Assembly (NCBI GenBank): GCA_020848095.1
Contig: JADLAT010000015.1
Span: forward strand, 1-64,000
Direction of reading: 5' to 3'
DNA: 64,000 bases
Origin: Alphaproteobacteria bacterium
GTDB taxonomy: Bacteria > Pseudomonadota > Alphaproteobacteria > Micavibrionales > Micavibrionaceae
Shown here: in pieces, positions 1-64,000 of the stretch
Layout of the letters: each line of letters starts with the position of its first letter
Position numbering within the stretch: position 1 is the first letter of the stretch
Translations under genes and position numbers: made by a program
The notes under the pieces: model-generated
The model's input: only the letters and a program-made list of their open reading frames with translations
Told to the model about the DNA's origin: nothing
Database searches by the model: none

Positions 1-1615
1 CATCAAGTTCCGGTTCCTTCATGAGCCAATGCACCAGACGGCGCAGCAGCTCGGCATGCGGTCCGCCGCCTTTATAACCACGCGACCAGAGCCATATTTG
101 ATCACTGGCAATCTGGGCGGCGCGCCCCTCACCGACGCGGTCGAGAATAAGCAGGGGACGGCTGGCATTCCCGGTCATAAGCACATCGCCGCTTTTAAGG
201 GTGAGCCCGATCTGGCGCAGCCACGGCCCCCATTGCGGCGCGTCACCTGTGGTCTTTATCGTTTCCGTTTCTGTTTCCGGTGCGCCCCATGTTAATCCGC
301 GCGTAACCGGATGGATATTCCCCTTGGCACTGAAGCGCGGAAGGAAGGGACCATTCAGGACTTCACCCGTTGGCACTCCGGGCAGGATGGATTGAAGCGC
401 GGTATTATAGATTGAATCGCGCGAGGCGTAATCCGGGCCGCTAACCTCCAAAAATGCGCCCCCTTCGCGAACATAGCGCGCGATGTTCTCAAAATACTGA
501 TCGGGCAAAATCCGGTTAAGCCGGTAGCGGTCGAAAATAATGAGATCAAAATCATAAAGCTTGACCTCGAAAAGCTCCCGAAAGGGAAAGGCGATAAGCG
601 ACATTTCCGATGACGGGGTTGAATCTATCTTGTCCGGCTCCCGCAAAATTGTGAAATGGACAAGATCAACGCCGGGATCAGAGGTAAGAAGGTCGCGCCA
701 TGTGCGCCCGCCGGGATGAGGTCTGCCAGAGACCAAAAGTACACGCAAACGATCGCGCACACCTTGGAAATCCAGCACGGCACGATTATTTACAGTTGTT
801 ATTTCATGGCTTAAATCTTCAACTTTCAACTCAAAAATGTTCTGCCCCGCATGGGTGACGGGGATTTCCAGATGCTGCTCCTCACCCGTTTTAACAAAAA
901 AACTGCGTGTGGGCTGCCCGGCCTGCTTGAGGGTAACGCGGACATCTTCGCGCTCCTGCGCTTTTGCGCCGCTATCCATTATGCGGTATTTAATGCCCAG
1001 ATTCTGGCCGACAATACCGAAGGCGGGGGCCTCGATAACGGAAATTCTCCGGTCGCGCTCGTCCTTTTCACCGGTAAGAAAAACATGAACGGGGCCATAG
1101 ATATTTTGCAAAGTCTCAAGATCGGGCAGGTCATGCACCTGTCCATCGGTGACGAAGATAGCGCCGGCTCTGCGGTTCTCCGGAACATCGCCCAGAGTGT
1201 CCTCCAGCGTCTGAAAAAGATCCGTCCGGCTTGAAAGTTGCCCGTCTTTTGGGCCTTTGGCTACGCGGAGTTCGATATTCTCAAACCCGTTAATGGCGCT
1301 GCGAATGCTCTGAACGGCGGCGTTCGTCTGCGCGGTACGCTGGCCGAAATTCTGGCTGGCACTCTCATCAATAATAAGCGCGGCAATATCCGGAACGGCC
1401 TCCCGTTTTTCCACACGCAGAGCCGGGCCGGATAAAACAAAAAAGAACGCAGCAAGGCAGGCGGCGCGCCAGAAAAAGCTCTTCCGGGTATAAAAGAAAG
1501 AGGTCATCAGGATAAAAACGGCGAGCGCGAATAGAATATAAAGCCAAAGCGCGGGCAGCAATGGACTGAAATGCAGGCTGGTCGAGACGCCGGAGAAAAG
1601 GGACGGGAGATTCAT
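1..1615 (-). CDS. Membrane protein of a MoxR/DUF58/BatA operon, C-terminus cut by window edge
   Basis: The reading frame is open from an ATG at 1615 to the first base of the window, so at least 538 codons are present and the C-terminus lies outside. The N-terminus has two hydrophobic segments (about residues 20-37 and 46-60). A VWA-like stretch follows that begins with an Ile-Ile-Asp-Glu-Ser-Ala-Ser run, so the MIDAS-type D-x-S-x-S is only partly kept (D-E-S-A-S). Later parts look like the glutamine-amidotransferase-like fold common in these operons (FDRYRLNRILP, then a GGAFLEVSGPDY run). The start is two bases after the upstream TAA, which fits translational coupling. In many alphaproteobacteria a protein of this type is the last gene after moxR, DUF58 and a DUF4159 protein. 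Its job is not established; envelope stress or assembly chaperoning by the MoxR system is the usual inference. Confidence 0.8.
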   Translation of the reverse strand, partial: MNLPSLFSGVSTSLHFSPLLPALWLYILFALAVFILMTSFFYTRKSFFWRAACLAAFFFVLSGPALRVEKREAVPDIAALIIDESASQNFGQRTAQTNAAVQSIRSAINGFENIELRVAKGPKDGQLSSRTDLFQTLEDTLGDVPENRRAGAIFVTDGQVHDLPDLETLQNIYGPVHVFLTGEKDERDRRISVIEAPAFGIVGQNLGIKYRIMDSGAKAQEREDVRVTLKQAGQPTRSFFVKTGEEQHLEIPVTHAGQNIFELKVEDLSHEITTVNNRAVLDFQGVRDRLRVLLVSGRPHPGGRTWRDLLTSDPGVDLVHFTILREPDKIDSTPSSEMSLIAFPFRELFEVKLYDFDLIIFDRYRLNRILPDQYFENIARYVREGGAFLEVSGPDYASRDSIYNTALQSILPGVPTGEVLNGPFLPRFSAKGNIHPVTRGLTWGAPETETETIKTTGDAPQWGPWLRQIGLTLKSGDVLMTGNASRPLLILDRVGEGRAAQIASDQIWLWSRGYKGGGPHAELLRRLVHWLMKEPELD

Positions 1616-1617
1616 GT

Positions 1618-4338
1618 TTATTTCCCCAGCCTTTCCAGAATATACGGCACATGAACCTGATCGGCTTTATAATTACCGGTCAGGGCGTAGAGAATAAAGT
1701 TGATTCCGGCGCGCAGGGAAATCTCCGCCTCACGTCCGTTTTGTACATTATATCTGCGGATTTTGTGGGTGGCCGGATTTATGCTCGCCCATGCACCGGC
1801 CCAGTCATTGCCGCCGATAATCACGGAGGAAACGCCGTCTCGACCGTTCAGGCTTTGTTGCTCAACCCAGATCGCGCCGTTATGCCGCCCGGGAAAATTA
1901 TCGAGCAGATAAAAGGACCGGCCCAGAACATGACCTTCAGGCAAGGGCGCAAGCGGAGGAATGTCCAGCCCCGCGAGGGCTTTACGCAAAAGGGGGCTGC
2001 CTGTGCTGTCACCGGGATCGCCATTGCGCGTGTCTATGAGGATTGTTCCGCCGTGGTTCAGATAAGATTGCAGATTTTGAACGGCGGCGGCGCTTGGTTT
2101 TGTCTGCTCCGGGCTAAGCGCCCAGTACAAAAGCGGAAAGAATGAAAGCTCATCATGTTCCGGATCAACGGCGGCCACGCCCAGAGGCTCGGCTGACGTG
2201 CGCTCACCCAAAACGGCGGCCAGTGTTTCAAGCCCCTTCTGGTTCTGCGCATCCAGAGCAGCATTTCCGGTTTTGATATAGGCCAGATGTAACCCGCCGG
2301 CATAGGTTACGGCGTCCTGTGCCTGGGCGGGCAGGGCGCTGAGAAGGCCGATCAGAAGCACGAAATGAGCGGCTCGGCGCAATCTTGTCGGAAGCCGCCC
2401 GTTGAAGGAGAGCAAAATAACAACCAGCGTATCCAGCAGGAATAAAAGCAAGGCCGCGCTCAGCAGCGCAGGCAGAAGATCTTTTTCCTGCACGCCGCTT
2501 AAATTCCCGCTATCTGAAACGGCATCGAGAGACCGCAGCCGAACAGGGGCATCCAGATGATCGCCCAGATTAAGCGCCTTTTGCAGGCCGCCCTTCCCGT
2601 AAAGGCCGGGTGGATGTTCCGGCCTTGGTATAACGGCATCAAAATCTGCGGCATCAATGGGCTGGACTTCGGCGCCGGGCGGGTGGAGCGCCCCGAAGCC
2701 ATCCAGAATTTTACCGGGTTGCGCCATACCGTTATGCAGGATTTGTTCTTTAAGACCCTGCCCGGAGAGTTTGAGAATGCGTTTGAGAATTTCCACATAC
2801 AGACCCGATAAGGCAAGAGTGCTCCAGGCGGGAGAGGCGCTGGTATGAACCATGACCAGCATTCCGGCCCCCAGCGGCGCGGCGGTAATGAGCGGGGTGC
2901 CATCTTCCATCTGCGCCCAGATCTCCAGCCCCGGCGCATCGGGCGTTTTCGGCAGGATCTGTTCCCGCACCACGATGTCATCGGGTATGCTCAGGCCGTA
3001 AAGCGGGCTGTTATTTTGAAAGGGCGAAAGGTGCAAGGGCTTATCCCAGCTGAGGGATCCCTCAAGCGTTCGCGCGGCGGCGCGTAAGGGAACGGGCGTT
3101 AAGGATACGGATTGATGCTCCCGCGTCATATTGGGCCCCGCAAACCGGAGGAGTAAACCGCCGCCCCGCACCCATTCATCCAGCGCATTGAGATGCTCGC
3201 CGGGCATTGCGCCAATATCGGGCAGGATGATCAGGGCGGGTTTATGCGCCAGAATTTCGTCCAGTGTGCCGGTCGTAAGGCTGGCGTAGGGCTCCAGCGC
3301 CTTTTGAAGGTAGAAACTATCCTCAGCCAGCATGCGGGTTTGGCCGGCATCCTGCGCCGCCAGAATGCCCACATTTTTGCGCCCGCCCGCCATATCCATA
3401 AGATAAAGAGCCTGCGCGCCCTTTACGCCAGCAATCCGGTAGCCAGCGGCGTGATTTTGTAAGGATTCCGGCAGATCGGTAAAGAGGATTTCAGCGGATT
3501 TACCCTGCGCATGAAAGTCCGCTAGGCGCTCATCGATAACCTGCTGACGCTCATTCAGCAGCTGAATAGTGGCAGACGGTAGATTGCCCGCGCTCTCAAC
3601 ACGGACTGAGAGCGTCTGGCCCGCCGCGGTGCCGGCCTTGAGCAGGGGCGGTAAATCCTGATCCTGCGGTTTGAGAAGAGCCAATGGCCCGGCAGAGGCC
3701 AGAATCTGCGCCAGTTTTTCGGCGCCGGGTTTTTCCAGACCATCCGAAAGCCAGAGCGTTTCGCCCTTGAATGCGCGGTTGTGTTTATCTGCCTCTAGAA
3801 AATGTGCAAGCGCCGCAAGGTCGTTTTCCCACGGCACGGGCTTGAGGGCTTTCAGAAGGGAAAGAGCCTCCCCCGCGCCCATTGGCGCAGCGCCGGAAAT
3901 ACGCTTTTGCGGCGTTGATTCGGGCGCGGTGGTGAGGAGCGTTACCGTCTGTTGCTGCCGCCCCGCCTGCGCAATTCGTGCTTGGGCGGCATCCATGAGC
4001 GCATCCCAGTTTTGCGCGCTGGCCCAGCCGTTATCAATAACGAGGCGGAGAGGTTGCACCTGGGTTATCGGGCTATTTTTCGGATTAATAACAGGGTGTG
4101 CCAGCGCCAGCAGCAGCAAGGTCGCCATGAGCAGGCGCAGCAATAAAATCCACCATGGCGTGTGACTGGGTGTTTTGCTCTGCGGCTCCAGCCCCTGCAA
4201 AAAGCGAATAGCGGGAAAGCGAAGGAGGCGCGGCGCGGGCGGCATGACCCGCAGCAGAAAATACAGCGCAGGCAGCCCGGCCAGCGCCGTAAGCGCCCAG
4301 GGATTAAGAAAAACAAGATTGCCGAATAATCCGCCCAT
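1618..4338 (-). CDS. BatA N-terminal / DUF4159 domain membrane protein
   Basis: A 906-residue protein. Residues 1-85 form the BatA-type N-terminus: a hydrophobic segment near 10-30, an RLLRFPAIRFLQGL stretch, and a second membrane segment near 63-82. A degenerate VWA region follows (LRLVIDNGWAS), where the metal-binding D-x-S-x-S is lost. Around residues 610-670 there are two further membrane segments. The C-terminal 230 residues begin at TYAGGLHLAYIKTGN and match the DUF4159 family, including the GGTILIDTRNGDPG loop. The gene sits three bases after DUF58 and directly before the next membrane protein, so the four genes form one transcription unit. The family is known from MoxR clusters but has no proven biochemical role. 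The large periplasmic part between the membrane segments suggests it acts at the cell envelope. Confidence 0.88.
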   Translation of the reverse strand: MGGLFGNLVFLNPWALTALAGLPALYFLLRVMPPAPRLLRFPAIRFLQGLEPQSKTPSHTPWWILLLRLLMATLLLLALAHPVINPKNSPITQVQPLRLVIDNGWASAQNWDALMDAAQARIAQAGRQQQTVTLLTTAPESTPQKRISGAAPMGAGEALSLLKALKPVPWENDLAALAHFLEADKHNRAFKGETLWLSDGLEKPGAEKLAQILASAGPLALLKPQDQDLPPLLKAGTAAGQTLSVRVESAGNLPSATIQLLNERQQVIDERLADFHAQGKSAEILFTDLPESLQNHAAGYRIAGVKGAQALYLMDMAGGRKNVGILAAQDAGQTRMLAEDSFYLQKALEPYASLTTGTLDEILAHKPALIILPDIGAMPGEHLNALDEWVRGGGLLLRFAGPNMTREHQSVSLTPVPLRAAARTLEGSLSWDKPLHLSPFQNNSPLYGLSIPDDIVVREQILPKTPDAPGLEIWAQMEDGTPLITAAPLGAGMLVMVHTSASPAWSTLALSGLYVEILKRILKLSGQGLKEQILHNGMAQPGKILDGFGALHPPGAEVQPIDAADFDAVIPRPEHPPGLYGKGGLQKALNLGDHLDAPVRLRSLDAVSDSGNLSGVQEKDLLPALLSAALLLFLLDTLVVILLSFNGRLPTRLRRAAHFVLLIGLLSALPAQAQDAVTYAGGLHLAYIKTGNAALDAQNQKGLETLAAVLGERTSAEPLGVAAVDPEHDELSFFPLLYWALSPEQTKPSAAAVQNLQSYLNHGGTILIDTRNGDPGDSTGSPLLRKALAGLDIPPLAPLPEGHVLGRSFYLLDNFPGRHNGAIWVEQQSLNGRDGVSSVIIGGNDWAGAWASINPATHKIRRYNVQNGREAEISLRAGINFILYALTGNYKADQVHVPYILERLGK

Positions 4339-4341
4339 ATC

Positions 4342-5226
4342 TTAGATTGTCCCGCTTTTGTGAATATGAGCGGCGCGCGTAATGAGGTCGCGCAGAATCA
4401 GCACCGGGTCTTCATCCGTGCGGCAAAGCCGGTGCCGCCACCCCATTTTAAGGCATAGATCTCGAATTTTTTCGATATGCGCCAAAATACGCGCGTTATA
4501 GGCGGTGGCGATATCGGCGGCATTTTCACTGAGATGGCTGTCCGTACCCTCCATATTCTCAAAGCGCATGCGCCCCTTATAAGGCAGGGTGATTTCCGCC
4601 GGGTCGAGGATTTGAAGCATCCAGCCGTTATGTGTGCGCCCGTCAAGCGGCGCAAGGTTTTTTGTAAGCGTTTCAGAAGGCTCCAGAAAATCACTCAGGA
4701 GATAACACCCCGCATGAGAGGGGATAGCGGCCAGTGCCGCAGAGGCCGGTGTGTCTTCCGCGGTCTCCAGCAACAGATGCTCAAAACTCTGCAGGGTTTT
4801 TTCGGAGTGACCGGGGCGCTGCCGTCCGGCGTAAGCGATCATCTCCCCCTCGCGGCTATAGAGCAGCGCAAGGGTCAGGGCGAGCAAATTGGCAAACTCT
4901 TTCTTGGAGGGCAGGGCGCTTTGAGATTTAAAATCCATGCCCTGATTTCCAGCAACCCAGAAAAAAATACTTTGCGCCTTGTGCTGTTCTTTCTCCCGGA
5001 CGAAGACCCGGTCAGTTTTAGCGCTTTGCCGCCAGTCGATAGCCTGCGGCTGGTCGCCCGGTCGGTATTCCCGAAACTGCCAGAAGGATTCCCCGCCGCC
5101 CGCGCGGCGCCGGGGATGTGGTCCATGCAGAACGTGAAATGCCGTTTGCAAGGCTGCCGCCCGTAAGGACGGAAGGCGCGCGCTCAGTGTTTCGGCATTC
5201 TTCCGCAATGGAAAAAAGGGTTTCAT
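4342..5226 (-). CDS. DUF58 domain protein
   Basis: A 294-residue protein. The DUF58 signature is clear near residues 43-75: GGGESFWQFREYRPGD, then IDWRQSAKTDRVFVREKE. It lacks the N-terminal membrane anchor that many DUF58 proteins have, so it is probably soluble and shorter than average. A VWA-like fold usually follows the signature, and the C-terminal half here is compatible with one. The start codon overlaps the moxR stop in an ATGA, showing translational coupling. DUF58 proteins are regular partners of MoxR AAA ATPases, where the ATPase is thought to remodel VWA-containing client proteins. The exact function is unknown. Confidence 0.9.
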   Translation of the reverse strand: MKPFFPLRKNAETLSARLPSLRAAALQTAFHVLHGPHPRRRAGGGESFWQFREYRPGDQPQAIDWRQSAKTDRVFVREKEQHKAQSIFFWVAGNQGMDFKSQSALPSKKEFANLLALTLALLYSREGEMIAYAGRQRPGHSEKTLQSFEHLLLETAEDTPASAALAAIPSHAGCYLLSDFLEPSETLTKNLAPLDGRTHNGWMLQILDPAEITLPYKGRMRFENMEGTDSHLSENAADIATAYNARILAHIEKIRDLCLKMGWRHRLCRTDEDPVLILRDLITRAAHIHKSGTI

Positions 5227-6236
5227 AACGTTTGTACAAGCTTTTCAATGACAGCTGTTTTGCTTAAGCCTTCGGCCTGTGCGCCATAGGTAATCGCCAT
5301 GCGGTGTTGTAATACGGGCACGGCCAGCGCCTGCACATCGTCGATGGACGGGGTGGTTCGCCCATCCAAAAGCGCACGGGCGCGGGCGGTCAGCATGAGG
5401 GCCTGAGAAGCGCGCGGTCCGGGGGCCCAGCTTACAAATTCATTAATGAAAGAGGGTGCATCCGGGCCGGGCCGGGCGCTGCGCACCAGTTTAAGGATGG
5501 AATCCACCACCTTTTCACCTATGGGCATGGCGCGGACAAGCTCCTGAATTTTCAAAAGCTCTTTCGCGCTCAAGACCGGCTTTGTTTTCTCCGGCTTCCC
5601 GGTGGTGGTCGCCAGCAAGATGGCGCGTTCAGCCTGTTCATCAGGATAGGCAACGTCAATTTGCATCATGAACCGGTCAAGCTGGGCCTCGGGCAGGGGG
5701 TATGTCCCCTCTTGCTCAATGGGATTTTGCGTGGCCATAACGTGAAAGGGGCTGGGCAGGGCATGCGTTTTGCCGCCCGCGCTGATGGTGTGTTCCTGCA
5801 TCGCCTGAAGCAGCGCCGATTGCGTCCGGGGCGAGGCGCGGTTTATCTCATCAGCCATCAATAATTGCGCAAAGACCGGACCGGGAATAAACCGGAAGCT
5901 GCGCCGTCCTTTTTCACCATCCTCCAGAACTTCAGAGCCCAGAATATCGGCGGGCATAAGGTCCGGCGTACATTGAATACGGTTGGAAGATAGCCCCAGA
6001 ACATGAGCCGTTGTTTCCACCAGCAGGGTTTTAGCCAGCCCCGGAACGCCGATCAGAAGAACATGCCCGCCACTGGCCAGCGTCACCAGCGTATGCTCAA
6101 CAACGCTGCTCTGGCCGATGATGATGCGCTCAATTTCGGCTTTGGCGGCGCTCAGGCTTTTTGCCGCCTCGGCAAAATAGGAATCGGATGGGGCGGGACT
6201 GGTCGTGGGCGGGGTCGTTGCGGGGGCTTTGCTCAC
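5223..6236 (-). CDS. MoxR-family AAA+ ATPase
   Basis: A 337-residue AAA_3/MoxR ATPase. The Walker A is GVPGLAKT at residues 63-70, where Ala replaces the usual Gly before Lys-Thr as is normal in this family. The Walker B is LLMADEIN at 124-131, followed by the RASPRTQSALLQAMQE block; a sensor-1 region (VMATQNPIEQEGTYPLPEAQLDRF) is also present. The start is a GTG at 6236 with an AGGAG about ten bases upstream. It heads the operon with DUF58 and the BatA-like genes. MoxR ATPases act as chaperones for VWA-domain or metalloprotein partners in the cytoplasm; the client here is not known. The divergent neighbour is the CCA-adding enzyme gene, about 70 bases away. Confidence 0.93.
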   Translation of the reverse strand: MSKAPATTPPTTSPAPSDSYFAEAAKSLSAAKAEIERIIIGQSSVVEHTLVTLASGGHVLLIGVPGLAKTLLVETTAHVLGLSSNRIQCTPDLMPADILGSEVLEDGEKGRRSFRFIPGPVFAQLLMADEINRASPRTQSALLQAMQEHTISAGGKTHALPSPFHVMATQNPIEQEGTYPLPEAQLDRFMMQIDVAYPDEQAERAILLATTTGKPEKTKPVLSAKELLKIQELVRAMPIGEKVVDSILKLVRSARPGPDAPSFINEFVSWAPGPRASQALMLTARARALLDGRTTPSIDDVQALAVPVLQHRMAITYGAQAEGLSKTAVIEKLVQTL

Positions 6237-6308
6237 CTTGAAACTCCTGTTTGGTATGCGAATAATGTTATATTAAGAGTATTTGCAGCTTTTGAAAGAC
6301 GCTTTGCA

Positions 6309-7538
6309 ATGATTGCACAAGGAAAAAATCAATCTGGGGATGGAAACGGGCATGGCTTTGCGCCTGTGATGGTTCTTGGAAATCAGGATTGGATTGAGTC
6401 TCCGGAAACGCGCGCCGTTATGGCGGCGCTGGGGGCTGGGCAAGCTTTGTTCGTTGGTGGGTGCGTGCGCAATGCGGTCCTGGGTACGGCTGCGGGCGAT
6501 GTGGATATCGCCACGACAAGAGAGCCGCAGGAAATCATGCAGCGTCTGCGCCAAGCGGGCATCAAGGCGATTCCAACCGGGATAGATCATGGCACCGTGA
6601 CGGCGGTTGTTGGTGAGCGATCATACGAAATCACAACGCTGCGCCGGGATGTTGAAACCGATGGAAGGCGCGCTGTGGTGGCCTTTACCGCCGATTGGCG
6701 CGAGGATGCCCTGCGCCGGGATTTCACGATAAATACGCTGCTGGCTGATATGCAGGGCCGCGTTTTTGATCCGCTGGGGACGGGGCTGGCCGATGCGCAA
6801 GCCGGGCGGATTATTTTTGTGGGCGATGCCGCGGCGCGTATCGCAGAGGATGCCTTGCGGATTTTACGATTCTTTCGGTTCTACGGATTATATGCTCAAG
6901 GCGCGCCGGATAAGGAGGCGCTGGCGGCTTGCCGGGCAGCGGCGGCGCAAATTGATACGCTTTCGCGGGAGCGCGTGACGCAGGAGTTTTTAAAAATTTT
7001 GAGCGCGGATAATGCTCATGTTGTTCTTGATTTAATGCTTAATAGCAAAGTGTTAAGCGATATTCTTAAGCCATTTAGTGATGAGGGCCTCTTTGAGCGC
7101 CTTTGTGTATTACAGCATCGTTATAATGCCCCGTCTTTGGCTGCGCGGCTGTACGCTCTGGGCGGATTTGATAAAGACGACCTGCAAAAAATAGAAGAAA
7201 AAATAATATTTACCAGTAGTTTAAAAAAAGAAATTAAAGAAATTTCTAAAGTAAGCTTGTTATCTGCTTCGCCGCATGAGCATGCCATAAAAACAGAAAT
7301 CTATCGGCATGGCCGGATGGCTGTAATGCAAGCATTGTTGATCGCGGTTTCGAAACGAATCGTGCCGGAAAGTGAGGTCGGGCGGGCGCTGCCCCTCATC
7401 CGAAATTGGGAGATTCCCAAATTCCCGGTCTCGGGCGCAGATTTAATCGCGCAGGGCATGTCATCCGGACCGGCCTTGGGGCATAAGCTCAAAGAGCTTG
7501 AGGATGCATGGGTAAGAGCTGGTTTTACGATGCCCTAG
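6309..7538 (+). CDS. cca: CCA tRNA nucleotidyltransferase
   Basis: Class II CCA-adding polymerase, about 409 residues, which builds or repairs the 3' CCA of tRNAs from CTP and ATP. The nucleotidyltransferase motif is present as LFVGGCVRNAVLG followed by GDVDIATT, which carries the catalytic carboxylates (D-x-D). The template region appears as RRDFTINTLLAD, then EDALRILRFFRFYG, all typical of the family. The frame is open upstream into moxR, but homologues begin close to the DWIESPETRAVMAAL stretch. I therefore choose the ATG at 6309; an ATG at 6369 is also possible. Neither has a strong ribosome binding site. The C-terminal 100 residues are more A+T rich and diverged. Confidence 0.92.
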   Translation: MIAQGKNQSGDGNGHGFAPVMVLGNQDWIESPETRAVMAALGAGQALFVGGCVRNAVLGTAAGDVDIATTREPQEIMQRLRQAGIKAIPTGIDHGTVTAVVGERSYEITTLRRDVETDGRRAVVAFTADWREDALRRDFTINTLLADMQGRVFDPLGTGLADAQAGRIIFVGDAAARIAEDALRILRFFRFYGLYAQGAPDKEALAACRAAAAQIDTLSRERVTQEFLKILSADNAHVVLDLMLNSKVLSDILKPFSDEGLFERLCVLQHRYNAPSLAARLYALGGFDKDDLQKIEEKIIFTSSLKKEIKEISKVSLLSASPHEHAIKTEIYRHGRMAVMQALLIAVSKRIVPESEVGRALPLIRNWEIPKFPVSGADLIAQGMSSGPALGHKLKELEDAWVRAGFTMP

Positions 7539-7548
7539 CGGTGGCAGC

Positions 7549-8442
7549 TTAAGGCCATTTGACCTCAGGCGGCATGGACATGAGGATGGCTTCTGTATTA
7601 CCGCCGGTTTGCAGGCCAAATTGCGTCCCGCGGTCATAAAGCAGGTTGTATTCTACGTAGCGCCCGCGCCGGATGAGCTGAAACTCACGCTCATCCTCTG
7701 TCCAGCTCTTGTTCATATGCGCCCGCACGATTTGCGGATAAATGGCCAGAAAAGTTTTCCCGACATCTTTGGTAAAGGCAAAATCGGCTTCCCATCCGCC
7801 GTTTTCATGGTTGGAAGATTCGAGATAATCATAGAAAATACCGCCTACGCCCCGCGTTTCCTTCCGGTGCGGCAAATAGAAATAGCGGTCGCACCAGTTT
7901 TTATATTCCTCGTAATAAGCGGGGTTATGCCGGTCGCAGCACTCTTTCAGGGCTTTATGAAAGGCGCTTGTGTCAGCAGGATTTGGGAATATGGGCGTGA
8001 GGTCCGCGCCTCCACCAAACCAGCTTTTTGAGGTTACGATCATGCGCGTATTCATGTGAACGGCGGGAACCAGCGGTGAGTGCATATGCGCAACAAGCGA
8101 AATTCCTCCGGCCCAAAACGCGCCGTCATTATCTTTTGCTCCCGGAATTTTATCGGCGAACGCTTCGGAGAACTGGCCGTGTACGGTAGAAATATTAACG
8201 CCGATTTTCTCAAAAACCCGCCCGCGCAGGATCGATATTTCTCCGCCGCCCTTAAGGACACTCCCCGTTTCATTGGGACTGTCTTCGGAATTACGTGTCC
8301 AGAGTGTGCGCTCGAAACGTCCGGGCGGCAGGGATGCTTTATTACTGCCCGTGAGTTCGTCCTCGATCTTTTCAAATTCGGCGCAGATTGAGTCCCTTAG
8401 TTCACGGAACCACGCGGCGGCGAGGTCTTTTTTCTCTGTCAT
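7549..8442 (-). CDS. hemF: Oxygen-dependent coproporphyrinogen III oxidase
   Basis: A 297-residue HemF, the usual length. It oxidatively decarboxylates coproporphyrinogen III to protoporphyrinogen IX with O2 during haem synthesis in the cytosol. Family blocks are easy to see: [41 protein letters not shown] (metal-site His and Asp), and the C-terminal [20 protein letters not shown] with [14 protein letters not shown]. The start overlaps the trmL stop as ATGA. The position next to the bc1 complex genes suits a haem supply role in aerobic respiration, although the two units are divergently transcribed. It converges on cca with about ten bases between stops. Confidence 0.96.
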
Positions 8443-8894
8443 GCTTTAATCTCTCGTGTCTGGCGCAGGGCTTCCCCCAAAATCATGGCGGTCGCATTGA
8501 TAACGTTCAGGGAGCGAAGACCGGGACGAAGGGGAATGGTGACGCGCGCGCTGGCCGCATTGTGAATATCTTCAGGAACGCCGCTGCTCTCGCTCCCTGC
8601 CAGAAGGATATCGCCAGCCTGAAACTGGAAATCGGTGTAGGGTTCGGCAGTTTTTGTTGTCATCAGGATAATCCGTCGTCCGGGGTTCTGGCTGTTAAAA
8701 TCCTGCCATGATGAGAATCTTTTGTAATCGGCTTTTGTTATATAGTCCATTGCCGAGAGACGGATTTTCTTCTCATTCCACGGGAAGGCGCAGGGCTCTA
8801 TGATGTTCAGTCGCACGCCCAGACAGGCGCAAAGCCGGAGCGCCGCACCGACATTCTGCGGGATGTCCGGCTGATAAAGTGCAACGTCGATCAT
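8439..8894 (-). CDS. trmL: tRNA (cytidine(34)/uridine(34)-2'-O)-methyltransferase
   Basis: A 151-residue SPOUT methyltransferase. The knot motifs are visible: [20 protein letters not shown] at the N-terminus, [11 protein letters not shown] in the middle and [23 protein letters not shown] at the end. This pattern and length match TrmL, which 2'-O-methylates the wobble base of certain leucine tRNAs. The gene begins at an ATG about 155 bases from petA on the other strand and overlaps hemF by four bases. The trmL|petA divergence is common in alphaproteobacteria. Confidence 0.93.
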
Positions 8895-8971
8895 GGGCCC
8901 TCCGGAGGCTGTGGATGTTTTTTATCTGTAGAAACGAAGAATTTTATTTCTACCCTCTGGATAGAGAAGGG

Positions 8972-9000
8972 TTGATTGTTTATAAAGGGAAAAGTAAAAC
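8972..9000 (+). promoter_or_regulatory. Possible promoter for petABC
   Basis: A TTGATT at 8972-8977 is separated by 17 bases from TAAAAC at 8995-9000. Each matches the sigma-70 consensus at four of six positions. It lies about 50 bases before the petA start in the only gap between trmL and petA. Spacing is ideal but the hexamers are weak, so this is a tentative call. Confidence 0.3.
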
Positions 9001-9050
9001 CTTCTTCAGATTAAATGAAACCTCTCACGAATTTTTGATAAGTTGGTACG

Positions 9051-9614
9051 ATGACAGCAGATAGCAAAACGCATGGCGCCCCCCCCGAAGACGGCCATGA
9101 GGGCGAGACCCGCCGCGATTTTCTCTACCTATCCGGAGCGGCCTTTGGTGCTGTCGGGGCGGCTTGTGCCGCCGCGCCGCTGATTAATTCGCTTAACCCG
9201 GCAAAAGATACGCTGGCGCTGGCCTCTATTGAGGTGGATATCAGCCAGATCCCGTTGGGGGAAGCCAGAACGGTTATGTGGCGGGGGAAGCCCGTCTTTG
9301 TGCGTCACCGCACGCCCGAGGAAATAGAAGAAGCCAAGGATACAGATATAGCGGTTTTGGGCGATAAGCAGCCGGATTCGGACCGGGTAAAAAAACCGGA
9401 ATGGTTGATCGTTGTTGGTATATGCACACATCTGGGGTGTGTTCCGGTAGGCCAGAAAATGACTGAAGAGCGCGGTGATTTCGGTGGATGGTTCTGTCCG
9501 TGTCATGGTTCGCATTACGATACATCCGGGCGCATTCGCAAGGGGCCAGCGCCAAAGAATCTTGCCGTCCCGCCATACGTATTTGTCAGCGACACGGTTG
9601 TCCGTATCGGTTAA
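9051..9614 (+). CDS. petA: Ubiquinol-cytochrome c reductase iron-sulfur (Rieske) subunit
   Basis: A 187-residue Rieske protein of the bc1 complex. The twin-arginine motif [10 protein letters not shown] at residues 20-29 is followed by a hydrophobic anchor ([16 protein letters not shown]), as expected for Tat-dependent insertion of the folded cluster domain. The cluster boxes are CTHLGC (C125, H127, C130) and CPCHGSH (C149, C151, H152). The 2Fe-2S ligands are therefore C125, H127, C149 and H152, with a C130-C151 disulfide. It accepts an electron from ubiquinol at the Qo site and passes it to cytochrome c1. It is first in the petABC operon, 25 bases before petB. Confidence 0.97.
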
Positions 9615-9639
9615 AAAGATATTTCAGGAGTTATAAGTT

Positions 9640-10932
9640 ATGGGCAGCAGTGAACGCGCAAATTTCAAAAATCCGGTTGTAAGCTGGGTTGATGAACGTC
9701 TTCCAATCTTTACATTGATGCAGAAGGAATACGGCGTATTCCCGACGCCGAAAAACTTTAACTATTTCTGGAATTTCGGTGCAATTGCCATGTTCATGCT
9801 GGTGGCGATGATCGTCAGCGGCATTGTGTTGGCGATGCATTATACGGCCAATACGCATCTGGCTTTCGATTCTGTCGAGCGAATCATGCGCGATGTAAAT
9901 GGCGGCTGGCTGATTCGCTACATCCACATGAATGGCGCTTCGTTCTTCTTTGTTGCGGTTTATATTCACATTTTCCGGGGCATGTATTACGGGTCGTATA
10001 AGCGCCCGCGCGAGCTTTTATGGATTTTAGGGGTAGTGATTTTCCTGCTGATGATGGCAACGGCCTTTATCGGTTACGTGTTGCCATGGGGGCAAATGTC
10101 GCTTTGGGGCGCTACGGTGATCACCAATTTATTTTCCGCCATTCCCCTGGTCGGGCAAAGCATAGTGACGTTGCTCTGGGGCGGTTTCTCGATTGATAAC
10201 CCCACGCTGACGCGTTTCTTTGCGCTGCATTACCTGCTGCCGTTTGTGATATTTGCCGTGGTGTTCCTGCATGTCTGGGCGCTGCATGTGACGGGCTCAA
10301 ACAATCCGCTCGGGATCGACACGAAGGGGCCGCAGGACACATTGCCGTTTCATCCTTATTACACGATGAAAGACACGTTTGGTCTGGCTGTTTTCCTGAT
10401 TATCTATGCGGTCTTTATCTTTTACATGCCCAACGCGCTGGGGCATCCGGACAATTATATTCCGGCAAACCCACTGGTGACGCCCGCACATATTGTGCCT
10501 GAATGGTATTTCCTGCCGTTCTACGCCATGCTGCGCGCCATCACGTTTGATATCGGGATTCCCTTTACGGATGTGGTCATTATTGATGCCAAATTGCTGG
10601 GGGTTTTGACCATGTTTGGCTCAATTGCCTTGCTGTTTGTCCTGCCGTGGCTGGATTCTCATCCGATCCGCAGCGCCCGTTTTCGGCCATTGTTCAAGCT
10701 GTTTTTGCTGGCTCTGGTCGTGGATTTCGTCTTTTTGGGGTATGTAGGGTCGCAACCGGCGGACGCTACATTTTTGGGACTGTCCTTGAGTTATTTCGGA
10801 CTGGCTGGAACGGTTTATTATTACGGATTCTTTCTGGTAGCGCTGCCATGGCTCAGCAAGAATGAAAAGGGGCGCGAACTGCCCGCCAGCATCCATGAAT
10901 CGGTGTTAAACCAGAGCAAAGACGCTCATTAG
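9640..10932 (+). CDS. petB: Cytochrome b of the bc1 complex
   Basis: A 430-residue polytopic cytochrome b. Helix B carries the haem ligands H-x13-H ([16 protein letters not shown]), and helix D carries another H-x13-H ([16 protein letters not shown]). The PEWY motif of the Qo site is present as [15 protein letters not shown]. The spacing in helix D is that of bc1 rather than b6f. The protein is of full bacterial length, with the C-terminal helices fused in one chain. It carries both b haems and the two quinone sites and sits in the inner membrane. A good ribosome binding site (CAGGAG) precedes the ATG. Confidence 0.97.
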
Positions 10933-10952
10933 AATAGCAAGAGAGCAAAGTC

Positions 10953-11711
10953 ATGAGAAAAATAGCGTTACTAAGTTTGGCATTGCTTTTTTGTCTGGCC
11001 GCCCCTTCGGCGTGGTCGTCAGAAGCGGTGGAGCCACCGCAAAAGGACTGGAGCTTTGACGGGCCAACCGGCACGTTTGATCGCGCCGCGCTCCAACGTG
11101 GCTATAAGGTCTATCGTGAGGTTTGCTCCGCCTGTCATGCGATGAAGCATCTGGCTTTTCGGAATTTGGCTGATATAGGTTATGATGAGGGTCAAATCAA
11201 AGCCATTGCAGCCGAATATACCTTTGTTGACGGGCCAAATGACGAGGGCGATATGTATGAGCGCCCCGGTCTGCCCAGCGATCATTTCAAATCACCCTTT
11301 GCCAATGATAACGCCGCCAAGGCCGCCAATGGTGGGGCGTTGCCGCCGGATCTGTCGCTGATTATCAAGGCGCGCCACGATGGGCCCAATTATGTTTACG
11401 GCATCCTGACCGGCTATGAAGAACCTCCTGCGGACAAGGCGCTGCAGCCGGGACAAAATTGGAACAAATACATGCCGGGGCATGTTATCGCCATGGCCCC
11501 CCCGCTTTCCGATGACGGGATCGTTTATGAAGACGGCTCGCCACAACGAATTGAGCAATATGCCGCCGATGTGGTGGAGTTCCTGACATGGGCATCGGAG
11601 CCATCACTGGAAAGCCGGAAGCGCACGGGCGTAAAGGTTTTAATCTTCTTGATGGTTATGGCCGGGGTCATGTACGCGATCAAGCGTAAAATATGGGCTG
11701 GCGCGCATTGA
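10953..11711 (+). CDS. petC: Cytochrome c1
   Basis: A 252-residue precursor. Residues 1-22 are a Sec signal peptide (MRKIALLSLALLFCLAAPSAWS). The haem c attachment motif is CSACH, followed by AMKHLAFRNLADIGY, a c1 hallmark. A Met in the VIAMAPPLSDDGI region is the likely sixth ligand. A C-terminal membrane helix (VLIFLMVMAGVMYAI) anchors it with the haem domain in the periplasm. The gene follows petB by 20 bases and completes the bc1 operon. Confidence 0.97.
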   Translation: MRKIALLSLALLFCLAAPSAWSSEAVEPPQKDWSFDGPTGTFDRAALQRGYKVYREVCSACHAMKHLAFRNLADIGYDEGQIKAIAAEYTFVDGPNDEGDMYERPGLPSDHFKSPFANDNAAKAANGGALPPDLSLIIKARHDGPNYVYGILTGYEEPPADKALQPGQNWNKYMPGHVIAMAPPLSDDGIVYEDGSPQRIEQYAADVVEFLTWASEPSLESRKRTGVKVLIFLMVMAGVMYAIKRKIWAGAH

Positions 11712-11812
11712 GTCACCTGATGAACCGCTTGAGTGTGGAGGCGTGATCTGAACTTTCCATAGGCTTTGGCTGTTGGTTGGTGATAGGGTATATTCAATCA
11801 GGAGTTTGTCCC

Positions 11813-12121
11813 ATTAAAAATCAGAACCAAAAAACAGAGAGCCAGATTGCTCGTGAGAATTTCGTAAAGGCACGACTTTACGGGTTTGTCTCGCTGGGTT
11901 TTGTTTTTGTCGGCTTTATCATCTTTTTCATTTTCTACGATTATTTCATCGGCGGTGATGTTTCGAATTTCTTCAAGAAACCCTTGTTGTTCGCCGTGGT
12001 GTTTCTACCGTTTCTTCCCGCTTATATCTTTGCGCTCTTGAGTATAAAGAAGCGCAACACGGTTTTAAAAATTCTCTATGGAGATAAAAACACCCCTGCA
12101 AAAGGCGACGGGCATGGATAA
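11813..12121 (+). CDS. Small two-helix membrane protein, probable ATT start
   Basis: A protein of about 102 residues with two hydrophobic helices, around GFVSLGFVFVGFIIFFIFYDYF and PLLFAVVFLPFLPAYIFALL, and basic or polar ends. I do not recognise the family. There is no in-frame ATG near the N-terminus. An AGGAG at 11800-11804 lies eight bases before an ATT at 11813, the rare start codon known from infC. Alternatives are TTG at 11777 and GTG at 11780, which would give about 114 residues but lack a good ribosome binding site. It lies about 100 bases after petC on the same strand, so co-transcription with the bc1 genes is possible. No function can be assigned. Confidence 0.65.
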   Translation: MKNQNQKTESQIARENFVKARLYGFVSLGFVFVGFIIFFIFYDYFIGGDVSNFFKKPLLFAVVFLPFLPAYIFALLSIKKRNTVLKILYGDKNTPAKGDGHG

Positions 12122-12162
12122 TTCCTCTTTCCACATTTATATTTTTTGAAAGCAATGCGCCC

Positions 12163-12714
12163 ATGCGTGATTTAAAACATGAGATTATACATTTCTGGTT
12201 TGAAGAAACTGCGCCCCAGCAGTGGTTTCAGAAGAGCCCTGATTTTGACGCTCTGGTGCGGGAGCGCTTCGGGGCCGCATACGAACGTATGCGCGAAAAT
12301 CCGGATGAGACATGGGCCGGAAACGCCGAAGGCGCATTGGCGCTATGCATTATTCTGGACCAGTTTCCCCGCCATATGTTTCGGGATACGCCGGAGGCGT
12401 TCTCAACGGATGCTCTGGCACTCTCAATTGTTAAACAGGCGCTGACCAAGGGGTTTGATCAGGTCCTGGAGCCGGTAAAGCGCGGGTTCTTATACCTGCC
12501 GTTTCAGCACAGTGAAGATCTGGCCGAGCAGGAGCGCTCACTTAAGCTTTACACGGCGATGAAGGATGAAAACCCGGCAGGGTATATTTACGCCGTGCGC
12601 CACCATGATGCCATTCTACGTTTTGGCCGGTTTCCGCACCGTAACGTCGTTTTGGGGCGCGAAAACAAACCGGGCGAGGCTGAGTTTCTGAAAGAAAAGG
12701 ACGGTTTCCTATGA
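12163..12714 (+). CDS. DUF924 family protein
   Basis: A 183-residue cytosolic protein. It shows the full DUF924 pattern: HFWFEETAPQQWFQKSPDFD at the N-terminus, ALALCIILDQFPRHMFRDTPEAF in the middle, then FLYLPFQHSEDLAEQERSL and the closing GRFPHRNVVLGRE. The family is widespread in proteobacteria and predicted to be all-helical with a TPR-like fold; no activity has been established. The last four bases overlap the start of the aldehyde dehydrogenase gene (ATGA), so the two are translated together, which may hint at a linked role. Confidence 0.9.
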   Translation: MRDLKHEIIHFWFEETAPQQWFQKSPDFDALVRERFGAAYERMRENPDETWAGNAEGALALCIILDQFPRHMFRDTPEAFSTDALALSIVKQALTKGFDQVLEPVKRGFLYLPFQHSEDLAEQERSLKLYTAMKDENPAGYIYAVRHHDAILRFGRFPHRNVVLGRENKPGEAEFLKEKDGFL

Positions 12715-14213
12715 GCGCACACGCAGAACTTCTGAAAACTCTGGGTATAGAGGTCTCCCCGCAAGGAACGCTCGAAAGCAGATCCCCCATCGATGGCGGT
12801 GTCCTGGCGCGGGTTCAGGAGCATAGCCCGGAGGATGTAGAGGCCGTTGCCCGCCGGGCACAGGCAGCCTTTATGGATTGGCGCACCGTTCCGGCGCCGG
12901 CGCGCGGAGAGTTTGTCAGGCTTTTGGGTGAGGAATTACGCGCGACAAAAGAAAATCTTGCCAGGCTGGTGACTTTGGAATGCGGCAAAATTCTCGCCGA
13001 GGGGCTGGGCGAGGTGCAGGAAATGATTGATATCTGCGATTACGCGGTGGGGCTATCGCGCCAGCTTTACGGTCTGACGATCCAGTCCGAACGGCCCGAG
13101 CATCACATGCGCGAGCTTTGGCACCCTTTAGGGCCGATCGGCATTATCTCCGCTTTCAATTTTCCGGTGGCCGTTTGGAGCTGGAACGCTGCTATTGCTT
13201 TGGTCTGCGGCAATTCTATCGTCTGGAAACCTTCGGAGAAAACGCCCTTGACCGCGCTGGCCTGCCAGAAGCTTTTTGAGCGTGCGGCTGAAAAATTCAA
13301 AAAATCCGGGCATAAAATCCCGGATCATCTTTCTCAAACCTTGATGGGGGGCCGCGCCGTGGGCGAAGCCATGGTTGCGCATCCGGCTTTTCCGCTCATA
13401 AGCGCAACCGGGAGTGTGGCGATGGGCCGTGCTGTGGGGGAATCGGTAGCGCGGCGTATGGGGCGCTCTTTGCTGGAACTCGGTGGTAATAACGCGATTA
13501 TCGTCGCTCCGAGCGCGGATCTTGATCTGGCGGCACGCGGCATTGTTTTTGGCGCGGTCGGTACGGCGGGCCAGCGTTGCACCTCCACGCGCAGATTAAT
13601 TGTACATGAGGATGTTTATGATGCGCTCATCCCCCGGCTGATAAAGGTCTATGAGCAGGTGCGCATTGGCGATCCGCTGGCTGAGGGGGCGCTGATGGGG
13701 CCGTTGATTGATGAAGCGGCGTATGAGGGAATGCAAAAGGCACTGGCGGCGGCGGTGGAGCAGGGCGGCACTATCCTTACAGGCGGCGCGCGGGTTAGAG
13801 AAAACAGCGGCGGGGCCTATGTACAGCCCGCTCTGGTCGAAATAAAGACACAAACCCAAATTGTGCGCCATGAAACATTCGCCCCAATTTTATACATAAT
13901 GCGTTACCGCGACTTCAAGGAAGCGATAGCGGTGCAAAACGGCGTGCCGCAAGGGCTTTCCTCCGCAATCTTTACAAATGACATGCGCGAAGCAGAGCGT
14001 TTTCTGTCCGCAACGGGCAGCGATTGCGGCATTGCCAATGTAAATATCGGAACGAGCGGCGCAGAAATCGGCGGCGCGTTCGGCGGCGAAAAAGAAACGG
14101 GCGGCGGACGCGAAAGCGGCTCTGACAGCTGGAAAACCTATATGCGCAGACAAACGCAAACCGTGAATTACTCTGATAAATTACCGCTCGCGCAGGGCGT
14201 TAAATTCGATTAA
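12711..14213 (+). CDS. Aldehyde dehydrogenase, ALDH7 type (aminoadipate-semialdehyde dehydrogenase-like)
   Basis: A 500-residue NAD(P)-dependent aldehyde dehydrogenase. The general base is Glu256 in LLELGGN and the catalytic Cys is C290 in GTAGQRCTSTRRL. The Rossmann-type segment PIGIISAFNFPVAVWSWN and the GNSIVWKPSEKTP block fit the ALDH7 group. Members of that group oxidise alpha-aminoadipate semialdehyde (the piperideine-6-carboxylate equivalent) in lysine breakdown, or betaine-type aldehydes. No other lysine catabolic gene is seen nearby, so the substrate is inferred. It is translationally coupled to the DUF924 gene. The C-terminal FGGEKETGGGRESGSDSWK run is also typical of the group. Confidence 0.9.
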   Translation: MSAHAELLKTLGIEVSPQGTLESRSPIDGGVLARVQEHSPEDVEAVARRAQAAFMDWRTVPAPARGEFVRLLGEELRATKENLARLVTLECGKILAEGLGEVQEMIDICDYAVGLSRQLYGLTIQSERPEHHMRELWHPLGPIGIISAFNFPVAVWSWNAAIALVCGNSIVWKPSEKTPLTALACQKLFERAAEKFKKSGHKIPDHLSQTLMGGRAVGEAMVAHPAFPLISATGSVAMGRAVGESVARRMGRSLLELGGNNAIIVAPSADLDLAARGIVFGAVGTAGQRCTSTRRLIVHEDVYDALIPRLIKVYEQVRIGDPLAEGALMGPLIDEAAYEGMQKALAAAVEQGGTILTGGARVRENSGGAYVQPALVEIKTQTQIVRHETFAPILYIMRYRDFKEAIAVQNGVPQGLSSAIFTNDMREAERFLSATGSDCGIANVNIGTSGAEIGGAFGGEKETGGGRESGSDSWKTYMRRQTQTVNYSDKLPLAQGVKFD

Positions 14214-14259
14214 GCCCACCTTAACGGATTATTCATAGTTCCCCTGATACGCTGGAAAG

Positions 14260-14352
14260 ATGGAAGAGAATCATTTTTCCGCAAGTTGCCTGACGGCGCT
14301 GGCGGTTTTTATTTTCGGTTATTTTCATTCAAAACAGGTTTTAACCCCCTAA
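14260..14352 (+). CDS. Possible 30-residue membrane peptide
   Basis: A short frame in the gap between the aldehyde dehydrogenase and the DUF465 gene. It starts ATG GAA GAG with a GGAAAG just upstream and encodes a single hydrophobic stretch (LTALAVFIFGYFH) with charged ends. Size and setting suit a small membrane peptide, but chance is a real alternative. Without homologues I give it low weight. Confidence 0.2.
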   Translation: MEENHFSASCLTALAVFIFGYFHSKQVLTP

Positions 14353-14476
14353 CGGGAAAGGACGTTTTTTTTCATGAGGGGGCCGGTTCCGTCCGAACTT
14401 TGCATTTGGGGTGGGAAATGATTTAGACTTCCTGAGTATCTTCATATGATGATCTACAAGCAAAAGGAGCAATTCC

Positions 14477-14674
14477 ATGAATTCACAAAATCTGCAAACC
14501 TCCCACGCATCCAGAGTGAACGCCCTGAAGGCGAAGCATTCCATTATTTCAACAAAGCTGGAGGAAGAGCAGAGACGCCCGTCAACGAGTGACTTTTATC
14601 TGCGACAGATGAAAAAGCAAAAATTGCTGCTTAAGGAACAGATTGAAGGCCTTCGTGAAGGCACAAAAACGTAG
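14477..14674 (+). CDS. DUF465 family protein (YdcH-like)
   Basis: A 65-residue helical protein. The pattern R-x-x-x-L-K-x-K-H near residues 13-21, the L-x-x-E-x-x-R-P step, and the closing MKKQKLLLKEQIEGL are those of the DUF465/YdcH family, common as one or two tiny genes in alphaproteobacteria. The protein is probably a short coiled coil. A strong AAGGAG lies seven bases before the ATG. A bidirectional terminator follows at 14723. The function of the family is not known. Confidence 0.85.
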   Translation: MNSQNLQTSHASRVNALKAKHSIISTKLEEEQRRPSTSDFYLRQMKKQKLLLKEQIEGLREGTKT

Positions 14675-14722
14675 AAATCAGGCGATGTCGTCCGATTCTC
14701 TCGGGAGCCATTCCCTCAAAGG

Positions 14723-14757
14723 AAAAACGACCGGTGGTGAAAGCCCCGGTCGTTTTT
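14723..14757 (+). terminator. Bidirectional rho-independent terminator
   Basis: A 12-base stem (14723-14734 with 14746-14757) rich in G+C at its top, an 11-base loop, runs of A on the left arm and T on the right. It therefore works on both strands, ending the DUF465 transcript and the convergent trcR transcript. Confidence 0.85.
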
Positions 14758-14795
14758 TATGTCGTGGAGCCTAGTCGCTGCCGCTAGGGCCGCAA

Positions 14796-15497
14796 TCACT
14801 CCTGAGAGGTTTTGCTGGAAGAGGGCAAAAAGTTCGAAAAATCAAAGCCGGAGCCGGCATTTGAACCGCTTGCGCTGTCTTCGCCTTCGGAATCGCCGAA
14901 GCTTTTTTGCTGGGATTCCAGTCTTTGGGCCTTGACCGCTTCCGGATCTTTCCCTTGAGCCTTGAGGCCTTTATCCGAAGATGTTTCATATTCCTGCCAT
15001 GTGCAAAGGCCAAGCTCCGCCGGGTGGCGCGGCTTGATGTTGGAGGAATCGGGGTGCGTACGGTCGCGTACGGCGGCGATAGTTGGTTTTGTCGTCCCAA
15101 CCAGCTTGGAAATCTGGGCATCGCCGATTTCCGGATTATTTTTGAGGATATAGGCAATCGCGTTGGGTTTGTCGCTGCGCTTGGAAACGGGTGTATAGCG
15201 TGGACCTTTTGCGCGGGCCTTCACCGGCGGTAACTCGCTGCGTGCCATGCGCAGGCTGGCGGCGGGGTCGGCCTGCACGCGGTCAAGCTCGTCCTGCGTC
15301 AATTCGCGGTGGTCGATAGGGTCGCGCCCGACAAGGCCAAAGCCGATCTCTTCATTTGCCAGCGCCTCAATCTCAATCTCAGTCAGGGCCGTAAATTCGG
15401 CGATCTGTTTAAAGGTCAGCACTGTGTTTTCAATAAGCCAGACTGCGGTGGCTTTGGGCATCAGAAGTTTGCCGTTTACATTCAAGGCGGTGGCCAT
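14796..15497 (-). CDS. trcR: DUF1013 family cell-cycle transcriptional regulator (TrcR)
   Basis: A 233-residue protein of the DUF1013/TrcR family, found almost only in alphaproteobacteria. The N-terminus has the LMPKATAVWLIENTVLTFKQ block and the ETEIEALANEE-like segment. A GLVGRDPIDHRELTQDEL stretch and a helix-turn-helix-like part (PEIGDAQISKLVGTTKPTI) follow. The last 60 residues are polar and Ser-rich and probably disordered. A TAGGAG sits ahead of the ATG. TrcR is described as a DNA-associated regulator linked to cell-cycle transcription; the targets here are unknown. It shares a terminator with the DUF465 gene. Confidence 0.9.
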   Translation of the reverse strand: MATALNVNGKLLMPKATAVWLIENTVLTFKQIAEFTALTEIEIEALANEEIGFGLVGRDPIDHRELTQDELDRVQADPAASLRMARSELPPVKARAKGPRYTPVSKRSDKPNAIAYILKNNPEIGDAQISKLVGTTKPTIAAVRDRTHPDSSNIKPRHPAELGLCTWQEYETSSDKGLKAQGKDPEAVKAQRLESQQKSFGDSEGEDSASGSNAGSGFDFSNFLPSSSKTSQE

Positions 15498-15733
15498 CTT
15501 TTTTAATCTCCTATAATCAAAGGCGCTCTCACGCGCCAGCGAAGCGATGAAACAATACTAAAGGGTCTGCAACCCTGTTCAGAAGGGGCAGGCATAAGAA
15601 TTATAATTCAGGCCTGAATTTTTTATTAGGGAACGGAGTTCTTATAACTTCGTCCGCTTAAAAATGCCAGCAAAAAAACAACAACGCTCAAGAAGATTGA
15701 TTTCCACGGCATCAACGATTATCTTTTCATTCG

Positions 15734-15919
15734 ATGTTTGGTGAAGATCTATCAAAAAAGCCGAAAACCCAAGATTTTCCACGCGATATTGTATCCATGT
15801 CCGTAAGCGATCTGGAGATTTATATCGGAGAGCTTGAAGCGGAGATTATCCGGGTTCGCGGCGATATTCAAAAGAAGAAGGCCTCAATTGAGGCTGCATC
15901 CTCTATATTTAAATCATAA
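15734..15919 (+). CDS. DUF1192 family protein
   Basis: A 61-residue protein. The [20 protein letters not shown] core followed by a lysine-rich helix is the DUF1192 signature, a small family of alphaproteobacteria. It is predicted to be one long helix, perhaps coiled coil. It stands 13 bases before guaC, so the two are likely transcribed together. No function is established. Confidence 0.85.
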
Positions 15920-15932
15920 ACAAGGGCGGCCC

Positions 15933-16973
15933 ATGCGTATAGAAGAAGACATAAAGCTTGATTTTAAAGATGTGCTGATCCGTCCAAAGCGTTCGACATT
16001 GGCGAGCCGTAAGGATGTCGATATTTCGCGTACATTTACTTTTCGCTGGAGCGGGAAATCCTTTACGGGAATACCCCTGATCGCCGCGAATATGGATGGT
16101 GTGGGCACGTTCGAGATGGCGCGCGCTTTCGCAAAGGACGGAGATGGTCTGACCGTGGCTCTGCATAAGCATTATGCACTGGAACAGCTCGAAAAATTTT
16201 ATGATGAGCAGGGGGCCAGTTCAGTCTGGTATTCAATCGGCATGGTCCGGGATGATGAGGAAAAACTGGCGCAATTTGTAAAAAATGGCCGCCATCCGGA
16301 TAAGCTGTGCGTGGATGTCGCAAACGGCTATAGCGAGCATTTTGTCTCTTTTGTAAAAAAGATTCGTGAGAAAATGCCGGATACGACCATCATGGCGGGC
16401 AATGTTGTGACCGGAGAAATGGTGGAGGAGCTTATTCTTGCCGGTGTTGATATCGTAAAGGTCGGCATAGGACCGGGCAGTGTCTGCACAACCCGGAAGA
16501 TGACCGGTGTGGGCTATCCACAGCTCTCGGCCATCATTGATTGCGCGGATGCGGCGCATGGTCTGGGTGGTTTGATTTGCGCCGATGGCGGTTGCACGGT
16601 TCCGGGCGATCTTGCCAAGGCTTACGGTGCGGGCGCAGAGTTTGTGATGCTGGGCGGGATGTTGGCCGGGCATGATGAATCCGGACAGGAAGTCATAGAG
16701 GACGGCGGTAAAAAATACTTGCAGTTTTATGGGATGAGCAGCGATACGGCGATGAAAAAGCACAAAGGCGGTGTTGCCGAATATCGTGCGAGTGAGGGCA
16801 AGACGGTGCGCGTTCCTTACCGGGGCGGGGTTGCGGGAACACTGCAGGGAATTTTGGGAGGTTTGCGTTCGGCCTGTACATATGTGGGGGCGACGCGTCT
16901 GAAGGAAATTTCAAAGCGCACAACCTTTATTCGGGTTTCCCAGCAGCTCAATACCGTTTTTGGGAACGAATAA
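15933..16973 (+). CDS. guaC: GMP reductase
   Basis: A 346-residue enzyme, within one residue of the E. coli GuaC length. It converts GMP to IMP with NADPH and release of ammonia, returning guanine nucleotides to the purine pool. The catalytic Cys185 lies in [17 protein letters not shown]. The [15 protein letters not shown] and [20 protein letters not shown] blocks are typical of the IMPDH/GMPR barrel. The flap motif [15 protein letters not shown] marks GMP reductase rather than IMP dehydrogenase, and no CBS domains are present. The frame is open further upstream, but the ATG at 15933 fits the family. Confidence 0.96.
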
Positions 16974-17074
16974 GGCCGCGTGCATGGCGGGCTTTGCTTG
17001 CGCTTTGTAAGCGCGCCCGGTATGGTGAGGCCAGTTTTATATATTTTATTTTTCGGTGAAAAAGGAAACCCGGT

Positions 17075-17488
17075 ATGGATGAGATCGAACAACGCCTGAG
17101 AGAGAGCGCCGATCATTGCTTTAAATGTTATGAGGCCTGGCGCAAGAATGAGAAGGATGCTCCTATCCGCGAAGCGTTGCAGGATGCTGTGCATGAGCTG
17201 CGGAAGGTGGCTTCCCGCGTGGAGATTGAACTGGCCGTAAGCGAGCGTAAGGAAATGGCCCAAAGGCCGATTGCTATCCCGCCGCATCGTGATGCGCGTG
17301 GACGTCATCAGACCCCGCCGGGTGGCGAGGAGGGCGATGACCTCGGCAATGCTTCGGATCAAAGGCCTGAAGTCTCACGCGCCGCGCCGCGCCGCCGGGG
17401 CACACCGCTCCGCCGGAGCTTGGGGGGCAGCTCGCAGGGCGGGCCGCGCACCGGTAATAACGATGGTGGCGATAACTCACAAAGTTAA
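17075..17488 (+). CDS. Hypothetical protein with disordered C-terminus
   Basis: A 137-residue protein I do not recognise. Residues 1-68 are predicted helical, with many charged residues and a Cys in FKCYEAWRKNE. The second half is rich in Arg, Gly, Pro and Ser (RRRGTPLRR, GGSSQGGPRTGNNDGG) and almost certainly disordered, which may mean nucleic-acid contact. A rho-independent terminator follows at once. The spacing from guaC (about 100 bases) leaves co-transcription open. Confidence 0.6.
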   Translation: MDEIEQRLRESADHCFKCYEAWRKNEKDAPIREALQDAVHELRKVASRVEIELAVSERKEMAQRPIAIPPHRDARGRHQTPPGGEEGDDLGNASDQRPEVSRAAPRRRGTPLRRSLGGSSQGGPRTGNNDGGDNSQS

Positions 17489-17518
17489 AAATTTGTACCT
17501 TTGAAAAAAACTAAATCA

Positions 17519-17546
17519 GGCCGGGGGTTTATCCCCGGTCTTTTAA
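17519..17546 (+). terminator. Rho-independent terminator
   Basis: An 8-base stem (17519-17526 with 17533-17540, one G-T pair), 6-base loop and TTTT. It ends the plus-strand transcript of the hypothetical gene. Its right arm overlaps the last codons of the convergent gloB. Confidence 0.75.
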
Positions 17547-18248
17547 TATCCGAAGCTCGGCAAACCGCTCCGGGGTTTGGGCGCGGAGAAAGATGTTCGT
17601 TTTCTTCTCTTGCGCGAGAGAGATGGGCAAGCTCGGCTTTCCGGTGGCGCGCAGGATTTCGACTTCATGTAAACGCGCCAGTATGTCCGCATTTTCCGGC
17701 TCAATCCGCAAACCGAATTTAGCGTTATCCAGCGTATATTCATGACCGCAATAAATAAGCGTATTTTCCGGCAGGGCTTTTATTTTCTGGAGTGAAGCCC
17801 ACATCTGCTCAGCCGTGCCTTCAAAAAGCCGCCCGCAACCCATTGAAAAAAGCGTATCGCCGGTAAACAGCGCGCGGCTGTCTGGAAAATGCAGGCAGAC
17901 ATGGCCGGATGTATGGCCCGGCGTTTCAAAAACATGCAAGGCCTCACCGCCGAAGCTTTGCCGCATGCCGTCTGTGAGCATAATATTGCCACCCGCTATA
18001 CGTCCGGATTCCTTGGCAGGAACGGCAAGCGTGCAGCCATAGCGCGCAATCAGAGGCGCATTGCCGCCGGTATGGTCGCCGTGATGGTGCGTATTGAAAA
18101 TGATTCGGGGGACAAGCGCGTTGCGCTCCAGAAAATCTATGGCGGGCGCGGCCCCTCCGGGGTCAATGATGGCGATATCACCATCTTCGGCTTTGAGAAT
18201 ATAGGCGTAATTATCGCTTAAAACGGGCAGAATACTGATCTTAATCAT
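17529..18248 (-). CDS. gloB: Hydroxyacylglutathione hydrolase (glyoxalase II)
   Basis: A 239-residue metallo-beta-lactamase-fold enzyme. The first metal site is THHHGDH (H54, H56, D58, H59); further ligands are the His of ETPGHTSGH and the Asp of LFTGDTLF, and the C-terminal CGHEYTLDNAKF is diagnostic of glyoxalase II. It cleaves S-lactoylglutathione to lactate and glutathione. It is about 15 residues shorter than the common form, losing part of the C-terminal substrate region. Its start lies inside the end of the methyltransferase gene (eight-base overlap), so the two are coupled, as often seen in alphaproteobacteria. Confidence 0.94.
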   Translation of the reverse strand: MIKISILPVLSDNYAYILKAEDGDIAIIDPGGAAPAIDFLERNALVPRIIFNTHHHGDHTGGNAPLIARYGCTLAVPAKESGRIAGGNIMLTDGMRQSFGGEALHVFETPGHTSGHVCLHFPDSRALFTGDTLFSMGCGRLFEGTAEQMWASLQKIKALPENTLIYCGHEYTLDNAKFGLRIEPENADILARLHEVEILRATGKPSLPISLAQEKKTNIFLRAQTPERFAELRILKDRG

Positions 18249-19134
18249 TGTCGATTTTTACCTCCGCTGTTTGTAGAGCGTCGCTCAGGCGTTTTTGGGC
18301 GCTGCCGGGGGCGAGGGGTTGCTGCTGGCTTTCATGTGGTGCCCAGCCGATCAGGAATATGATCTCGAAGCTGGCATTCAGGCGGCCATCAAGCCCCTTG
18401 AAATTTTTACCATAATGCTCCGCGGCTTTCAGGAAAAGCGCGCGCCCGGGGTTGGTTTTGCTCCGTGCGGCGATGACATTGCTCTCTCCCATAAAGCGCA
18501 GATCATGCATAAGCTTGAAAATATTATCATAGCTCACGGAAAGGATTTCTGAATCCACGACCGGGAGAGAAAATCCGGCCCGTTGCAAAAGTGCGCCCAT
18601 TTGCGGTTTATCGGCAAAGGGAAAGATGCGGGGCGCTATACCACCTTTCAGGGATAACTCGGCCTGCATCAAGCTGGCGCGAAGCTCGTGCAGCGTTTCC
18701 CCGCCAAAAAGCGCCGCCAGAAACAGGCCATCGGGTCTCAGGCTCCGGCGGATCTGAAGCAGCGCCCCCGGCAGGTCATTAACGGCATGCAGGTCAAGTA
18801 CGCTGAAAACGGCATCTAAAGCCCCCTGCCTGAAAGGCAGAAACTCTTCCTCCCCCACAACGTTTACACCCGCACCGGGGAGTATGTCCATTTTTGTCAG
18901 AAAATCGCTTCCGGCCTGTATTTTGAGGGCATCTGAAAAATCCGGCGAAGTGCGCCCGCCCAAAAGAGCAGAGCGGGGGAATTGGCGCTTGATGTCGGAG
19001 AGCCTCTCCAGCAGGACATTTTGCGTCCATTTAAACAGAAAATCATGCGCAGGCAGCGTATTTACACAGCGTATGCGCGCGCATTTTCGGGCTTCAAGGT
19101 CAAAAACAGAGGAGGGCGGCGCAGCGTTTACCAT
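18241..19134 (-). CDS. SAM-dependent methyltransferase, NDUFAF5/BioC-like
   Basis: A 297-residue class I methyltransferase. The region LGGRTSPDFS corresponds to a degenerate motif I, EEEFLPFRQGALDAVFSVLDLHAVNDLPGAL covers motifs around the methyl-transfer site, and LRPDGLFLAALFGGETLHELR is typical of the NDUFAF5-like group found near gloB and comF in alphaproteobacteria. The canonical glycine-rich loop is weak (SALLGG). In mitochondria NDUFAF5 helps assemble complex I, but the bacterial substrate is not known. It overlaps gloB by eight bases and the upstream 914-aa gene by seven. Confidence 0.85.
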   Translation of the reverse strand: MVNAAPPSSVFDLEARKCARIRCVNTLPAHDFLFKWTQNVLLERLSDIKRQFPRSALLGGRTSPDFSDALKIQAGSDFLTKMDILPGAGVNVVGEEEFLPFRQGALDAVFSVLDLHAVNDLPGALLQIRRSLRPDGLFLAALFGGETLHELRASLMQAELSLKGGIAPRIFPFADKPQMGALLQRAGFSLPVVDSEILSVSYDNIFKLMHDLRFMGESNVIAARSKTNPGRALFLKAAEHYGKNFKGLDGRLNASFEIIFLIGWAPHESQQQPLAPGSAQKRLSDALQTAEVKIDND

Positions 19135-21872
19135 TTTTCCGGGCGTGGCTCCGGCTGTTCTTCCTGTTCGATAAAGTCCAGAAAGGATTCCAGCTCGGCT
19201 TCATAATCTTCGGTGTCGGTGAGTTCTTCTCCGGAGTAATCGGGGACCTTTCCCTGCTTTTTATCTATGACGGGGCCGGCATCCTCTGGTGGTGCTGCCG
19301 CAGGGGGCAGGGACTCTGTTTTAATTTCAGCTTCCGGTACCGGAGGCTGTTCATGTTCAGGCGGCAGCGTTCCATGAAACGGGATAATGGCCGGTTTTGT
19401 TTTTCGGCTCTCCGGTTTTTTAACTTTACTTAGCCCATCCAGCTTCGGCAGTCCCTCCGGTTTTTTTAATTTCTCCGGCGGGGCCGGTTTGGGTTCCGGT
19501 TTTACCGGCAGAGGCACAGGCTTTTTCTTGCGCAAGGCCTCCAGATTATCGTAGTGCAGCGGGATCGACCAGTCCGGCTGCAGCCCCTCAAATCGTTGAC
19601 GAACGATAGCCTTGACGTTAAGTTTGGCATCCATCCTGAGGTCTTCGTGAAAATAGCGGTAAGCGCGAGCGATCACGGTCATGAAATGCGGCTCTTTGGC
19701 AACAACGCTCCGCAAAATCATAAGGTGATAAAAGGGCAGAAACTTTGCCTCGGGCAGTTTCAGTTTCTCCGCCGGAGAAGTCACCACGAAGGGAAATATC
19801 CGGCTGGGGGTCACGCCAACATGACTGTAATAGCTCTCGCCCAGCTTTAGAACCTTGTCCGGCGATACGCCAAACTGATCGGCGATAAATTTCTTCAAAA
19901 ATTTAATATTGGTGATTTCATGGGGAATATTGAAACTGGGTACGGATACGGTCATGCCGTTGCCTTCGTGGCGCTGGGGCACCGGCAGGTAATTGGTAAT
20001 AACGCCCGCATGCACATCATCTTTCAGCCCCTTGGTAAGGGGTAGAACAACCGCCGTATTGACGGTTTTGCCGTCATGAACGATGAAATCGACATTCTCG
20101 GCGGACAAGCCGGAAATGGCCCCCCGGCTTTGCCCCTCCTCAACAAATGTGGAGTGAACTGCCCGAAGCTGCCCGGAGGTTCCCTTTGTGCTTTTAAAGC
20201 GAAGATCATCCTCTTTAAGCGCGTTAAGAATATGCTTTATATCCGCTTTCTTATGAATTTCGGAAGCCTTGAGATCGAGATGTCTGGCGGTCCAGTTCTC
20301 CGCCTTGATGTTGAGGTGCTGGAATAGTGATAAAATCTGTAGCTCCAGCCGCGCATTGGGAATCATGCCGACCGTAATGGCATTCAGGACTTGTTGCGCG
20401 TCCATTTCCCGGATCACGCCTTTGGCCTGAAATTTCTCTACGCCGATCGGGCTTTTGGGGTGAAAGGTTCCGCGTGGTTTTTCAACGCTCAGGTAATAGG
20501 TACTGATATATTCATCAATATAATCGGGCGCGGGGTAATAGGACGGTCCTTTTTCCAGCAAAGCCCCGTTTCGCGGTTTAAGGCCGAGATGATCACGGCA
20601 GAATAAAACCGTGTTTTTCATGTCGAGCTCTTTCATATCGCCCATAATCATCTTGTCGATACAAAGCGGCTCGATCATGTGGCCGCTCCAGCGGCGCTCA
20701 TCGATGTTTTCTCCACCACGCGGAACGGCGTTGGCGATGCTGCGCGCTATGCCGTCATGCAGATAGATTTTCAGGCGGCCATCTTCGTCTATATGATAGG
20801 GAAGAATTTCGTTGATATCGATATCGCGGCTGACCACATCTACGATATCGCCTGTATTTTGATTGCGCATGGCTGTGATTTTCAGGCTACCCGAATTTCC
20901 GCTTGAGGGGCGGCGCTCTTCGATATGCAGACTTTTGCGCTCCGCCATTTTATAGGCAACGGCAATAAAGCAGGACGGCGGATAACCTATGGGCGTGCCA
21001 TCGTTTTCGTAAAGGCGCATGCGGCCTTCAAATTTTTCCTTGATGAAATCCTCATCATGATAGAGGCAGGAATATTGAACCCGCGCGCCAAGGGCGCGAA
21101 GTTCTTTTCTGAATTCCTGCGCGGTAAAAAAGGTGTACTCCATCGGCAGCTCTGTTTCCCAGCTCCTGCGGTCATCCTTGCGCATGATAAATTCATAAGC
21201 CCATTTATAAGGCAGACGAAACAGGCGTGTCCGTGGGAAACGCTCCGGCAGCTCCTCAAGAAAAAAACCACCGCAGCCTGCATCCTGACGAGGACGGGCC
21301 CGCTCGGCATACCAGAGCAGAAGATCAACTTCCGAAAGCTGGGCCAGATCACTGCCCTTGCTGGGCGTGTCAGGCATTTCCATGAGCACAAACTCTTCGG
21401 GCGGCGGACGGGTAAAGTCACGAATAAAAATGACACCGCCTTTTTTCAGCGCCTTGAAATGATTTTGCAGCGTATCGCTAACGATGCGCTCATTGTAACG
21501 CGAGCCGGAAAAAACCTCGTGCAGGATATAGGAGTTAATAATGGCATCAATGGATTCTTCCTCGAAAATATTGCTGGAGGCATCGCCGATTTTAAAATCC
21601 AGATTAGGCAGCTTGTATTGCTCTTTAGCCTTGTTGATATGGCGCGCGCTTTTATCCAGACCGATGAATTCGAGCTTGGGCATCATGGCGGCCATGGCGT
21701 AGGTCAGGGCGCCATCATCGCAGCCCATATCGACAACGCGTGCCCCCTCATCAAGCAAAAGATGAGAGAGCGTAAACCATGCTTTATGGATTACGGCGTA
21801 TTCGATATCCTTAAGCAGGAGATCGCGGCGTTCTTTGTAGGATTTTTCTTCGGTTTCCAGAGATTCGGCCAT
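19128..21872 (-). CDS. Large multidomain protein with N-terminal SAM methyltransferase domain
   Basis: A 914-residue protein. Residues 30-150 are a class I methyltransferase: motif I VVDMGCDDG (46-54), an acidic residue in GLDKSARHINKA (71-82), and FKIGDASSNIFEEESIDAIINSYILHEVF. Residues 150-300 continue that domain with insertions. Residues about 330-480 and 560-710 form two mixed alpha/beta regions I cannot assign with confidence; the runs DVVSRDIDINEILPYH and RRWSGHMIEPL suggest a Nudix-like or related fold, but no complete Nudix box is visible. Residues 780-830 are Lys/Pro-rich and the last 60 are acidic, so the C-terminus is probably disordered. It is first in an operon with the second methyltransferase and gloB. 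The substrate is unknown. Confidence 0.8.
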   Translation of the reverse strand: MAESLETEEKSYKERRDLLLKDIEYAVIHKAWFTLSHLLLDEGARVVDMGCDDGALTYAMAAMMPKLEFIGLDKSARHINKAKEQYKLPNLDFKIGDASSNIFEEESIDAIINSYILHEVFSGSRYNERIVSDTLQNHFKALKKGGVIFIRDFTRPPPEEFVLMEMPDTPSKGSDLAQLSEVDLLLWYAERARPRQDAGCGGFFLEELPERFPRTRLFRLPYKWAYEFIMRKDDRRSWETELPMEYTFFTAQEFRKELRALGARVQYSCLYHDEDFIKEKFEGRMRLYENDGTPIGYPPSCFIAVAYKMAERKSLHIEERRPSSGNSGSLKITAMRNQNTGDIVDVVSRDIDINEILPYHIDEDGRLKIYLHDGIARSIANAVPRGGENIDERRWSGHMIEPLCIDKMIMGDMKELDMKNTVLFCRDHLGLKPRNGALLEKGPSYYPAPDYIDEYISTYYLSVEKPRGTFHPKSPIGVEKFQAKGVIREMDAQQVLNAITVGMIPNARLELQILSLFQHLNIKAENWTARHLDLKASEIHKKADIKHILNALKEDDLRFKSTKGTSGQLRAVHSTFVEEGQSRGAISGLSAENVDFIVHDGKTVNTAVVLPLTKGLKDDVHAGVITNYLPVPQRHEGNGMTVSVPSFNIPHEITNIKFLKKFIADQFGVSPDKVLKLGESYYSHVGVTPSRIFPFVVTSPAEKLKLPEAKFLPFYHLMILRSVVAKEPHFMTVIARAYRYFHEDLRMDAKLNVKAIVRQRFEGLQPDWSIPLHYDNLEALRKKKPVPLPVKPEPKPAPPEKLKKPEGLPKLDGLSKVKKPESRKTKPAIIPFHGTLPPEHEQPPVPEAEIKTESLPPAAAPPEDAGPVIDKKQGKVPDYSGEELTDTEDYEAELESFLDFIEQEEQPEPRPEKW

Positions 21873-21951
21873 AACGGTTCTGTTGTAATCCTTTACGCAT
21901 AAATTTCAAAATTTATAGCCCAAAATCATGATTTAGCCTATAAAAAGCTTC

Positions 21952-22695
21952 ATGCAGAGGGTTTTGAGTCATATTTTAAGCATTGGGCAGCATGGAATTG
22001 ATGCTGTTTTGCCGCCGCGTTGCGTGGTCAGCGGCGCTGAGGTTGATCGTCAGGGTGTAATTGCGCCTGATATCTGGGCGAGTTTGAATTTCATTGCTGA
22101 GCCGCAATGCGCCGCTTGCGGCGGCCCTTTTGAGTTTGAAATTGAGGCGGGTGGTCTGTGTGCGCCGTGTCTGGTGGAAAGGCCGGTATATGAAACGGCG
22201 CGGGCGGCCTTGAAATATGATGATTACAGCCGTGGTCTGATTTTGGGATTTAAACACGGGGATCGGACACAGGCGGCGCCAGCCTTTGTCCCATGGATGA
22301 AGGCCGCCGGGCACAAAATGCTGGCGCAGGCGGAATGCCTCATCCCTGTACCGTTGCACCGCGGGCGGCTTTTGGCGCGGCGATATAACCAGTCTGCCCT
22401 GATCGCGCAGGCGCTTTCAAAAAATACGGGCATTCCAACCTTCGTGGACGCTCTGGAGCGTGTGCGGGCCACCCCGCCGCAGGGGCATATGAATATAAAG
22501 GATCGGCGTCGCAACGCCCGCAAGGCCTTTGCCGTTAACCCAAAGCGGGCGGGGTTGATCGCCGGGAAAACCATCGTCCTGATTGACGATGTGTACACCA
22601 CCGGCGCAACGGTGCAGGAATGCACCAGAATTTTATTAAAATCCGGAGCGCAGGCCGTGCATGTCCTGACGCTGGCGCGGGTTGTGAAATCATAG
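21952..22695 (+). CDS. comF: ComF family phosphoribosyltransferase-like protein
   Basis: A 247-residue ComF protein. Residues 35-75 hold a double CxxC zinc-binding part (CAACGGPF and CAPCLVERP). The PRPP-binding motif is VLIDDVYTTGAT near the C-terminus. LIPVPLHRGRLLARRYNQSALIA and RRRNARKAF are also family marks. ComF is needed for DNA uptake in competent bacteria and elsewhere has an uncertain role in DNA metabolism. It stands alone on the plus strand, 80 bases from the divergent methyltransferase and convergent with the esterase two bases after its stop. Confidence 0.93.
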   Translation: MQRVLSHILSIGQHGIDAVLPPRCVVSGAEVDRQGVIAPDIWASLNFIAEPQCAACGGPFEFEIEAGGLCAPCLVERPVYETARAALKYDDYSRGLILGFKHGDRTQAAPAFVPWMKAAGHKMLAQAECLIPVPLHRGRLLARRYNQSALIAQALSKNTGIPTFVDALERVRATPPQGHMNIKDRRRNARKAFAVNPKRAGLIAGKTIVLIDDVYTTGATVQECTRILLKSGAQAVHVLTLARVVKS

Positions 22696-22697
22696 AT

Positions 22698-23366
22698 TTA
22701 AAAAAGAGAACGCAAAAAGCCAGCGCCGCTCTCCAGACCTTTCTGGTCGATACTGTGCTGGAGGAAGGGTGTGGTATGCCCGGAAACGCTATAGCCGTTA
22801 TGCTCCAGAGCTTCTCGCGCCGCATGATAGGCCGCGATGGGAACCACATCATCATGCTCCCCATGGATAAGGTGAACGGGCATTTTATGCAGGGTTTGCG
22901 GGCCAGCGGGCGCGCCGCCGATCAACGCTCCGGAATAGCCTAGAATACCTGCAATTTTTTCCTGATAGCGCGGCCCGGCATACAGGCTCATCATCGTGCC
23001 CTGTGAAAACCCGACCAGCGCCACTTTATGTGCTGGAAGGCCAAAGCGCGCACGCTGTTCGTCCATAAATTTCCACAATACGGGCGCTGCATTTTGTGCG
23101 CCCCGGAAAAGCGCATCGGGATCGCGAGTCTGCAGGGAAAACCACTGAAAGGACTCCGGATAACCGGGCGGGACCATGTCACAGGCCTCCGGCGCTTCGG
23201 GGGAAATAAAGACGGTACCCGGCAAGGATTTTGCCCAGAGCGGCGCGAGCGAGATCAGATCGCGCCCGTTTGAGCCAAGCCCATGAAGCAACAGCACAAG
23301 AGAATCAGGCGCATCGCCGTTTTGTGGTTCGAATTCCTGAAAATTTTTGATGGTTGATTGTGTCAT
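22698..23366 (-). CDS. Alpha/beta hydrolase, phospholipase/carboxylesterase family
   Basis: A 222-residue serine esterase of the PF02230 type. The nucleophile is S121 in GFSQG, the acid is one of D172/D173 in HGEHDDVVP, and the base is H204 in LQHSID. The N-terminal LLLHGLGSNGRDL carries the oxyanion loop. The frame is open upstream, but the ATG at 23366, seven bases after the metC-like stop, fits the family. It ends the minus-strand operon of the lyase, nitrilase and glutaredoxin genes. Short-chain esters or lysolipids are likely substrates. Confidence 0.9.
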   Translation of the reverse strand: MTQSTIKNFQEFEPQNGDAPDSLVLLLHGLGSNGRDLISLAPLWAKSLPGTVFISPEAPEACDMVPPGYPESFQWFSLQTRDPDALFRGAQNAAPVLWKFMDEQRARFGLPAHKVALVGFSQGTMMSLYAGPRYQEKIAGILGYSGALIGGAPAGPQTLHKMPVHLIHGEHDDVVPIAAYHAAREALEHNGYSVSGHTTPFLQHSIDQKGLESGAGFLRSLF

Positions 23367-23373
23367 GCGGTGT

Positions 23374-24555
23374 TTAAGTTTCCTGATTAAATTTGGTGAA
23401 GGCCTGAGATAAATCATCAATAAGGTCTTGAGGGTCTTCAAGACCAATCTGAAGCCGGAGCAGAGCGCCATCCTGAACCCATGGGACGGCAGTGCGGCAG
23501 GTGTTGAGATATTGCGGCTGCAAAAGGCTTTCATATCCGCCCCAGGAGGAGCCAACAGGAAAAAGCTCCAGCCCATTGACGAAGGCGCTAACGCGGGCTT
23601 TGGATGCCGGACGCAGCAAGAAGCTCAGCACGCCGTTTGTGCCGGAAAAATCACGCTTCCACAGGGCATGATTGGAATCCCCCGGCAGGGCGGGAAAGTA
23701 AATCCGCTGAACCTCCTCGCAGGTTTGAAGCCATTCAGCCACAATCATAGCATTACGCGCACATTGTTGCAGCCTGAGATGAAGGGTCCGCAGGCCACGC
23801 AGCGCCAGATAAAGATCCTCAGCCCCCGCACAAACGCCGATATCCAGCGCAGACTTCTTCAGGCGGGTATAAAGCTCTGGTGTGCGGGCAACAGCAACGC
23901 CCAGATTGATATCGGAATGACCGCCAATATATTTCGTGGCCGATTGCAGAGAGATATCAACGCCGTGATTCAGAGGTTTAAACAATATCCCGGCAGCCCA
24001 TGAATTATCAGCAACGGTGATGATGTTATGCGCCTTGGCCACTTTGGTTATGGCGGGCACGTCCTGAATTTCAAACGTCGCAGAGCCGGGCGATTCCATA
24101 TAGATGACCGCCGTATTATCCTTTATTTTTTCGGCAATGCCCGCACCAATCAGCGGGTCGTAATACTCAACCTCCACACCGAACCGCGCGAGAATATTTT
24201 CACAAAAAGAGCGCGCGGGCGGATAAAGCGAATCCGAGATCAGCAGATGATCCCCGGTTTTTAGAAAGGCCAGCAGCGTCGTTGATATGGATGTAAGGCC
24301 GGATGGGGTGCTGATCGCGGCATAACCGTTTTCAATCTCCGCTACCGCGCATTCGAACTTATCGCTGAGCGGGTTGCCCATGCGGGCATAGCGGAACTTC
24401 CGGTCTTTGTCTTCATAATCAGCCAGAGAGGGAAAGAGTATGGTTGATGTACGGCTGATGGGCGGGTTGACGATGCCGAAATATTCCTCCGGCGCGCGGC
24501 CAAGATGCATCATTCTTGTTAGCTCTCTGCGGTCTTTGTTATCTTTCTTGCTCAT
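23374..24555 (-). CDS. metC: Cystathionine beta-lyase-type PLP enzyme
   Basis: A 393-residue Cys/Met-metabolism PLP enzyme. The lysine that forms the Schiff base is K208 in LQSATKYIGGHSD. YARMGNPLSDKFECAVAEIE and GSSWGGYESLLQP are typical of the beta-lyase branch (MetC), which splits cystathionine to homocysteine, pyruvate and ammonia. A gamma-lyase or a less specific cysteine desulfhydrase cannot be excluded. It overlaps the nitrilase stop by four bases (ATGA) and is part of the grxC-nitrilase-metC-esterase operon. Confidence 0.88.
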   Translation of the reverse strand: MSKKDNKDRRELTRMMHLGRAPEEYFGIVNPPISRTSTILFPSLADYEDKDRKFRYARMGNPLSDKFECAVAEIENGYAAISTPSGLTSISTTLLAFLKTGDHLLISDSLYPPARSFCENILARFGVEVEYYDPLIGAGIAEKIKDNTAVIYMESPGSATFEIQDVPAITKVAKAHNIITVADNSWAAGILFKPLNHGVDISLQSATKYIGGHSDINLGVAVARTPELYTRLKKSALDIGVCAGAEDLYLALRGLRTLHLRLQQCARNAMIVAEWLQTCEEVQRIYFPALPGDSNHALWKRDFSGTNGVLSFLLRPASKARVSAFVNGLELFPVGSSWGGYESLLQPQYLNTCRTAVPWVQDGALLRLQIGLEDPQDLIDDLSQAFTKFNQET

Positions 24556-25379
24556 GGCTGTATCCTGTAGGTCTTATCGTGCAGCAATGCGGGAATGGCC
24601 TGTCTGGCTTTTGTAATCTCTTCCATATCCATATCCGCAAAAATGATACCACTTTCCGTATCCATTCCAGCCAGAATTTCTCCCCATGGGCCGATAATCA
24701 GGGAATGTCCGTAAGTTTGCCGCCCGCCTTCATGCTCACCCGTTTGTCCCGGCGCCAGAACGTAGGAGCCGGTTTCAATTGCCCGCGCGCGCAGCAGAAT
24801 CTCCCAATGCGCCTTTCCGGTGGGCACGGTAAAGGCCGCAGGCACGCTCAAAATATTGGCGCCCGCCTTGGCCAGATCGCGGTAGAGATGAGCAAAGCGC
24901 ACATCGTAACAAATGCTCATCCCCAGCGTGAAGCCTTCGATGTCAGCGGTGACGGCGCAGGCGCCGGCGGCACTGTCTTTGCTTTCATGGTAAAATTCAC
25001 TGCGGGAGAGCTGCGCATCGAACATATGAATTTTATCATAGCGTGCGGTCAAGGTCCCATCCGGCGCAAAGAGATGCGAACGGTTAGCCATCTGGGTTTC
25101 ATTGACCCTGACGCCGATCGAGCCGAGCAAAATCCATATCCCAAGTTCCTGCGCCAGAGCGGAGAAAAAAGGAAGGGCGGCATGCGTATGCTCATCCCCG
25201 CTGGAGGTCAGTTTGTCTTCACTTCTGCGCCGCATCTGATCGGTGTTCTCCGGCGTGGCAACCAGCCTCGCACCCTGAGCCGCCGCTTCACGGATCAGTT
25301 TTTCCGCAACCTGAAGATTGCTGTGTATGTCGGGGCCGCTGGTCATCTGGACGCAGGCGACCTTGAGCGTTTTATGCAT
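24552..25379 (-). CDS. Carbon-nitrogen hydrolase (nitrilase superfamily, Nit1/omega-amidase-like)
   Basis: A 275-residue nitrilase-fold amidase with the full Glu-Lys-Cys triad: E44 (VATPENTDQ), K116 (YDKIHMFDA) and C157 (GMSICYDVRF). The pattern KIHMFDAQL and SICYDVRFAHLYRDLA matches the Nit1/Nit2-like group. Such enzymes hydrolyse deaminated glutathione or alpha-keto acid amides. The immediate upstream partner is glutaredoxin 3, an arrangement frequent in alphaproteobacteria and consistent with repair of damaged glutathione. It overlaps grxC by eight bases. Confidence 0.92.
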   Translation of the reverse strand: MHKTLKVACVQMTSGPDIHSNLQVAEKLIREAAAQGARLVATPENTDQMRRRSEDKLTSSGDEHTHAALPFFSALAQELGIWILLGSIGVRVNETQMANRSHLFAPDGTLTARYDKIHMFDAQLSRSEFYHESKDSAAGACAVTADIEGFTLGMSICYDVRFAHLYRDLAKAGANILSVPAAFTVPTGKAHWEILLRARAIETGSYVLAPGQTGEHEGGRQTYGHSLIIGPWGEILAGMDTESGIIFADMDMEEITKARQAIPALLHDKTYRIQP

Positions 25380-25629
25380 CTAAAAGCGCGTCCAGTTCGC
25401 CTTGATCCTCCAGCGCATGAAGGTCGTCACAGCCGCCGATAAGCTTGTCATTGATAAAAATCTGCGGGACACTGCGCGGCCCGCCGGTGCGCTCCACCAT
25501 GCGCGCGCGCGCCGCATCATCGCCCGTAATATCATGGCCCGTGTACTCCACGCCCTTTGAGTCCAGTAATGCTCTCGCGCGTTTGCAATAGGGGCATGTG
25601 GCCCAATAATAAATTTCGACTTTCGCCAT
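25372..25629 (-). CDS. grxC: Glutaredoxin 3
   Basis: An 85-residue class I glutaredoxin. The redox-active dithiol is CPYC at residues 12-15. SVPQIFINDKLIGGCDDL gives the cis-proline and the glutathione-binding GG. It reduces protein disulfides and mixed disulfides with glutathione in the cytosol. It heads the operon, with the nitrilase start inside its last codons. Confidence 0.96.
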   Translation of the reverse strand: MAKVEIYYWATCPYCKRARALLDSKGVEYTGHDITGDDAARARMVERTGGPRSVPQIFINDKLIGGCDDLHALEDQGELDALLDA

Positions 25630-25675
25630 GAGCGGTTCTCCCTTATGAATAGACCTTTAGAGAGGTAGCGCAAAT

Positions 25676-26899
25676 ATGACTTCCGGGCAAACGGATATTG
25701 TGATTGTTGGTGGCGGTATCGCGGGGCTTAGCCTTGCGGCGCTGCTGGGGCAGATCGGATTGAATATTACGCTGGTGGAGCCTCACGCGCCGCCGCCGAT
25801 GGAGCAGATTAAGCCCACCGGACGCACTGTGGCGCTGATGAATACCTCCTTGAATATTTTAAAATCAACGCAAGTGCTGGAGCGTATAGGTCCCTTTACC
25901 AATCCGATGGAGCGCATGCGGATTATCGATGACAGCATGCAAGGCGCAAAGCCCATTCACGTTGAGTTCGAAGCCGAGGAAACGGGCAAGCCGTATTTTG
26001 GGCTGAATATCCCCAACGGTATTTTGCGCGCAGCCCTGTTTGAGCGCGTGCAGGCGCTGGAGAGTGTACGCATTATCAGTGCAAGCCTCGTAAATTATGA
26101 AGCGCATGAAACAGAAATCATCGCGCATTTCGATGATGGAACCAAAATCCCGGCAAAATTGATTATTGGCGCGGACGGACGCCAGTCGGTCGTTAGAACG
26201 CTGGCCGGAATTGATGCCCGGATTCAGGCCTATGACCAAAGCGCGGTGACATGCCTTATTGCTCACTCGCGCAGCCATGAAAACACTTCGACCGAGTTTC
26301 ACCGCCCCGCGGGGCCGCTGGCCTTTGTGCCTTTGCCGGGAAACCGTTCCAGTGTGGTGTGGGTTGAAAAAACAGATCGTGCCGAAGAAATCATGCGTCT
26401 TAAAAAATCAGAGTTTATACAGGCTCTGGCGGAGCAGGGGGGAGAGATCCTGGGAGAAATAACGCTCGAAGCAGGACCCGAATGCTGGCCGTTGTCTTCG
26501 GTTCAGGCCAAGAGTTTGCGTGGCCCACGCGTGGTTATTCTTGCCGAGGCTGCGCATGTTATGTCTCCCGTAACGGCGCAGGGGCTAAATTTGTCTTTAC
26601 GGGATATTGCGGCCCTGTCCGAATTGATCGCCGATGCGGCGCGTCTTGGGCTGGATATTGGGGCCTCCGGCATATTGAAAAATTTTGAAAAGCGCCGCAG
26701 TTTTGATATTGCAACGCGCGTCTTTGGTGTGGACGGTATGAACCGCGCAGTTAGTACAGACCGGCGAGTCCTTAAGAAATTACGGCGCGCAGGACTAAAG
26801 ACTGTTGGTTTTTGTTCGCCCTTAAAGACGCTTGCGGTGGAGATTGGGCTCGCACCACAGATCGATCAGGGACGCCTTTCACGCGGAGAATCGCTGTAA
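25676..26899 (+). CDS. UbiH/UbiF-family FAD monooxygenase
   Basis: A 407-residue flavoprotein hydroxylase of the ubiquinone-synthesis type. The FAD-binding GGGIAGLS lies at residues 12-19, PTGRTVALMNTSLNIL at 47-62 is the UbiH-type conserved part, and IIGADGRQSVVR is at 163-174. The third motif, normally GDAAH, here reads AEAAHVMSPVTAQGLNLSLRD (290-310), so the Gly-Asp pair that contacts FAD is Ala-Glu. Otherwise the protein looks intact. It probably adds a ring hydroxyl in ubiquinone synthesis; which position (C5, C6 or C1) cannot be told. It starts about 45 bases from the divergent grxC. Confidence 0.88.
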   Translation: MTSGQTDIVIVGGGIAGLSLAALLGQIGLNITLVEPHAPPPMEQIKPTGRTVALMNTSLNILKSTQVLERIGPFTNPMERMRIIDDSMQGAKPIHVEFEAEETGKPYFGLNIPNGILRAALFERVQALESVRIISASLVNYEAHETEIIAHFDDGTKIPAKLIIGADGRQSVVRTLAGIDARIQAYDQSAVTCLIAHSRSHENTSTEFHRPAGPLAFVPLPGNRSSVVWVEKTDRAEEIMRLKKSEFIQALAEQGGEILGEITLEAGPECWPLSSVQAKSLRGPRVVILAEAAHVMSPVTAQGLNLSLRDIAALSELIADAARLGLDIGASGILKNFEKRRSFDIATRVFGVDGMNRAVSTDRRVLKKLRRAGLKTVGFCSPLKTLAVEIGLAPQIDQGRLSRGESL

Positions 26900-27118
26900 A
26901 AATCAAAGAATCTGTGCAGCAGTGCAGCATTTTTTATCACTGTTTTTGTAATATTGTTGCGCAATAATGTTGCTTAAATGCTTGAATTTAATACCATAAT
27001 AACAAATCTTTTCTAAAAAAACGCAGGCTTTTCCTATGATGGGGTGCAGCACAGAAACTTGCCGCAAACTATTATAAATCCTCAGTTTTTATGCTATATT
27101 GAAGGTAAGTATATTCGC
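26900..27118. other. A+T-rich intergenic stretch before the HNH gene
   Basis: Together with the leader below, this is a gap of 307 bases without a gene. The sequence is A+T-rich. A TATATT near 27095 could be a -10 box for the HNH transcript, but I find no convincing -35. No open frame of note was seen. Confidence 0.4.
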
Positions 27119-27168
27119 GAGGTTTGCTGCGGCTCCTGTGAAGAGCCCCCTTCCGTAAAGCAGACCTC
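27119..27168 (+). promoter_or_regulatory. Structured 5' leader of the HNH gene
   Basis: A 10-base stem pairs 27119-27128 with 27159-27168 (one G-T). It encloses a second hairpin, 27131-27135 with 27143-27147, with a 7-base loop. No T-run follows, so this is not a terminator. It lies about 40 bases before the HNH start and would be in the mRNA leader if transcription starts near 27105. I do not recognise it as a known RNA family. Confidence 0.45.
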
Positions 27169-27206
27169 CGCCGTAGTCAACGGATAGCGAAAAGGAACGC
27201 AGGCCT

Positions 27207-27776
27207 ATGGATGTAGTAACGCCTTTGGAGAGGTGTCCGGCTTTAATATTGAATGCGGACTTCAGACCACTGAGTTATTTTCCGTTATCCGTATGGCCTT
27301 GGCAGGATGCTGTTAAGGCCATATTTCGTGATAGCGTAAGCGTTGTATCCGAGTATGACCGTGTAATCCGTTCGCCGAATTTCGAGATGAGGTTGCCCAG
27401 TGTTCTGGCCCTTAGAGAATATGTGCCGATGGCCCGCAAGCCGGCATTTACAAGGTTTAACGTGTTTTTGCGGGACAAATGGAATTGTCAGTATTGCGGC
27501 GACAATTACAAAACGCATGAACTGACATTCGATCACGTAATACCGCGCTCCCGCGGGGGGCGTGCAACATGGGACAACATTGTAACGGCATGCCAGTGTT
27601 GTAATACAAAAAAAAGTAACAAGATGCCGGATGAGGTGAATATGTTTCCGCTCCATGAGCCACGCCAACCGGATGTTTTTGAGTTGCGCGATCATGGGCG
27701 GCGGTTTCCCCCGAATTTCCTGCATAAAAGCTGGGGGGATTTTCTCTACTGGGATACTGAACTGGAAGAGGAATAG
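27207..27776 (+). CDS. HNH endonuclease family protein
   Basis: A 189-residue protein. The HNH domain is in the second half: zinc-binding CQYCG, then LTFDHVIPRSRGGRATWDNIVTACQCCNTKKSNK, with the catalytic DHV pair and the second C-x-x-C. The N-terminal half (ALILNADFRPLSYFPLSVWPWQDAVKAIF) is the conserved partner of this housekeeping HNH family, found in nearly all alphaproteobacteria and not tied to mobile DNA. The biological substrate is not known. A structured leader stands before it. Confidence 0.9.
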   Translation: MDVVTPLERCPALILNADFRPLSYFPLSVWPWQDAVKAIFRDSVSVVSEYDRVIRSPNFEMRLPSVLALREYVPMARKPAFTRFNVFLRDKWNCQYCGDNYKTHELTFDHVIPRSRGGRATWDNIVTACQCCNTKKSNKMPDEVNMFPLHEPRQPDVFELRDHGRRFPPNFLHKSWGDFLYWDTELEEE

Positions 27777-27898
27777 ACGCAGGAATTATAGAGCTTCGGC
27801 TTTGTCAGGGAGAACGGTTTGGAAGCTTTCTCCAGGCAGGCCGCAGAAACGAAGCGGAGATTGTTCCGTTTCAACACGTGCACTGAAAGGAGAACGTT

Positions 27899-28252
27899 AT
27901 GTTTGGTCATATAACAAATCTTGCACACACTCGCTCCATTACGCAGGCTGTAGGGTTCTTTTTATTCTACACCGTATTGCTGGTGGGGTTATCAACCTTC
28001 CTTGGTCACTATCTGGTGACATTGGGCGTGATTGACACTGTCGTCGGAAGTTTCTTTGATGGCGGTACCGTTCACACCATGATCGGAGCAGGCTGGACGC
28101 TTATACTCTCCAGCATGATCCTGCAAGGGAAGAAGCTGACCGGGGACATTATGTCCGTAGTAATCGCGCTGATCGGTGTATATCTTGCATACACGGTTAA
28201 CGTGATGCTGGGTATGGTTGTCGTCGGTTATTTGACGACACTGGGCAAATAA
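27899..28252 (+). CDS. Small three-helix membrane protein
   Basis: A 117-residue protein with about three hydrophobic helices (AVGFFLFYTVLLVGLSTFLG, MIGAGWTLILSSMIL and MSVVIALIGVYLAYTVNVML). A strong AAAGGAGA lies ahead of the ATG. It is followed by a clear terminator. I do not recognise a named family. Its first 40 residues resemble the tiny protein encoded at 28432, suggesting a duplicated or shortened relative. It lies 120 bases after the HNH gene and may share its transcript. Confidence 0.75.
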   Translation: MFGHITNLAHTRSITQAVGFFLFYTVLLVGLSTFLGHYLVTLGVIDTVVGSFFDGGTVHTMIGAGWTLILSSMILQGKKLTGDIMSVVIALIGVYLAYTVNVMLGMVVVGYLTTLGK

Positions 28253-28298
28253 GAACCCAGTTTAAGGCCTCCCCTAAGTGAGGTCTGAAAATAAAGAG

Positions 28299-28332
28299 CC
28301 GGGCGAGAAAGTTTCGCCCGGTTTTTCTTTTT
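28299..28332 (+). terminator. Rho-independent terminator
   Basis: An 8-base G+C-rich stem (28299-28306 with 28314-28321), 7-base loop, then TTTTTCTTTTT. It ends the transcript of the small membrane protein. Confidence 0.88.
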
Positions 28333-28362
28333 AAAAAATATACGGATTATTTCTTAATTTCC

Positions 28363-28391
28363 TTGACGAGTACCACTTATGCGCGTATCAA
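28363..28391 (+). promoter_or_regulatory. Likely sigma-70 promoter of the 41-residue gene
   Basis: TTGACG at 28363-28368, 17-base spacer, TATCAA at 28386-28391. It lies just after a terminator and 40 bases before the ATG at 28432, so the small gene would have its own transcript. Confidence 0.5.
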
Positions 28392-28431
28392 AATCCGATC
28401 TCCATAATTGTGATTTTGAGGAACGCAGCCC

Positions 28432-28557
28432 ATGTTCGATGATATTTTTGATTTTGGTAAAAAGCGTACGGTTAAAGAATCCGTTGGTTTCGTAATTTTT
28501 CACAGCATTTTGATGCTCGGCGCATTGGCCGGCCTGTCTATGCTGGGCGTTTCCTAG
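28432..28557 (+). CDS. 41-residue membrane protein related to its neighbour
   Basis: A short gene with ATG at 28432 and TAG at 28555. A GAGGAA lies eight bases upstream and a good promoter before that. The product starts MFDDIFDFGKKRTVKESVGF and continues with one hydrophobic helix ending LAGLSMLGVS. Compared with the 117-residue protein upstream, both share MF--I at the start, an Arg, and the VGF--F---L--G pattern at matching places, so this looks like a shortened paralogue of its first helix. It is 35 bases from the end of recG on the other strand. Function unknown. Confidence 0.6.
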   Translation: MFDDIFDFGKKRTVKESVGFVIFHSILMLGALAGLSMLGVS

Positions 28558-28592
28558 GGTCTGCGGTGGGCTTGGGCTTTATTAAGCTGGGC

Positions 28593-30707
28593 TCACCCAC
28601 TCCTTAAATATTGGATGGCCTGATCGCGCTCAAATAGATAGAGCAACGTCCGCAGCGCCGTTGAGCGCGGGCCTTTAAGTTCCGGGTCTTTGTCGATAAT
28701 CAGCCGCGCATCGTCCCGCGCCGCCGCCAGAAGTTCCGCATGTGCATTAAGATCCGCAAGTTTAAAATCAATGATTCCGCTTTGCTTGATGCCCAGAATG
28801 TCGCCCGCCCCGCGCAGGGCCAGATCTTTCTCCGCGATTATAAATCCGTCTTCGGTCTCCCGCATGATAGAAAGCCGTTCTTTGGCGGTGGCACCCAACG
28901 CGCCGGCATATAGTAAGAAGCAATAGGATTTATCGCCGCCGCGCCCGACGCGCCCCCTGAGCTGATGCAGCTGCGAAAGGCCGTAACGCTCCGCATGTTC
29001 AATGACCATAATGGTGGCTTCAGGCACATTGACGCCGACCTCGATAACGGTCGTAGCCACCAGAATATCGAGATCGCCACGCGAAAACTTGGTCATGATC
29101 TCATCTTTTTCGGCGGCCTTGAGCCGTCCGTGCACAAGTCCCACACGTTCGCCAAAAATAGAGTGGAGAACGTCATAGCGTTCCGTCGCGGCGGCCAGAT
29201 CGAGGATCTCGGATTCCTCCACCAGCGGGCAAACCCAGTAAGCTCTGGCCCCGGTTTTGATCTGTCGCTTAAGGCCATCAACAATATTTTCTATTTTCTC
29301 CAGCGGGATCAGGCGGGTATCTACAGGTTTGCGACCCGGGGGTTTTTCATCCAGCCGGGAGATATCCATATCGCCATAAGCGGTGAGGGTGAGGGTGCGG
29401 GGAATGGGTGTGGCCGTCATCACCAGAACATCCGTGCCGCGCCCCTTGGCCGAAAGCATAAGGCGCTGATGCACGCCAAAGCGGTGCTGCTCATCAATAA
29501 CCGCAAGCCCCAGATCGGCAAAAATAACATCTTCTTGAAAAATGGCATGTGTGCCGATCGTGATCTGTGCCGCGCCACTGGCAATTTTTTGCAACAGCGC
29601 GTCACGGTTTTTCCCCTTGTCCCGTCCGGTAAGAATGACGGCGGAAATGCCTGCCGCATCCAGCCACGGTTTTAAGCTCTCGGCATGTTGTCGCGCCAGA
29701 ATTTCTGTGGGCGCCAGCAGTGCGGCCTGCGCACCGGTTTCTATTGCACTTAGCATCGCAAGCGCCGCCACAACGGTTTTTCCGCTCCCCACATCGCCCT
29801 GTAACAGGCGCAGCATACGCGCGGGCGCTTCCATGTCGGCGCTGATCTCTTTGAGGGCGCGCTCCTGCGCCCCGGTAAGCGCAAAGGGCAGGGCGGCACG
29901 CAGCCTTGTGCGCAACCGGCCATCACCTTTGAAAATGCGCCCGCTCTGGCGTTTTTGCCGATTGCGCACCAGAGCGAGCGTCAGCTGATTGGCCAGAAGT
30001 TCATCATAGGCAAGACGCGCTCTTGCCTCCTCATTCAATAAGCCGCCGGTAATTGAGGTGGTGGAGGGGGGAATGTTTTCCGGCGGCGGAGAGAAATGAA
30101 GCTGTTTCAGGCACGTATCCCAATCGGCCCAGCCGTTTTTCTTTTTAAAGGCCGCGTCTTGCCATTCGGTAAGCTTTGGAATGAATCCCAAAGCGCCTTG
30201 AGCAGCTTTTCTGACGGTCTTATTGGTCAGGCCCGCAGTGAGAGGGTAAATGGGCTCCAGCGCCTCAAGGCTCTCCCGGTCTTCGGGTTTGACGATATCG
30301 GGATGCGTGATTTGTGGATGCCCCGCGTAATGCTCTACCTTGCCGGAGACAATCATTTCCTTGCCCTCGGGCAATTGTTTTTCAATCCAGTCTTTATGGG
30401 CATGAAAGAAGACCAGATTCAATGTGCCGGTTTCATCGTGGCACCAGACTTTATAGGGCTGGGATTTGCGGGCGTTCGGAAAATGCTTGCCCACGGTTAC
30501 GCTGATTGTCGCAATGCGGCCATCTGGCGCGTCCGCGACTTTTGGGGAAAAGCGGCGGTCAATAAAATCCACCGGCAAATGCCAGAGCAGATCCAGAACT
30601 TTTGGGCCGCCCGTTAATTTTTCCAAGAGTTTGGCATTTTTGGGACCAATACCGGGTAAGACACTAACGGCGCGGAACAGCGGGTCCAGATCAAAAGGGC
30701 GACTCAT
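28593..30707 (-). CDS. recG: ATP-dependent DNA helicase RecG
   Basis: A 704-residue helicase of usual size. An N-terminal wedge/OB part (LPGIGPKNAKLLEKL, then LLWHLPVDFIDRR) is followed by the helicase core: Walker A GDVGSGKT, DEQH box in VIDEQHRFGV, TATPIPRTL, and motif VI QLRGRVGRGG. It processes stalled forks and branched DNA. The frame extends upstream, but the ATG at 30707 (SRPFDLDPLF) is the family start. sdhE is divergent, about 90 bases away. Confidence 0.96.
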   Translation of the reverse strand: MSRPFDLDPLFRAVSVLPGIGPKNAKLLEKLTGGPKVLDLLWHLPVDFIDRRFSPKVADAPDGRIATISVTVGKHFPNARKSQPYKVWCHDETGTLNLVFFHAHKDWIEKQLPEGKEMIVSGKVEHYAGHPQITHPDIVKPEDRESLEALEPIYPLTAGLTNKTVRKAAQGALGFIPKLTEWQDAAFKKKNGWADWDTCLKQLHFSPPPENIPPSTTSITGGLLNEEARARLAYDELLANQLTLALVRNRQKRQSGRIFKGDGRLRTRLRAALPFALTGAQERALKEISADMEAPARMLRLLQGDVGSGKTVVAALAMLSAIETGAQAALLAPTEILARQHAESLKPWLDAAGISAVILTGRDKGKNRDALLQKIASGAAQITIGTHAIFQEDVIFADLGLAVIDEQHRFGVHQRLMLSAKGRGTDVLVMTATPIPRTLTLTAYGDMDISRLDEKPPGRKPVDTRLIPLEKIENIVDGLKRQIKTGARAYWVCPLVEESEILDLAAATERYDVLHSIFGERVGLVHGRLKAAEKDEIMTKFSRGDLDILVATTVIEVGVNVPEATIMVIEHAERYGLSQLHQLRGRVGRGGDKSYCFLLYAGALGATAKERLSIMRETEDGFIIAEKDLALRGAGDILGIKQSGIIDFKLADLNAHAELLAAARDDARLIIDKDPELKGPRSTALRTLLYLFERDQAIQYLRSG

Positions 30708-30799
30708 GTTCGTGAGGACTCTACAACGGGATGATTTTCTTTTATAAGAGGGGGCATCAGAAACATATCGTAATTTTTGCACACGTTTAAGAAGGTAGC

Positions 30800-31063
30800 A
30801 TGAGTTTAGAAGAGCTGGAGAATAAACGCAAACGCTTGATTTTTCGTTCGGGCCACCGGGGGACGAAGGAAATGGATCTTCTTATGGGGTCTTTCGCGGA
30901 TAAATATGTGTGGGAATTCTCTGAGGGTGATCTGGCGCTGTATGAGGATTTACTGCAGGAAAGCGACCCCGATATTTATGACTGGATTTTAGGCCGGGCC
31001 GAACCGCCGCCGGAAATGCGCCATGCTGTTTTTCAAAAACTTAAAGAGCATAAATTCGCCTGA
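30800..31063 (+). CDS. sdhE: FAD assembly factor SdhE
   Basis: An 87-residue SdhE/SDHAF2-type protein. The RSGHRGTKEMD segment carries the RGxxE motif needed to flavinylate the succinate dehydrogenase SdhA subunit. YEDLLQESDPDIYDWILG is also typical. The recG|sdhE|mfd neighbourhood is common in alphaproteobacteria; here the btaBA pair lies between sdhE and mfd. It converges on btaB, three bases between stops. Confidence 0.93.
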   Translation: MSLEELENKRKRLIFRSGHRGTKEMDLLMGSFADKYVWEFSEGDLALYEDLLQESDPDIYDWILGRAEPPPEMRHAVFQKLKEHKFA

Positions 31064-31066
31064 AAC

Positions 31067-31738
31067 CTATGATTTTTTGAAAATCGCAATATAGGCATAG
31101 CCACGATAAAGATGCTGAATGCTCAATTGGCCAAGATTTTCTGCCTCAAGGCTTTTGAGGTGGCTCAGGATTTCGGGCTTGTGATAGACATGAAACAGGG
31201 CAAGCCAGAAGAAAATAGCTTTACGAAACCAGAGTGGTTGCGCGTCCATCCCACCAAAATCGACAATGTGCATTTCACCGCCCGGCGGTAAAAGCGTAAG
31301 CGCGTGATCAATGGATTCGCGCCAGGGCGGAATGATGGAGAGCGCATAGGAAAATACAATTTTATCAAGTGGCTGCGTTAAAGCAAACAGCGAGGCCGGG
31401 TCAAAAGACTGGGCATAGGCCTGCGCCAGCGTGACGGCGTTATCGAGATGGTTTTTCTTTAGGGAAATTTTCGCGGTTTTAAGCATTTCATCGGAGGCAT
31501 CCAGCCCGACAAAACGAACATCCGGGTAAAGGTGCGCCATTTTAATGAGGTTGCGTGCCGTGCCGCAGCCGACTTCGCAGATGATCTCGCCCTTGGCGGG
31601 TTTAAGCCCTGCGATCAGACGGTCACGCCCCAAAAGATAATATTTGCGGGAGGCATCGTAAACATGCCGCGTGAACCGATACATGCGATCCATGTTGGCC
31701 TTGATTTGTGATTCGGAAGGCTCGGCAGTGGATTTCAT
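31067..31738 (-). CDS. btaB: BtaB-type betaine lipid N-methyltransferase
   Basis: A 223-residue class I methyltransferase. Motif I is ICEVGCGTARNL, followed by FVGLDASDEMLKTA. RMYRFTRHVYDASRKYYLLGRDRLI at the start is typical of BtaB, which trimethylates the homoserine head group of the lipid DGTS. The ATG shares its first base with the btaA stop (TGATG), giving tight coupling. A TTG one codon upstream is a less likely start. The pairing with btaA makes the assignment firm. Confidence 0.88.
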   Translation of the reverse strand: MKSTAEPSESQIKANMDRMYRFTRHVYDASRKYYLLGRDRLIAGLKPAKGEIICEVGCGTARNLIKMAHLYPDVRFVGLDASDEMLKTAKISLKKNHLDNAVTLAQAYAQSFDPASLFALTQPLDKIVFSYALSIIPPWRESIDHALTLLPPGGEMHIVDFGGMDAQPLWFRKAIFFWLALFHVYHKPEILSHLKSLEAENLGQLSIQHLYRGYAYIAIFKKS

Positions 31739-33063
31739 CAAGGTGTCTGCGGCTTTCTGGCGGTTTCGAGGCTCTGTACATTAGAGGCCTCGTTCAAGGT
31801 GTAGACGTGAAAGCCACCATAGATAGAGGAGCGATCTTTTTTAACGGCCTCCACAGAGGCGTCCGGATCGTAATGAAATCTGCTCAAAATATCCTGTGGC
31901 AGGGCGCGCGATAGCGGGCTGTGGATGCCTGCGGTGCGGAAGATTATGCGTGCGCCGGGGCGGCTGGTGCGTAGAACTTCTTTCCACAATGTCGTGAGCT
32001 GGCTGGCGTTCATCCAGTCCTGCGCGTCCAAAAACACATAGCAATCAAGGCTTTTAGCTGGCTGTGATTGCAGAAAACCGGTGATGGATGTGTGATGAAC
32101 TTCGACGCGGTCCGCATTTTTTTTCAAAATTTCGTAATTGGCTTTAGTCAGGTAGCGCGGAATGGCTTTTTTATTTTCCCGGTCGTAACCCCGGCCAAAG
32201 GCCTGCCATGCGAAATAGTTCTCATCAATCGGAAATTCGCAAGCCAGACGGCGCAAACGCGCCTTGAGAAGCCCGGCCATATCTCCGCCGGAGGCCTCGT
32301 TCAGTTCATCAAACTGCGCAGGGGGAATGCCAAGTCCGTAAAGCGCGGGCGGCATGTTGCAGATACGTTTGACCAAAGGCTTGTCAAAAATTGGCCCCAG
32401 CGTCCGGTTGAAAATTTCGAGTTGCTCTTCCATGGATTTGGCCTTGAGAATCTCGCGCGGATCTTTGCCGTATATTTTGGCAAGCACATGAACGGCAGAA
32501 ATGAATCTGCCAAGTAAACCAAACTGATACAGGTTTTTAGTAAAGTAGTTTATCCGCTTACCACGAAAGAGGGAGTGCCCCTCCCAATAATCTTTGGAAA
32601 ACTTATCAAGATTGGGGGCTATATATTTGTTGTAATTTATAATATTAACTTTGTCGTCCGCGTGACCGAAGAATAAAAAGAAACTTTCGTAATTCGGTAG
32701 ATATTTAACAGCGGCAATTTTAAGGCGGGCCAGCGCCACATGCGCGGGGTTGAGGTCAATAGCCTGCACGCGCTCCGGGCTTTCGGTAAGATAATTCATC
32801 ACATTACAGCCGCCCGATGCGATGGTCATGATGCGCGTATTCCCATCAAGTTTGAGCGCATCAAGGTCCACCTCCGGGTCTTCCCAGATTTGCGGATAGA
32901 CAAATCCACGAAAAGACATGGTGAAAAGCCGCTCCAGAACACCGCGCTTGCTGATGGCGCTATGGCCATGCACTGCTTTTTTGAGCAGGCTGGCATCTGG
33001 TTTCTCCGGCGTTACGCCTGTTTTTGGCTCTGGCGGTGTACTCATTTCCTTTTGGACGCTCAT
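31738..33063 (-). CDS. btaA: BtaA-type diacylglycerol 3-amino-3-carboxypropyl transferase
   Basis: A 441-residue DUF3419 protein. It transfers the aminocarboxypropyl group of SAM to diacylglycerol, the first step to the betaine lipid DGTS. The MTIASGGCNVMNYL SAM loop, VQAIDLNPAHVALARLK, and YVFLDAQDWMNASQLTTLW are family blocks. The frame is open far upstream; the ATG at 33063 has an AAGGA and matches the family N-terminus. No Pho-box could be seen upstream, though these genes are phosphate-regulated in Rhizobium and Rhodobacter relatives. mfd starts 95 bases away on the other strand. Confidence 0.9.
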   Translation of the reverse strand: MSVQKEMSTPPEPKTGVTPEKPDASLLKKAVHGHSAISKRGVLERLFTMSFRGFVYPQIWEDPEVDLDALKLDGNTRIMTIASGGCNVMNYLTESPERVQAIDLNPAHVALARLKIAAVKYLPNYESFFLFFGHADDKVNIINYNKYIAPNLDKFSKDYWEGHSLFRGKRINYFTKNLYQFGLLGRFISAVHVLAKIYGKDPREILKAKSMEEQLEIFNRTLGPIFDKPLVKRICNMPPALYGLGIPPAQFDELNEASGGDMAGLLKARLRRLACEFPIDENYFAWQAFGRGYDRENKKAIPRYLTKANYEILKKNADRVEVHHTSITGFLQSQPAKSLDCYVFLDAQDWMNASQLTTLWKEVLRTSRPGARIIFRTAGIHSPLSRALPQDILSRFHYDPDASVEAVKKDRSSIYGGFHVYTLNEASNVQSLETARKPQTP

Positions 33064-33158
33064 GGTATTGATCCTTTGACTGAGGCAAAAACATATATAT
33101 AAAAAGGCCACAGAACACAAGCGCACGCATATCAAGGCATAAAAACGCGGAAAAAGTA

Positions 33159-36100
33159 ATGGATACAGCGGAAAAACAAGCCAAAATCGGGCTGCATACA
33201 ATCTATGGCGCGCCTGAAGGGCAGGATGCCCGCATTCTGGCGGAGCGCGCGCGGGCGCTTATGCCGCAGGACCGCGTTCTGATTCATGTTGCGCTGGATG
33301 ATGCGCGGCTTTCAACGCTGCGGGGGCTGCTGGAATTTTTTGCACCCGATGTGAAAGTGATAGAGTTTTCCTCTTGGGATTGTCTGCCTTATGACCGCAT
33401 ATCGCCTAACGGAGAGATCGTGGCGCGCCGGGTCGCGGCGCTGAGCCGGATTTTGGCATGGAGTCACGAGCGAGAGCGTTATCCGCGCCTTGTACTGACG
33501 ACCATCAATGCGGTTGGCCAGCGCCTGATGCCTAAGACCGCGTTGGAAGGCGCTTCCTTGAGCGTATCTAAGGGAAAACCGGTTGATATGGCGGCTTTTC
33601 AAAGATTCCTGACACAAAACGGATATATCCGCGTAGAAACCGTCCGGGAGGCGGGGGAGTACGCCATGCGCGGCGGCATTATTGATATTTTTCCGCCCGC
33701 CTATGCAGAACCGCTAAGGCTTGATCTGTTTGGCGATGAAGTCGAATCGATCCGCGCTTTTGATCCGCTCTCACAAAGAACGCATACAAGCGTGCAGACA
33801 TTCTCGCTTCAGCCCGTCGGCGAGATTTTTCTGGATGAGGTTGCCATAGAGCGTTTCAGGGGTGGCTACCGCGCGGCCTTTGGTGTTGTGAGCGGCCAGG
33901 ATCCACTCTATGCCGCAATTTCCGAAGGGCGGCGTTATAACGGCATGGATCATTGGCAGCCTCTGTTCTATGAGAAAATGGACACGCTTTTTGATTATCT
34001 GCCCTCCGCCGTGATGATTTTCGATCATCACGCGCTTTCCGCCCATGATGAGCGTATGACCCAGATTTACGACTTTTATCAGGCTCGCAAAACGCTCGAG
34101 GCGGCGGAGAAAAAAAGAGGGAAGGATAGCAGCAGTTTTTCAGGAACAATCTATCACCCCCTGCCTGTGGAGCTTCTGTATATCACGGGCAGCGAATGGG
34201 ACGCACTGACGCAGGATGTAGAAATTTTCTCTCCCTTTGGCCCGCCGGATGAAAGCCAGCCTGTATCAAAAAAGGGGCGTGATTTTTCCGATGTGCGCGC
34301 CTTGCCCGATGGCGATGTTATGGGCGAATTACGGCGGCATCTGGCCTCCTTACACGCCGCGCGTAAAAAAATAGTGATTGCTTGCTACAGCGAAGGATCT
34401 CGCCAGCGATTACAGGGCATGATGGCGGCATCGGGCATTCCGGATCTTGTGGAGTGTAACGATGCAAACGACCTTAAAAAACTGGGTTTTGCGCAGACAG
34501 GCTTTGCCGTTTTAGGACTGGAGCATGGGTTTATCTCCGAAGATCTGGCGGTTTTAACCGAGGCCGATATTCTGGGCGATCGGCTCGTGCGTAAAAGCGG
34601 GCGGCGCAAAAAGGCGGATAATTTCCTGCGTGAGGTCTCCTCACTGGATGAGGGAGATCTGGTCGTTCATGTTGAACATGGGATCGGCAGATTTCTTAGT
34701 CTTGAGACATTGAGCGTGGGTAAAACGCTGCATGATTGTCTTAAGATAGAATATGCGGGCGGCGATAAACTCTATGTGCCGGTTGAGAATATCGAAGTGC
34801 TTTCACGTTTTGGTTCGGAAGATGGCAGCGCACAGCTTGATCGTCTGGGCGGCGCAGGCTGGCAGGCGCGTAAGGCCAGAGTAAAGAAAGACTTGATGGT
34901 CATGGCGGAGGGGTTGCTGAAAATAGCAGCCGCGCGTCTGTTGAAAACCACGCAGCCCATTACAGTTAGCCCGGAGCTTTATAACGAGTTTGCCAGTCGT
35001 TTTCCCTATGCGGAGACGGAGGATCAGGAGCGGGCTATTCAAGATGTCCTTGATAGTCTGGCGGGCGATCACCCTATGGACAGGCTGGTTTGCGGCGATG
35101 TCGGATTTGGTAAAACCGAGGTAGCTCTGCGCGCGGCCTATGTCGCGGCGATGGACGGGGCGCAGGTCGCGGTGGTCGTGCCCACTACGCTGCTGGCGCG
35201 GCAGCATTATAATAATTTTCAAAAACGCTTTGCCGGTACGGGCCTGCGGATCGGGCAGCTCTCGCGCATGGTGAATGCGAAGGATGCAAAATCCGTGCGC
35301 GAAGGGCTGGCCGAGGGCTGGGTGAATATCGTAATTGGCACGCACGCGCTGTTTGCATCTTCTCTTAAATTCAAAAATCTGGGCCTTTTGATTGTGGATG
35401 AGGAGCAGCGTTTCGGCGTGAAGCAAAAGGAAAAGCTCAAGGAAATCAGTGAAAACGTGCATGTCCTAACGCTGACGGCAACCCCGATTCCCCGTACGCT
35501 TCAAATGTCTCTGACCGGCGTGAAGGAGATGAGCCTTATCACCACGCCGCCGGTGGACCGTCTGGCAGTGCGGACATTTGTGCTGCCGGTGGATACGCTG
35601 GTTATTCGGGAGGCCCTGCTGCGGGAGCATTACCGCGGCGGCCAGAGTTTTTATGTCTGCCCGCGCATTAGTGACATGGCCGATCTTGAGCGGATGCTTA
35701 AGGAGCTTGTGCCGGACATAAAAGTGATTTCCGCCCATGGGCAGATGACGCCGACGGACCTGGAAGACCGCATGACCGCCTTTTATGACGGACAATATGA
35801 TGTGTTGCTGGCCACCAATATCATCGAGAGCGGGATAGATATCCCCACCGCCAATACGATGATTGTGCATCGGGCCGATATGTTCGGTCTGGCGCAGCTT
35901 TATCAGATCAGGGGCCGCATCGGACGCTCGCGCGTGCGGGCCTATGCATACCTGACCTATCCTCCGCTGGAAAAACTGGGTGCACAGGCGCAAAAGCGGC
36001 TGGAGGTCATGGAAACGCTCGATACGCTGGGCAGCGGGTTTCAACTGGCTTCGCACGACATGGATATCCGTGGAGCCGGAAACTTGCTGGGGGAGCAGCA

Positions 36101-36668
36101 ATCAGGCCATATTCGCGAGGTCGGCGTAGAGCTTTACCAGCAAATGCTGGAAGATGCCGTGGCACTGGCGCGCCAGAGAGGAGAGGCGGGCGGGGATATG
36201 AACGCGGCGCTGGAGGAGGGGTGGTCTCCGCAGATTAATGTCGGCACTTCCGTTCTGATCCCTGAAATTTATGTGCCGGACCTTGGTGTGCGGATGAGCC
36301 TTTATCGCCGTCTTTCCAACCTTGAAACGCCGGAGGATATGGAGGAATTTGCAGCTGAGCTGATCGACCGTTTCGGCGACCTGCCGGAGGAGGTTAAAAA
36401 CCTGCTCGATATTGTTGCGATAAAACAGCTTTGCAAGCGGGCCGGTGTGGGCAGTGTTGAAGCCGGGCCGAAGGGGGCGGTTATCGGCTATCACAAGGAT
36501 ACGCCGCCTAATCTTGAAGGGTTGATGCGCTGGATGGTGTCAAAGGGCGGCGCGGTCAAGCTGCGCCCGGATCAGAAAATCGTCGCCGTGCGCGGGTGGG
36601 AAGATGTACAAAAACGGGTGCGCGGGGTTAAGAATCTGATGGCGGAGCTGGCGGAGCTTTCGGCCTGA
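33159..36668 (+). CDS. mfd: Transcription-repair coupling factor
   Basis: A 1169-residue Mfd. It has the UvrB-like N-terminal part (YDRISPNGEIVARRVAALSRI), an RNA-polymerase interaction domain after EGDLVVHVEHGIGRF, and the translocase core with Walker A GDVGFGKT, LIVDEEQRFGVKQKE, TATPIPRTLQMSL and QIRGRIGRS. The C-terminal TRCF domain ends near MAELAELSA. It removes stalled RNA polymerase from lesions and recruits UvrA. Start at an ATG opposite btaA. Confidence 0.97.
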   Translation: MDTAEKQAKIGLHTIYGAPEGQDARILAERARALMPQDRVLIHVALDDARLSTLRGLLEFFAPDVKVIEFSSWDCLPYDRISPNGEIVARRVAALSRILAWSHERERYPRLVLTTINAVGQRLMPKTALEGASLSVSKGKPVDMAAFQRFLTQNGYIRVETVREAGEYAMRGGIIDIFPPAYAEPLRLDLFGDEVESIRAFDPLSQRTHTSVQTFSLQPVGEIFLDEVAIERFRGGYRAAFGVVSGQDPLYAAISEGRRYNGMDHWQPLFYEKMDTLFDYLPSAVMIFDHHALSAHDERMTQIYDFYQARKTLEAAEKKRGKDSSSFSGTIYHPLPVELLYITGSEWDALTQDVEIFSPFGPPDESQPVSKKGRDFSDVRALPDGDVMGELRRHLASLHAARKKIVIACYSEGSRQRLQGMMAASGIPDLVECNDANDLKKLGFAQTGFAVLGLEHGFISEDLAVLTEADILGDRLVRKSGRRKKADNFLREVSSLDEGDLVVHVEHGIGRFLSLETLSVGKTLHDCLKIEYAGGDKLYVPVENIEVLSRFGSEDGSAQLDRLGGAGWQARKARVKKDLMVMAEGLLKIAAARLLKTTQPITVSPELYNEFASRFPYAETEDQERAIQDVLDSLAGDHPMDRLVCGDVGFGKTEVALRAAYVAAMDGAQVAVVVPTTLLARQHYNNFQKRFAGTGLRIGQLSRMVNAKDAKSVREGLAEGWVNIVIGTHALFASSLKFKNLGLLIVDEEQRFGVKQKEKLKEISENVHVLTLTATPIPRTLQMSLTGVKEMSLITTPPVDRLAVRTFVLPVDTLVIREALLREHYRGGQSFYVCPRISDMADLERMLKELVPDIKVISAHGQMTPTDLEDRMTAFYDGQYDVLLATNIIESGIDIPTANTMIVHRADMFGLAQLYQIRGRIGRSRVRAYAYLTYPPLEKLGAQAQKRLEVMETLDTLGSGFQLASHDMDIRGAGNLLGEQQSGHIREVGVELYQQMLEDAVALARQRGEAGGDMNAALEEGWSPQINVGTSVLIPEIYVPDLGVRMSLYRRLSNLETPEDMEEFAAELIDRFGDLPEEVKNLLDIVAIKQLCKRAGVGSVEAGPKGAVIGYHKDTPPNLEGLMRWMVSKGGAVKLRPDQKIVAVRGWEDVQKRVRGVKNLMAELAELSA

Positions 36669-36780
36669 TTTTTGCGCTGTGATCTTTATATGTCGCTTGC
36701 CAGGGCGTATTTACCTTGGTCTTTTCCGTCAAATGTGCAATTCTTGAAAGAGAGGCACAGACCAAGGGAGTGACCTTGAA

Positions 36781-37209
36781 ATGTCATTGGAATACGCTGA
36801 AAATCGCATAAGGGAGGCTTTGAAGCTGACCAAAGGCAATCAGGCAAAGGCCCGCCAGCAGATCATCGCCTGGGCTTGCGAGGATGCCCGCCTGATGCAG
36901 GCACTGGCCCGCCCACATTTATCCGGTATCGTGGCTTATAATGTTGAGCGTGTGGCCTCTGGCCGCGCGGATGCAAGACATGAGGCCGAAAAAAATATCG
37001 CAGCGCCCAAGGCTTCACCAAAAGAGAAGGCAGCGCCAAAGAAGGAAAATTTTGGTCTGGAAATTCTCAAAGCCGCCGCCGGACAGGATACGCAGATTTT
37101 CGGCCTTGAGGATACGGGCGCGCCCCAAAAACGGGGGCAGGCATCGCAAGCCCATATTGATGCTTTGAAATCTATTGCCTCCAAGAGCAAGCACACCAAA
37201 AAACCGTGA
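36781..37209 (+). CDS. Hypothetical protein with Lys/Ala/Pro-rich linker
   Basis: A 142-residue protein. Residues 1-60 are helical (MSLEYAENRIREALKLTKG, then a QIIAWACEDARLMQALARPHL stretch). Residues 78-92 are a Lys/Pro/Ala linker, and the last 50 hold FGLEILKAAAG and a closing HIDALKSIASKSK helix. I do not recognise the family. Its stop codon overlaps the GTG of the kinase gene, so the two are translated together. Confidence 0.65.
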   Translation: MSLEYAENRIREALKLTKGNQAKARQQIIAWACEDARLMQALARPHLSGIVAYNVERVASGRADARHEAEKNIAAPKASPKEKAAPKKENFGLEILKAAAGQDTQIFGLEDTGAPQKRGQASQAHIDALKSIASKSKHTKKP

Positions 37210-38198
37210 GAGATTTTCTAACGCGCTGCGGCTGGTCGGAACCTGCGCCGCTGGCGCTGGATGCTTCTGCGCGCCGATATTATCGTGTGCGTAAGGGTAA
37301 TAAAACAGCCGTTTTTATGGATGCTTCCGGCGGCGATCCTCAGGAAATAGCCGGATTTATTCGCATTGCGGACTGGCTGCGCTCTGTGGACTTAAGCGCG
37401 CCGGAAATTCTGGAACAGGATATGGCTCAGGGTTTTCTGCTGCTGGAGGATTTTGGCCAGACCCCCTTGCGTGCGGCGCTGCAGGCCATGCCGGGGGATG
37501 ATGAGGGTATGAGAGAGATTTACGCGCTGGCCACCGGCGTTTTGGATCACCTGCAAAAGCAGACATGCCCGCCGGATTTACCGGATTACTATAAATCGAA
37601 TGTCCATAAGGGGCGGCGGCGAATTGTGGACTGGTTCGTACCCGCAGTGCGGGGAGTCAGAAATCCGGATGGGCTGGTCGAGCAATATCAAGCGCTCTGG
37701 GAGGCGATTGAAAAAGCACTTCCCGAACCACGCCTGGGGTTTGTTCATGTGGATTACCACATGGAAAATCTGATGCTCCTGCCGGAGCGTAGCGGGGCAA
37801 GGCGCTGCGGTATTTTGGATTTTCAGGGCGCGATGTATGGTCCGGTGCAGTATGATCTGGCCAATCTGCTCTATGACGCCCGCGCGGATATGTCCTCAGC
37901 CCTTCGTGCGGAGATTTTAGAGCATTTAACGCCGGAGGATCAGTGCTGGACGCAGGTGCTGGCCGCGCAATTTCATTGCCGGGTAATCGGCCAGTTTATA
38001 AAATTCGCCGTTCAAAAAGACGATCGTAAATATCTTTGTCATTTGCCGCGTTTGCAAAACTATATGCAAGAATCTATGAAAAACCCGCTTTTGAAGCCTT
38101 TAAGCGCATTTTTCAATGATCTTAAGCTTGATTTTTCCTGTACGTATGGTTTGAATGTCCCTGAGATCTCTCGGTATATCCGGGAGGATGCATTTTAA
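37206..38198 (+). CDS. APH-family phosphotransferase (AmgK-like)
   Basis: A 330-residue kinase of the aminoglycoside phosphotransferase fold. The catalytic loop is FVHVDYHMENLML and the metal loop is GILDFQGAMYGPVQYDLANLL. It resembles the AmgK sugar kinases that phosphorylate MurNAc/GlcNAc at C1 in cell-wall recycling. The usual partner murU is not next to it, so the substrate is not certain. The GTG start is set by the four-base overlap with the upstream stop. Confidence 0.82.
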   Translation: MRDFLTRCGWSEPAPLALDASARRYYRVRKGNKTAVFMDASGGDPQEIAGFIRIADWLRSVDLSAPEILEQDMAQGFLLLEDFGQTPLRAALQAMPGDDEGMREIYALATGVLDHLQKQTCPPDLPDYYKSNVHKGRRRIVDWFVPAVRGVRNPDGLVEQYQALWEAIEKALPEPRLGFVHVDYHMENLMLLPERSGARRCGILDFQGAMYGPVQYDLANLLYDARADMSSALRAEILEHLTPEDQCWTQVLAAQFHCRVIGQFIKFAVQKDDRKYLCHLPRLQNYMQESMKNPLLKPLSAFFNDLKLDFSCTYGLNVPEISRYIREDAF

Positions 38199-40504
<2,306 letters not shown>

Positions 40505-40643
40505 AAAGCACAACCAGTTCGTTAACGCAAAAATATGATTTCATAATAATCTATTTGGACGAATGTTTCACGAAAATTATAAAATAAGAAATATAATTTT
40601 TGTTGATAAAGGGCGGTATTGTGCTTAAGTAACTGTTTTTACG

Positions 40644-41858
40644 TTATTTTTTAAAAAACCTTATCCTTTGCCACAGGCTGCGGTTTTTTGGCTTTTCGCG
40701 ATTTTCATAGTTTTTGACAAGGAGGTTGCAGACCGTTTCAAACCTGTGACGATTTTCCTCTATAATCTCTTCTGCGAAAGTTTTTAGCCGGACAAAATTT
40801 TCCGGGCTGGCATCATCGATCGAGGTGTTAGGGGTGTTTTCCGCGCCAATACCCGTAACCATGGATTTATTGAAATTGTAGAGATTCTTCCCCAGCGTCT
40901 GTGAAAAGCTTTCAATCAGCGCCGATTCAGTTGCATGAAACAAAATATTGATAAGCGGCAAATCATTGCTCGGATCGACAACGCCAAGCCCGCCAAAACG
41001 ATTCCAGTCATCTTTTTTGAAAGAGCGGAGCGTGTGACCGGTGCCCAGCATAATCATGATGGTTTTTGTATTGGGTTGTAAATGTTGCTGGATCGCGCCG
41101 TGATAGCTGACGCAGGGGTTGTCGAAGATGCTGCCGTCGATTCCGGAATATTCGCGGGTATGGCCGCGGACCGGGTCTGTTGCCGTAAAATGGTGGCAGG
41201 GAAAATAGGTTGGTGCGGCGCAACTTGCCAGAATAGCGTCGCGCATTTTCACATGCGGTGTTGGTTTCTGGTTTTTAGGAAGCTGCATATGCTTGAGCCA
41301 GACGGCATGCCCCCCGCCATCAATAAAATTGTTCTGGGTGTGGACTGGCGTGTTTTGGTCCTCTCCCGGTTCCTGCGCGGCTTTGAGCTGCCCTCCGTCG
41401 ATATTGTACAGGGGCACGACAAGGCTGCGGATGGATTGCGATAAAACAGTGTCGCCGTAAAGATCCGTCAGGCATTTTGCAAGATGAGACGGGCTGTAAT
41501 GTCCGTGCCGTAACAGTTTTTGCAGCTGACCAATACGCATGGTGCGGTTATTGAAATCATGAACGAATCCCCGGAAATCCCGGAAACGGTCGGCGGGGAA
41601 AATCCTTTCCCCTTCGCGTTCGTAAAAACGGACCATGTGGCGCGCTTTGTATTTTGGTTTTGCGGGGTCGGCCTCGCTGGGCACATTCAGGGCGGCGTTG
41701 AGTATGGCGCCAGTGGAAGGTCCGGCAAAAATATCAACCATATCAGACATATTCAGCCCGGTTTCTTCCTCTATACGGCACATGATATGCGCCGGAATCA
41801 GGCCGCGCATACCACCGCCATAGTTGAAAAGAACGATTTTGGTGTTGGATGACGTCAT
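40644..41858 (-). CDS. Patatin-like phospholipase
   Basis: A 404-residue patatin. The oxyanion loop is GGGMRG (14-19), the nucleophile is S48 in GPSTG, and the acid is D241 in GIDGSIFDNP, giving the Ser-Asp dyad. FAGPSTGAILNAAL and ASCAAPTYFP are family blocks. There is no signal peptide, so it is cytosolic. Such enzymes hydrolyse acyl esters of phospholipids and are found both in housekeeping and in defence systems; nothing here marks it as defence. A leader with competing hairpins precedes it. Confidence 0.88.
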   Translation of the reverse strand: MTSSNTKIVLFNYGGGMRGLIPAHIMCRIEEETGLNMSDMVDIFAGPSTGAILNAALNVPSEADPAKPKYKARHMVRFYEREGERIFPADRFRDFRGFVHDFNNRTMRIGQLQKLLRHGHYSPSHLAKCLTDLYGDTVLSQSIRSLVVPLYNIDGGQLKAAQEPGEDQNTPVHTQNNFIDGGGHAVWLKHMQLPKNQKPTPHVKMRDAILASCAAPTYFPCHHFTATDPVRGHTREYSGIDGSIFDNPCVSYHGAIQQHLQPNTKTIMIMLGTGHTLRSFKKDDWNRFGGLGVVDPSNDLPLINILFHATESALIESFSQTLGKNLYNFNKSMVTGIGAENTPNTSIDDASPENFVRLKTFAEEIIEENRHRFETVCNLLVKNYENREKPKNRSLWQRIRFFKK

Positions 41859-41917
41859 GGGTTTTTAAAAATATGTGTAAGCGATTTTCGGAATGATTTG
41901 CGTTTAGAGCATAGCAC

Positions 41918-42015
41918 AAAAAAAACCGGACCTCATATCCGTATTACACGGGGGTCCGGTGAAGTTGAACAGGGAGGTTTCACGTCTGGGAGACGTAAGG
42001 ATCACTAGGACCCTC
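41918..42015 (-). promoter_or_regulatory. Attenuator-like leader with terminator upstream of the patatin gene
   Basis: Read on the minus strand, segment 1 is GAGGGTCC (42015-42008), segment 2 is ACCGGACC (41960-41953) and segment 3 is GGTCCGGT (41932-41925), followed by a T-run. Segments 2 and 3 form an 8-base terminator stem with an inner CCGT/ACGG stem. Segments 1 and 2 can pair over six bases, which would prevent it. A tight hairpin (41982-41987 with 41991-41996) lies between. The terminator ends about 60 bases before the patatin start. It may instead be the end of the lysR transcript or of a small RNA. Confidence 0.55.
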
Positions 42016-42118
42016 ATCAACACTGAAGCTGATAGTTGTGTTATACAGAGCTTAGTTATGCGGGAGTAGCATAAATATTCCATATCAGCCGCGCGTTTTA
42101 TGCATGCCTTGGCGAAGA

Positions 42119-43009
42119 CTAAAAGGGTGCCAGATGAATAGAACTGAGTAAAAAGTCCCGGAAAGCATTGATTCTTTCGGAGTTTCTCCGCTCCTCAGCA
42201 TAGACATAATAAATATCGGTTGATGGGCGTTGGTATTCAGGCAGGAGAATCTGTAAACTGGCATCGTCCCGGATAATGTAGTCGGGAAGAACGGAGATTC
42301 CTGCCCCGGTCTGGGTGGCTCTATAGGTGGCATAAAGGGAATTGATCATCGTGACGTTATAGTCTTGCTCCGGCCTTACATTGGCCAGATCCAAAAGCCA
42401 GTTGGGATTGCTGATCGGGGAGGCCGTATTGCGCGGAAAGCCGATTAACCGATGTTGTTTCAGCTCTTTAATGTTCTCTGGCTTCCCATGGCGAGCAATA
42501 TATTCCTTAGAGGCGCATATATGAAATTCAATGGTCGTCAAACGCAGATGAACCAGATCGCCCTGTTTTGGTTTGTGCAAACGAATCGCGGCGTCCGCTT
42601 CCCGCATGCCCAGATCAAGAACCTTGTCATCAAGGAGAATCGTGAGCTGGATGTTGGGGTAAAGATCCTGAAATTTTTGAAGGCGCGAAGACAGCCATGT
42701 TGTACCGATGAAATGGGAAACGGTGATAATTAACGGCCCCTCTGGCAGGCGGCGCGTATCAGCCATTTGCCCTTCCAGAAGCAAGAGTTTGCGCGCGATC
42801 TCATCTGTGGCTTTTTGTAAAAGCTCACCTTGCTCCGTCAGGATTAACCCGCGTGCGTGACGGTGGAACAGGGCAACGCCCAGGCTGCGCTCAAGCTGGC
42901 CGATCTGGCGAGAAATGGCAGATTGGCTCAGGTTAAGAATCTCCCCTGCGCCCGTGAAGCTGCCGGCTCTGGCAACGGTATGAAAAAATCTGAGTTTATC
43001 CCAATCCAT
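42119..43009 (-). CDS. LysR family transcriptional regulator
   Basis: A 296-residue LysR regulator. The helix-turn-helix lies at residues 4-63 (FFHTVARAGSFTGAGEILNLSQSAISRQIGQLE in part), and the effector domain follows, with LIITVSHFIGTTWLSSRL at its start. It is directly downstream of trxB, 15 bases apart, so it is likely co-transcribed; trxB-lysR pairs are frequent in alphaproteobacteria. The effector is unknown; a redox link is inferred from context. Confidence 0.92.
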   Translation of the reverse strand: MDWDKLRFFHTVARAGSFTGAGEILNLSQSAISRQIGQLERSLGVALFHRHARGLILTEQGELLQKATDEIARKLLLLEGQMADTRRLPEGPLIITVSHFIGTTWLSSRLQKFQDLYPNIQLTILLDDKVLDLGMREADAAIRLHKPKQGDLVHLRLTTIEFHICASKEYIARHGKPENIKELKQHRLIGFPRNTASPISNPNWLLDLANVRPEQDYNVTMINSLYATYRATQTGAGISVLPDYIIRDDASLQILLPEYQRPSTDIYYVYAEERRNSERINAFRDFLLSSIHLAPF

Positions 43010-43023
43010 GGGAGGGGCGCCTT

Positions 43024-43971
43024 TCAGGAATCGGTTTTATGCGCGGCCAGAAAACGATCGGCCTCCAGCGCGGCCATGCAGCCCATTCCGGCGGCCGTAA
43101 CGGCCTGCCGATAAACATGATCTACCACATCACCGGCCGCATAAACGCCGGGGATGGAGGTCGCAGTGGAATCTGGTGCCTTCAGGAGGTAGCCGTTCTC
43201 ATCCATATCCAGTTTGCCCTTGAAAAGCTCCGTAGCCGGATCATGCCCGATCGCGACAAACAACCCGTCCGCCTTAAGCACACTTTCCACGCCGGACTGG
43301 GCATGTCTGAGGCGCAATCCGGTCATCCCGGTTTCATCGCCTGTGATTTCTTCAACCACGGTATCCCACAGCACATGAACTTTTGGATTAGCAAACAGGC
43401 GGTCTTGCGCTATTTTCTCCGCCCGAAGCGTATCGCGCCTGTGGATGAGTGTGACTTTCGAGCAAAAGTTGGTAAGAAACAAAGCCTCCTCAACCGCCGT
43501 ATTCCCGCCGCCGACAATTGCGACATTCTTGCCACGGAAGAAGAAACCATCACACGTTGCGCAGGCGGAAACCCCTCTGCCGCGATAGGTGTTTTCGGAT
43601 TCAATCCCCAGCCAGCGGGCCTTGGCCCCGGTCGCAATGATGAGTGTATCACCCGTATAAACCTGTCCACCATCGCCGGTGGCCTTGAATGGGCGGGCGG
43701 TTAAATCAATATCCTTAATGTAATCATTGATCAGAGATGTGCCCACATGCTCGGCCTGTTTTTTCATCTGCTCCATCAGCCATGGGCCTTGGATAGGGTC
43801 GGAAAAGCCGGGATAATTCTCAACATCGGTTGTGATCATCAATTGCCCGCCCGGCTCAAACCCGGTGATGAGGGTAGGGGACAGATTAGCTCTGGCGGCA
43901 TAAATGGCGGCGGTATAGCCCGCCGGGCCGGAGCCGATAATCAAGACTTTGGAATGGTGTATGTTGCTCAT
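43024..43971 (-). CDS. trxB: Thioredoxin reductase
   Basis: A 315-residue NADPH-dependent flavoenzyme. FAD-binding [16 protein letters not shown] is at the N-terminus, the redox pair is CATC in [30 protein letters not shown], which also gives the NADPH-binding GGGNTA, and [23 protein letters not shown] closes the FAD site. It reduces thioredoxin in the cytosol. Confidence 0.96.
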
Positions 43972-44008
43972 GGTTTTTTATAATGGCTTCAGCGTTGATA
44001 ATCCAGCT

Positions 44009-44950
44009 TTATAAGCCCATACGCTTTTGTATTTCGAGGGCAATTTTACGTGAATCATTTAAAGGTTCATAATCCCACTCTTCAAGCGTTCCAGAAAAAC
44101 GGCGCACCGCGCCGCTGCGGATCAGGTTTTCCTGCATGGCGTTCAGGCGTTTTGTACCGCCCTCCAGATCAACCATGTAAACAGGTTTTCCGGTTGTGGC
44201 AGCCTCGGAAAGCATAGAGGCGCTATCAGCCGTCACGAGAATGAAATCCGCCCACGCCAGTAACCCGAAATAGGGGTTTTTCCCTTGCCCATCCCAAATG
44301 AAATGACCGCTATCTTTTAGGGAATCGCGTAAGAGCTGTTCGTTTTCCGCGCCCGTCCGGCGCGATGCGGTGATCATCAGGCCGCCTTCCAGCTTTTTGA
44401 GACGCGCTACAAGGCTTTCCATGATGGTAGGGGTGAGAGTATAGGCCTTGCTCGTGCCGCCGATTAAAACCGCGATGCGGGGCGCAGGCAGGGCAGAAAA
44501 CGCTCTGAACTCTTCTCGCGCAACAGCCAGCTTTGTTGCGGTAATGCGGTTTGGCGTGGCCGTTGTGACAATGACATTTTCGCCGCGCGTGGGGTCATGC
44601 TCCGGCACGGCCAGCAGGTCAAAATGCCGCGCACTGATTCGGGGGTCTTGAATTTGTACCGTGAAGGTTTTGCCCTCGCTCATGCGTTTGATGTAGCGAG
44701 AAGCGGCGATACTTTTCCGTCCCGATGCAATCAGCAAATCCGGCCAGGGAGGCTGGAGCGCGGGCGTGAAGCTGGGCGCGGATTCAAACCTGAGATAGGG
44801 GGAGAGTGTTTTCCATGGCTCCCGCAGGGTAATGCGTTTTATATCCGGTGCCAGACCAAGAGCTTCGGCAACGCCCAGGCATTGGTTTTCCGTTCCGGCC
44901 ATACCCTCCGTTATAATCCAGCAAATCGGCGGTTTTATATTACTTGTCAT
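44009..44950 (-). CDS. ELM1 / GtrOC1 family protein (DUF1022)
   Basis: A 313-residue protein of the mitochondrial-fission ELM1 family. The start ICWIITEGMAGTENQCLGVAEALG and the RKSIAASRYIKR block are family marks; the middle holds IAVLIGGTSKAYTL and the end TADSASMLSEAATTGKPVYM, in line with a GT-B glycosyltransferase-like fold. In bacteria these proteins lie near cell-envelope sugar genes; the plant relative acts in organelle division. The role here is not known. It sits 37 bases before trxB on the same strand. Confidence 0.85.
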   Translation of the reverse strand: MTSNIKPPICWIITEGMAGTENQCLGVAEALGLAPDIKRITLREPWKTLSPYLRFESAPSFTPALQPPWPDLLIASGRKSIAASRYIKRMSEGKTFTVQIQDPRISARHFDLLAVPEHDPTRGENVIVTTATPNRITATKLAVAREEFRAFSALPAPRIAVLIGGTSKAYTLTPTIMESLVARLKKLEGGLMITASRRTGAENEQLLRDSLKDSGHFIWDGQGKNPYFGLLAWADFILVTADSASMLSEAATTGKPVYMVDLEGGTKRLNAMQENLIRSGAVRRFSGTLEEWDYEPLNDSRKIALEIQKRMGL

Positions 44951-45068
44951 GATCTGGAAATTTGCTTTTTTTGAGTTTTTTCATGAAAGAGCTTGCAAGG
45001 AGCATCGCGCAACTTTATATCAGGCTCTTACAGCTTTGTGAAATGCTTTAGCCCTTTGAAAATCCGAT

Positions 45069-45542
45069 ATGCGCCGCGCAAAACTCGATAGAATTGATAA
45101 AAAGATCCTCGAACGTCTGCAGACAGACGGACGGATCACGAATGTTGATCTTGCCAAAGAGGTCGGAATATCCGCGCCACCATGCCTGCGCCGTGTTCGC
45201 GCGCTGGAAGAAAAGGGATATATAAAAAGCTATCACGCCAAGATTGACCCGGTGATTCTAGGGTATGCGGTGACGGTGTTTGCGCTGGTTAAGCTGACCT
45301 CGCAGGCAGAGAAAGATCTTACGGCCTTTACGGCACAAATCCGCCAGTGGCCCATGGTGCGGGAGTGTCACATGCTGGCCGGTGATGTTGATTTTATTCT
45401 TAAAATTGTCGCGAAGGACTGGGATAATTATCAGGACTTCCTGACGCATGAGCTAACAGCCCTGTCCAATGTGACCTCGGTTAAATCCTCGCTATGCGTG
45501 CGCACGCAAAAGGACGAGCCGGGTGTCCCGATCGAAGGATAA
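45069..45542 (+). CDS. lrp: Lrp/AsnC family transcriptional regulator
   Basis: A 157-residue Lrp-type regulator. The HTH domain is residues 5-60 (LDRIDKKILERLQTDGRITN and VDLAKEVGISAPPCLRRVRALEEKG), and the RAM ligand domain follows with ALVKLTSQAEKDL and ECHMLAGDVDFILKI. Placement beside greA and opposite trxB is common in alphaproteobacteria. An amino-acid effector is likely from the family. Confidence 0.93.
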   Translation: MRRAKLDRIDKKILERLQTDGRITNVDLAKEVGISAPPCLRRVRALEEKGYIKSYHAKIDPVILGYAVTVFALVKLTSQAEKDLTAFTAQIRQWPMVRECHMLAGDVDFILKIVAKDWDNYQDFLTHELTALSNVTSVKSSLCVRTQKDEPGVPIEG

Positions 45543-45575
45543 TCTTTAGGCATCACGCATTTTATCAGTGCGCAA

Positions 45576-46049
45576 TCACTTGTACTTCACATCGATAACT
45601 TCATACTTCCGTGTACCTTTGGGTGTTTTGACGTTGGCGGTGTCACCTTCGCCCTTGCCGATCAGAGCGCGAGCCAAAGGTGCGCTGATGGCTATTTTCC
45701 CCTTGGCCATGTCGGATTCGTAATCGCCTACGATCTGATAGGTGGACTCCTCATCAGTGTCCTCATCCACCACGATAACGGTCGCGCCAAATTTAACCGT
45801 ATCACCGCTTAGGGATGACGGATCAATAATCTGCGCCCGGCTTAAAACGGATTCCAGTTCCTGAATTCGGCCCTCGATAAAGCTTTGCTGGTCTTTGGCC
45901 GCGTGATATTCGGCATTCTCGGAAAGGTCGCCATGCGCCCGTGCCTCTGCAATCGCTTCAATAACAGCGGGGCGTCTTACGCTTTTCAGGTCTTTGAGCT
46001 CAATCTCCAGAGCGGCGTGACCTTGCGTGGTCATGGGAACCTTTTCCAT
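45576..46049 (-). CDS. greA: Transcription elongation factor GreA
   Basis: A 157-residue Gre factor. The N-terminal coiled coil ends in the catalytic acidic tip ([20 protein letters not shown], with D and E), and the C-terminal FKBP-like part has [30 protein letters not shown]. It stimulates RNA cleavage by backtracked RNA polymerase. It lies after carB, with a terminator between. Confidence 0.97.
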
Positions 46050-46060
46050 TTTTATTCCTC

Positions 46061-46094
46061 ATACATAAAAACAAACCCGCCGAAAATCGGCGGG
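46061..46094 (-). terminator. Rho-independent terminator after carB
   Basis: Read on the minus strand, an 8-base stem CCCGCCGA with TCGGCGGG (46094-46087 and 46083-46076), 3-base loop, followed by TTTGTTTTTAT. It separates carB from greA. Confidence 0.85.
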
Positions 46095-46168
46095 AACATT
46101 TATAAGATATGATTTAAAGCCATGAACGTCAAGATGTATGGAGCAGGGTCGCGGCGCGCTCCTCAGCC

Positions 46169-49100
46169 TTACGCCGCGTTCCTGTCGCTTTTCTTCTTCT
46201 CGAAATAGCTCTGTAGGCTGGCCACTTCAATATCCTTGGCCTTTATCGCCCGGATAGCGCCCATGGCGGCGGTTGCCGCCGTTAAAAGCGTGTAGTAGGG
46301 GATTTTGTTCATCATAGCCATACGGCGAATGTTGGTCGAGTCCGCCACAGCCTGAGAGCTTTTTGTGGTCGTGTTGATCATAAGGGCAATCTCACCGTTA
46401 ATGATGGCATCCACGATATGTGGCTGCCCCTCCATAACCTTATTGATACGCGTAACCTCCAGTCCGTTCTCCTGTAAGAAACGGCATGTCCCCCCTGTGG
46501 CGGTCAAGGTAAACCCCATATCGGTCAAATTCTTAGCGGCCGGGAGCAGGGCGGGTTTATCATCGTTTTTGACCGAAAGAAAGACTCTGCCCGTTTTGGG
46601 AAGAACCGTCCCGGCAGCCAGTTGAGATTTGGCAATGGCATGCGCAAGATCCTTGTCGATTCCCATGACTTCGCCGGTTGACTTCATTTCCGGGCCGAGC
46701 AGGGGTTCAACACCGGGGAAACGATTAAACGGAAAAACCGGGGCTTTTACGGCGTAATGATCGGGTGTTTTGCCGGTAAGGAGGGATTTGAAATCACTAA
46801 GGCGCTCACCGGCCATAATTCTGGCCGCAATTTTGGCAACCGGTACGCCTGTTGCTTTTGCTACGAAAGGAACTGTGCGTGACGCTCTTGGGTTAACCTC
46901 AAGAATATAGATATCCTGTTCCTGCGTTTCCTCATTCTTGCGGATCGCAAACTGGATGTTCATCAGCCCCTTGACCTGCAGAGCCTTGGCCAGTTGGACG
47001 GTTTGCTTCTCCAATTTCTGAATGGTGGTAGGCGATAGCGTATGCGGCGGCAGGACACAAGCCGAATCGCCGGAGTGAATGCCCGCCTCTTCAATATGCT
47101 CCATGATACCGGCAACATAGACCTCTTCGCTATCGCACAGCGCGTCAACATCCAGCTCGATCGCGCTTTTGAGATAACGGTCCAGCAAAACGGGCGTATC
47201 GCCGGAAACCTTGACGGCTGTTTTGATGTATTCTCTAAGCTCGTTAATGGTGTGAACAATCTGCATGGCTTGCCCGCCCAGAACATAAGAAGGACGAATA
47301 ACCAGCGGGAAGCCGATTTTTTCGGCAATTTTCTCGGCCTCTTCTCCGGAACGCGCAAGGCCGTTAGGCGGCTGGCGCAGATTGATTTTATGGAGCAATT
47401 GCTGGAAACGCTCACGGTCTTCGGCCAGATCAATAGCATCTGGCGAAGTGCCGAGGATGGGTATTCCGGCGTTTTGCAGCGCATTGGCCAGTTTTAGCGG
47501 TGTCTGCCCGCCAAGCTGGACAATAACGCCTTTTATCGTGCCGTTTTTTTGCTCGGCGCGGATAAGCTCAATAACATCCTCTTCCGTGAGAGGCTCGAAG
47601 TAAAGCCGGTCAGAGGTATCGTAATCCGTTGAAACGGTTTCGGGGTTACAATTAACCATGATGGTTTCATAGCCCGCCTCTTTAAGAGCGTAAGCAGCAT
47701 GAACGCAGCAATAATCAAACTCTATCCCTTGGCCGATCCTGTTAGGGCCGCCACCCAGAATGATAATTTTTTCGCGGTCCGTTGGGCGGCATTCATCGCT
47801 GCCGTCCTGCGCGGAAGAAAAAGATTCATAACAGCTGTACATATAAGGCGTTTCAGAAGGAATTTCTGCGGCGCAGGTATCAACCCGTTTGAAAACCGGA
47901 TGCACGTCAAGATCATGGCGTTTTTTACGAAGCGCAGCCTCGCTGTTGCCGGTTAAGCTCGCCAGACGGGCATCGGAAAAGCCCATTTTCTTGAGGCGGG
48001 TCCAGCCCGGCGCATCTTCCGGTATGCCGTTGGCTGCGACCTCTTCTTCGGTTCGAACGATATGCTCAATACGCTCTAAAAACCAGGGGTCAACCTTGCA
48101 GATATTATGGATTTTTTCCAGACTGATACCATTACGGAAGGCATCGGCGATATATAAAAGGCGCTGTGGCGTGGGCGGCGCGATTTTTGCCAGAATTTCA
48201 TCTTCCAGCGCCTGCGGAGAATCAGCCTTGATGTGTAAAATAGGCGTAAGGCCATCCAACCCTTTTTCGAGCGAGCGCAAAGCTTTTTGTAGAGATTCCT
48301 CAAAGGAGCGCCCGATGGCCATGACCTCTCCTACGGATTTCATGGAGGTGGTGAGTGTTGAGTCGGACCCTTTAAATTTCTCAAAGGCAAAGCGGGGAAT
48401 CTTGGTGACAACGTAATCTATCGTTGGTTCAAAAGAGGCTGGCGTTTTACCGCCGGTGATATCGTTGCCAAGCTCATCCAGCGTATAGCCAACAGCCAGC
48501 TTGGCCGCAATCTTGGCGATAGGAAAGCCCGTCGCCTTGGGGGCCAGCGCGGAAGAGCGTGAAACGCGCGGGTTCATCTCAATAACAATTAAACGCCCAT
48601 CTTTGGGGTTCACGGCGAACTGCACGTTTGATCCGCCCGTCTCCACACCAATGCCACGCAATACGGCAATGGAGGCGTTGCGCATGATCTGGTATTCCTT
48701 GTCCGTCAAGGTCAAGGCGGGCGCAACCGTAATGGAATCGCCCGTATGGATGCCCATCGGGTCGATGTTTTCGATAGAGCAGATGATGATGCAGTTATCA
48801 TTTTTATCGCGGACAACTTCCATCTCATATTCTTTCCAGCCCAGAAGCGATTCTTCGACCAGAATTTGAGAAATGGGGGAGGCATCCAGCCCTTCGGCTG
48901 TAATTTTTTCGTATTGTTCCTTGTTATACGCGATACCGCCGCCGGTGCCACCCAGAGTAAAGGCCGGGCGGATAATCGCCGGAAGGCCAATTTCCTCAAG
49001 CGCGGCGCGTGCCTCATCTTTGTTGTGGGCCAGTACGGATCTTGCTGATTCTAAACCCAGATCATCCATACATCTTTTAAACAGATCGCGGTCTTCGGCC

Positions 49101-49474
49101 TTGGCGATAGCCTCACGGTCCGCACCGATCAATTCAATGCCCAATTCATCCAGCGTTCCATCTTCGGCAAGCGAAAGCGCGGTGTTAAGTGCCGTCTGCC
49201 CGCCCATGGTGGGGAGCAGGGCATCGGGACGCTCCTTGCGGAGGATTTTGGCGACAACTTTGGGCGTTATGGGTTCAATGTAAGTGGCATCAGCCATCTC
49301 CGGGTCGGTCATGATGGTGGCCGGATTGGAGTTTATGAGGATAATACGGTAGCCCTCCTCACGCAGAGCCTTACAGGCTTGCGCGCCCGAATAATCAAAT
49401 TCACAGGCTTGCCCGATAATGATGGGGCCGGCTCCGATAATGGCGATGGATTTGATGTCGGTGCGTTTGGGCAT
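46169..49474 (-). CDS. carB: Carbamoyl-phosphate synthase large subunit
   Basis: A 1101-residue CarB of full length. Two ATP-grasp halves are present: the first begins with [22 protein letters not shown] and has FALGGTGGG-like [11 protein letters not shown]; the second begins [22 protein letters not shown] and has [11 protein letters not shown]. The MGS-type regulatory domain is at the C-terminus ([16 protein letters not shown]). It makes carbamoyl phosphate from bicarbonate, ammonia and 2 ATP for arginine and pyrimidine synthesis. carA is 1.3 kb upstream on the same strand, with carbonic anhydrase and a GxxExxY gene between. Confidence 0.97.
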
Positions 49475-49501
49475 TTTATTTCCTTTTAGTTTTTGTTTAT
49501 C

Positions 49502-49530
49502 ACCACAGAGAACACAGAGTTCACAGAGAT
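49502..49530 (+). repeat. Inverted repeat copy, 3' side of the GxxExxY gene
   Basis: A 29-base element, ACCACAGAGAACACAGAGT at its start, matching its inverted partner at 49972-50000 in 24 of 29 positions. It lies between carB and the GxxExxY gene. Confidence 0.65.
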
Positions 49531-49592
49531 TTATAGGTATTTAATTTCATTATAGAGATTTTCGGTTTCTTTTTTTGTCGTTGTTGTTCGTC

Positions 49593-50036
49593 TTATAGCC
49601 TCATTCTTTTGATACCGTTTTTGAGCAATTGCTCATTAAAATTTAAAAGTAAGCCCAATTCAAAGCCACCGAGTTTCATGTAAGTTAAAAGCTGGGCTTG
49701 ATGAATGGGCATAAGTTTTTCAACAGATTTTATTTCAAGAATAATGCGGCCATCGATAATGAAATCGGCTCTGTAACCGGCATTGATTGGAAAATCATCA
49801 ATCAAAATGGAAATTGGTTTCTCCTGAATGAAGGAGATTTCATTTTTAGAAAATAGATAGGCGAGCCCATGCTGATAAGCACTTTCGAGCAATCCGGGGC
49901 CTAGTTTCTTGTGAACCTGAATGGCGCAATCAAGGATGCGGCCAGATAGAGAGTTAAGATCCTCTGTGGGGATCTCCGTGATCTTCGTGCTCTCTGTGGT
50001 AACAATCATTCTCTCGGCCTTGTTTATATTTATCAT
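49593..50036 (-). CDS. GxxExxY family protein
   Basis: A 147-residue protein with the family motif GPGLLESAY and the downstream RADFIIDGRIILEIKS, a PD-(D/E)xK-like core (D, then E-x-K) that suggests a nuclease fold; KLMPIHQAQLLTYMKLGG is also typical. GxxExxY genes are scattered irregularly in genomes and are often flanked by CACAGAGA-type repeats, as here. The N-terminal TTESTKITEIPTED part is encoded by one of those repeats, so the true start could be further in. It interrupts the car gene cluster. Function unknown. Confidence 0.85.
   Translation of the reverse strand: MININKAERMIVTTESTKITEIPTEDLNSLSGRILDCAIQVHKKLGPGLLESAYQHGLAYLFSKNEISFIQEKPISILIDDFPINAGYRADFIIDGRIILEIKSVEKLMPIHQAQLLTYMKLGGFELGLLLNFNEQLLKNGIKRMRL
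49972..50000 (-). repeat. Inverted repeat copy, inside the 5' end of the GxxExxY gene
   Basis: On the minus strand this 29-base element begins ACCACAGAGAGCACGAAGA and matches the copy at 49502-49530 in opposite direction (five mismatches). It encodes residues about 12-22 of the GxxExxY protein. Confidence 0.65.
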
Positions 50037-50121
50037 TAAGCACCGAGATCGATTGATTAACCTAAGCTGTCATGTAGATCAACAAAAAATCACGGTTTTC
50101 CAAAGTTTTTTTCAAAATAAA

Positions 50122-50769
50122 TCATAGTGCGCGCTGATCCGTTGCCACGGGGCAGGGGTTGATTTTAATCGTGTCCCATTTTCCGCCTTGATGTTCTTGC
50201 AACTGCCCGGCCTGCATATCGAATATCCAGCCATGAATTTCAAGTGATTCTCCGCTCATGACGCGGGCAACGGCCGGATAAGTCTCCAGATTTTTTATGC
50301 TCTGCAGAACAATCTCCTGCTCCGTGCACCGTAGTAAGGTTTCAGAATCATGGGCGTGATGCGGGCATGAATTTTTTGCGCGTTCTAACCCGTCATGCGC
50401 GACATCGATGAAGCTGGCAATTTCAGGATCTTCAATATCCTCGGCCAGTGCCTTGATCGCGCCGCAATGCGTGTGCCCCAAAATGATGATTTTACGCACG
50501 CCGCTGTATTCCAGAGCAAATTGCAGGGCAGCAGAAAGTGCGGTCCCCTGTTTGTAAGGTCTGACGATGGCCCCCATCGCCATGAAATTGAAAAACGTTC
50601 CCGGCTGCGCGCGAAAAATAGTAGCAGGGTTAGCGCGGGAATCGATGCAGCTGATGATAAAATATTCCGGTTTTTGACCTTCTTCGATCAGGCGCAGCAT
50701 AAGCGGGTCTGCGTTTTCGTATTGGAACTGTCTGAAGCTTTGAAACCCTTCAAGGAGTTTTTCTGTCAT
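50122..50769 (-). CDS. can: Beta-class carbonic anhydrase
   Basis: A 215-residue beta carbonic anhydrase. Zinc ligands are C41, H99 and C102, with D43 and R45 in CIDSR forming the gating pair. GALSAALQFALEYSG-like and GHTHCGAIKAL blocks are present. It hydrates CO2 to bicarbonate. It starts 12 bases after carA on the same strand; since carbamoyl-phosphate synthase consumes bicarbonate, a direct supply role is a reasonable inference. Confidence 0.95.
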   Translation of the reverse strand: MTEKLLEGFQSFRQFQYENADPLMLRLIEEGQKPEYFIISCIDSRANPATIFRAQPGTFFNFMAMGAIVRPYKQGTALSAALQFALEYSGVRKIIILGHTHCGAIKALAEDIEDPEIASFIDVAHDGLERAKNSCPHHAHDSETLLRCTEQEIVLQSIKNLETYPAVARVMSGESLEIHGWIFDMQAGQLQEHQGGKWDTIKINPCPVATDQRAL

Positions 50770-50781
50770 ACTACACGCCCC

Positions 50782-51954
50782 CTAGGCTGATTTTGAGTGT
50801 TCAATCATCTCCACAAACCGGTTGAACAGGTAATGGCTGTCTTGCGGGCCGGGAGAGGCCTCCGGATGGTATTGCACCGAAAAAGCGCGTTTGTTGGTGA
50901 CGTTTAAGCCCTCGTTTGAGCCATCAAACAAGGATTTGTGAGAGACCACGACATTCTCCGGAAGGCTCTCTTCAATCACTTCAAAGCCATGATTTTGCGA
51001 AGTGATCTCCACCTTGCCGGTGACCATGTCTTTAACCGGCTGGTTAGCGCCGCGATGGCCAAGATGCATTTTACGTGTCTGTCCACCCAGCGCCAGCGCC
51101 AGAAGCTGATGACCAAGGCATATTCCAAAAATGGGTATGTCTTTTTCGAGAAGATCCTTGATCATGGGCACGGCATATTTGCCGGTTGCACCCGGATCGC
51201 CGGGACCGTTAGAGAGAAACACACCATCGGGCTTGTGCGCCAGGATATCTTCGGCAGTAGAATGGGCGGGAACCACAGTCACTTCGCAGCCCGCCGAGGC
51301 AAGGCAGCGCAGGATATTGTGTTTGGCTCCAAAATCCACAGCAACGACTTTAAGGCGCGGCGCATCCTGCTCGGTATAACCGTTTTTAAGATCCCAGGTT
51401 TTTTCTGTCCATTTGTAGGTCTGGGTGCAGGAAACCTCTTTCGCAAGATCCATCCCCTCAAGTCCAGGGCATTCGCGTGCGGTTTTGTGGAGAGCCTCAA
51501 GATCGAAAGTGCCACTGAAATTTACGGCCAGAACACCATTTGGCGCACCTTTTTCACGGATATGATGTGTGAGCGCCCTAGTGTCTATGTCGCTAATGCC
51601 CGGCAAGTCATGATTTTTAAGCCACGCATCAAAATGCTTTGTCGTGCGCCAGTTCGATGGGGACGTAACATCCTCCCGCACGATCAGGCCTCTGGCGGCG
51701 GGATTGATTGTCTCCATATCATCGTTATTAACGCCGACATTGCCGATATGGGGGAATGTGAAATTGACGATCTGCACGGCATAGCTGGGGTCGGTTAAGA
51801 TTTCCTGATACCCCGTCATGGAGGTATTGAAACAAAATTCGCCGGTAACGGTGGTTTCGGCACCGAAGCCTTTCCCCCAGAACAATGTGCCATCGGCAAA
51901 AAGAATCAGAGCCGTTGCATCTGAGGGGCGTTTTGGATTAGAAACATGTGACAT
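50782..51954 (-). CDS. carA: Carbamoyl-phosphate synthase small subunit
   Basis: A 390-residue glutamine amidotransferase subunit. The catalytic Cys is in GICLGHQLLALALGG, and the His-Glu pair is in VQYHPEASPGP. The N-terminal half has the ALILFADGTLFWGKGFGAE and TSMTGYQEILTDPSYA blocks. It delivers ammonia to CarB. It is divergent from yqeY and followed closely by the carbonic anhydrase gene. Confidence 0.97.
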   Translation of the reverse strand: MSHVSNPKRPSDATALILFADGTLFWGKGFGAETTVTGEFCFNTSMTGYQEILTDPSYAVQIVNFTFPHIGNVGVNNDDMETINPAARGLIVREDVTSPSNWRTTKHFDAWLKNHDLPGISDIDTRALTHHIREKGAPNGVLAVNFSGTFDLEALHKTARECPGLEGMDLAKEVSCTQTYKWTEKTWDLKNGYTEQDAPRLKVVAVDFGAKHNILRCLASAGCEVTVVPAHSTAEDILAHKPDGVFLSNGPGDPGATGKYAVPMIKDLLEKDIPIFGICLGHQLLALALGGQTRKMHLGHRGANQPVKDMVTGKVEITSQNHGFEVIEESLPENVVVSHKSLFDGSNEGLNVTNKRAFSVQYHPEASPGPQDSHYLFNRFVEMIEHSKSA

Positions 51955-52030
51955 GGCTGGGGCCTTTCTAGCGGGTTTCTGCTAGAGATAGGGTTAGTAA
52001 TGAATTTGGCGACAAAAGGGAAGAGAAAAC

Positions 52031-52489
52031 GTGGATAAAAGAACAGAATTTAGTGCAGCACTTAAAGAATCCCTGAAAAAAAGGGACGAAACGGCTGTTG
52101 CGAGCATCCGTTTAATTTTAGCGGCCTTGAAGGATAGAGACATCGCCGCGCGCTCTACAGGTAATTCGGAAGGGATCAGTGAAGACGAAATTTTCTCAAT
52201 GCTCCAGTCCATGATAAAGCAGCGCAAAGAATCGGCCAAACTCTATTGCGATGCCGGGCGTGAAGAGCTGGCGGAACGCGAAGAAGCTGAAATTGAGGTT
52301 ATCCAAGGATTTTTGCCGCAGCAGCTTTCCGAAGGTGAGGCAGAAAAAGCCATTGAGGATGCTATCGCCGAAACCGGCGCACTGAGCATCAAGGATATGG
52401 GGAAAATTATGGGCGTTCTAAAGACGCGTCATGCGGGTCAGATGGATATGGGAAAAGTCGGCGCGCTGGTAAAAAAGAAACTTGCCTGA
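52031..52489 (+). CDS. yqeY: GatB/YqeY domain protein
   Basis: A 152-residue YqeY-type protein. LKKRDETAVASIRLILAALKDRDIAAR at the N-terminus and EIEVIQGFLPQQLSEGEAEKAIEDAI are family blocks, resembling the tail domain of GatB. It begins with GTG after an AGGGAAGAG. The carA|yqeY-dnaG-rpoD order is classic for alphaproteobacteria. A link to tRNA-dependent amidation is only inferred from the fold. Confidence 0.92.
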   Translation: MDKRTEFSAALKESLKKRDETAVASIRLILAALKDRDIAARSTGNSEGISEDEIFSMLQSMIKQRKESAKLYCDAGREELAEREEAEIEVIQGFLPQQLSEGEAEKAIEDAIAETGALSIKDMGKIMGVLKTRHAGQMDMGKVGALVKKKLA

Positions 52490-52988
52490 TGGTTTAGGGT
52501 GAAAAGCCACCCCGGTCAGGGCAATTCTAATTTTACGGCGCCAGGCTTCAATCTATGTGGATCGAATAGTGTCTTGCTCCAATATAACTTTAGCGATGTG
52601 CCCAAGTTTTAAAAAACAACAACATTCTGGATTTTAAGTTAGAAAATACCTCAAAATCCTGCCGCTTTGAGCCATATTCGATCAGCTTTATCTTGCGGTT
52701 TGCGGAAAAAATGTCCGGCATGGATAGCACTCCTCTATAACCTTGCGGAATTAATATATACATATAGTGTACATATAATGCAGCTGCACCGCAACAAGTG
52801 TTTTCATAAAATTACGTTGATTCGTTTTCTTTTTTAAATTTAAAACGCACACTTCAAGTGTATAAACATATTTATCCCCCGCAAGGTTCCGCTCTATTTG
52901 GTCGTTCTGAATTTACAGCTTTTTGTGTGGCCTTCTTATCCGTATTATTAAATGACATTTAAAGTGTTAATCTGGTAATTTGCGTCTT
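52490..52988. other. 499-base A+T-rich gap before dnaG, with a 10-base inverted repeat
   Basis: No credible gene is seen. AACCTTGCGG at 52739-52748 is repeated in reverse as CCGCAAGGTT at 52879-52888, enclosing 130 bases of very A+T-rich sequence with several TATA-like blocks, including ATATAATG near 52773. A 19-codon frame inside it is probably chance. The region likely holds promoters for dnaG-rpoD and possibly a small RNA. Confidence 0.45.
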
Positions 52989-54863
52989 ATGTCGATTCCA
53001 CCGCGTTTTTTAGATGAAATCCGTAGCCGCCTCAGCCTGTCCGATATTATAGGTAAACGGGTAAAGGTTACCCGCGCCGGGCGGGAACATAAGGCCTGTT
53101 GCCCGTTTCATCGCGAGAAAACGCCTTCTTTCACAATTAATGACGATAAGGGGTTTTATCATTGTTTCGGTTGTGGTGCGCATGGGGACGTGATCGGCTT
53201 TGTCATGCAGCATGACAATCTTTCCTTTATTGATGCTGTGGGAATACTCTCTGCTGAGGCCGGGCTGCAGATGCCGGCCCCCGATCCGGCGCAGGAGCGG
53301 CAGGCGGAAAAATCGCGCGGCTTATATGAATTGATGGACGAAGCCTGCGCGTGGTTTACGGCGCGGTTACAGGACACCGCGCATGAAGACGTGCTGACCT
53401 ATCTTGAAAAGCGCGGCTTGGAAGAGGAATCCCGTGCGCGCTTTCGTATTGGTTTTGCCCCGGCGGACGGACAGGCTCTGCGTGCGTATTTGCAGCAGGC
53501 GGGATTTCGCGATGAGGATATGATCGAAGCGGGCGTAATCAAGCCCTCTGCAAAAGGCGGGGCGCCTTACGCTTTTTTCCGTGATCGCGTGATGTTTCCG
53601 GTGACCGACCGGCGCGGGCGGGTTGTCGCCTTTGGGGGGCGGACATTGCCCGAAGATATGCGCCCACCGGGGCGCGATGGGTTTAAGCCTCCGAAATATA
53701 TTAACTCTTCCGATACGCCGCTTTTTGATAAGGGGCGAATGCTTTATGCCGAATCAATCGCCCGGCAGGCCGCGCGGGAAGGGCATAGCCTGATAGTCAC
53801 AGAAGGCTACATGGATGTGATCGCCTGCCACAGCGCGGGCTTTAAAGGGGCTGTGGCCCCCATGGGAACCGCGCTGACGGAGGAGCAGATTTTATCGCTC
53901 TGGTCCATGATGGAGTATAACGATAAAATGCCCATTTTGTGCTTCGATGGAGATAACGCAGGGCGCAGAGCCGCTTCGCGCGCTTGCGAACGTATCTTGC
54001 CGCTGCTAAAGCCCGGAAAAGGCGTGCGCTTTGCTTTTCTTCCGGAAGGTGAGGATCCGGACAGTCTGCTGCGAAGCTCAGGACGGCAGGGGCTTCAGGC
54101 TATTTTGGCTTCTTCTTTATCGCTTTTTGACTTTCTCTGGGCGGCGCATACGACAGGCCGAAATTTCGATACGCCGGAATCGCGTGCGGGGCTGGATAAG
54201 GACCTGCAAAAGGTGGTATCCGCCATGGCCGATACGGAGATCCAGCGCCATTATAAGGCTCTAATTCGCAGCCGCATTTCCGAGGCATTCTTTAAACCTT
54301 ACCAGTCCCAGCGCAATGGCGGCCCTTCGATTAAAAGACCTGCGGGATCGCCGGCCTCTGGGGTCAAAATTCGCTCTGCACGCTGGGATAAAACGATCCT
54401 TTGGGAGAAGGTTTTGCTGGCGGCGGTATTGAACCATCCGTATGTTTATCCCAATCTGGATGAGGATTTTGGTAATTTCCCTATAACCTCACCACGTTTG
54501 AATGCGCTGCGCCAAAAAGTAATCACTATTTTGGAGGAGGAACCGGATCTTGAAAGTCCGGATTTGCAGCATAAGTTAAGGGCGGAAGGCTTCGCGCAGG
54601 AAATAGATGACATTCTAAACGAATCTGTTTATGTTCACGCTGCTTTCTGCAAGCCGGACGGCGCGCTTTCTGGTGCGGTTGGTTCTGCTACGAATTCCAT
54701 GGATATTGGTTCATGGTTTCGGGTCCGGGACGGATTGGTGGACAAGGACTATAAGCAGGAAAACCGCCAGGGGTGGCGGCAAGCGGTGGTTCAGGCGTCC
54801 AGTGAGGATGACGAGGAAAAGCTAAAGAGTATGATGCGTGCGCGAACCTCCGAGGAGCTTTAG
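52989..54863 (+). CDS. dnaG: DNA primase
   Basis: A 624-residue primase. The N-terminal CHC2 zinc ribbon uses C38, H41, C59 and C62 (CCPFHREKTPSF and YHCFGCGAHGD). The TOPRIM core has LIVTEGYMDVIACHSAG (catalytic Glu) and PILCFDGDNAGRRAA (DxD). A C-terminal DnaB-binding part follows. It makes RNA primers at the fork. The ATG at 52989 is preferred over a TTG three codons upstream. rpoD follows by 92 bases. Confidence 0.96.
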   Translation: MSIPPRFLDEIRSRLSLSDIIGKRVKVTRAGREHKACCPFHREKTPSFTINDDKGFYHCFGCGAHGDVIGFVMQHDNLSFIDAVGILSAEAGLQMPAPDPAQERQAEKSRGLYELMDEACAWFTARLQDTAHEDVLTYLEKRGLEEESRARFRIGFAPADGQALRAYLQQAGFRDEDMIEAGVIKPSAKGGAPYAFFRDRVMFPVTDRRGRVVAFGGRTLPEDMRPPGRDGFKPPKYINSSDTPLFDKGRMLYAESIARQAAREGHSLIVTEGYMDVIACHSAGFKGAVAPMGTALTEEQILSLWSMMEYNDKMPILCFDGDNAGRRAASRACERILPLLKPGKGVRFAFLPEGEDPDSLLRSSGRQGLQAILASSLSLFDFLWAAHTTGRNFDTPESRAGLDKDLQKVVSAMADTEIQRHYKALIRSRISEAFFKPYQSQRNGGPSIKRPAGSPASGVKIRSARWDKTILWEKVLLAAVLNHPYVYPNLDEDFGNFPITSPRLNALRQKVITILEEEPDLESPDLQHKLRAEGFAQEIDDILNESVYVHAAFCKPDGALSGAVGSATNSMDIGSWFRVRDGLVDKDYKQENRQGWRQAVVQASSEDDEEKLKSMMRARTSEEL

Positions 54864-54955
54864 GATTGCTCCTTCCGGGATTTTCTGGGGGTTGTTTTCT
54901 CAAGCGCTTTAAGAATCAGGGATTTTAGGATTTAATGACGGGGACGGACTATTAA

Positions 54956-56872
54956 ATGGCTGTAAAGAGTACTGGAAATTTGGCTGTGACCGAAAAACAA
55001 AACGAAGAAAATCAAGATTCTCGTCCCAAGGGATCGTTCGCGACCATTGTAAAAAAGCTTGTGGCAAAGGGTAAGGAAAAAGGCTTCCTGACCTATGAGG
55101 ACATCAATAAAACCATCCCGATCGAGGAGTTTTCTTCCGAACAGGTGGATGAGGCTATGGCGACTTTCTCGGACATTGGTATCCAGCTTGTTGAAAGCGA
55201 GGACGATGTCGCGGAGGAGGAAGAGGAGGCGGCTGCGGGCGGTAATTACGAAGCCGGCGGTAATATTGGTGATGATGATACGGGCCGGACCGATGACCCC
55301 GTGCGGATGTATCTGCGCGAGATGGGCGCGGTTGAGCTTTTATCCCGTGAAGGGGAAATCGCGATTGCCAAACGTATTGAGGCTGGCCGTGAATTGATGA
55401 TTGGTGGGATTTGCGAATCCCCTCTGGCTATTGAATCCTTGATCGCCTGGTACGATGCTCTGCAAAAGGGCGATATTCTGCTGCGCGAGGTTATTGACCT
55501 CGATGCGACTTACAATGACGATCCTAACAACGCGCCTCCGGCTGAAAAAAGCGATGATGATGCGGAGTCTTCTGATGAAGACAGTGAGGATGGCGAAGAG
55601 GGAAATATGTCTCTTGCCGCTATGGAGGAGGAACTTGCCCCTCAGGTATTTGAAACATTCGGCAAAATTCAAAAAACCTATAAAAAGATGCAAAAGGTCC
55701 AGAAGGAGCGTCTGGACGCCCTTCAAACCGGTAAGGAACCCCCGGCGGCGACCAATAAAAAATATCTGGAATTGAAAGATGAGATGGTCGGCCTGATGAA
55801 CGATGTTCGGCTGGGCAATCCCCGGATCGAACAGCTGATTGACCGGTTATACTCCATGAACCGGGAACTCGTCTCTCTGGAAGGGCGCTTGCTGCGTCTT
55901 GCCACGGAGTGCGGCGTGAAACGGGAAAACTTTCTGGAAAACTACTACGGGTATGAACTTGACCCGAAATGGCTGGGTAAAGTCGCCAAGCTCAAAGGGA
56001 AGGGGTGGGAAAAATTCACCTCCAAATGCGGCGATGACGTTATAAAAATCCGGGAGCAAATTGGCGCAGTCTCCGAAGAGGCTATGCTGCCGATCAAGGA
56101 ATGGCGCCGCATCATCGGTGTTGTCCAAAAGGGCGAGCGTGAAGCGAGCCGGGCCAAAAAGGAAATGGTTGAGGCCAATTTGCGTCTCGTGATCTCCATT
56201 GCAAAAAAATACACCAATCGCGGTTTGCAGTTTCTTGATCTGATTCAAGAAGGCAATATTGGCCTTATGAAGGCGGTTGATAAATTTGAATATCGCCGTG
56301 GCTACAAATTTTCGACCTATGCAACATGGTGGATTCGTCAGGCCATCACCCGCTCCATCGCGGATCAGGCCCGTACAATCCGTATCCCCGTGCATATGAT
56401 TGAGACAATCAACAAGCTTGTGCGGACCAGCCGCCAGATGATGCACGAGATTGGCCGGGAGCCCACACCGGAAGAGTTGGCTGAGCGTTTGCACATGCCT
56501 CTGGATAAGGTCCGCAAAGTGCTGAAAATCGCCAAGGAGCCGGTGTCTCTCGAAACCCCCATCGGGGATGAGGAGGATTCGTCTCTCGGCGATTTCATTG
56601 AGGATAAAAACGCGATTGCGCCGATCGATTCTGCGATCCATTCAAATCTGCGCGAAACAACAACGCGGGTTCTGGCCTCGCTCACTCCGCGGGAGGAGCG
56701 CGTGTTGCGCATGCGTTTCGGGATTGGTATGAACACCGATCATACGCTGGAGGAGGTCGGGCAGCAGTTCAACGTAACCCGCGAGCGCATCCGTCAGATC
56801 GAGGCCAAGGCGCTGCGGAAGCTGAAACACCCGAGCCGCAGCCGTAAGCTGAGAAGTTTCCTTGATACGTAG
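54956..56872 (+). CDS. rpoD: RNA polymerase primary sigma factor RpoD (sigma-70)
   Basis: A 638-residue primary sigma factor. Region 1.1 spans about residues 20-85, region 1.2 is [20 protein letters not shown], an acidic non-conserved insert ([17 protein letters not shown]) follows, then region 2 ([20 protein letters not shown] and [21 protein letters not shown]), region 3, and region 4 with the helix-turn-helix [20 protein letters not shown]. It directs transcription of housekeeping genes. dnaG-rpoD is the remains of the macromolecular synthesis operon; the tRNA gene follows 31 bases later. Confidence 0.98.
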
Positions 56873-56903
56873 AAATTATCTGCTATAAAAGGCGGAAAAA
56901 TAG

Positions 56904-56980
56904 GGGCCCGTAGCTCAGTTGGTTAGAGCGGTCCGCTCATAACGGATTGGTCGCTGGTTCAAGTCCGGCCGGGCCCACCA
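56904..56980 (+). tRNA. tRNA with CAU anticodon, probably Ile2
   Basis: A 77-base cloverleaf with encoded CCA. The acceptor arm is GGGCCCG with CGGGCCC, the anticodon loop is CTCATAA (anticodon CAT) on a GTCCG/CGGAT stem, and the T-arm is GCTGG-TTCAAGT-CCGGC. The fully paired first base rules out initiator tRNA. The TTGGTCGCTGG variable/T-arm part resembles tRNA-Ile(CAU), read as AUA after lysidine modification, more than elongator tRNA-Met. Confidence 0.9.
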
Positions 56981-57226
56981 TTTCATACCTACCGTTCCTA
57001 AAATCCTACAAAAGCGCGAATGGCGGCGCGTAAGAGGCGGTTCTAAAGCCCTCATTACGCTTATACGCACTTTGCGCTTGGGGTTGCTATCATGGAACAC
57101 GCGCCACTTGATGTATTCGCCCATTGCCATGCCAGCGGCATCATGTTCCAGCTGCGCACGTTCTTCAGGCGTCAAGCGCAGCGAGAACGGCGCAGGGCGC
57201 TTTTTCTTGTTCATGGGTTCTTTCAT
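56915..57226 (-). pseudogene. Truncated MobC-like mobilisation protein remnant
   Basis: The first 45 residues (RPAPFSLRLTPEERAQLEHD, then AAGMAMGEYIKWRVF) match the N-terminus of MobC-type relaxosome proteins. After that the similarity stops, and the frame continues through a non-conserved stretch and into the antisense of the tRNA (WARPDLNQRPIRYER), which is a well-known artefact. So the real gene has lost its C-terminus. It indicates past plasmid or integrative element DNA next to the tRNA 3' end. Confidence 0.55.
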
Positions 57227-57239
57227 ATCTCCATAGTAA

Positions 57240-57274
57240 AAGACCCCGCTTCCAAATGTGGGAAACGGGGTCTT
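57240..57274 (-). terminator. Strong hairpin, likely terminator on the minus strand
   Basis: A 9-base stem (57240-57248 with 57266-57274) topped by a second TTCC/GGAA stem. On the minus strand it is followed by TTTTACT. No gene now ends just upstream of it on that strand, so it may be left from a lost gene of the islet. Confidence 0.6.
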
Positions 57275-57364
57275 GGTTTAAATTTCAACTTTTTGGTTTG
57301 GCTTTTCTGCTAGGCAATCATATAGTTAATAAATATCAATTCAGTTTTATAAAAAGGATTCCTC

Positions 57365-58399
57365 GTGAAAGTCTTCCTTAGTTGGTCGGGCGATAAAAGC
57401 CATAAAGTCGCCCTAGTGTTTAGAGATTGGTTGCCTTCTGTTATTCAATCAATCGTTCCGTATGTATCTTCTGAAGACATTGACAAGGGAGCGCGCTGGA
57501 GTTCTGACATTGCACAAGAGCTGGAAGACTCAACCTTTGGAATCTTATGTGTAACGAAAGAGAACCTAACGGCTCCTTGGCTCAATTTTGAGGCTGGCGC
57601 ACTATCAAAAACCATGGACAAATCACTGGTTTGTCCATTTCTTTTTAATATCAAACGATCCGAAGTCGAAGGTCCCGTTTTACAGTTTCAATCAACGATT
57701 TTTGAAAAAGAAGACATTAAGAAACTGCTGCAAGCTTTGAATACAGCCTCAAATCCAAATGGCCTGAGTGACGAAAAACTAAGCGAGGCCTTTGAAGTTT
57801 GGTATCCTCGCCTTGAAGAAAAGTTGAAATCTGTAACGGATGTGCCTGACGATAGCGAAGATCAATTCATTCCTGCAAACATAGACTCCTACAGTCATAT
57901 TTTTGAGGAAATACTCGATTTAAGTAGAACGAACCAAAAACTGCTGCGCAATCCCGAAGGTGTGCTGGAAAAGAACCTTGAGGCCATCAAAGAAAGCCTC
58001 GCTGAGATACAAGATATGACAAAACGCGGTGTATATTCTCGTTCGAATCGAAAACGTAAATATCACCCAATGATGATTGAAGAGCTTCTGCACGCACACC
58101 CCTCTCGCAACGGTTATATGGGCATACAGATGCTCCTTAGTTTGTTAAAAGACGACTTTCCTTGGTTATACGATACAGGTATGGATTTAATCCAATTATT
58201 CAAAAGCAAAGCTACTTTAGATAAAAAGAGGCAAGCACTTGATGAATATAGTGACGTACTGGAATTTACTTTTAGACACCCAATGATGAGAGAGTTCTAT
58301 CGGCCTAACGAGGATATGTGGATGTTAGGAAAAGAACTCCCGCATCTGCTAATGAAAAGCTTGGATAGAAGTTTAAGCGAGCAAAAAATGGCTTCATAA
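57365..58399 (+). CDS. TIR-domain protein, probable defence effector
   Basis: A 344-residue protein. Residues 1-110 form a TIR domain: VFLSWSGDKSHKVALVFRDW at the start, then SSEDIDKGARWSSDIAQELE, ILCVTKENL, and PWLNFEAGAL, in which E76 matches the catalytic glutamate of NAD-cleaving TIRs. Residues 110-150 may complete it. The C-terminal 200 residues are helical with no family I recognise (EVWYPRLEEKLK and LLSLLKDDFPWLYDTGMDLI). It starts with GTG after AAGGA. Codon use is A+T-rich compared with neighbours, and it lies between a MobC remnant and rpsD, so it is probably acquired. NAD depletion during phage attack is the likely role by family analogy. Confidence 0.82.
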   Translation: MKVFLSWSGDKSHKVALVFRDWLPSVIQSIVPYVSSEDIDKGARWSSDIAQELEDSTFGILCVTKENLTAPWLNFEAGALSKTMDKSLVCPFLFNIKRSEVEGPVLQFQSTIFEKEDIKKLLQALNTASNPNGLSDEKLSEAFEVWYPRLEEKLKSVTDVPDDSEDQFIPANIDSYSHIFEEILDLSRTNQKLLRNPEGVLEKNLEAIKESLAEIQDMTKRGVYSRSNRKRKYHPMMIEELLHAHPSRNGYMGIQMLLSLLKDDFPWLYDTGMDLIQLFKSKATLDKKRQALDEYSDVLEFTFRHPMMREFYRPNEDMWMLGKELPHLLMKSLDRSLSEQKMAS

Positions 58400-58517
58400 G
58401 CCAAAGTCTATCCTCGGATTTATCTTATTTAGAACGGCTTCCCATTCTGCTAATATGCTAAAAAGGTGGTTCGAAGCCATTCTTTCTGGCTCCACCATTT
58501 AAATCAATAGGTTATAT

Positions 58518-58542
58518 AACCCTTGCAACAGCAGGGTTTTTT
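58518..58542 (+). terminator. Rho-independent terminator
   Basis: AACCCTTGC with GCAGGGTT (one bulged T) around a 4-base loop, then a T-run to 58542. It follows the TIR gene by about 120 bases. It could equally be the original terminator of the tRNA, displaced by the islet. Confidence 0.75.
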
Positions 58543-58632
58543 AAGTGAGCGCGGTGCGGTCACCATTGCCGCAGGTAAAACACTCTTTTTCACAAAATTG
58601 CATAGATTCCGGCGTTTTAGCTTTAAAACTCT

Positions 58633-58660
58633 TTGACATTTTGGCGGAAATCCTTATAAA
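58633..58660 (+). promoter_or_regulatory. Sigma-70 promoter of rpsD
   Basis: A perfect TTGACA at 58633-58638, a 16-base spacer and TATAAA at 58655-58660. Transcription would begin near 58667, giving a leader of about 90 bases. Confidence 0.8.
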
Positions 58661-58684
58661 TCCACTTCATATTCCCAAGAAAGA

Positions 58685-58741
58685 GGGGCTTTGCCCCCGT
58701 TGAAGGAAGCTTCAAACCTGTCTGGTCTATTGGGACAATAG
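58685..58741 (+). promoter_or_regulatory. Three-hairpin 5' leader of rpsD
   Basis: Three perfect short hairpins follow each other: GGGGC/GCCCC at 58685-58697, TTGAAG/CTTCAA at 58700-58715 and CTATTG/CAATAG at 58727-58741. The last ends six bases before the AAGGAG ribosome site. Ribosomal protein S4 represses its own mRNA in other bacteria, so this may be an S4 site, but I see no match to a known motif. Confidence 0.55.
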
Positions 58742-58759
58742 TTAAAAAAGGAGAATGAA

Positions 58760-59377
58760 ATGAGCGGTAAGCGCTTACAATCAAAGTATAAAATTGATCG
58801 TCGTATGGGCGTTAACTTGTGGGGTCGTCAGAAATCTCCCCATAATACGCGCCAGACTGGCCCCGGTATGCACGGCGAACGTCGCGGCAAGCTTTCCGAT
58901 TACGGGCAGCAGTTGATGGCTAAACAAAAGCTCAAGGGCTATTACGGCAATATCGGCGAAAAACAATTCCGTAAATATTATTTTGAGGCTGACCGCCTGC
59001 GTGGCGACACGGGACAAAACCTTGTGGGCCTTCTGGAGCGCCGTTTGGACGCGGTTGTGTACCGCTCCATGTTCGTGCCCACCGTTTTTGCGGCTCGCCA
59101 GTTTGTGAACCACAGACACGTGACCGTAAATGGTCAAGTGGTTAACATTCCGTCTTACCTTGTTAAAGAGGGGGATGTGATCGAAGTTCGCGAGGCTTCC
59201 CGCAATGTTCCCATGGTGATTGAGGCTCAAAAATCACCGGAGCGTGAGGTTCCCGAGTATATTGATGTTGATCAAAAAACCATGAAGGCAACCTTCCTGC
59301 GCACACCAAAGCTGGAAGATGTTCCTTATGCCGCGCAAATGGAACCTAACCTCGTGGTCGAGTTCTATTCACGTTAA
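58760..59377 (+). CDS. rpsD: 30S ribosomal protein S4
   Basis: A 205-residue S4. The N-terminus is the Cys-free form common in proteobacteria with [14 protein letters not shown] and LWGRQKSP. The S4 RNA-binding domain has [20 protein letters not shown] and [19 protein letters not shown]. It nucleates 30S assembly. It is monocistronic: a strong promoter and leader before, a terminator after. Confidence 0.97.
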
Positions 59378-59400
59378 GGGCGCACTTTAAGCCTTTATCG

Positions 59401-59428
59401 AAAGCCCCTGTTATTCAGGGGCTTTTTT
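59401..59428 (+). terminator. Rho-independent terminator of rpsD
   Basis: A 10-base stem, AAAGCCCCTG with CAGGGGCTTT, 5-base loop and a run of T. The TAA of the convergent trmJ lies in the loop. Confidence 0.9.
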
Positions 59429-60151
59429 GTTGCGGGTAAGCGCGGTCAGGATGCCCTGAAAGGTTCTGACTTCCTGATCGCTTAATTCGGCGCGGGCAAA
59501 CATGGCGCGAATATTACGCGTCATGGTCGGCTTTTGCTCAGCGGTTCGAAAAAACCCTTTTTCACTCAGCGTGTCTTCAAGGCGGCGAAGCATTTCTTCC
59601 AGCTTGTCCTGCGTGGCGGGCATGTGCAGATCGTCCTGCACCGGTTCATTCAAGGGGCTGGCGTGTTGAAAATACTCATAGGCGATCAGCAAAACAGCCT
59701 GTCCCAGATTGAGAGAAGAAAAGTCCGGGTTTGCAGGAATGTGAATCAGGCTCTGACAAAAGGCAATATCATCATTGCTAAGGCCCGCGCGCTCGGCGCC
59801 GAAGATGAACCCTGTTTTTTGCATTTGCGATTCTCGCACCGCGCAATCTCTGGCCGCCGCATTAGGGGTAAAAACAGGTTTTGTAATATCCCGCATGCGT
59901 GCTGTCGTTGCATAAACATAATGAAGGTCGGCTATCGCCTCAGGAAGGCTGTTAAAAACAGCCACCGGTGGCATTTTATCGAAAGCCCCCGCCGCCATAT
60001 CATCCGCTCGTTTATTCGGCCACCCATCGCGCGGCGCAACAATTCGTAAATGCGTTAAGCCGAAATTGAGCATTGCGCGAGCAGTGGCCCCTATGTTTTC
60101 TCCCATTTGTGGGCGAACGAGGATGACGCAGGGCTGTATGGCTAAGCTCAT
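59411..60151 (-). CDS. trmJ: tRNA 2'-O-methyltransferase TrmJ
   Basis: A 246-residue SPOUT methyltransferase. CVILVRPQMGENIGATARAM at the N-terminus, GFIFGAERAGLSNDDI and PDFSSLNLGQAVLLIAYE form the knot. The C-terminal 80 residues (KLEEMLRRLEDTLSEKGFF) are the TrmJ extension. It methylates residue 32 of several tRNAs. Its stop lies in the rpsD terminator loop. Confidence 0.93.
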   Translation of the reverse strand: MSLAIQPCVILVRPQMGENIGATARAMLNFGLTHLRIVAPRDGWPNKRADDMAAGAFDKMPPVAVFNSLPEAIADLHYVYATTARMRDITKPVFTPNAAARDCAVRESQMQKTGFIFGAERAGLSNDDIAFCQSLIHIPANPDFSSLNLGQAVLLIAYEYFQHASPLNEPVQDDLHMPATQDKLEEMLRRLEDTLSEKGFFRTAEQKPTMTRNIRAMFARAELSDQEVRTFQGILTALTRNKKAPE

Positions 60152-60322
60152 AGTATGTAACGATTCCGCGTTGTTTTTTAAAAAGTGTACAAGTGTATGG
60201 TCTTGTATCGCATTGTAAAATAAGGGATTTCTTATTTAGTTTTACTTTTTTTTCAGATCATAGTACAAAATGGCATGGGAGTTAACATATTTTTGTAAAG
60301 CCTCTTTTGAAGGAGCGATATC

Positions 60323-60553
60323 ATGTATGCATCGACACGAAACACAAGCAGCCCTGCGGCATTGTCTTTCAATATCATCGAGAACTTTGCGGATTTAACC
60401 CCAAAACGCAAGATGTCTTTATGCGATAACCTCTTTAATGGGGAGCGCGGCGCATTCGAGGGTACAATCCGGATTTTATGGCCGCAGGCCACGGGGGCGG
60501 ACGCTCATAAGCTGGAGAAGTTTTTGATGCTCCTGCAAAAATCTGCGCGTTAA
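60323..60553 (+). CDS. Small hypothetical protein
   Basis: A 76-residue protein with a good AAGGAG eight bases before the ATG. It has no membrane segment or motif I recognise; the KRKMSLCDNLFNGERGAF part looks like a globular turn-helix. It stands alone between trmJ and the convergent gltX, with 170 A+T-rich bases upstream, including an AAATAAG/CTTATTT hairpin near 60222. Confidence 0.6.
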   Translation: MYASTRNTSSPAALSFNIIENFADLTPKRKMSLCDNLFNGERGAFEGTIRILWPQATGADAHKLEKFLMLLQKSAR

Positions 60554-60585
60554 TGCCTTGCCGGACCTGTTATTGACCGCGGATT

Positions 60586-61923
60586 TTATGCGGCCTTCAG
60601 GCGCTCTTTAACCTTTTCTGGCCCGATCAGAACCAGAAGATCGCTAAGCTCCGGGCCGTGCTCTTTCCCTGTAAGGGCCTGACGTAGCGGCATAAAAAGT
60701 TGTTTTCCCTTGCGCCCGGTCTGTTCCTTTACGGCATTGGTCCAGACGCTCCACGTTGTTTGATCCCACGGTACGGGCGGCAAAAGTGTCGCAGCCTGCG
60801 CTATGAATTCAGAGTCTTCGATGACGGGTTGGACAGGGCCGTGCGCGACCTGCCACCATTCCTTGATATCGGCAAGTGTTTCGAGATTGGGCCTGACCGC
60901 CAGCCAGAAGGCCTCATCGACACCGGGCAGACCAATGGCGGCGAGGCGTTCTTGAATGGCCGCAAAAGGTTTTTCATGCAGAATTTTGGAATTCAGACGC
61001 ATAAGTTCCCCGGAATCAAATTTGGGCGTTCCACGTGAGAATTTGCTAAAATCAAAACTTTCGATCAGGGGTTCTATATTCTCAAAGGGCTCAATGGGCT
61101 CGGACGTTCCAAGCCGCGCCATAAGGCTGACCACCGCCAGAGGCTCTAGCCCGGTTTCATCCCGCAGATCCTGCAGGGAAATAGACCCCAGCCGTTTGGA
61201 AAGCTTGCCGCCTTCCGCATCGGAAATCAGTGGTAAATGAGAAAATTGCGGCGGTTTTGCCCCAAGAGCTTCGAACATTTGAACATGGGTGGCGGTGTTG
61301 GAGACATGATCCTCCCCGCGCACGATATGCGTAATTTCAAAATCAACATCATCGATAACCGAGCAAAGATGGTAAAGCGGGCTTCCATCCTCGCGCAGCA
61401 CGACAGGGTCCGATAAATCCGCACCTTCAAACTTGACCGGCCCACGGATCAAATCATCCCATTCGATCGACTTATCCTCCAGTAAAAACCGCCAGTGTGG
61501 TTTGCGTCCCTCAGCTTCAAAGGCTGCTTTTTGCTGGTCGGTGAGGCTAAGGGCGGCCCGATCATAGAGAGGGGGCTTGCCGCGGCTGAGCAGTGTTTTA
61601 CGCTTGAGAGAAAGCTCTTCGGGCGTTTCATAGCACGCATAAATTCGCCCTGCATCTTTCAAAAACTGGATTTTCTCATTATAGAGCGCGGTGCGCTCTT
61701 TCTGGTTGGCTTTTGCATCCCAGTCCAGTCCCAGCCAGCGCAGGCCTTCTTCTATGGCCATCTCATATTCCAGCTTCGAGCGTTCCTGATCCGTATCATC
61801 AATACGCAATAAATAATGTCCGCCGTATTTTCTGGCGAATAGCCAGGTGATAAGCGCCGTGCGGGCATTGCCGACATGCATCATGCCAGTGGGGGAGGGA
61901 GCAAAACGAACGCGTATAGTCAT
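60586..61923 (-). CDS. gltX: Glutamyl-tRNA synthetase
   Basis: A 445-residue class I synthetase. The HIGH-like motif is [16 protein letters not shown] and the KMSKS-like motif is [24 protein letters not shown] and [15 protein letters not shown] bind glutamate and tRNA. It charges tRNA-Glu and, where GatCAB is present, probably tRNA-Gln. Many alphaproteobacteria carry two copies; a second would lie outside this window. Confidence 0.95.
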
Positions 61924-61991
61924 AGAAAAGTTAAACCTCTTAAATCCAGAGTAGAAAGACAGATAGGCACGAATGCGAACGGATACAAGCT

Positions 61992-63647
61992 TTAGTCTTC
62001 ATTTGCATCCATCGCCGGTAAAAATTTGTTTGTTATAGGGTATCTGCGGTCACGGCCAAATGCGCGCGAGGATACCTTTACGCCGGGCGCGCCTTGGCGG
62101 CGCTTATACTCGTTGCGACAAAGCATGTTCCATATCTTTTTTATGATAGCCGGATCATGTCCGCGTGCGGCAACTTCCTCCACGCTCATTTCTCCCTCGA
62201 TCAACCCGGCCAGAATATCATCCAGAAAAGGGTAGGGCGGGAGTGAATCGCGGTCACGCTGGTTGTCGCGCAACTCGGCGGAAGGCTCCTTTGACAAAAT
62301 TTTCTGCGGTATAACGGTTTTTTCCCGGTTTCTCCATACGCAAAGCGGGTAAACCTCACTCTTGTAAAGATCCTTTAAGACATCAAAGCCGCCGCACATA
62401 TCGCCGTATAACGTGGCGTATCCGGTGGCCAGTTCCGATTTATTACCGGTGGAGAGGAGCAATTCGCCAGACATATTTGATAGGGACATTAAAATAGCGC
62501 CACGGGCTCGCGATTGCATATTCTCATGCGCGAGCGCCTTAAGGGAGGGGATCGTTCTCTCGAAGGCCGTCATGATCTCGCTTATGGAAATAACTTCATA
62601 ATGCACCCCCAGAAGTTCTGCGCATTCCTGCGCATCTTCGAGCGAGGCCTGTGAGGTAAACCGCGAGGGCATCATGATGCAGCGCACATTCTCTGGTCCC
62701 AGTGCATCTGCGGCGATGGTCGCTGTCAGGGCGCTGTCGATTCCCCCGGACAGACCAAGAAGGACGCGGGTGAAATTATTCTTGCGCGCATAATCACTAA
62801 GGCCGGTGGTCAGAGCGCGATAGGTAAGTCCTAGCGGTTCCAGCGCCTGAACGGGGCGCCCCTGCGTTATTTTAAAACGCCCGTTTCCTGCGGTGAGGTT
62901 GATTATTTCTTCTTCAAAGGCGGGGGCTGTATATTGAATATCGCCCGCTGCGCTCCTTACCAGCGACCGTCCGTCAAAAACCAGATCATCCTGTCCGCCA
63001 ACCATATTGAGATAAATTACGCCGGTTTGCGGCACATCCTGAGTTTGCATAAGCATGGCTTCGCGCTCGGCCTGTTTATTTTCTGTATAGGGGCTGGCAT
63101 TGATGATCAGCATAAAATCAGGGTTTTGCCGCAGGGTTTCGTGGTAAAGCTTGAGATTCCAGACATCCTCACAAATCATCAGGCCAATTTTATGATCGCG
63201 GAAGGAAATCGTTCCGGTTTTCGTGCCGGAGGTAAAAACCCGCATTTCATCAAAAACACCATAGGTGGGCAGGGTTTGTTTGGCATGTATATGGCGAATC
63301 TGGCCATTTTCAATTAACAGGGCGGCATTGAATGTTTTTTTTGTTGCGCCTTGATGGGGCTCGCTTTCTATTTCCATACGCCACGGCGCGGGGATAAGGG
63401 CGGCGCTGGAGAAACGCAAACTGTGTTCGCATAGCGCTGTAACAGCGTCCTCTACGGCATCCAGAAAGGAAGGCTTCATCACGAGGTCTTCGGGAGGATA
63501 GCCGCACAGGAAAAGTTCCGGAAAGACAACCAGATCTGTTTCAGCGTCATTACCCGCCCAAACTTCAAGGATTTTAGCCTTGTTGCCCTCAATATCGCCA
63601 ACGGTGGGATTGAGCTGGCCTAAGGTTATGCGCAGATTTTTGCTCAT
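61992..63647 (-). CDS. nadE: Glutamine-dependent NAD+ synthetase
   Basis: A 551-residue two-domain enzyme. The N-terminal nitrilase-type glutaminase has E in [17 protein letters not shown] in [13 protein letters not shown] and the catalytic Cys in [11 protein letters not shown]. The C-terminal synthetase has the P-loop [17 protein letters not shown]. It makes NAD+ from deamido-NAD+. It lies three bases after the DAHP synthase gene on the same strand. Confidence 0.96.
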
Positions 63648-63650
63648 TGT

Positions 63651-64000
<350 letters not shown>

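Follow-up and report, generated by a model that had tools for sequence, protein, structure and literature searches.

A Methyltransferase Joined to a Predicted Tandem of Nudix Folds in a Conserved Protein of Micavibrio Relatives

Main Finding

The window analysed here, a 64,000-nucleotide stretch of an alphaproteobacterial contig, encodes a previously unannotated protein of one bacterial order that can now be placed as a new architecture of known folds, in which a class I SAM methyltransferase is followed by two predicted Nudix folds in tandem and a charged tail. The metal-binding residues of the Nudix box have been lost, while conserved polar residues are clustered in only one of the two repeats. 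The protein is present in nearly every sampled relative of Micavibrio, a predatory bacterium. We give an even chance to the reading that this is a SAM methyltransferase with a pseudo-Nudix pocket holding a nucleotide-linked substrate.

The features of the gene are as follows:

19128..21872, minus strand: whole gene, 914 aa, with class I methyltransferase, predicted tandem pseudo-Nudix part and charged tail
20943..21803, minus strand: class I SAM methyltransferase domain with C-terminal cap, residues 24-310 (PF13847 and TleD fold match)
20238..20921, minus strand: repeat 1, residues 318-545, predicted pseudo-Nudix domain related to ADP-ribose diphosphatases (AlphaFold2, fold search, hhalign P 1.9e-6)
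20670..20690, minus strand: WSGHMIE, residues 395-401, with S396, H398 and E401 in 63/63 rows
20511..20540, minus strand: YYPAPDYIDE, residues 445-454, aligned with loop L9 (SPGGTSE) of ADP-ribose diphosphatases
19668..20237, minus strand: repeat 2, residues 546-735, second predicted pseudo-Nudix domain (AlphaFold2, fold search, profile comparison)
19131..19667, minus strand: variable tail, residues 736-914, Lys/Pro linker and acidic end

Open Reading Frame and Conservation

The 914-residue open reading frame begins with ATG and occupies exactly the positions originally given, 19128 to 21872, on the minus strand. The protein has a match in 54/58 searched genomes from its own family or order, and this conservation is far above chance. 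The tree and the deep alignment were built from open frames of 690 aa or longer, one per set with the same core stretch, which gave 63 rows (54 of the long form and 9 of the short form); the relatives fall into two clades separated by a long branch. A plasmid search returned only methyltransferase-level matches, in Bacillus, Listeria, and Methylorubrum, and phage records searched with the methyltransferase part gave no match. Moreover, the short-form alignment A4, poorly designed in that it still held methyltransferase columns, matched 387/398 genomes of a phylum sample, and all the matches listed, the window's own apart, end by model position 232 of 734, i.e., within the methyltransferase part.

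The Methyltransferase Half

The N-terminal methyltransferase of the original prediction is borne out by PF13847 (51.9 bits, cut-off 27; best stretch, residues 41-154), the only domain that Pfam places on the 914-aa protein, and by the fold matches of residues 24-310 (Z about 19-22), among them TleD (Z 21.9, 198 aligned residues). Residues 24-310 are thus a class I SAM methyltransferase by family match and Rossmann-type fold. The SAM-site positions are conserved in nearly all of the 63 rows (G50, G54, and D73 in 61/63 each, N90 and D109 in 63/63), and the cap at residues 202-233 is very conserved. Judged from the sequence, the methyltransferase is probably active and SAM-dependent.

A Tandem Nudix Fold in the Central Part

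Residues 318-735 of the window protein match no Pfam family at E<=1, and the best Pfam match to the central part of 38 members reaches only E 0.045; a PDB sequence search with the central-part profile gave chance matches only (interferon gamma, E 0.0096; parvalbumin). The AlphaFold2 model of the centre has a pLDDT of 82.3 and a pTM of 0.85, and that of residues 1-735 a pLDDT of 86.0 and a pTM of 0.89, which predicts a defined packing of both halves. Foldseek found 131 matches to the modelled centre at E<=0.001, and the 50 listed are all EvaA or Nudix proteins. The top match is EvaA (Foldseek E 2.4e-8; Z 18.2, rmsd 4.6 over 322 residues), which spans both repeats. It is followed by single Nudix-fold domains of ADP-ribose and NDP-sugar Nudix hydrolases with Z about 10-11; AraR (Z 11.1) and NrtR (Z 10.4) are among the best single-domain matches, the Z differences among Nudix families being within noise. 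In a viral fold library, the six matches at E<=0.001 extend over roughly one domain each, and the named ones are Nudix or uncharacterised proteins. Residues 318-735 are therefore predicted to be a tandem of two Nudix folds, a prediction that the two models and the fold searches strongly favour.

The two mixed alpha/beta parts described earlier in this region are confirmed, and the guess of a Nudix-like fold proved right, both in the fold search then proposed, which found EvaA and Nudix proteins, and in a profile comparison that matched repeat 1 with ADP-ribose diphosphatases. The novelty once seen in an unplaced fold lies instead in a new architecture of a known fold that has lost its catalytic motif. 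The two recurring features, RRWSGHMIEPL (393-403) and VVLPLTKGLKDDV (608-620), are both present, but they are not repeats of one another: three residues of the former (S396, H398, and E401) are invariant in the relatives, while in VVLPLTKGLKDDV only P611 is conserved in at least 95%.

Divergence of the Two Repeats and Loss of the Nudix Box

With TIGR00052 alone as Nudix reference family, repeat 1 aligned with ADP-ribose diphosphatases in hhalign over 113 columns (P 1.9e-6, probability 89.6), a value that stems from one pairwise comparison picked after the fold search and is not a database E-value. The controls were far weaker, with P 0.03 for the best of 30 column shuffles, 0.37 for the reversed profile, and 0.5 for the methyltransferase part. 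The homology of repeat 1 to TIGR00052 is nevertheless remote, since TIGR00052 matches nothing in the window's genome at E<=0.001, whereas it does match 13/14 control genomes. Repeat 2 is only weakly similar to Nudix proteins by sequence (P 0.0014).

The Nudix box, REUxEE, supplies the metal-binding glutamates of Nudix enzymes. In repeat 1, all three aligned Glu residues occur together in 0/63 rows, and Glu at either of two positions in 1/63; columns 662-668, tabulated for repeat 2, are also devoid of a conserved Glu. In the ADP-ribose diphosphatase set, the box is intact by selection, as the 15/20 loci that passed the Nudix-box pattern were those used. Outside the box, E401 of WSGHMIE aligns with the Glu just N-terminal to the Nudix box in ADP-ribose diphosphatases, and E454, in the column of the catalytic acidic residue of loop L9, is Glu in 59/63 rows and Asp in 4/63. 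The near-invariant polar residues are unevenly distributed, with 10 in repeat 1 vs. 1 (S574) in repeat 2.

Tail and Gene Neighbourhood

The Lys/Pro linker and acidic tail noted before are present, and tails of a like kind occur in many relatives. About 25 residues before the end, the tail carries an FxxELxxF-like motif, found in 27/54 tails vs. a mean of 0.47 and a maximum of 2 in shuffles, although the pattern was read post hoc from the same tails in which it was counted; a stricter form occurs in 12/54. The protein ends in PEKW. A role of PEKW as a docking motif was considered and rejected, as the mtB start codon, ATG or GTG, overlaps it in the majority of loci (AAATGGTAA), a coding overlap that explains much of it. 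In the loci L033 and L036, PEKW is kept without an mtB start codon.

The neighbouring genes are as follows:

18241..19134, minus strand: mtB, downstream BioC-like methyltransferase
17529..18248, minus strand: gloB, hydroxyacylglutathione hydrolase, third gene of the overlapping run (TIGR03413 282.3 bits, cut-off 200.8)
21952..22695, plus strand: divergent neighbour, a comF-type phosphoribosyltransferase gene, which we take to be comF

The operon partners of the original prediction, a second methyltransferase and glyoxalase II, do form an overlapping run: mtB starts within the last codons of the 914-aa gene (7-nt overlap), and gloB overlaps the end of mtB by 8 nt. The comF-type gene adjoins the gene in 43/43 long-form loci. 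However, mtB is widespread in Alphaproteobacteria (52/57 genomes searched), and comF and mtB are neighbours in 24/29 alphaproteobacterial loci outside the order and also in two genomes within the order from which the 914-aa gene is absent. The neighbourhood thus predates the insertion of the gene, and the operon is a poor guide to its function. The co-occurrence with gloB, a check suggested at the outset, holds in that gloB follows in 30/35 loci where it would be visible, but the link is weak given the ancestral comF-mtB pair, and it looks incidental. A pathway clue from the neighbours was likewise discarded, because the comF-mtB adjacency predates the gene and no pathway is common to the ten proteins scanned as neighbours of the short forms and of the window, which include a D-Ala-D-Ala carboxypeptidase, a PLP enzyme, a peroxiredoxin, a DUF924 protein, an isocitrate dehydrogenase, an RTX protein, and others.

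Possible Function

In the reading to which we give an even chance, the C-terminal half would consist of two tandemly fused Nudix domains that together form a pseudo-dimer. Repeat 1 would have its origin in the ADP-ribose/NDP-sugar Nudix branch and, having lost the metal-binding Nudix box, would no longer cleave pyrophosphates. Its residues R377, R385, S396, H398, E401, and E454, the candidate functional residues, together with others of this repeat, would form one remaining polar pocket that binds a nucleotide-linked molecule, whereas the main role of repeat 2 may be to complete the pseudo-dimer, much as in EvaA, where pocket B is vestigial. The nucleotidyl part would then be held by the Nudix pair while the methyltransferase methylates the attached moiety. 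If the pocket does bind such a ligand, the protein would join EvaA as an example of a tandem Nudix fold put to non-hydrolytic use.

Among the matches listed, EvaA alone covers the entire tandem, and its two repeats are laid out in the same way, with one working pocket. It is conceivable, if rather unlikely, that residues 318-735 are themselves an EvaA-like lyase, dehydratase, or isomerase that acts on a nucleotide sugar by acid-base chemistry, the methyltransferase modifying the same sugar in a bifunctional tailoring enzyme. Repeat 1 retains H398, E401, and E454 without metal ligands, as expected for non-hydrolytic chemistry, and the NDP-sugar methyltransferases TylM1, DesVI, KedS8, and CalS10 are among the many fold matches of the methyltransferase, although these matches are generic. 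Sequence similarity to EvaA relatives is not detectable, however (hhalign probability 0.2%; the halves are also non-significant), and PF03559 was found in 0/38 genomes of relatives and in 0/398 of the phylum sample, a result to be read with the fact that 0/14 control genomes matched either. In addition, dTDP-glucose 4,6-dehydratase (TIGR01181) reaches at best 117.4 bits in the window's genome against a cut-off of 365.1, with 13/56 genomes above it. The halves are alike at 1.2e-42 in EvaA vs. 3.4e-4 here, and the duplications therefore look independent. It is doubtful that an EvaA-like tandem-Nudix lyase or isomerase arose independently through duplication of an ADP-ribose diphosphatase and loss of its metal site, became fused to a methyltransferase, and serves nucleotide-sugar (or other nucleotide-linked) metabolism as a core function in almost the whole sampled Micavibrio order; if true, such a bifunctional tandem-Nudix/methyltransferase enzyme would be previously undescribed.

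Nudix domains act as sensors in the AraR and NrtR regulators and in TRPM2, and AraR and NrtR are among the best single-domain fold matches, although the gaps in Z between Nudix families are at noise level. We assign a low probability to a sensor whose binding of a nucleotide (ADP-ribose, an NAD derivative, or another) would allosterically control methylation of a protein, RNA, or metabolite target. Such a switch would fit a domain that no longer has its hydrolytic residues and still has conserved polar ones, and the charged tail with its FxxELxxF-like motif could recruit a partner, but the highly conserved cap (202-233) suggests a fixed substrate and a DNA-binding domain was not seen. That the central part is a mere scaffold for dimerisation or protein binding, devoid of a small-molecule ligand, seems very unlikely: protein-interaction roles have been described for Nudix homology domains (PMC5389931), and repeat 2 is nearly free of conserved polar residues, yet the ten polar near-invariants of repeat 1, R, H, and E included, persist across two clades and point to a ligand or active site.

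Comparison with Known Systems

The closest counterpart of residues 318-735 is EvaA, an NDP-hexose 2,3-dehydratase (PF03559; PDB 4j7g, 4j7h) that also consists of two tandem Nudix domains and matches end to end. In this sugar 2,3-dehydratase, one pocket works and pocket B is vestigial (PMC8987622), which resembles the one conserved and one degenerate repeat of the window protein; the catalytic Glu residues of EvaA are E139 and E190 (PMC8987622). The likeness is nevertheless in fold only, as profile-profile comparison is non-significant for the whole and for the halves, and PF03559 is not among the families matched by the 38 members at E<=1. Moreover, EvaA lacks a fused methyltransferase, and its halves are close to each other, unlike those of the window protein.

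The ADP-ribose diphosphatase/NDP-sugar hydrolase branch (TIGR00052; PDB 3o61, 5c7t, 1ga7) shares with repeat 1 a profile alignment that includes the acidic residue of loop L9; the window protein differs in having no Nudix-box glutamates, in carrying the tandem in one chain, and in its fused methyltransferase. The Bdellovibrio member of this branch forms a homodimer whose N-terminal domains are swapped (PMC4629899), and the tandem fusion could, by analogy, mimic such a domain-swapped homodimer. NUDT9-H of human TRPM2 has reportedly lost hydrolysis and binds ADP-ribose (PMC5671594, PMC6461439), which offers a precedent for an ADP-ribose-type Nudix domain with binding kept and cleavage lost, although it is a single domain in an animal channel without a methyltransferase, unlike the window protein.

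With TleD, RebM, YcgJ, and many more class I SAM methyltransferases, the 914-aa protein has the fold and the SAM motifs in common; it is set apart from them by its distinctive conserved cap (KWAYEFIMRKD, residues 223-233) and by the addition of the C-terminal tandem Nudix part.

Gene Layout and Methyltransferase Part

The 914-residue protein under study, in which a class I methyltransferase is followed by two predicted central pseudo-Nudix repeats (residues 318–545 and 546–735) and a charged tail, is encoded by a single-copy gene in the window's genome. This gene overlaps by 7 nt with the downstream gene mtB, encoding a BioC-like methyltransferase, and mtB overlaps by 8 nt with the hydroxyacylglutathione hydrolase gene gloB. 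The following features are concerned:

19128–21872, minus strand: subject ORF of 914 codons (ORF calling)
20925–21902, plus strand: antisense ORF of 325 codons over the methyltransferase part (ORF calling)
18241–19134: mtB, with residues 92–139 matching positions 47–94 of 95 in a methyltransferase model
19128–19134: long-form C-terminal PEKW over the mtB start codon, AAATGGTAA
18241–22695: divergent comF–mtB pair enclosing the subject gene (from comF–mtB adjacency outside the order and in two genomes of the order lacking this gene)

The antisense ORF was taken as spurious, since a conserved protein is encoded on the minus strand. In mtB, the match covers only the latter half of the best-scoring methyltransferase model, the SAM-binding N-terminal part being seemingly divergent.

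The N-terminal region was rightly predicted to be a methyltransferase: residues 41–154 match PF13847 above the cut-off, and in the predicted structure of residues 1–735 (pLDDT 86.0, pTM 0.89) residues 24–310 resemble class I methyltransferases, the best being TleD (Z 21.9). Numerous fold matches at Z 19–22 single out no substrate. Residues G50, G54, D73, N90, and D109 are near-invariant, and the cap (residues 202–233) includes a stretch that is among the most densely conserved in the whole protein.

Predicted Fold and Probable Ancestry of the Central Part

Residues 318–735 of the window's protein have no Pfam match at E ≤ 1, the best value across 38 members is 0.045, and a PDB sequence search with the central part gave no genuine match. 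Nevertheless, an AlphaFold2 model of this part from 38 relatives (pLDDT 82.3, pTM 0.85) bears out the original guess of a Nudix-like fold. The first four Foldseek rows are two entries of EvaA, a tandem-Nudix NDP-hexose 2,3-dehydratase (E 2.4e-8 to 1.2e-7), followed by Nudix hydrolases, and the best 50 of the 131 rows at E ≤ 0.001 are all EvaA or Nudix. With VIA-align 2, EvaA aligns at Z 18.2 (rmsd 4.6, 322 residues over 1–418) and the best non-EvaA entry at Z 11.1.

Profiles were compared with alphaproteobacterial ADP-ribose diphosphatases (TIGR00052; 15 of 20 loci kept) and gathered EvaA relatives, one of which matches EvaA at 1.9e-128. By hhalign, repeat 1 aligns with the diphosphatases at P 1.9e-6 (probability 89.6, 113 columns), against a best P of 0.03 in 30 column shuffles, 0.37 for the reversed profile, and 0.5 for the methyltransferase part. 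In this alignment YYPAPDYIDE lies opposite the diphosphatase loop L9 stretch YLPSPGGTSE, and AQ..L.AI.VG.IPNARLE opposite their closing helices. Repeat 2 matches them more weakly (P 0.0014), and the two repeats match each other at P 3.4e-4. No profile comparison of the central part with EvaA was significant, and EvaA's own halves align at 1.2e-42. Thus, the layout is like that of EvaA, whereas the sequence trail points to the ADP-ribose branch, a combination suggesting that this tandem was duplicated independently of EvaA's.

Distribution and Forms

A search across the window's genome and relatives, 58 in all, finds the protein in 54, the window's genome among them; one of the four without a match is only 77% complete. 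The central profile matches 7 of 386 genomes drawn from the class: five, counting the window's genome, belong to the window's family and two lie outside it. Around those two, matches occur in one order (2 of 17 genomes) and in one family (4 of 75). Outside the window's family, the protein is restricted to one genus in each of the two surveyed groups. The 63-row tree, midpoint-rooted for drawing only and giving no direction, separates a tailed long form (54 rows) from a tail-less short form (nine rows, ~740–800 aa) with SH-aLRT 100. Both forms occur together in three genomes of the Micavibrio order (G008, G047, and G050). A second, tail-less paralogue of ~740–800 aa lies outside the comF locus in three genomes of this order (loci L083, L084, and L085), in L084 directly 3' of an RTX-repeat protein gene.

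Tail and Genomic Neighbourhood

The tail (residues 736–914) is variable in length and contains the Lys/Pro and acidic stretches originally described. The ending [EQ][KE]W occurs in 19 of 54 long forms, and the C-terminal codons include the mtB start codon in most loci checked, an overlap that largely explains the PEKW-type ending. Loci L033 and L036 retain PEKW despite the next gene starting elsewhere. An acidic FxxELxxF-like motif, a pattern derived from these same tails, is found ~25 residues before the C-terminus in 27 of 54, versus at most two in shuffles.

A comF-type phosphoribosyltransferase gene adjoins divergently in all 43 named long-form loci; mtB follows in 34, is lost to the contig end in seven, and was undetected in two. 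Outside the order, 24 of 29 alphaproteobacterial loci have comF in the 1.5 kb flanking mtB, and so do two genomes of the order that lack the subject gene (G037 and G049); therefore, the subject gene lies within an older pair. In the Micavibrio order, the 2.7-kb gene was inserted into this divergent comF–mtB pair, which is an old alphaproteobacterial arrangement. The proposed link to gloB holds as adjacency (30 of 35 long-form loci where visible), but its functional association is weak because the comF–mtB pair is older. No neighbour common across lineages was found at short-form loci.

Putative Pocket and Comparison with Known Systems

In the window's protein, the columns aligned to the glutamates of the Nudix-box motif REUxEE hold F424, D427, and H428. 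Glu does not occupy all three positions in any of the 63 rows, and a single row carries it at 424 or 428; an acidic residue stands at position 427 in 35 of the 54 long-form rows and two of the nine short-form ones. E401, aligned with the Glu preceding the box, is invariant, and E454, at the loop L9 position, is Glu in 59 rows and Asp in four. In a Bdellovibrio NDP-sugar hydrolase, catalysis requires the loop L9 Glu (PMC4629899). Polar residues at 95% conservation cluster in repeat 1 (E319, R321, D345, R377, R385, S396, H398, E401, Q493, and E510), with a single one in repeat 2 (S574).

The protein is most likely a methyltransferase whose pseudo-Nudix pocket would grip a nucleotide-linked ligand; its fold, domain order, loss of the Nudix box, and concentration of conserved polar residues in repeat 1 are computed, the putative activity, ligand, and coupling deduced. 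Alternatively, the central part may be an EvaA-like enzyme, a reading still viable because possible acid–base residues are retained. Among open-access titles and abstract openings on Nudix–methyltransferase fusions, bifunctional forms, or this order, with few subscription papers covered, no description of this protein was found, and the word 'methyltransferase' did not turn up in a text search of a clan-wide Nudix review (PMC5389931). As for the pocket, pocket A of EvaA is functional, with E139 and E190 essential, and changes in pocket B leave activity intact (PMC8987622); this pairing of a working and a vestigial pocket recalls the conserved and the degenerate repeat of the subject protein.
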